A DNA stretch of 64,000 nt, from contig JACYXH010000522.1 in NCBI GenBank assembly GCA_026745465.1, forward strand, positions 3,416,125 through 3,480,124, written 5' to 3'. The notes under the pieces were generated by a model. It searched no databases. It saw only the letters and a program-made list of their open reading frames with translations, and had not been told where the DNA came from. Shown here in pieces: positions 1 to 64,000 of the stretch. Each line of letters begins with the position of its first letter. Position 1 is the stretch's first letter. The position numbers and the translations under genes were made by a program. This DNA comes from Lota lota. Lineage: Eukaryota; Chordata; Actinopteri; Gadiformes; Lotidae.

Positions 1-1004
1 TTTTCTGATACATTTACAGGGACCCAAAAAGGTGACAACATTTTCTTTCTGCCTGAAAACTACAAAGATCTGCGTGCGGCGCCCTTCAAAAGTAATATTT
101 GATAGGTGTCTACAGTCTCTATAGGTGTTTTGTTAGCAATGTTTTTTTTTTTTCATATTTGCTTCACTAAATCCTGTCTCTAATTAGAGCAGCATTGAAC
201 CTCCTCCTAAAAATTCCTCATACAACTCAAGAAGCTAACCTAATCGTCTGTCAAGTCAAAGGTTACATTTAGAGGTTCATAAATATGATCCAAAATATGA
301 TATCCACCATTATGATAATTTCATTTACACTCTTGTATAGGCTATATTACCTTGGCAGATGTAGGAGGCCTGCTGTAGTGCATGATGGTGCCAGTACACT
401 GGTATATCTAACATTTGTTGGGATTGGGGTCCTTAGCACTAGTATTCATTTTATTATTTCTTTCTATCAGTAGGATGGCATCCAACCCAGAGCTATAGGC
501 CGCTACACACCTTGCCTGGTAATGTAAGAACTACCCGTTATGTGGAGGCTTGTCATTCTTGCTGGGCTTGAGGAACAAGTTTAACTACCAAATCCAATCA
601 AACAAAAAACGATATCATCTTAACCCAGGAAACTCTTGACCGTTTATAGATATTTTTGCTTTCTTCATTTTAGTGACGGCATGTGGCATATACATGCTCG
701 ATGTGCTCATCTGCGCCCGTGACTTTTCAGCGCACTACTGATTCTTTTGACCTGTGCTGGACATGCCCCCAACTGCATGCTTGATATTCGACACTAAAAG
801 GACGCCATAACATTCATTAGTAATGAATCAAACATGTGCAATGTGTTTTTGACTTGAGTCCATCCATTGCAAAGAATAACAGTATCGGCAACACTCCTGA
901 ATGTTATTGCTTTGTTGGCGCAGAAGAGTTGAGCAGACAAGTTTGTTTGTTTTCATCAGCCAATCAGGAGTAGATATTTATCAGGATCTTTAGGTAGCAG
1001 CTCA
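1..1004. other. apc intron sequence, no gene seen
   Basis: This AT-rich stretch lies downstream of the third apc coding exon on the minus strand, so it should be intronic. I looked for the next apc exon, which in vertebrates encodes a stretch around DWYYAQLQNL, and found no match on the minus strand. Short open frames here have no recognisable content. Confidence 0.6.
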
Positions 1005-2340
1005 AACCTTTGTTCTAAATGACACTTTGCTACAATGTAAAGTAGTGAGTGTACAGCTTGTATAACAGAGTAAATTTGCTGTCCCCTCAAAATAACTCAA
1101 CACACAGCCATTAATGTCTAAACCGCTGGCAACAAAAGTGAGTACACCCCTAATTGAAAATGTCCAAATTGGGCCCAAAGTGTCAATATTTTGTGTGGCC
1201 AACATCATTATTTTCCAGCACTGCCTTAACCCTCTTGGGCATGGAGTTCACTAGAGCTTCACAGGTTGCCACTGGAGTCCTCTTCCACTCCTCCATGACG
1301 ACATCACGGAGCTGGTGGATGTTAGAGACCTTACACTTCTCCACCTTCCATTTGAGGACACCCCACAGATGCTCAATAGGGTTTAGGTCTGGAGACATGC
1401 TTGGCCAGTCCATCACCTATACCCTCAGCTTCTTTAGCAAGGCAGTGGTCGTCTTGGAGGTGTGTTTGGGATCGCTATCATGTTGGAATACTGCCATGCG
1501 GCCCAGTCTCCGAAGGGAGGGGATCATGCTCTGCTTCAGTATGTCACAGTACATGTTGGCATTCATGGTTCCCTCAATGAACTGTAGCTCCCCAGTGCCG
1601 GCAGCACTCATGCAGCCCCAGACCATGACACTCCCACCCCCATGATTGACTGTAGGCAAGACACACTTGTCTTTGTACTCCTCACCTGGTTGTCGCCACA
1701 CACGCTTGACACCATCTGAACCAAATAAGTTTATCTTGGTCTCATCAGACCACAGGACATGGTTCCAGTAATCCATGTCCTTAGTCTGCTTGTCTTCAGC
1801 AAACTGTTTGCAGGCTTTCTTGTGCATCATCTTTAGAAAAGGCTTCTTTCTGGGACGACAGCCATACAGACCAATTTGATGCAGTGTGCGGCGTATGGTC
1901 TGAGCACTGACAGGCTGACCCCCCACCCCTTCAACCTCTGCAGCAATGCTGGCAGCACTCATACGTCTATTTCCCAAAGACAACCTCTGGATATGACGCT
2001 GAGCATGTGCACTCAACTTCTTTGGTCGACCATGGCAAGGCCTGTTCTGAGTGGAACCTGTCCTGTTAAACTGCTGTATGGTCTTGGCCACCGTGCTGCA
2101 GCTCAGTTTCAGGGTCTTGGCTATCTTCTTATAGCCCAGGCCATCTTTATGTAGAGCAACAATTCTTTTTTTCAGATCCTCAGAGAGTTCTTTGCCATGA
2201 GGTGCCATGTTGAACTTCCAGTGACCAGTATGAGGGAGTGTGAGAGCGATGACACCAAATGTAACACACCTGCTCCCCATTCACACCTGAGACCTTGTAA
2301 CACTAACGAGTCACATGACACCGGGGAGGGAAAATGGCTA
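1005..2340 (-). mobile_element. Tc1/mariner transposon, nearly complete but missing its transposase-proximal terminal repeat
   Basis: The left side (about 1005-1180) is the long terminal inverted repeat of a common teleost Tc1 family, ending inward at CTCAAAATAACTCAACACAC and AAAAGTGAGTACACCCCTAA. The transposase reads on the minus strand. On the other side the expected mirrored repeat is absent: the element stops after GGGAGGGAAAATGGCTA at about 2340, next to the 5' splice site of an apc exon whose last base is 2349. The outer end of the left repeat is also degenerate. The element therefore lost about one arm after insertion and cannot be mobile in cis. Confidence 0.9.
1183..2208 (-). pseudogene. 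Tc1 transposase, one internal stop codon
   Basis: The reading frame begins MAPHGKELSEDLKKRIVAL at 2208 and runs about 341 codons to GHTKY near 1183. The paired-type helix-turn-helix region occupies roughly residues 1-110. The DD34E catalytic core is present: [13 protein letters not shown] carries the first Asp, VFQHDSDPKHTS the second, and [12 protein letters not shown] the Glu. The frame is broken once, by an in-frame TAG at 1417-1419 just after LLKKLRV, where related transposases have a Lys codon. Everything else is open and in one frame, so this is a young-looking copy disabled by a single nonsense change. The start was chosen because MAPHGK is the standard N-terminus of this family; the open frame extends 24 codons upstream without family resemblance. 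Confidence 0.9.
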
Positions 2341-2348
2341 GTTAGTAC

Positions 2349-7104
<4,756 letters not shown>

Positions 7105-7393
7105 GGAGACGTCTGGCGGCAGCGGCGGGCTGGCAGGACACACCTGGAGAGAGAGATAGAGAGACATAAGCCCGTTTCCCACATAGTTCCCGGTAACTTA
7201 CTGGGTGAACCGTTCAGGCACCGCTAGTGATTTTCACTATTCACACATGCAGCTAAGTTCTGGAAGATTTCCGTCTTGTACCTGTTCCAACATGGAATAG
7301 CAATGCCGGAATAGATGGGCCAAGGGACAGTCCAGCATAAGGTGGTAATGCAACACTTGTGGATGCCAGCCGCCATAAAATGTGTGTACTAAG

Positions 7394-8593
7394 TAGTGTT
7401 GCACGGTATACCCTGCCATTTAAAACGGTACAATACCTCATTTTATTAGTACCGGTACTTTCCAAGTTGCTTCGATGTGCAACCGTGGGACAGTGTGTGT
7501 GTGCAGCACTTTGTATCCACTCCCTGCAGGCATTGTGGGCATGTCATCAGTTTTTTTTTTTCTCATATGCATGCTAGCTTTCATTTGAGAACCAGATGCA
7601 TTTCTGCAAGTTACTCTATAAACTGACGGCACGTAGTCTTGGTCTGAATGAAGCACTCCGCTTATTTAATTCACCGAACATCGAGTGGAGGATATCTATA
7701 AAAAACGTTCAACACCGAACGATATGACTGCGTTTGTAGCTTGCTATAATCCAAAGTAGTCTAGGCGGGTAAACTGATTATTAGCAAAATACTTGAAAAT
7801 ATTACTTTGAAGACGCGTTTGACTGCAAAACACAGGATATTTTCAATGTCCTGCTTTGCCAAATGTGCGCATGCGCCGAAGTGTATTCGCGCTTCATTAT
7901 TTTAGAGCTAATTTCGACAGTCTCTTGCCGCTATGCTCTCCACTGCCACACGCGGCGGACGGACAGAACTACACCATGGTGTCAAATGACCTCTTTTGGT
8001 TGTGTAATGCACATTATGATAGATATTTCTTACAATTTATTACGAAGCTAAACATTTTTGAAAAATGTATAAAGAGTTTGTGTCAAAACCACAAAGTAAA
8101 ACTAATGCTATTTAATAATTATGATCTGGTTGCAAATATATAAAGATAGCTATAAGAAAAAGTATAGGGGACATCAGATTACTGCATGCCATGTAAAACC
8201 TTTAATAACACTATTTAAAGCTTTTACAAAATAATTAGTGTTATTGTAAATAATCACACTACAATAATCTAATTATTAATGTTACAAAAAACATTCATGA
8301 TCAAAAACACCTTAATGTATAAAGAAACAAACAAACAAGAAAGCACATAAACTGAACATAAAATTAACAAATTATATGAACTGTAAAATATGAAGCTCAA
8401 ACCCAGGATTATTAGCCTGCACACTACAGTAGTGCACTCAATTTGAACACAAACAGCTCGATACACCTCCTTGGCGGAGGTCTGCGCGCTTGATGTTGTA
8501 GATGTTTACCGTGGTATCGTTTCAGTATCGATATTGAGATATTTAGGGCAGGTATCGTATCGAAGTCATAATTCTGGTACCGTGACAACACTA
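7394..8593. mobile_element. Non-autonomous hAT element with perfect 8-bp target duplication
   Basis: The element is bounded by TAGTGTTGCACGGTA on the left and the reverse complement of TAGTGTTGTCACGGTAC on the right. Both sides are flanked by the identical 8-mer GTACTAAG (7386-7393 and 8594-8601), which is the target-site size used by hAT transposases. It is 1200 bp long. No transposase domain is visible in any frame, so it is a MITE-type derivative. Sub-terminal copies of GGTATCG-like sequence are typical of this fish group. It lies 290 bp upstream of the apc start codon. Confidence 0.92.
7866..7877. promoter_or_regulatory. Near-consensus NRF1-type palindrome inside the hAT MITE
   Basis: TGCGCATGCGCC differs from the NRF1 consensus YGCGCAYGCGCR at one position. 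It lies inside the hAT element 760 bp upstream of the apc start codon. Whether it is used is unknown. Confidence 0.35.
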
Positions 8594-9179
8594 GTACTAA
8601 GAGGACCTCGCTCATTTCGGAACCTGTCCAGAAATGAGTGAAAAAAGGAGCTTGTTTACAGACAAAAGCAGCTGTATTGATACTGTTATCGGATCACCCA
8701 AAAGCATTGGCTCATTAAAATAATCTGTCGCGGATTCAAATACGTCCTCAGCGGAATCTTGGGATTGGTATGCTCACTCCACGTGAAAGCGATTTACGTC
8801 AGACTGACGTAAATCTCCCAGCAATATAATTGCCGGGAGATGTCGCTCATTCACAACACAGCCATACAGGCAGCGATCCAGAAATGTTACTAGGTCTTGA
8901 GCAGGCAAATTATAGGTGCCGATTCCCCGGAATATCAATCCCTGTTCCCATTTACACAGGGAATCTTAAGGAATCTTACAGGGAAAGACTGCATGTGTGA
9001 AAGGGAGAGAGAGGTAGAGACACGGAGACACAGAGAGAGAGAGAGAGAGAGAGAGAGGTAGAGTGACCAAGAGAGGGAGATATGGAGAGAGAGAGAGGTC
9101 GATAGCCATGGACCGACAGAGAGAGACTGAGGTAGAGATAATCTCATTATGCAATACTGCATATTCAGTGTTGCTACGC

Positions 9180-9535
9180 TATTTAGCCTGGTTTACCCGT
9201 TAGCTAGATTAGCAGGCTAACTAGCTGACTGGTTTATCAATTAGCAACTTTAGCTGGTTTGACAGGCTAACTGACTGACTGACTGGTTTGACAGGCCAAC
9301 TGATGAACTGGTTTATGTTAACAGGCTGACTGACTGGTTAATCCATAAACTAGTTCAGCTGGTTTATCAGGCTAACTGACTAACTAGTTAATCCGTTAGC
9401 TAGTTCAGCAGGCTAACTAACTGGCTGGTTAATCCGTAAACTAGTTCAGCTGGTTGATCAGGCTAACTGACTAACTAGTTTATCCGTTAGCTAGTTTAGC
9501 TGGTTTAACAGGCTAAATGACTGGTAGTTAAACAG
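9180..9535. repeat. Degenerate tandem repeat, unit about 35 bp
   Basis: Repeated combinations of GTTAGCTAG, CAGGCTAACTGACTGACTGG and GGTTTATC. It is preceded by (GA)n-rich sequence at about 9000-9110 and followed by CATCCATC-rich sequence to about 9800. No coding content. Confidence 0.8.
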
Positions 9536-10244
9536 CCTTTAGTTTAATGCGATTGAATGACAGTTGTAAGCCAGACATCAACCATCCATCAGCATGCATC
9601 CATCTTACCATCCATCCATCAACCTATCAATCCATCAATCCATCCAACCTCTCATCATCTTCCATCAACAGCCAAACAACCCAACCTCTATAACAATACT
9701 GATAATCCCTCCATCCCTCCCTCCATTTCTGAAGGACATCTTTTGAGGGACGCACCCTCCCTCCCCATTTCTCTTTCTCCATCCATCAACCCTTCTGATT
9801 TATTTTCTAAATTCAAGCCACCATTAAAAAATAATTTAAACAAAATGGAGCCATAATAACAGACCAAAGCCTACGCCCTTATCCTCCTCTCCTCTGTCCC
9901 CATCCCCCCCTCCCCCAGCCCTATCTTTCTCACACACACAACCCTTTTGTCTGCACTAGAGCCATCCTGTTATCGTCTCTGTCTCTTACTCTAATCCATC
10001 TGATGGAGGTAGGATGTCAACAACGAGATGCATGGAAAGAAAAGGAATATATAGAAATATATATATAGAAAAAAAAGATAAGACAGAAGACCGTCAGACT
10101 CACCCCATCGTTGAAGTGGCCGCCATTATCACCTCTCTTCCTCTGTCTCTCTATGTAGCTCTCTCTCTCCCTGTCTCTCTAAATAGCTCTCTCTCTATGT
10201 ATCTCTCTTGTTCTCCATCTCTCCGTCTCTCTCTCTCTCTTTCT

Positions 10245-10890
10245 CCATAGGCCAGTCAGGTGGGTGACCAACAACCAATCAGATCACTGCTCCTCATCTC
10301 TGCTGCTCACCCCTCCCTCTCCGATCCTCTCCCATCCCCCACAATGCATCACAGGGGGCTGAGTGCTCTCTCTCTGGTAGAGTCAGTATAGGTTTGACTA
10401 ACAGCGTCTCTCTGGTAGAGTCAGTATAGGTTTGAATAACAGCCTCTCTCTCTGATAGAGTCAGTATAGGTTTGAATAACAGCCTCTCTAACATCGAGTA
10501 ATGTTGGCTCACAAGATTAGCTATTGGGTCATATGATAAGGGCTTCAACGATAAGTCGATTAATAGATAGACAATTAGTTGAATCAAAGTTTGATAATTG
10601 GTTAATCGTTTTAATTTACCAAGCACAAATAACCTTTGCTTCTTAATGTTACAGTCCTCTATGCAGCCCTCTTATTTTTCCATCTCTCTCTCTCCCTGCC
10701 TCTCCGTAGGCCACAGTCAGGTGGGTACCATCAACCAATCAGATCACCGCTCCTCATCTCTGCTGCTCACCCCTTCCCATCTCTGCTGCTCACCCCTCCC
10801 ATCTCCCAACCCCACAATGCAACACAGGGGCCTGATTCTCTCTCTCTCTGGTAGAGTTAGTATAGGTTTGAATAAAGTCTCTCTCTCTCT
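10245..10890. repeat. Direct duplication of a roughly 180-bp block
   Basis: The block beginning TAGGCCAGTCAGGTGGGTGA and containing CAACCAATCAGATCACTGCT and CATCTCTGCTGCTCACCCCT occurs at about 10247-10450 and again at about 10705-10880. Both copies are embedded in TCTC-rich sequence with the short repeat GTAGAGTCAGTATAGGTTTG. The two copies differ by scattered substitutions. Confidence 0.8.
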
Positions 10891-11699
10891 CTCTCTCTCT
10901 CTAACGTAGTATACAATATATTTATTTCTGTGGCAAACATTTGGACTATTTAACGTAGTGTGAACACTGGCCAAGCATTTTATAAGGGCCTACCCATAAA
11001 TATCATAACTCAAGTATTAAGCCATTTTTTTCAATCCATATATAATCAATTCAATGTATGAAGTTGACTTGAATCCGAGCTGAATCTAAACTTAGCTGAA
11101 TCGGATCATATTGAATCAGCTTTGAACCACAGTGTATGGGATCGTTACAGATGTATCTGTATTGTTTATGTATCCTATCGTAGACCATGTATCTAGATAC
11201 GTATATGATCGCCTGAGGGAGAGAGATACACACCCCTAGCTAGTAACAGTTTATCGTGTTAGTTAACATGATGTGGCGCTAGTCAAAATGTTGAGTATGC
11301 AGTTTGCTAATGCTAGCAGCGACAGAAAGCAACTTTGCTACGAACACTTAAAAAGGAGAAAGAAACATGTCCAGAGAATTTAGAACAACTCAAAATCTAA
11401 ATTAACCTTGAGAAATGTGTATTTCTTGACCTGCCAATGTTTCGGGCATTGGCTGGTGTTCACCCTGCTCACTCAGGCCACCACCACTCATTCCTGATGT
11501 AAGTGTAGTTTTACTGTCTTAATTGATATAACAATGGTTCTGGATGTGAACAAGCGTTTAGTGCTAGTTTTTATAACACTGGTTCTGGATGTGAACAAGT
11601 GTTTGCTTAATAAAGCGAAAAACTCATTTTATTAAGGTCTTATTTCAGTAACTGATAAAATGGCATAGATTACTTTGTTGATGATCATAAAATACATAT

Positions 11700-11975
11700 G
11701 ACCATGTTTATGGGGAACACAACCAACTTATTCCAGCACCTGCGACAGAGACATGCGGTGGAACGGCAGGTGTGTGTAGCACCAAGAGATGCAGATGCAG
11801 CTCAAGCTACAAAGCGCCTGCAAGGAAGCAGGTAACCTTGGCAGCAGCATTTTCATCATTCATTCCTTATGACAAGAAAGGGCCCCACTGGCAGGCGATC
11901 ACAGATGTGGTCACATATTACATCGCAAAAGATATGGTCCCCATTTACACAGTAGAAAAAAATATAAGATGCTGC
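11700..11975 (+). pseudogene. hAT (ZBED-like) transposase fragment
   Basis: The plus strand encodes TNLFQHLRQRHAVE, then, after a frame change, VTLAAAFSSFIPYDKKGPHW and YYIAKDMVPIYTVEKN. This matches the region just after the BED zinc finger of hAT transposases, where related proteins read NL..HL..H and, later, YIAKDMxPxxTVE. The catalytic domain is absent. It is a short, decayed plain DNA transposon fragment. Confidence 0.75.
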
Positions 11976-12109
11976 AAACGATGGACCATATATTTTGGTA
12001 TTTTTAATTTGTTTAGAGAAAAACAAAAAAAATAATCTAGCTTCAAATAATAAATTGTCCATTAGTTAAAAACAAAAAAACATTTCCAAAGTATATGGTG
12101 GCATTTGGT

Positions 12110-12300
12110 CATTTTTTATCAGAGGCTTTTATCCAAAGCAACAGTGAATCCAGAGACAAGTCAACATGGAGCAGGTAGGGGTTACGGGTCATCTTGCTGT
12201 AGGATGCCTAGTTAGACTGTGAACATTGGGAATCTAACCCAGAACCTTTCGTCTGGGAGTGGAACACCCATAACCACTAGAATGTCGAGCTTCTAGCCAA
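12110..12300. repeat. Interspersed repeat of a common teleost type
   Basis: The segment TTTTATCCAAAGCAACAGTG, GAGCAGGTAGGGGTTACGGG, AATCTAACCCAGAACCTTTC and CATAACCACTAGAATGTCGA follows the order of a very common fish interspersed repeat, recalled rather than searched. It is non-coding. Confidence 0.6.
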
Positions 12301-12615
12301 AGAGCTCCTTTAGTAGCAGGCTGACCACATGCCCAGCCCAGAGCTCCAGTCTCCTGTAGCAGCAGCAGTCAGGGTACAACCAGCACTGCTGTGGATGACC
12401 ATGTTGTTGGCGCTATTGTCCACTAGATAGATGAACTGGTGCATCCGTCAACCAGCTGTCATATTTGGCATCATGGTTTCCCATTAATTAATTAGACTGT
12501 GGGGGACCAGCAGTCTAATTTCTACCGCTCCAACTAGACTAAACCCCAACCAAAGACAGCCTCACACACAAAGCGCATCTATTCTTCTTCATTAAAAAAA
12601 ATACGTTGCTGCACA

Positions 12616-13514
12616 TAGGGATGTTAAGATTTTAACGGTACTCTTATCGGTTCTTTTTTGACAGAGCGTCATCGACTTTACTCTCAAAATATAACAGATA
12701 AAATAGAATGCATTATTATTCATTAAACTATCCACATTATATAAAATGTACAAAATAAACCTGACATTGTGCTAATAAATGTCAGGTTACCAACAACAAG
12801 TTACCTGTTGTTTCAGATCGAATTCGAACACAAAAAAATGTAATGCAGGACTTGACAGTATTTTTTACTTTGCGTATTAATAGTCTTAGAGCATTTCAGA
12901 TTTCATTTATGAAAGGCACCATAGCTAAACAATCAGCGGGCTTATGTTACTTTTAATCATTAACCCTTGTTCGTATTATTAATTTAACCCCGTGAGTGTG
13001 GGAGAGTTGAACTACGAGCTAGGCTGTCTAAAACATTTCTCCGCCTGTATGAGATGCACTTTCGCTAGATGTTTCGTATATTGCTCTTGATTCCGCTCTT
13101 ACATGAAAGCGACTTGTTGCACTTGAGGCAACGAGCATTGTCAGCGTCAACTTTAGTGAAATGTAACCACAATTCTTAACGTTCAGTTCTTTCCGCCATT
13201 GTCGTCTGTGTGTGTGCGCGTGCGTGCTGCACGGTGCCCAGCTGTAGAGCTGCCACGCCCCCCGGCTCGCACACAGGCGCTACGAGAGATCTCTCGGAAC
13301 AGCAAAAATGCATCATTGACTAATGTTTAAATCGTATTGCATAATAACGGACTTGGTGAGATAAAATGTGCAAGGTAACATTTATGTAGCAATAATAAAT
13401 CACTTTTACTTTTATTTTTTGAGTACCGATAGCAGAACCGATAAGGTCGGAGTTTATCGATGCATAATTTGTACTCGGGGCCCGTTTAATACCTGGTTTC
13501 GGTACCCATCCCTA
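12616..13514 (-). mobile_element. Non-autonomous hAT element with a BED-finger relic
   Basis: The ends are TAGGGATGTTAAGATTTTAA and, on the other strand, TAGGGATGGGTACCGAAACC. The flanking 8-mers are GCTGCACA (12608-12615) and GTTGCACA (13515-13522), which match at seven of eight positions. On the minus strand near 13090-13175 a frame reads LWLHFTKVDADNARCLKCNK and SLSCKSGIKSN, the core of a BED zinc finger (aromatic pair, Cys-x2-Cys). The element thus derives from an autonomous hAT by internal deletion and keeps part of the transposase N-terminus. Confidence 0.85.
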
Positions 13515-13522
13515 GTTGCACA

Positions 13523-14799
13523 TTAAAAGAAACTGTTAAAATGCAAATAAATAAAAAAGCCAATTAGTTATTAGGCCTACCAACATAAAGAAAGCAACTT
13601 TTTATTAAATGCGACCAAATAAAGTATGTAGGCTTTAGCATATCCTAATTAGTTAGACGATTTTATAATCGAAAAACATTTTACGATGGAACGATTGGCC
13701 TTGTGATTGTCCAATCGACATTCAGTGGGTACCAGCAGAACCCACGGGCTCGTGTTGAATTTCATTTCTTGGTTTTAAGCACTTCCACCGATAACGTGGT
13801 AAACTCCCACAAGCAGCAACCAGAGGATGCGGGTGGGCGATATTACATTATATGCAATATAATATGTCGATATTAATGTGCACACGAAACGTCACCCTGC
13901 ATTATCGAGTACAACTCGATTTGAAAATCACCGGGACAAAAATGTAATTTAACATTGAATGTGATTGGTCTTTGCGATTTATTCTCACGTCAATAAAATA
14001 CAAAATCATAGCTCTGAATGGGACTGTACACATACGACGTGATTTCCGATTTCTAACCGCGAATTAATCAGTTTCACCAATGACAATCAGGTATCTTTGT
14101 CAGTCACTATGATTACTGTAATTGTTGTAGGACATGGTGGAGGTAATATCCTATTTACGTTTCATCTCGATAGCAATCGGCGTTACAAGACAATGTTTAC
14201 TTGCAATGCGGTACGTGATTGTAGTTTGCTTTTGATAACATGACGGTGTGCTGTTGTATCGCAACGGTTTCATTTTGGACACCAAATTTCTCCCAAAGAG
14301 TGGTAGCCTACTTCGAGTTATTGTACAGGGAAACCATGATATATTCCTCGAACAGACAAACACAAGGGCAGCCTCTCTGGGTAGCCTTATTGTAACTTAA
14401 TATGGCTAACTCTTCAAGGGAGTCCCTCCCTCTTTATCTTTCCCACATCCGTACACACATACGTACCAACGTCCCGTGCGCACACTGAATGAAAATGAAC
14501 GTAAATGGGCGACAGGCCAGATGACATTGCTGACACAAAGATGCCTTCGACTGGCGTGGAGAAGAGGGCCTCTGAATCCGGAGTGGAAGATACAATTCCC
14601 AGACATGGCTCAACTTTGCTGTTCACTTTTGCCAGCTTTTTGCTACTAGAAATTGGTTCTTCATGAGTTGACATGGAGTATTTTCTGTATGCACATATAC
14701 TTTGTATGGCAGAAGACATGAAAATAGTCAAATATCGTCAAAACAACAGAACATATCGGAGTATAATATTTTGGTATACTGGCCAACCCCTAGTGGCTT
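13523..14799. other. Intergenic sequence, no gene seen
   Basis: AT-rich sequence between fktn and apc with short palindromic AT motifs (for example near 13850). No conserved coding content was recognised on either strand. Confidence 0.5.
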
Positions 14800-14935
14800 A
14801 TGGTTCCCGGACACTTGTAATATAACGCTACGGTGTGTGGCGCAGTTCGTATACAACATCGCTACGCTCATACACAACTACAGTACAAAAAAAATATATA
14901 TATCACAAAGTTGCCGTGGGTCATATCCATGTAGA
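14800..14935 (-). repeat. Dispersed repeat family, copy 2
   Basis: On the plus strand it shows CCCGGACACTTGTAATATAA, TGTGTGGCGC, ACAACATCGCTACGCTCATA and CACAACTACAGTAC, which is the reverse complement of the motif order in copy 1. Confidence 0.7.
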
Positions 14936-15784
14936 TAACCATCACAGCTTCCTATAACTCCCTGCCCAAAATGCCTTTTTAAAATATCAGTGTTCCTGAA
15001 ATCCTGAAACAGGAACTCAATCTATCCCAATGGGAAATTTCCAAGGCCCCAACTTCATAATACAATTAGGAATTAAAAGACAACCATTTAGTACGAAAGC
15101 AATATTAACAAACTCATTAACTTTCTGCCAAACAATGTATCCATGTTATCTATTAATCTGGCTATTGCAATGTAATAAGGATATTACAAGTACTGTGATA
15201 ACGGTTGCATCCCTTTGAAACTATGCGTTACATGTCTACAAGTTAAATACCTATGACAGAAAAAACACATTCAGTCCTAAGGTTGTGTGATGCGGTCATC
15301 TTAAACCTGTGCATATAATTTGTTGTCATAACATTTCAGATAGGGTATATTTATATGAGGCATGAAAACATGGAAACTTTGCAGTTGACATGCTCACAAT
15401 AATTTTGTGTTACTATTATCGGAATGTTCAAATGATCTTGCATAGACTGTGTAACGTTACGTTATATATCCACACCATAAATTATATTATTACACACCAT
15501 ACCACACACCCAACACCAAACCATAATGCTAAATGATCCAGCTACTGCAGGAGTCACACTCCAAAACTCTTCGATGTCTGTATTATATTAGTATAAATAG
15601 ATTTGTATTACTAGTATTACCTCTGGATGGAAGGAGTCTATAGCTAGCATAGTACCGCTGCTAAAGCCTGTTTTCCAGGTCGATTTTAATATTTTGAGTT
15701 TATAAATAACAGACCTGTCATAATGTTTTGTTTGAGTAACACAGGAAGGTTGTATTATGAATACTGTGATTATTCTTAGCAAAA

Positions 15785-15905
15785 CTCAGAGCTGGTGGAG
15801 CTAACCTGATTGCTAGCTGGTGGAACTAACCTGTTAGCTAGCTGGTGGAACTAACCTGTTAGCTAGCTGGTGGCGCTAACCTCTTAGCCTAGCTGGTGGT
15901 GCTAT
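15785..15905. repeat. Minisatellite, unit about 25-28 bp
   Basis: Four to five copies of GCTGGTGGAACTAACCTGTT with AGCTA spacers. Confidence 0.85.
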
Positions 15906-16189
15906 TTAGTATAGGCCAAGTGCAACTCGGCTAGGAAGGCATAGGCGATCCTTTGCTAACACGCACACACAATACACAAAACACAATAAAACACGAACAC
16001 ATTGTCACACACGTTACACACATGCACGCGCACACACACAAACACACTCGTTCAGGATTAGCCGTAGCTGCAAGCTATGCTAGTTTCTGTGGCCTTGCAA
16101 ATGCTAACAACAGATCAAATGAAAAAGAGGGAACACAAAATGGGGATAACATGCGGAATAAAATGTATTGGTTGTTTTATCGGTCTTAC

Positions 16190-16340
16190 CGTGGCCTTTG
16201 TTCCGCTATCTCGCTCTCTTTTCACCCTTCCTTCTTTCTCTCCACTCCCAACTTTCACTCGCTCCATCTCCCCTCCTCCTGGCCAATCAGCACGCTCATT
16301 CCCCCCTCGTTTTCGCCAATCAAAACGCTTCTTCAGTTTC
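16190..16340. promoter_or_regulatory. Candidate promoter region with two CCAAT boxes
   Basis: Two CCAAT boxes in the same orientation, GGCCAATCAGCA at about 16281 and GCCAATCAAAA at about 16315, lie in a pyrimidine-rich, relatively GC-rich patch. It is the best promoter-like segment between the end of fktn and the first coding exon of apc, so it could serve a non-coding first exon of apc. That assignment is inference; no TATA box or initiator was identified. Confidence 0.3.
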
Positions 16341-16399
16341 GCATACCCGTTAATGAATAATCGGTCATTAATATCAAGCTCTATTTACTTTAAAGTGTA

Positions 16400-16690
16400 G
16401 GAGGAGTGTGGTGTTGGTGGGTTGAGAGGGAGGAAGGAGGAGGACGAACTTGGAGGATGAGATGGTGGATGTAGGAAGATGTGGGTGGAGGCAGTAGTAG
16501 TGGGTGGTGGAGGTGGAAGGAAGAGACGGTGGAGGAGGAGGTAGTTGGTGTAGGGGGAGGAGTGGGTGGAGGCGGAGGAGGTGGTAGGAAGAGGTGGTGC
16601 AGGAGGAGGAAGAAGTGGTGGGTGCAGGAAGAGGAGGTGGTGGAGGAGGAGAAAATGGGTGTAGGAGGAGGAGGTGGAGGTGCTGGAGGA
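16400..16690. repeat. Polypurine (GGA/GGT)-rich tract
   Basis: About 290 bp of plus-strand sequence built from GGAGGAGGTGG-type units with many GG and GGG runs. The long open frames across it on both strands reflect the composition, not a gene. It could fold into G-quadruplexes. Confidence 0.85.
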
Positions 16691-17379
16691 GATACTTTAC
16701 AGCAGGTGAGAACAATTGTACTACAGTATGTTTATTCCTCAGCAGAGAGAAACAGAATGTTAGCTCAGAGATCAGGAAGGTCTCATGATGCTGGAGCAGA
16801 GCAACTGTGACAAACACTTTTCCTCGGGGTGAATTCTATAAATACTTGAACCTGAATCTGAATAGTTATAAAACTAGAATCTACGAACACGCACTTGAAA
16901 CAATCAAACTCTTTCTGTTTGCACACTGTTTTGTAGGAACTTTATTGTTAAATGAAAACTAAAACAGACGGTTTGGTAAGAACATATCTGCTTGAAGCGA
17001 TGATAATCGTTAGCATGGGGCAAAACAAATGAGTGTTGCTAATAACATTAATATGATGACAGAAGATGAACATGTCAGTACAGCTAACATTGACAGCAGC
17101 ATCATAAAAAAATAAGTATTTTTCAATACTTTACTGGCAACGTTTTAACAAAGTAGTAACAAACATTTCATGGACAACAGCTGTGCCCACACCATTAGCA
17201 TTGAAAATATCTATATTATTGTCCGGCTGACACTGCCAATACTGTAAAAATGTGTTAGCAAGGTCCTGTCGGCTTTGTTAGAATGGCTAACATGTCAGCA
17301 TGTCTAACATAGTTAGTGACGTTAACATGGTAATCATTCTTGCCAATTGGTGACAGTATTGAGTCAGTATAACTGGATA

Positions 17380-17765
17380 ATTTGGGGCCAGTATATCAGA
17401 GTCCATATATCAGAGTCAGTATATCGGAGTCAGTAAGTTTGTATAACTGAGTCAATATGAGTCATTACGAGTCAGTATGAGTTAGTATTTCTGAGTCAGT
17501 ATATTTATGTCAGTATGAGTTAGTGTAACTGAGTCAGTAAAAGTCAGTATGAGTTAGTATATCTGAGTCAGTGTGAGTAAGAATGAGTTAGTATCACTGA
17601 GTCAGTATGTCTGAGTCTGTATGAGGCAGCATGTCTGAGTCAGTATGAGGCAGTATGTCTGAGTCAGTGTGAGTCAGAATATCAGAGTCATTATGAAGCA
17701 GTATGTCTCAGTATATCTGTGTCAGTATAACTGATTCAGTATGAGTAAGTGTATCTGATGCTGTA
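17380..17765. repeat. Minisatellite, units of about 10-30 bp
   Basis: Many degenerate copies of GAGTCAGTATGAGTCAGTAT and TATCTGAGTCAGTATG in tandem. The array ends within a few bases of the fktn stop codon and would form the start of its 3' untranslated region. Confidence 0.9.
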
Positions 17766-17769
17766 TATC

Positions 17770-28976
<11,207 letters not shown>

Positions 28977-30046
28977 TCCCGTTAACCGGAAGACCCGGTT
29001 CTCCCGTTACCCTCTTGAATCCGGTAACCGTTAGCGACACAACAGAACGTCACGGTGCAATGAACTGAACGAGTAGCTGTGATTGATACGGTTTTAAGGT
29101 TTCGTTTGTTTGTTTGTTGATTTGATTGTTAATTTGTTTACTTCTTTGTTTCGCCTATCAAGAACGCAAGAGCGCGTCGCTACTATTCGTGGCATTGTTG
29201 TGTGGAGATCTAATTACACTATTTAACCGCTTATAATACATCCATGTTTGACGGCGATACCAAAATATTAGAACTGAGCATGCGCACGGCATGTTTGTTG
29301 ATAATAGTCCGTGCTCTTCCGTATCGCGTGCATCGTATTGAAACTGCTTTCATGATAAAGGTTCCAGTGCTTTACTCCTACATTTCTCATCGATACGAAT
29401 GTGTTGCACTTATGACAAAATAAAATATATATCATATTATATACTATAAATAGATTGCATATCATATATTCTTTGGTATAAATAGTGAAAAGATAACAAT
29501 ACAAAAGTATTCTTACATATATCTGATATTGATATCTGATATTGACATATCAGATATCCTGCGGTGCAGCTCTGTTTCGGACCAAATGACAGCGTTCAAT
29601 ATTTCTGTTCTTGTGCTCAGTCTGGTTTATTCGTATTTTTTGTTGTCTTTCGATCTGGGGGGTGTTAACAGTCCAGTTTGCAGAGGGGACTCTTATTTTT
29701 AAATTCGGGGTGCACCGGAAGAGATTATTCATCCATGACGGAAGTGACACCAGAAGTGAAAGGTAGCACCTTCTCGCGAGCCAGAAGATCAACACACAAC
29801 AACAACAACACCGACCCCAACCCGCTGCTAACCCACCGCCCTGCGGCGGAATGCAAGACCGCAGCGCTGCGCCCCAGGTTACAGAGAGAACTAAAAACGA
29901 GTCGCATCCTCATTTTCCTTTCTGCTCCTTCTTGTTCAACCGCGTGCGTTTTGTATTCTCCACGTCTATGATCACCGTATGTGCCCCCCGTTCACGCTTT
30001 TGAATGAAGGATTAAGGCCTTGTCTGTAAAACCAACATAAACAAAG
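28977..30046. promoter_or_regulatory. Head-to-head spacer between fktn and the plus-strand gene at 30047; candidate bidirectional promoter
   Basis: The start codons of the two divergent genes are about 1.07 kb apart. The spacer holds GAGCATGCGCACGG at 29276-29289, which resembles an NRF1 site, and GC-rich sequence at about 29790-29880. No other gene is evident in it. A shared promoter is inference from spacing and orientation. Confidence 0.4.
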
Positions 30047-30819
30047 ATGGAGAGCTTGTACAAGCGGAAGGTCTTCGCGTCGATGCGCAAGACCAAGGCA
30101 GCGGAGTCTAAGCGGAAACGGCAGATCGGTCTTCCCGCCTCCATCCTGGACGACAGCGACGAGGGCTCGTTCGGCAGCACTAGCAGCAGCAGCGGCGAAA
30201 GCGGCAGCAACAGTGACAGCAGCGGCTCCGAATATCGCGGCAGCAGCGCGGCAGAGAGCGGCGACACTGGGGGAACGTCGAGTGACGACAGTCGCGCAGT
30301 CTCGCGCCGTAAGCGCTCTTTTCTCGCCGATAAAGACGACAGCTCTTCCAGCAGTGACACGAGCGACCAGAAGGCCGATGGTGAACGCGACATCAAGCGC
30401 AAGGTGCAGCCCAAGAAGCGCATCCGCCTGCGCAAGCCCGAGTCCGACTCGGACGCAGACGCGGTAGCGGAGCGGGAACAGAGGCGGAAGCGTGCGGCAG
30501 AGGCGAAGGAAACGGCGGCCAAGCGCAAAGAGCGGCACAGCAAACTGCTCGCGCTCTCTAGACGCATGAAGTCACGCACGCGGGACCGCCGGCGCCGAGG
30601 CAAGGTGGGAGAAAGAGGATCGTTAATAGTCTACAGTTATCATCGATAAGTATACCAATGGTGAAGTGTTTATTTATGTATATATTACATATGTTATATT
30701 TTTATATTTTACAAATCCAGGAGGATGAGGATGAATCAAGTGACGAAGGAAAAAAGAGTGACGAAGATGAGGATGAGGAGACAACAAAGGTCGTCGCTAC
30801 CGGCAACGGCAGTGCATAG
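30047..30819 (+). CDS. Unrecognised Ser-rich, acidic/basic low-complexity protein (two exons, 218 residues)
   Basis: Exons are 30047-30604 and 30721-30819, joined by a 116-bp intron with GTGGGA donor and AAATCCAG acceptor, phase 0. The start has a good context (ACAAAGATGG). The N-terminus MESLYKRKVFASMRKTKAAE is basic. Residues about 35-95 are Ser/Asp/Glu/Gly-rich with ILDDSDEG. Then come basic patches SRRKRSFLADK and KKRIRLRKPESDSD, a charged helix (about 145-185) rich in Arg, Lys and Glu, and an Asp/Glu-rich C-terminal tail from the second exon. There is no signal peptide or membrane segment. The composition suggests a nuclear, CK2-phosphorylatable protein, but I recognise no named family and assign no function. 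It diverges from fktn. Confidence 0.75.
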
Positions 30820-31012
30820 CTCCACCGACGCCAGCAGAGGAAGAGGCTTTTACTTTTCTGTTTTCAGGGTTTCTGACTTCTTGTTGGACAGAAATTAGAC
30901 TAGACTAGACTTAACCAGATCAGACTGGACCAGATGACACCAGGCAGTTTCAGAGATAACAGGAAATGAAAGGAAAATTTCCAAAAACATGAAAGGACTT
31001 ATTAGGTTATTA

Positions 31013-31056
31013 GGGTGTCGAGGACGAAGTCCAAGACAACCTCTTGTTATTGCTGA

Positions 31057-31089
<33 letters not shown>

Positions 31090-33543
31090 GCACAGTGTTT
31101 GACTTATACAGCCTAAACCGCTTGGTTAATTCTGAAAAAAACTTGCTAAACCTGTATAGGACGACAACAGAATATCTGTGTGAAAGAATTGCACTGATTG
31201 GCCCAAAGGTGGCGCTATAGCAATCGCATGAAAATCCAAACTTTGAACAAGCATATCTCCTGACCCCATTGACCTACAGTCATAAAACTTTGACCATATA
31301 TGCATCTCCTCATGCTGAACAAATATGCCTCAAGAACCCATGACGTCCGCCATGATGGATTTTCCGCCATTTTGAATTTTGTGAGAAACATGAAGAAATG
31401 TAAAACCCCTAGGTTTTTTGAGATACACAGAAATCCTTTTGCACACATACTCTTTGGACCAATATCTTTAATTTGAAGTCAGTAAAAGTCTGTGCAATAA
31501 AGCATAAGGCCCCCAGGAGCCATTAACTTTGAAAGAAGGTGTGGCTTAACAACGCCAAACACAAAAATGCTTATATCGACATCAAGGTGCAGTCCTATGA
31601 TCTTGACCCCAATACAAACATTGTTCATCATTAAATTCTAAACAAGATGGTACCCATGTTTTTTCAATTGGGGCGTGGCATCAAGAGGGCGTGGTTTTTG
31701 ACTAAAATGACCACAGTTCCTAGAAGAATTGTTGGATTTGAGCGGGACCAAGTGTCACACAATCAGGGATCAAAGCCCTAAATGCTTAAGTAAGATTTAA
31801 GTTGATTGACAAAACAACATGGCCGCCAGACTTAGACAAAAAATTTTTTTTAACACGTTTTATGAATACTTGCTACAGCTGTAGAGGAGGACTACAGAAT
31901 ATCTGTGTGAAAGAATTGCACTGATTGGCCCAAAGGTGGCGCTATAGCAATCGTCTGAAAATGCAAACTTTGAACAAGCATATCTCCTGACCCCTTTGAC
32001 CTAAAGTCATGAAACTTTGCTCAAATATGCACCTTCACATGCTGAACAAATGTGCCTCAAGAACCTATGACTTCCGCCATGATGGATTTTTCGCCATTTT
32101 GAATTTTGTGAAAAACATTAAAATCAGTAAGGGTCCTACGTTTTTTGACATAAACAGAAATCCTTTGGCACACATAATCTAAGGACCAATGTCTTTAATA
32201 TAGTCTCACGAAATGTCTGTGCAATAAAACATAAGGCCCCCAGGAGCCATTAACTTTGAAAGAAGGTGTGGCTTAACCACGCCGAACACAAATATGCTTA
32301 TATCGACATCAAGATGGTGTCCTATGATCTTGTGTCCAATACAAAAGTTGTTGGGCATGGAATTCTGAACAACAGTAAATTTTCAGAATTTTATTTTGGT
32401 AAAACAAAATGGCCGCCAGAGACAGAAAACCGTCCGAATGGGCTTAAAATGCGTTTTCAAAAATCGATATGGACTCCTATCATCTTGATTACAATACAAA
32501 AGTTGTTGGCCATGGAATTCTGAACAAGAGTAGATTTTCAGATTTTAATTTTGGTTAAAAACAATGGCCGCCAGAAACAACAAACCGTCACAATGGACTT
32601 AAAATGCGTTTTCACAAATCTATATGGACTCTAATCATCTTGACTATAATAGAAAAGTTGTTCAGCATGAAATTCCGAACAACATAGATATTTCACTTTT
32701 CCAATTATGCCCAAAAACATGGCTGCTAGAGGCTCAAACCTGTTACCATGCCGTGATTCCAATCCCATTGAACCACTCTAACTATCGTTATCTTCATACC
32801 AATATATAAAACTTTACTCTCACTTTTCTAAACAGTGTTTTATCAAAGTAAACCTAAAGTGTGTGTGTGTGTCTGAAGCTGTCATTACATTAACAAAAAT
32901 CCATTACAGTGTTTGATCAAAGTAAACCTAAAGTGTGTGTGTGTGTGTCTGAAGCTGTCATTACATTAACAACAACCCATTTACTATCATTACCTTCATA
33001 CTGTATGACAATATATAATACTTTTCTCTCACTTTTCTAAACAGTGTTTGATCAAAGTAAACCTAAAGTGTGTGTGTGTGTCTGAAGCTATCATTTCTTT
33101 AAAAACAGTTTACAATAAAATCATAACTGGCATAGCTAGTGTGTGTGTGTGTCTGAAGCTGTCATTACATTAAAAACAACCCATTAACTATCATTATCTT
33201 CATACTGTATGACAATATATAATACTTTTCTCTCACTTTTCTAAACAGTGTTTGATCAAAGTAAACCTAAAGTGTGTGTGTGTGTGTGAAGCTATCATTT
33301 CTTTAAAAACAGTTTACAATAAAATCATAACTGGCATAGCTAGTGTGTGTGTGTGTCTGAAGCTGTCATTACATTAAAAACAACCCATTAACTATCATTA
33401 TCTTCATACTGTATGACAATATATAATACTTTTCTCTCAATTTTCTAAACAGTTTTTGATCAAAGTAAACCAAAAGTGTGTGTGTGTGTCTGAAGCTATC
33501 ATTTCTTTGAAAACAGCTTACAATAAAATCATAACTGGCATAG

Positions 33544-33574
<31 letters not shown>

Positions 33575-34245
33575 TTCTGAAGCTGTCATTACATTAAAAA
33601 CAACCCATTAACTATCATTATCTTCATACTGTATGACAATATATAAAACTTTACTCTCACTTTTCTAAACAGTGTTTTATCAAAGTAAACCTAAAGTGTG
33701 TGTGTGTGTCTGAAGCAGTCATTACATTAAAAACAATCCATTACAGTGTTTGGTCAAAGTAAACCTAAAGTGTGTGTGTGTGTGTGTGTCTGTGTGAAGC
33801 TGTCATTACATTAAAAACAACCCATTAACTATCATTATCTTCATACTGTATGACAATATATAAAACTTTACTCTCACTTTTCTAAACAGTGTTTGATCAA
33901 AGTAAAGCTTATTCCTTGATTTAAACCAAAAACAATACAGTACAATGTCAGCAGTAAGCACTGACCTAACTGTTTGCAATGTTGATGCAATGCACTTGCC
34001 ACTTTTGTGTGTGTGTGTGTCTAAATGCTATGCCGGTTATCATTCTATTTTAAAGCGTTAAAGAAGCGTAACTGCTGAACCCTGACTTTGATACACTTTC
34101 ACAAGACATCGAAGGCCAATCACCGCAATTGAGCTGAGGCCATTCCAACCTCATCAACTGTATAAAATCTTTAAAAGTCTTGCTGGTCTGCCTCGTCAGC
34201 ACAAACCTCGACACCCGCTAAATGCTGCTTGCAGCTTTAATTTTC
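31013..34245 (+). mobile_element. 3.2-kb non-coding interspersed element with internal tandem arrays
   Basis: It begins GGGTGTCGAGGACGAAGTCC and ends GCTGCTTGCAGCTTTAATTTTC, matching the termini of a widespread teleost non-coding repeat recalled by its GCTTGCAGCTxTATT tail. Both sides carry GTTATTA (31006-31012, 34246-34252), a possible 7-bp target duplication. Inside, a block with AAAGGTGGCGCTATAGCAAT and CGCCATTTTGAATTTTGTGA is present twice, about 727 bp apart (31141 and 31868). Next is a 150-bp partial duplication (32380-32700), then the satellite array listed separately. No protein is encoded. I do not know its transposition class. Confidence 0.7.
32830..33910 (+). repeat. Satellite array inside the 3.2-kb element, units of about 75 and 205 bp
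   Basis: At least eight copies of GTGTTTGATCAAAGTAAACC followed by a short GT microsatellite and GAAGCTGTCATTACATTA. Some units include CATACTGTATGACAATATAT, and some are shortened. GT-run length varies between units. Confidence 0.9.
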
Positions 34246-34252
34246 GTTATTA

Positions 34253-35393
34253 CTGTTACAACCAAAATATGACATTACAGTATGAAGTCATGGTTTTGTG
34301 ACATAGGATGACGTCAACACTTGGTTATATTTCTCATTGCTCATTTGATCTGTCAGTCTATCCATCGCTTTGCTTTTTAACTGGTCGTCATGAAAACATA
34401 CATTTTAATGTAAATGTAACGTAAAAAAAAACATTTTTTAAATTGGAGGTGAGAAGTGCGGTTGAGTGAGGCAGGACTGTGGGTTTCCGTAGTTGCAGTG
34501 AGGTCGTTTTTGAGGCCACGTGTTTTCCTATTGGCTATTGACCCTTGTACTTTTGGAGCAAGCTCATACCTGGACAATGACATCAATGTTTGACTCCTCT
34601 TCCTAACCCACTGGCCCTCACCCTTTTTAACACCATTTTGAAAATGTGTTTCCTGAAGGGAATCTTGTACATGTGGCCATTTTGGACAGCTGTAAATAAA
34701 TAAAAACAATCAATATATATTGTATTGCACAAGTCTTTTGGTTTTGCTAATGTTACTCAGCTTTAACCTTTGTTTATATACATCCCCTTGTCACAAGACA
34801 AACTTGTACAGGTGGCAGAGTTTAAGTTTTTGTTTTCGGCGCTCTTTCTGTTCATTTTAATGCTAGTCATTTTGTGCTACATCATAACTGAATACAAGCG
34901 ACCACCACTTTGGACAATTGTACAACAATAAAACTAAATTTAAAAGTCTTCATTTGCATTTTTCTTGGTCTTGCTAATGGTGATTACATACACATGTATA
35001 TACCATAGTCTAGTTAAGTATATGTATAGAAACCATAAAAAAGCATAAGGTCAGGCCAAAAAACACCTTGCACTAAACAAATGAGTAAAGAGAAGAAAGC
35101 AGCTAAACCTTTTTTTTTCTAGAGCAATCTATGACCATACAGGGAGGGGCGGAGCTCTGGGAGAGGCTAGAGATCCCTGTTGGGTGGAGTCAAAAACAAA
35201 AAATGCCCCTATATGGACAACCAAAAAGAAACACTTCCACTGCTCTCTTCAGATTTATTTATTAATATCTTTCAGACTAACGACAACAGGAGGGTGTCTT
35301 GGGTACATATTCTTGCTAATGGTAGTTAAGACAGGTGGCAAGAGGCTTGTAGAACATGCTAACTATGCTAATGTTTACCATGATAAAGCGGAG
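34253..35393. other. wdr91 3' flank and 3' untranslated region, no other gene seen
   Basis: AT-rich sequence without a convincing open frame. On the minus strand, AATAAA signals overlap at 35254-35263, about 135 bp past the wdr91 stop codon, and are the likely polyadenylation signals. Confidence 0.55.
35254..35263 (-). promoter_or_regulatory. Candidate wdr91 polyadenylation signals
   Basis: The plus strand TTTATTTATT reads as two overlapping AATAAA hexamers on the minus strand, about 135 bp beyond the stop codon. Confidence 0.5.
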
Positions 35394-49655
<14,262 letters not shown>

Positions 49656-50007
49656 GACCTCTGAGCCTAACCCACTGCCTTGACCTCCGTGTTGACCTCG
49701 TTGCTTGATGGATGGATAAAGATTAAAACAACCTTTTTAAATAACAAACAACACACTGATGATCATCACCTGATTCAGTTACAAGATAGGAATGAATGTG
49801 AAATCATCTTACAGGCCGCACTCACAAAACTAACCTGAGGACCAGGAAAAAAACCTTGTGGTCCGTTTGATGTTATTGACAAGACATCATATTACGACCA
49901 CCAATAACAATAATAATATGTTAATAACAACACGGTTCTATAGAATGTACATTAACACACGAAGTAATTCAACACTATTAGCTTAGCAGTTATGTTATTG
50001 CTAATGT

Positions 50008-50092
<85 letters not shown>

Positions 50093-51308
50093 TAATGGTG
50101 TATTTGCTGTCATGGGCACGTCTGGTCGCCTTGTTCACACGTTGATTTAAAAGGTTTGCAGATGAAGTTAAACATAGTCTCTCTGGTGAGTAACGGACTG
50201 GGGTTTGACTCTAGGTCAACCCGGGAAACATACACATACACGACTGTTGTAAACCGTTGTTAAAAAGCGCGGATGGGTGAGATTTAAGTTCACTTCGGGG
50301 CTAAAAGGTGAACATTTCACTTACCGACTTGTTTTCCGTGTTTTGTTAGGTCTCGCCTCTATTCTTTGTCACATGATCTGACAAGTGTGATGACACTTTG
50401 CTATCACATGGTCTGGTCACATGACCTATAAATTGAACCCTTGCCGCCGGGCGCAACAGTGTGGTTCCGGAAGTGAAAATCCCATTCACATTTTGCAGAG
50501 AGGTTTTGATTATTAGCCATAATGTCGTAACCATCCAAGGTATACTTACCACGAGCCAAGAAATTGTGAAACGATGGTACATGCCCCTGTAGAAGCCACA
50601 AGTTAAAGACACCTTTTAAGAAAAATATGTTTTATTTGCGATGTCATTTAAAAGCACTACACTACCCACAATCCCACAATCCTAAAGTGTAACACGAGTC
50701 ATTGATTGGTAGAGCTCGCTGTTACCATGGAAATGTTTACCGCACTCACGAAAGTCAAGTCATCGATTACTGCTACCACTGGACTCGATCGTTTACCAGA
50801 GCAACTATGAGTTTATTTATTTTTAATAATGAAAATAATTACATATACGGTTTTATATACAGGGCATGATAAAGTAAACATATGTTTAAAAATACAATTA
50901 TATAGTATTTGCAAATTATATCTAGCTACCAAGTTAATGCTGATAACAAAGACTTATGGAAAGTTAGAGTTGTTGTTAGAGCTGTAGATGAAATGAGCTG
51001 TACATGTTGAAAAATATGTTGATATAGAATATATTATGATTAAAATATATATATATATTTATGATATAGCAGTTCTGTATAGTAATTTGGGTAGTTTAAA
51101 GGCTAGAAATACACCATGTTGAATGAATACGTAACTGGAATACTTATTACGTATGATACGTTATAACCTTATGTAACCCATCCACCGCGTCTTAGCCGAC
51201 ACAGTCGTTGGGTGGAACCGGTGGCATTGATGGACGCCCGAGCGGTGATAGCAGTCAGGAACGAAGCACTGTACCATGTCGATGAGAACACTATACAGTA
51301 TATGAAAC

Positions 51309-51396
<88 letters not shown>

Positions 51397-52213
51397 AAAA
51401 CGTTTATTAACAATACAAACACTACAATAATGACAAAGGTTCAAAAAAGGTTCGCAATGGTTTATGGGATGAGTAGTTCCTTCACTCATGTAGTCTTGTA
51501 CCTTTGGCTTTTTTTTTTCCTTTTTTCCAATTTGTTTTTTGCTCCGAATCAAATGTTTTATGGTCACGACTAATTTGTGGGACAATTGGCCTAGTTCCAG
51601 GCGTAAAACTCTTTATATAACGATTTTCTGAAAAGTCAATGGAGAAAATGAACGGGAAATTTACTTCCAGAACCAGTTCAAAAAGGGGGCGGTCACTGTT
51701 ACCCTGGTATTTATTATAAACACAACGTATATATTATGAACATGTTTTGCATTTTAAAGTACCACTCTACGATTGTATGTGTGTGTGTGTATATATGTAT
51801 GTGTGTGAATATCATGAAATATCAATAGGTCATGAAATATGTTACAAGGCCATTTCCCGTTAACATTTTAAATAAAAACTCTGCAAATTGTTTGGTGATG
51901 AAAAGGAAAAATAACCTCTCTGTAAAGTTGAATATGATAAATGTTCATGTTAATAAGATTGGATAAGTGGTAGGGTGATGGTTGGACTGACACATCGTAT
52001 CCCAAATCATAATAAACATTCAATAAATTATTACTACTAGCATTGCATATTCTGCAGACACGAAATATATAACCATGTTTTTATTTATTATTAACATATA
52101 TTATATAAACAATATATATATACACAAGTTACAGTGTAACAAAATATCAGATCAATAAAAAATAAAGAAAACTTTTTTTTAGCCTTTTACTTTAGTCACA
52201 CGCACACAATAAA
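49656..52213. other. wdr91 5' flank and spacer to the LAS2-like gene
   Basis: It holds a (GT)n run at 50010-50092, a (CA)n run at 51315-51395, and a repeat-like segment at 50450-50620 (AAGTGAAAATCCCATTCACA, CCATAATGTCGTAACCATCC) that I recognise as a frequent teleost repeat type. The wdr91 promoter should be here; no core element stands out. No further gene was seen. Confidence 0.5.
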
Positions 52214-54866
52214 TCATAAATCGATTAACATCCTAGGGGTGTGCCCTGTGTGGGTGTATCCTATGGGGGCGTGTCCTGTGTTGGCCAATAGGAGGCGGTG
52301 CTCGCTGACTGCCTCCTGATTGACAGCTGGCGTACAGTCTGTTAGGAGAGACACAGAGAGCAGCTCCTCCTCCTCCTCCTCCTGCCCGTCCTCCCCAGGG
52401 AGTTGGTCCAACCAGGAGGGGGCACGGGGGGGGTTCAAACCTGCAGACCGTTCACAAGCATTTCAACAATCAAACACCATCAATAAATATACTATAAACC
52501 ATAAAGATAATTTATTTCCATGATGAAATTTGTCATTACTACCAGCCTAATTCAGTTATATAATTCCATTATTTATGTTAGTTTTGATTGTTCACTATAA
52601 AAATATCTTTAACCTGCTTTTTCCCAGAATCCCGATGGGCTCGCAGCCAGCTGGCCATCCATTGGCTGCTGCTGGTAAGCGTGGCCAAACTGGACGTCAC
52701 CAATCAAGTTTAGGGAGTGGTGTGATCTCAAAATGTGAGATTGGCTTTGGAGGTGGGAAGATTTTACAGAGTGGGCGTGTCCAGGGGGCTGGTAACTGTG
52801 ACAATAGTAGGCAGAGTCTAGGTATTGGGAAGAGTCTGATAAGTGGGAGGAGCTAAGGCAGTCTGCCCCAATCACTGGTCCTGCAGTCTGGAGAAGAGAT
52901 GGCGATTTGTCAATTCATAACAACACTGTCTCATAAATGAAGCATGATGTCATATATGATTATTTTTCATAACATGTTTTGCATTGTTTTCACCTGGGAG
53001 TTCTGGAGTCGGGTCACTTCCTGTCTGCTGAGACACTTCCTGTCTATGTCTTCTCCCCTCCACCTGAAGGACAGACACATTTTACAGGGAATAGAACCCC
53101 TAACCCTGCAGTGTTAGTGCCTTGCTCTACAAAGTGAGCTACACAGGGAATAGAACCCCCAACCCTACTTGATTGTTGTTGGGGATGGGGCGTGGCTTCG
53201 GTCCCTTGCCCCGCCCAGTGGTCCACAGGAATGGCAGGAGACCCCCGGCTGAGGGCTGAGGCTGTTGCTAGAGCGACAGAGGGAGCGGTGGCGGAGGTCT
53301 GTAGAGAGTATGAATGTATTTTATTCTTCAAACAATAATTATTATATTACATTTATATTCATTACAGATTATATTCATATTTAAAGTGAAGGACAACAAA
53401 AATCCATAATTTACATCGAATTATGTTATTATGTGCACTAAGCATCACAAAATGATGTTCCATGAAATCCTCAAGTAATTTTCAGTAAATCGATTTCCTT
53501 CTATTCCTTAAAGCAGATTGAATGGGTGGAGTCTATTTTCCCTGGGGGGGGGGGACTGCCCTACAATCCTGAGTGTTGCCAAGACCAAGTTTATTAGCAG
53601 TGGATATATCCCTCTGTGATACGTTATATTTTATTTTAGGTTTTGAGATCACATTCATTACATATATGATATTGCATATTATTATGTAAAGAAATAAGGG
53701 TATGAAGTAAGAAGTGAGAGGAAAGTTAACACCCTACCAGTGAGGTAGGCAGTCGTCTTGGTAACTGGCAGTGAGCCATCACTAGGGATGGCCAGAAGTT
53801 CCTCCGTTGTCAAAGCCACCTCGTCTCCGTCGGCATGGCAACGCAGAGAGGTGATTGCTGGGAGCGACAGGAAACACAGCTCTGTGTCTGTCAGCAGCTC
53901 TCTAAGGACTATGGGTGAAAAAACGATGTGTATGATCACACATGTTCCAAAATTCGGAACATGTGTGATATTACAAAATGTAGTTTGGTTATGATTGAGT
54001 GATGATTTTTTAATAGAAAATAAAGGAAAATCTGAACTGATTATGATTCTAGCTCTGCACACACCAGGATCATGATTATAAATAGTATATTGATATATAT
54101 ATATATTTCCTCTTTCATTACTTCATATGTGACATTACAATCACACACAGCAGGACACCGGTCTCACCGTCTCTGTTGCGGAGGGTCCCAGGTGGTCTGG
54201 GGCGTCCAGGCTGGGAGGAGGAAGTCCCTGGCGGCAGCAGGTCTAACCGGGGCCCTGTGGAACGTGCCAGGGCCCCGGGGGCCAGACGCCACAGCTCAAA
54301 ATCAGCGATATAGGCGTCCAGCGCTGCAGACGCTGAGGCAAACTCCTGCCGACAAGATCAACCAGACAGTCAATGAACAGTCAATTTATCAACCAGGCTG
54401 TCAAACAACCAGTCGGGGCAAGGTTAGGGCTGGTGTACTGCAAGGTCAGGGTAGGGTAAAGTTAGGGGTTAGGTGGGTTAGTGTTCAGTTAGTTTTGGGG
54501 TAGGGTTTGGTAGGGTAAATGCCAAATCAAACTTGTGCATCCTGCACATATGCAAAGATTCACGTCTAAGTCTAAGACATATTTTCAATGGAGCAGACTG
54601 TGCTTCAGATTTCCGGATTTGCTCGTCGGTTCGTGTACATCTCTGGTTGGAAACGCTATACTGCCCCAGTATGTACACGTTAACTGACGTGAAGTATACG
54701 GTGTGGTGGGCCAGGTGAGGATTAAGTTAGGTCAGGGTAAGTTAAGGCTGTTCACCTGGTCTCCACAGCGGATGGTTTGGTGAGTAGGGGGCAGGTGTCC
54801 GCTGCAGGACATCAACGTGGTGACGGTGGACTCGGGGGAGAGAGGACGCTCTCTGTCCCAGTCCAT
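52214..54866 (-). CDS. LAS2/C18orf54-like protein (seven coding exons, 386 residues)
   Basis: Exons, 5' to 3': 54756-54866, 54168-54345, 53738-53908, 53169-53298, 52994-53063, 52614-52887, 52214-52440. All junctions are GT/AG and all phases agree. The N-terminus MDWDRERPLSPESTVTTLMS leads to FASASAALDAYIADFELW, then LLTDTELCFLSLPAITSL, ALTTEELLAIPSDGSLPVTK, and a Ser-rich half with SLCRSSNSLSPQP, DCLSSSHLSDSSQYLDSAYY and a C-terminal acidic WLDQLPGEDGQEEEEE. The pattern SAS.ALDAYI.DF followed by L(S/T)D.EL.FL..P and LTT.(D/E)LL..P.DGSLP fits my memory of lung adenoma susceptibility protein 2 (LAS2, C18orf54). Its molecular function is poorly known, so none is assigned. The first coding exon has an acceptor one base upstream of its ATG, so a non-coding first exon probably exists to the right. 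Confidence 0.8.
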
Positions 54867-55439
54867 CCTGGAAATCACAGAGGTCAAAGCTCAGCCGCTG
54901 CGCTCACACTATCTCATAACCTGTTTTAACATCTGTATTTTCCATCTTCCATCAACTAAGAGATACTCAATTTTGGCTCGCACATATACTATGTATTTTT
55001 TGAACAATGTTAAATAGTTGCTGCGTTCAGGCTAGGTATGTATATTTATAAATATAATAGTATATAGTTAAGATATACGTTAGTATCCACTACGTAACGT
55101 CACAGCTACATTACAGGATATATGTATAAATATTCATCCATGTATATATTATATATATATTTTTTTTCCTTTTACGTATATCATGTTTTACGTATATCAG
55201 TGAGGAACATTACAGAATACGTAGTGTAAAAACAACAATAGGCTTTAGCACGCTGCTAGCCAACGGTCTACAGATAATTAAACATCGTAACAAGAACAAG
55301 AAGCGGACTTGATAGGAATAGTTTATAGGAAGGCAGTCAAACAAATTAAACTCACCCTGGCTGTGGTCGTAAGAAAATAAACAAACATATAAACAAACCT
55401 CAAAACCTGATTAAGAGCACCTAGAAACCTGTAACAAAT

Positions 55440-55600
55440 TCAAGCCTGCCACACTGGTGACGGAGCTAGTTAAGCTGCGCCCCGATTGGTGCACTGCCGC
55501 CGTGATGAGTTCAGAACAACTGGGACGGTCCAAACAACCAATCATCTGTTCCCGAAATTGTCGCTGCGTTGTTCGTTGTTCGCATTCCGGGCAACTTGAG
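55440..55600 (-). promoter_or_regulatory. Candidate promoter of the LAS2-like gene
   Basis: A GC-richer patch with CCCGATTGGTGCACTGCCGC and CCAACCAATCATC style CCAAT boxes lies 0.6 kb upstream of the first coding exon. It is the only such patch between that exon and the repeats that follow. Inference only. Confidence 0.3.
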
Positions 55601-55839
55601 GAAGAAGTTAAATGTCATCTTTTTCGTTTATTTATAGAGGCGATATAAACACCACAAGGCATTGCTGCCATACATATGTTTGGAGGTCAGTACTAAGAAA
55701 TGAAAAAGGAAAAGGAAATAATAAAAACGAAAATAAATCACACCCGGTGTACAGTACTGTGTCGTGTTGGAACTCTAATATGTAAACAGCAGGACCCAAC
55801 AGCATGCGAAGCGAGAAGGTTGTCACACCAATGCCAAAA

Positions 55840-56920
55840 TAATACCCCCTTCTCCTTCATACCTCTTGCAGTGCAGTAGTAAATGTGGAACCATTTCAAG
55901 CATTCTACACTCAGCACTAGCCAATCTTGATGCTTACCTACCAGCCTATGTCCTGCTCTGCAACCACAAGGCCCAACATCCTTATGGTCAACTATCCACC
56001 CCACTTGATGTAACCCTCCGCCCAACAGACTATTATATTGCATTCAAATGCCTTCCCGTAATCCCAGACCCTCTGCCCGAGCAAAAGGAATGGACACCCC
56101 AACCTGCTCTTACTCCAAAGACTCCTTTGTCACCCACCTGCCATCTCATTGCCAGCTGCCGAGGGACGCAAAATAAACCCACCTGACATCCAGCCCTTGG
56201 TAAAAGAATTTCATAGTTGATATTGTTCATACAAATATACATATATTCATGCTCATATCCATATACTCATGTTCTTATACGTACATGAACAGAGAAATAG
56301 TGAAGAAACTCAAACAATGATTTTAATAAAAAGTTTTAATTAAGACAGTTTTATCTACTGAAAGTAATTTCTTAACATTCTGCTGATTTGAAGAATTACG
56401 CCTTGAATAATTCCTAGTTTTCAAAGCTTTTCTCCAAAGGCAATCCAACATTAATTATACTTGGCATTAATCAACATTATCTTCATATATCAATAAGTAA
56501 CAGTCATTTAACTGGGAAACATCTATATAACACATATCATAAAACTAATAATATAAATAATATAAATATCTTGCTAGGAACCTTAAACATCTGATAATAC
56601 GCTGTACACGGGAACACAAAAATGCTGTATACTATCATGTTATATAAATGTGAACAAACATTTATCAATACAATATATATTTATAGATTATACACACATA
56701 TATATATGAACACAGTCACATTAAGAGTTTCCCTCTTCCTCCTTCTCCTCATACAGTACTCCATATGAACTGGAAATCTTTCACAGTCCAGACTCTTCTG
56801 TTGTATGGAACCTCGTTGGTGGAAACCTGCTCCCTAGTTCCCCACAATTTGCAGAATCCCTCCCCATCTCCAAGGACCATCTGAAGACCCTCCTCTTCCA
56901 CAAACCCATACATCCTTAAC
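55840..56920 (+). repeat. Repeat-derived sequence with LINE-like coding scraps
   Basis: At about 56770-56915 the plus strand reads, across frame changes, RLFCCMEPRWWKPAP and QFAESLPISKDHLKTLLFHK. This recalls the C-terminal tail of fish LINE ORF2 (EPRWWNELP...AESL..FRRRLKTHLF). The open frame at 55866-56186 (LANLDAYLPAYVLLCNHKAQ) has no match that I recognise. The remaining sequence is AT-rich and featureless. Confidence 0.4.
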
Positions 56921-57258
56921 AAATAAATATATACATATTGTAGGAGCATTGTGCTCTTTTTACTATGTCTACTCTGCAAGTACAAACTCCTCTTATAGTT
57001 ACTCCTGAACTTCCTCCAGATACCTTTTCACCTTCACATCTGCCTTCACTTTCACCTCCTCCTTGACCTCCTCCTCTTTCTCTTTGTCCTCCATCTCCTC
57101 TTTATTCTCCTTCAGTACCCCCCTCCTACCATCACCTGCTCCTCTTTGTTCTCTTCCATCTTTTCATTTAGTTCCTCCATCACCTCCTCCCCGTTCACTT
57201 ACTCCTCCTCCTTCACTAACTCCTCCTTGTCTTCCACCCACTCCTTCTCTCCTGCATT

Positions 57259-60200
57259 TCACCACTTCCTCCTCCACTGTTTCATCTCCTCTACTTCCTC
57301 CTCTTCCTCATCATCAAACTCGTGCTCTTCCATCGCATCCTCAAACTCTTCCTCCTCCTCTACCTCCACCTCCTGCTTCCCTCCTGGGTTTCTCCAGCTC
57401 CTCATCCACTCCTTTATCTCCTCCTCTTCCTCGTCCTGTACTTTCTCCACATCCTTCACCTCCGTCTCCTCCTTTTCTGTGTATCTCCAGCTTCTCCTCC
57501 ACTCCTTCAGCTCTTCTTCTTTATCCTCCCCCTTCACCTCCTCCTCCTCTGTCGCCTCCTCTTCCTCATCTTCCTCCTCCTCCTTCACCTCCTCTGGCTC
57601 AACCATCACCTCATCTACCTCCTCCGCCTTTACTTTCTCCTCCTCCTGCTCCACCTTAACCTCATCTACCTTCTCCTTCACCTCTTCCTCCTCATCTGTC
57701 TCCTCCTCTTCATCATCTTCCTCCTTCTCTGCCTCCTCCTCCTTCACCTCCTCTACCTTTCCTGTGTGTCTCCATCTCCTCCACCACTGCATCACCAACT
57801 CATATCTCTCCTTCTCCTTCACCTCATCCCCATCTGTCTCCTCCACTTCATCCTCCTCCTCATTCACCTCCTTCTCCTCCTTAACTTTCTCCTCCTCCTG
57901 CTCAACCTTAACCTCATCTACCTCCTCCTCCTCTACCTTTTCCTTCACCTCTTCTTCCTCATCTGTCTCCTCCTCTTCATCATCCTCAACCTTCACCTCC
58001 TCCTCCTCCTCAACCTTCTCCTTCACCTCTTCCTCCTCATCTGTCTCCTCCTCTTCATCCTCCACCTCCTTCACCTCCTCCTGCTCAACCTTCAGCTCCT
58101 CCTCCTCCTTTATTTCTTCCTCCTCCTCCACCTTAACATAATCTACCTCTTCCTCTTCTACTTTCTCCTTCACCTCTTCCTCCTCATCTGTCTCTTCATC
58201 CTCCTCCTCCTTCACCTTCACCTCCTCCTGCTCAACTTTCACCTCCTCCTCCTCTACCTTCTCTTTCACCTCTTCCTCTTCATCTGTCTCCTCATCTTCA
58301 TTATCCTCCTCCTGCTCAACCTTCAGCTCAACTACCTCTTCTTCCTCTACCTCTACCTTCTCCTTCACCTCTTCCTCCTCATCTGTCTCCTCATCTTCAT
58401 CATCCTCCTCTTTCACCTCCTCCTGCTCAACCTCCTCCTCCACCACCTTCTCCTTCACCTCTTCCTCCTCATCTGTCTCCTGCTCTTCATTATCCTCTTC
58501 CTTCACCTCCTTCTGCTCCACCTTCACCTCCTCCTCATCTGTCTCCTCATCTTCATCATCCTCCACCTTCACCTTCTCTCTTGCGTTTCTCCTGCTCTTT
58601 CTCCACTCCTCCTCTACCTTCTCCTTCACCTCTTCCTCCTCATCTGTCTCCTCCTTATCATTATCCTTCTCCTTCACCTCCTCTTCTGCGTTTCTCCAGC
58701 TCTTTCTCCACTCCTCCTCCTCCTCCTTCACCTCTTCCTCTTCATCTGTCTCCTCCTCCTCATCATCCTCCTCCTTCTCCTCATTTACTGTGTTTTTCCA
58801 GCTCTTTCTCCACTCCTTCACCTCCTCTACCTTCTCCTTCACCTCTTTTTCCTCATCTGTCTCCTCATTATCATCCTCCTCCTTCACCTGCTCTTCTGTG
58901 TTTCTCCAGCTCTTTCTCCACTCCTTCACCTCCTCTACATTCTCTTTTTCCACCTTTGCCTCCTCTACTTTCTCTACCTTCTCCTTCACCTCTTCCTCTT
59001 CATCGGTCTCCTCATCTTCATCATCCTCCTCTTTCACCTCCTCCTGCTCAACCTCCTCCTCCACCACCTTCTCCTTCACCTCCTCCTCCTCATCTGTCTC
59101 CTCCTCTTCATTATCCTCTTCCTTCACCTCCTTCTGCTCCACCTTCACCTCCTCCTCCTCATCTGTCTCCTCATCTTCATCATCCTCCACCTTCACCTCC
59201 TCTCTTGCGTTTCTCCTGCTCTTTCTCCACTCCTCCTCTACCTTCTCCTTCACCTCTTCCTCCTCATCTGTCTCCTCCTTATCATCATCCTCCTCCTTCA
59301 CCTCTTCCTCCTCATCTGTCTCCTCCTTATCATCATCCTCCTCCTTCACCTCCTCTTCTGCATTTCTCCAGCTCTTTCTCCACTCCTCCTCCTCCTTCAC
59401 CTCTTCCTCCTCATTTGTCTCCTCCTCCTCCTTCTCCTTTACTGTGTTTCTCCAGCTCTTTCCCCACTCCTTCACCTCCTCTACCTTCTCCTTCACCTCT
59501 TTTTCCTCATCTGTCTCCTCCTCCTCCTCCTTCACCTGCTCTTCTGTGTTTCTCCAGCTCTTTCTCCACTCCTTCACCTCCTCTACATTCTCCTTTTCCA
59601 CCTTTGCCTCCTCTACTTTCTCTACCTCCTTCACCTCCTCCACCTTTCCTGCATATCTCCAGCTCCTCCACCACTGCTTCACCTCATCTTCTTTATCCTC
59701 CTCCTTCACCTCATCCCCATCTGTCTCCTCCTCTTCATCATCCTCCTCCTTGTCCTTCACCTCCTCTTGCTCAAACTTCACCTCCTCTACTTGCACCTTC
59801 TCTGCTGCGTATCTCCAGCTCCTCCTCCGATCCTTCATTTTCTTCTCTAATTTATCCTCCCCCTCCTCATTTGTTGCTCCCTCTTCATAATTTTCCTCCT
59901 CCTTCACCTCCTCTTCAATCTCTTCCTCCTCATTTTCTTTCACCACATCCTTCTTCTCCTTCACCTCCTCCACTGTCTCCTCCTCCTGTTCCTCCTCAAT
60001 CTCCTCACCCTTCTCTCCTGTGTTTCTCCAATTCCTCCTCCACTCTTTCACCTCCTCCTCCATTGCTTCCTCCTCCATTTCTTTCAGGACCTCCTTCTTC
60101 TCCTTCACCTCCTCTGCTGTCACCTCCTGCTCCTCCTCAATATCCTCATCCTTCTCTCCTGCATTTCTCCAGTTCCTCCTCCACTCTTTCACCTTGTCCA

Positions 60201-63200
60201 CCTTCTCCTCTTCCACATCCTCTTCCTCTTCTTTCTCCACCTCCTTCTTTTCCTTCACCTCCTCCTTCTTTCCTGCGTATCTCCAGCTCCTCCACCACTG
60301 CTTCACCTCTTCCTCTTTATCCTCATTCTCCTCATTCTCCTCTGTCTCCTCCTCCTCCTCCTTCTCCTCAGTCTCCTCCTCCTCCTCCGTCTCCTCTACC
60401 CCCTCCTCTCCTGCGTATCTCCAGCTCTTCCTCCACTCCTTGATGTCTGGAAGGCCATCGTTGGCGGCGACCCTGAGGCCCCACCCCCTGAGGCCGTGGC
60501 CCCTGAGGAGCAGCACCTCTTCCTGTACGGTGTTGTTAGACTGACTCTCCCTGTGGAGCCTCCAGGCACTCCTCCAGCCGGAGTCCACCTCCTCCTCCTC
60601 TGGGCTGTGGAACGCCCGCCAGGAGCTGCTCCTCCACTCCGCATCCAGCTCACGGAACCGCAAACAAAGAACCTTCATGGAACCCTCCTGCCTCTCCTCC
60701 TCCTTCTCTTCAGTCTCCTCCTCTTTTTCAGTCTCCTCCTCCTCTTCTGTCTCCTCTTCTTCTGTCTCTTCTTCTTCTGTCTCCTCCTCTTCTGTCTCCT
60801 CTTCCTCATCCTCCTCCTCTGTCTGTTAACAAAATATTAATGTTTATTATATTAAAACAACATGAATACCTGTTGGAATATATATTAGTAGTATATATTA
60901 GTAATATATATTAGTAGTATTATATAAGTATTCAATATTATTAGCGGTGACTTCGAATCTTCGTTAGAAAGTAATTTAGTCGACTGCTTCTTTAACGTCG
61001 TATCGTCGTGTCGGGGAAATTGCAACAAATTCTTTTTTGGGGGGGGGGGGGGGGGGGGGAGTTATTCTTCTGTATGCAATTTGCTGTTTAATGTTTTGTA
61101 TGTTTTTCATGTTTGTTTTTTTGCTTTCAATAAATGTCCTTATTGTTTGTTTGAGAACCCCTTTGTCTATGCGGATGTTGTCAGGAGCGGTTGTGAATAC
61201 CGTGCGTAATCAGACAGAACAGAGCGCTAAGTCTCCACAGATTTGATTTCATAGATGTATTCTAATAATTATCATATATTAATCTATATTATAGAATATA
61301 AGGCTAATAGAAGCCTATATTTTCTGTCGATTTGAATACAGATGCTGACATGAACAGATGCACATTGTCGTCATAGTGTGCAAAGTTAATTTGTTGGTAG
61401 AGGCGCTCGGCCATTTAGCGGAGGCGCTGAGCTCTCCAATAGACTGATAAACACTGATAAGCTAATTTATTATCTTCAAGCGCTTAAACCACATAGTAAA
61501 TAGTATATTAGTCGTATATATTAGTACTGTATATGAGTAGTATATTAGTCGTATATATTAATACTGTATATGAGTAGTATATATTATTAGTATATATTAG
61601 TACTGTATATGAGTAGTTTATATTAGTAGTATATATTAGTAGTATATATTAGTACTGTATATGAGTAGTACAAATTATTAGTATATATTAGTATTGTATA
61701 TGAGTAGTATATATTAGTACTGTATATGAGTAGTATATATTAGTACTGTATATGAGTAGTATATTAGTAGTATATATTAGTACCGTATATGAGTAGTATA
61801 TTAGTAGTATATATAATTACTGTACCTTGAGGGTCTGAGTCAGAAGTAGGCTGGTAGCCAATCGGCTGTTCTCTAAAGCGTTGGCATGGTGATGCTGGGA
61901 TGCTAATGATGGCCTACACCATCTAGACATACAGACCGACAGACCGATAGACCGACAGACAGACAGACAGACAGACAGACAGATAGGCAGGTAGGCAGGC
62001 AGGCAGACAGTCAGAAAGGGTGATTGATAGAGTGATAGATAGATATTGTGATAGTGAGAGATAGATAAATAGTGATAGTGATAGAGTGACAGATAGATAG
62101 ATAAATAGATAGATAGATAGATAGAATGATAGAATGATAGAATGATATAGTGATATAGTGATATAGTGATATAGTGATATAGTGATAGATAGATACATAG
62201 ATAGAGAGGGTAACACCTGCTCTGTGGGCGGAGCTTCCAGGACAGATAGTTCCAGTTCCTTGGCTCTGCACCCTCGTCGGAAGTAGGTGGAGCTTCTGCT
62301 AGTCGCCAGGCAGAGTTCCATCCGGGGAGGAAGATGTCAGCCATCTTGGTTGTCACGGTGGAGGGATCTGTGTTGTCCGGCGTAACGGTTGCCGACATTC
62401 TCCAGGCCTGCTGCCAGTCGGTACATTCACACTAAAGACCCAAAATATTATTAATATTATACTATAATGATTCAAATTATGTTTATTATTAATCTACAAT
62501 TATTAAAACAATTATGCTAATCTCCTATTAAAATATTTCATATTATTAATATTGTTCATAATACTCATTACAATAATCTACAATGTTGTTATTGTTCCTT
62601 CTACTCATATGACAATTATTTATATTAATATTGTTCACAATACTCATATTAAAACAAGCAATATTATCATTATTGTCTTGGCGGGGACCGCTTCACTCTG
62701 CTGGCCTCTAGAGGGCAGAGGAACCGCTTCACTCTGCCTTCTAAATGCTGGCAGGGCGACCGCTAAATGCATACATCACCACTCCTGCTTTTACCTGAGG
62801 CTGCTGCTATTCTGTCAGCCCTGAAGACAATGCACCTCTCCAGATCTACCACGCTGTTTCGGTGAAGAACATGAAACTACAATCTAAAGTAATGAAAATG
62901 ATGTATATAGAGTGGAGTTGACCTGTGGTTCCAAGGCCAGTAGCTGGGGGGTCTTGTCCTGTGGTTCAGGAGGGGGTCTGCTGGGCCACTCCCTGTCCCA
63001 CCATGGCTTCTGCTGCCTCAGCACAAAGATCATGGTCTTCCAGGTCCCCGCCCACATGGGTAGGGAGAAGCCCCCCACCCGCGGCTGATACCTGCCCAGG
63101 AACTTGCCCTCCGACACCACCTCCCAAGACTGCCCCTCACCCACACTGGGGAGGGCAAGAGGCGCTGGGCTGGGCTTCACCTTAGATAAGACAAGATAAA

Positions 63201-64000
63201 TAAGATGTACTTTATTAATCATAGATGGGAAACTAAGTTGCATCAGGAGAAAGTACAGGACAGTAGTGTAGAAAATACCCATAAACTTACCATGCTAGTA
63301 CATTAGCTGTAGATGCTAACAAAGGTAGGTAAAGCATAATATATTAGTACATAACCTGTAGATTCTTATGAAGCTAAATGTAGGAGCCAGCAGAGAGACA
63401 AAAGGTGCTAGATGCAAAGCGGAGACAACTGGAGCGACTAGAGACAGTTAAAAGGTTAAAGGCTGCTAAGGCACGTCAGCGAGTGTATGATCAGAGTGAG
63501 TGCTCAGATAAAGAAATAAGCAGTCTACTCCATCAAGGTGTCTGTATGAAGGAAAAGGAAGAAGTTAAACATGAAAATAATCTGTTGCAGCACCATTCTT
63601 CACCACAAGACCGGGCACATCCAAAGCAGGATGACAGCACAGCAGCTCTTGTTAGAGGACTTGCAGAGTCCATCAGTGCAAGTCGTCTTCCTATACCTGA
63701 TGCTAGTACATTAGCTGTAGATGCTAACAAAGCTAGTCATTGCAAAACCATGCTAGTACATTAGCTGTAGATGCTAACAAAGCTAGCCATAGACGTATCA
63801 TGCTAGCATATAAGCTGTAGACGCTAAAGAAGCTAGCCGCAGTTGAACAATGCTAGTACAGTAGCTGTAGATAGTAACAACGCTAGCCTTAGCCGTACCC
63901 TGCTAGAACACTAGCTGTAGATGCTAACCAGTTTCCAGGAGTCCGTCCATCCCGTACTGGTCTCCTCCTCCCTGCTCCTGGCTGCTCCTCCTCGGGACCT
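57259..64000 (-). CDS. Unrecognised Glu-rich protein with W-x-x-S-W-R repeats (3' part, five exons seen)
   Basis: Exons, 5' to 3': 63929-64000 (partial), 62923-63180, 62217-62431, 61826-61922, 57259-60822. Junctions are GT/AG with matching phases, giving 1401 visible residues; the start lies off the right edge. Most exons carry a Trp-pair motif: GWTDSWKL, MWAGTWKTM, DWQQAWRM, GWNSAWRLA, NWNYLSWKL, then in the last exon EWRSSSWRAF, GWRSAWRLH and about 18 copies of EWRKSWRNA or QWWRSWRYA. Between them are blocks of about 25-70 residues rich in Glu, Val and Lys such as EETDEEEEVKEKVEEE. No signal peptide, membrane span or known domain is visible. The last exon ends at a TGA that falls exactly where the motif normally has Arg (QWRRKW-stop), and the frame remains repeat-like for 19 codons beyond it. 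Function unknown; a coiled-coil or structural acidic protein is possible. Confidence 0.75.
58285..59630 (-). repeat. 648-bp higher-order tandem duplication inside the last exon
   Basis: The block including VEKVEEAKVEKENVEEVKEW, EEWRKSRRNARE and VVEEEVEQEEVKEEDDEDEE is present twice. Matching landmarks at 58933 and 59581 are 648 bp (216 codons) apart, so the duplication keeps the frame. Confidence 0.85.
60823..61825. other. Intron with G-run and ATTAGTAGTATAT-type tandem repeat
   Basis: A run of about 21 G residues lies at 61039-61059. From about 61495 to 61820, TATATTAGTACTGTATATGA with GTAGTA spacers repeats about ten times. No exon is visible in this interval. Confidence 0.85.
61923..62216. 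repeat. (GATA)/(GACA) microsatellite-filled intron
   Basis: The 294-bp intron between two exons of the W-repeat gene consists almost entirely of ACAG, GATA and GATATAGT repeats. Confidence 0.9.
63400..63700 (+). mobile_element. Fossil fragment of a BEL/Pao-type LTR retroelement (N-terminal region)
   Basis: A plus-strand segment resembles the start of fish BEL/Pao polyproteins in its Arg/Lys/Leu-rich helical stretch and an ESISASRLPIPD motif. No LTR or enzymatic part is present; it is a broken fragment in an intron of the W-repeat gene. Age cannot be judged from one fragment. Confidence 0.55.
63695..63928. repeat. Minisatellite, unit about 60 bp
   Basis: Four copies of CATGCTAGTACATTAGCTGT, AGATGCTAACAAAGCTAG plus a variable 20-bp part. 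A further copy lies alone at 63293-63327, on the other side of the BEL/Pao fragment. The array ends at the splice donor of the exon 63929-64000. Confidence 0.9.

Follow-up and report, generated by a model that had tools for sequence, protein, structure and literature searches.

The DNA analysed here is a stretch of 64,000 nt (the window) from Lota lota as deposited in assembly GCA_026745465.1 (contig JACYXH010000522.1:3,416,125-3,480,124). The neighbouring genes in the window are of vertebrate type and lie on the minus strand. Pfam searches identified an APC-type coiled coil, the N-terminus of a fukutin and a CTLH-domain protein that we take to be WDR91 (Table 1). Past the right edge of the window, at about 79-93 kb in window numbering, lies the C-terminal part of a further gene, which is presumably neogenin/DCC-like. 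Between the WDR91-like and neogenin/DCC-like genes, and likewise on the minus strand, sits a gene whose predicted product carries many closely spaced pairs of Trp residues, and we refer to it as the Trp-pair gene.

Table 1. Features of the Trp-pair gene and of its neighbours, in window numbering.
Feature	Position	Strand	Details
APC-type coiled coil	6.9-7.2 kb	minus	Pfam APC_N_CC, E 2.9e-22
Fukutin, N-terminus	28.9 kb	minus	Pfam FKTN_N, E 1.3e-7
CTLH-domain protein	47 kb	minus	Pfam, E 5e-19
Possible polyadenylation signal AATAAA	57101..57106	minus	starts 155 bases after stop codon start
Stop codon TGA	57259..57261	minus	replaces Arg codon of one more Trp-pair motif
Exon 5	57259..60818	minus	1185 whole codons plus one split with exon 4, then TGA; 42% Glu
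Exon 4, candidate, least certain	61826..61872	minus	47 bases, without motif; bridges frames of exons 3 and 5
Exon 3	62217..62431	minus	WQQAWR, WNSAWR, WNYLSWK; acceptor TTTAG, donor GTGTTA; phase 0 in, 2 out
Exon 2	62923..63180	minus	86 residues, WAGTWK; acceptor CTAAG, donor GTCAAC; phase 0 on both sides
Exon 1, in-window part	63929..64000	minus	donor CTG/GTTAGC; last motif at its end is WTDSWK

The original prediction had placed a split gene encoding more than 1400 residues at the right end of the window. Indeed, five segments with splice-like borders on the minus strand (Table 1; exon 1 in full is 64285-63929) join in one frame. Read from the candidate ATG, this frame runs without interruption for 4437 bases, comprising 1478 codons and a single terminal TGA. 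The predicted length is thus not reached inside the window, which holds 1383 residues, but is exceeded when the rest of exon 1 outside the window is included (1478). GC content was 0.52-0.65 in the exons (with exon 1 represented by its in-window part) against 0.30-0.41 in the introns; exon 2, for example, had 0.65 and the introns on its two sides 0.41 and 0.34. Over positions 57262-60820, the exon-5 frame contained no stops and the other two minus frames contained 109 and 98. The plus-strand frames were nearly open over the same positions as well (1, 3 and 9 stops), so that openness by itself is weak evidence. We consider it very probable that the Trp-pair locus is a coding gene.

Two parts of this gene model are less firmly placed than the rest. 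At the 5' end, exon 1 continues beyond the window, where it carries a second motif (WGESWK at 64090) and reaches the candidate ATG at 64285, 285 bases past the edge. Because this ATG sits after a GT microsatellite and the frame stays open further upstream through the microsatellite, an acceptor site instead of a start near 64285 is also possible. In the middle of the gene, the phases of exons 3 and 5 clash, so that the two cannot be spliced to each other and another exon is needed between them. Exon 4 was first chosen by eye, and candidates were then counted systematically: it is 1 of 31 open, phase-compatible candidates, and its donor (6/9) had the best score, which seven more candidates also reached, six of them with an overlapping donor region. 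None of the 31 combined a donor of at least 7/9 with a good acceptor. The borders of exon 4 are provisional; the choice among the listed candidates alters the protein by at most some tens of residues, and neither the number of motifs nor the comparison of Trp codons described below is affected by it. Two further features were seen around intron 1: a 50-base tandem repeat (63700-63928, 4.6 copies) abuts the exon 1 donor site, and a 126-residue Lys/Arg/Glu-rich open frame without a Pfam match runs antisense over the intron (63384-63764, plus strand).

Exon 5 makes up most of the coding sequence. The second AG of AACAGACAG serves as its acceptor. A splice donor may also lie inside exon 5, which is a third weak point of the gene model. 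The Arg codon that the terminal stop replaces is AGA in 15 of the 17 aligned copies of the motif. Past the stop, at 57000-57258 on the minus strand, repeat-like sequence continues in the unchanged frame (NAGEKEWVEDKEELVKEEE), and because of this, exon 5 was probably once longer.

The encoded protein is strongly acidic, with a net charge of -390 over the 1383 in-window residues. Glu accounts for 523 of all 1478 residues and Gly for 41; in the exon-5 frame, the corresponding values are 42.5% and 1.9%. Copies of the motif read W-x2/3-[S/A/T/N]-W-[R/K], with one copy that has Arg at the place of the small residue. Using the pattern W-x3/4-W-[RK], we counted 22 copies. Exons 1-3 hold 6 of them and exon 5 the other 16, of which 2 lie near the exon start ahead of a tandem array and 14 elsewhere. 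The motif had been expected in four of the five exons of the window, and it was found in exons 1, 2, 3 and 5 and missing from the short exon 4. The expected number of about 20 copies in the last exon proved too high for intact copies (16) and holds when damaged ones are included (19). The damaged copies, which stand outside the 22, are two that read W-R-K-S-R-R and one that is ended by the stop after its second Trp. Within exon 5, the count varied slightly with the pattern: 14 for W..[SAN]W[RK], 15 when 2-3 spacer residues were allowed, and 16 with any residue before the second Trp.

The two Trp residues are four apart in 20 of the 22 motifs and five apart in the other two. Among the 20 four-spaced motifs, the +3 residue is mostly Ser (13; Ala 3, Asn 2, Thr 1, Arg 1) and the +5 residue is always basic (Arg 16, Lys 4), and many exon 5 copies read K-E-W-R-[KR]-S-W-R. 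Motifs contain 44 of the 59 Trp residues, leaving 15 outside, and Trp pairs four apart occurred 21 times in the 1383 residues compared to 2.1 expected. Distances between motif starts in exon 5 range from 20 to 273 residues, the two degenerate copies included. The motif is not confined to the array: the 407 residues outside it (exons 1-4 plus the 115 residues at the start of exon 5, including a short Trp-free Glu/Thr repeat) hold 8 motifs, against a mean of 0.36 after shuffling. None of 100,000 shuffles reached 8 or more, and the maximum was 6. For the in-window part of exons 1-4 (197 residues), the comparison was 5 motifs against 0.21 in shuffles (1/200,000). As a control, the six frames of window positions 1-57000 yielded 10 motifs, no two of them within 300 codons. 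The motif thus occurs as a multivalent array would have it, in many copies (22) and in varied contexts (8 outside the tandem array).

To compare the copies with each other, we aligned 17 exon 5 copies as 14-codon blocks, consisting of 15 of the 16 intact copies and the two degenerate ones; WRSSSWR, with its five-residue spacing, and the truncated last copy were left out. Confined to a single genome, the comparison sets a six-codon core against flanks that are 3 and 5 codons long. Minor bases were found at 2 of 102 Trp positions compared to 110 of 612 other positions. Changes were also counted on neighbour-joining trees, for which either every column or just the flanks of the copies were used. 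The 6 Trp sites required 1 change, the lowest value for any of 91 codon pairs, compared to 67 or 72 changes at the 36 other sites. The core pN/pS was 0.33 (bootstrap 0.21-0.53; 0.32 without the first copy) and that of the flanks 1.31 (0.95-2.42). These intervals are separate and the core was below the flanks in 2000 of 2000 resamplings, a certainty that the bootstrap overstates because tandem copies share history and are not independent. The whole 14-codon block had a pN/pS of 0.80, indicating that the block overall is under little purifying selection.

Since two out of nine possible point mutations in TGG create a stop codon, part of the Trp constancy is nonsense avoidance. Homogenisation of whole units fails to explain the constancy, as these copies differ freely from each other in their flanks. 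Single sites are expendable, given that the second Trp is gone from two copies and the last copy meets the stop. All 33 of the exon 5 self-alignments longer than 150 bases were in phase, and the lengths of their gaps were divisible by 3 in 89 of 171 cases only. The original prediction combined selection on the motif with the lack of a recognised family. The first part is supported within one genome by nearly unchanged Trp codons next to freely varying ones and by the presence of the motif outside the array, and we regard it as likely that the Trp pairs are under selection. The second part stood within the Pfam and PDB sequences, where matches were at chance level only.

Pfam returned no match for exons 2, 3 and 5 or for the last part of exon 1. 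With exon 1 extended to the candidate ATG, there was one sub-threshold match (PRIMA1, E 0.077) that we take as chance. Against PDB sequences, exons 2 and 3 together had one match (E 0.73) and exon 1 had two (E 0.44), which we also take as chance, and a profile of the repeat had none. Exon 2 had no match in viral and prokaryotic collections, which might include contaminating fish DNA. Such a protein was not described in the abstracts that a literature search returned, a coverage that leaves out most subscription journals, and we expect an orthologue to be listed in databases as 'uncharacterized'. Within the host assembly (575 Mb, 867 contigs), exon 2, exon 3, the start of exon 5 and the repeat unit matched this locus only, among the best candidates scored and at cut-offs of 10, 1, 1 and 0.001, respectively. 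Full-length exon 1 gave 102 weak matches elsewhere (best E 0.0026). We ascribe these to its proline-rich stretch, because exon 1 without that stretch matched this locus only.

Together, these data lead us to propose, with moderate confidence, that the Trp-pair gene may encode an acidic, probably disordered, single-copy fish protein that serves as a multivalent docking tether or scaffold. Each motif would fold into a short helix upon binding, with both Trp residues on one face and Arg or Lys beside them, and would dock in one kind of pocket on a putative partner. A short amphipathic helix of this kind fits the motif because the pair is four residues apart, with a small residue before and a basic residue after the second Trp. 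The linkers would act as spacers that separate the sites and maintain their solubility, and a disordered spacer fits their Glu/Lys/Val-rich composition and the net charge of -390. Internal duplication in exon 5 would have multiplied about eight ancestral sites, raising the valency of the tether or scaffold. More tentatively, the gene could represent a new fish scaffold family with the linear motif W-x-x-[S/A/T]-W-[R/K], in which tandem duplication in the last exon took the number of sites in this species from about eight to 22, a possibility that we judge to be somewhat on the doubtful side.

If the motif is a docking site, the protein would provide a natural valency series, with more than 20 of the same sites set in acidic spacers and a copy number that can expand. 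It would also provide a test case for the evolution of multivalent binding and a new motif to seek in other proteins. If the family reading is true, related fish should carry differing numbers of sites for one partner. More generally, a giant low-complexity exon of the kind that is usually masked would be able to contain residues under measurable constraint.

The protein could also be real and bind mainly to itself. In that case, the Trp/Arg pairs would be stickers that bind each other and the acidic linkers instead of a specific partner, which would make the protein self-associating or condensate-forming. The concentration of Trp in motifs within so highly charged a chain and the wide variation of inter-motif distances both agree with this. 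Stickers, however, need neither a fixed spacing nor a small +3 residue, yet 20 of 22 motifs keep a distance of four and 13 of 20 have Ser at +3, and we find this explanation unlikely. It is improbable that exon 5 is a coding minisatellite without selected function, or part of a decaying gene, in which slippage spread the repeat and Trp was kept mostly since many transitions in its codon make stops. The exon is a purine-rich tandem array, its stop cuts a motif with repeat-like sequence behind it, and the whole-block pN/pS is that of a sequence under little constraint (0.80); this nevertheless leaves unexplained why 8 motifs occur outside the array and why pN/pS is four times higher in the flanks than in the core, as well as the single minus frame that is open across exon 5 when the others have 98 and 109 stops.

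We think it similarly improbable that the motifs form short amphipathic helices of basic-aromatic character for binding to membranes or to calmodulin-like proteins. The K-E-W-R-[KR]-S-W-R copies would suit this role, as they could place two Trp on one helical face together with up to four basic residues, but the copies WTDSWK, WQQAWR and WNSAWR from the unique exons are hardly basic and the Trp pair is still present in them. Finally, it is very improbable that there is no gene and that a CT/GA-rich repeat acquired its open frames and splice sites by chance. In favour of this reading, hundreds of codons are open on the plus strand of the stretch as well, and exon 4 and the start of exon 1 are uncertain; against it, the motifs cluster in four separate exons, GC steps at the exon borders and the repeats are in phase in 33 of 33 cases.

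A multivalent docking scaffold of the proposed kind would share traits with several known systems, in gene structure with the RPGR ORF15 exon and in mode of action with GW182 and GARP. The ORF15 exon of RPGR encodes a Glu-rich (Glu-Gly-rich) tail, in which we know of no Trp pairs. The tail of the Trp-pair protein differs from it in being composed of Glu, Lys and Val with little Gly (41/1478), and in having Trp pairs. The likeness lies in the exon itself, as both the Trp-pair gene and RPGR ORF15, as outlined in PMC9897430 and PMC8856954, have a repetitive, purine-rich terminal exon. Unlike in RPGR, no RCC1 propeller was found in our gene by Pfam in exons 2, 3 and 5 and exon 1, and upstream exons are possible. 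GARP, which is rich in Glu, docks onto other proteins by means of a few short repeats that contain Trp and are Pro-rich. The Trp-pair protein resembles CNGB1/GARP in being Glu-rich with short Trp-containing repeats and differs in that the repeat is W-x-x-S-W-R rather than Pro-rich. GARP occurs both as part of CNGB1 and as free GARP2 (PMC12783967, PMC5309851). In contrast to CNGB1, the exons searched gave no Pfam match to a channel or cyclic-nucleotide-binding domain.

GW182/TNRC6 proteins carry many Trp motifs in a disordered chain with linkers of free length, and their partner has pockets for Trp; the motif is a single Trp beside Gly, Ser or Thr. The many Trp motifs, the probably disordered chain and the varying linkers of the Trp-pair protein are alike. 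Its Trp residues, in contrast, come in pairs, which in exon 5 stand mostly beside Glu and Arg, and the exons searched had no Pfam match to the GW182 middle domain, RRM or UBA. The actin-binding repeats of nebulin and Xin are short motifs with fixed hydrophobic residues, present in many copies per chain. The presence of many short repeated motifs is what the Trp-pair protein has in common with them; motif and spacing differ, and Pfam gave no match to them in the exons searched.

The surroundings of the gene contained several other open frames. Frames that look coding lie between the Trp-pair gene and WDR91 (52217-55614, minus strand) and are possibly a separate gene. They may alternatively be extra exons of the Trp-pair gene; their Pfam matches were sub-threshold or none, and one frame that was compared with PDB sequences had no match. 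In human, STRA8 is a neighbour of WDR91. We considered this identity for the Trp-pair gene and dropped it because, to our knowledge, STRA8 has no motif of the Trp-pair kind. On the minus strand at 1417-2280, an open frame of 287 residues reads as a transposase in one frame, and at 42932-43820, also on the minus strand, a transposase-like reading is spread over several frames; we take both to be of Tc1/mariner type. Upstream of the Trp-pair gene, at window positions of about 72446-72787 on the minus strand, lies a zinc-finger-like open frame that presumably encodes a transposon-derived zinc-finger protein.
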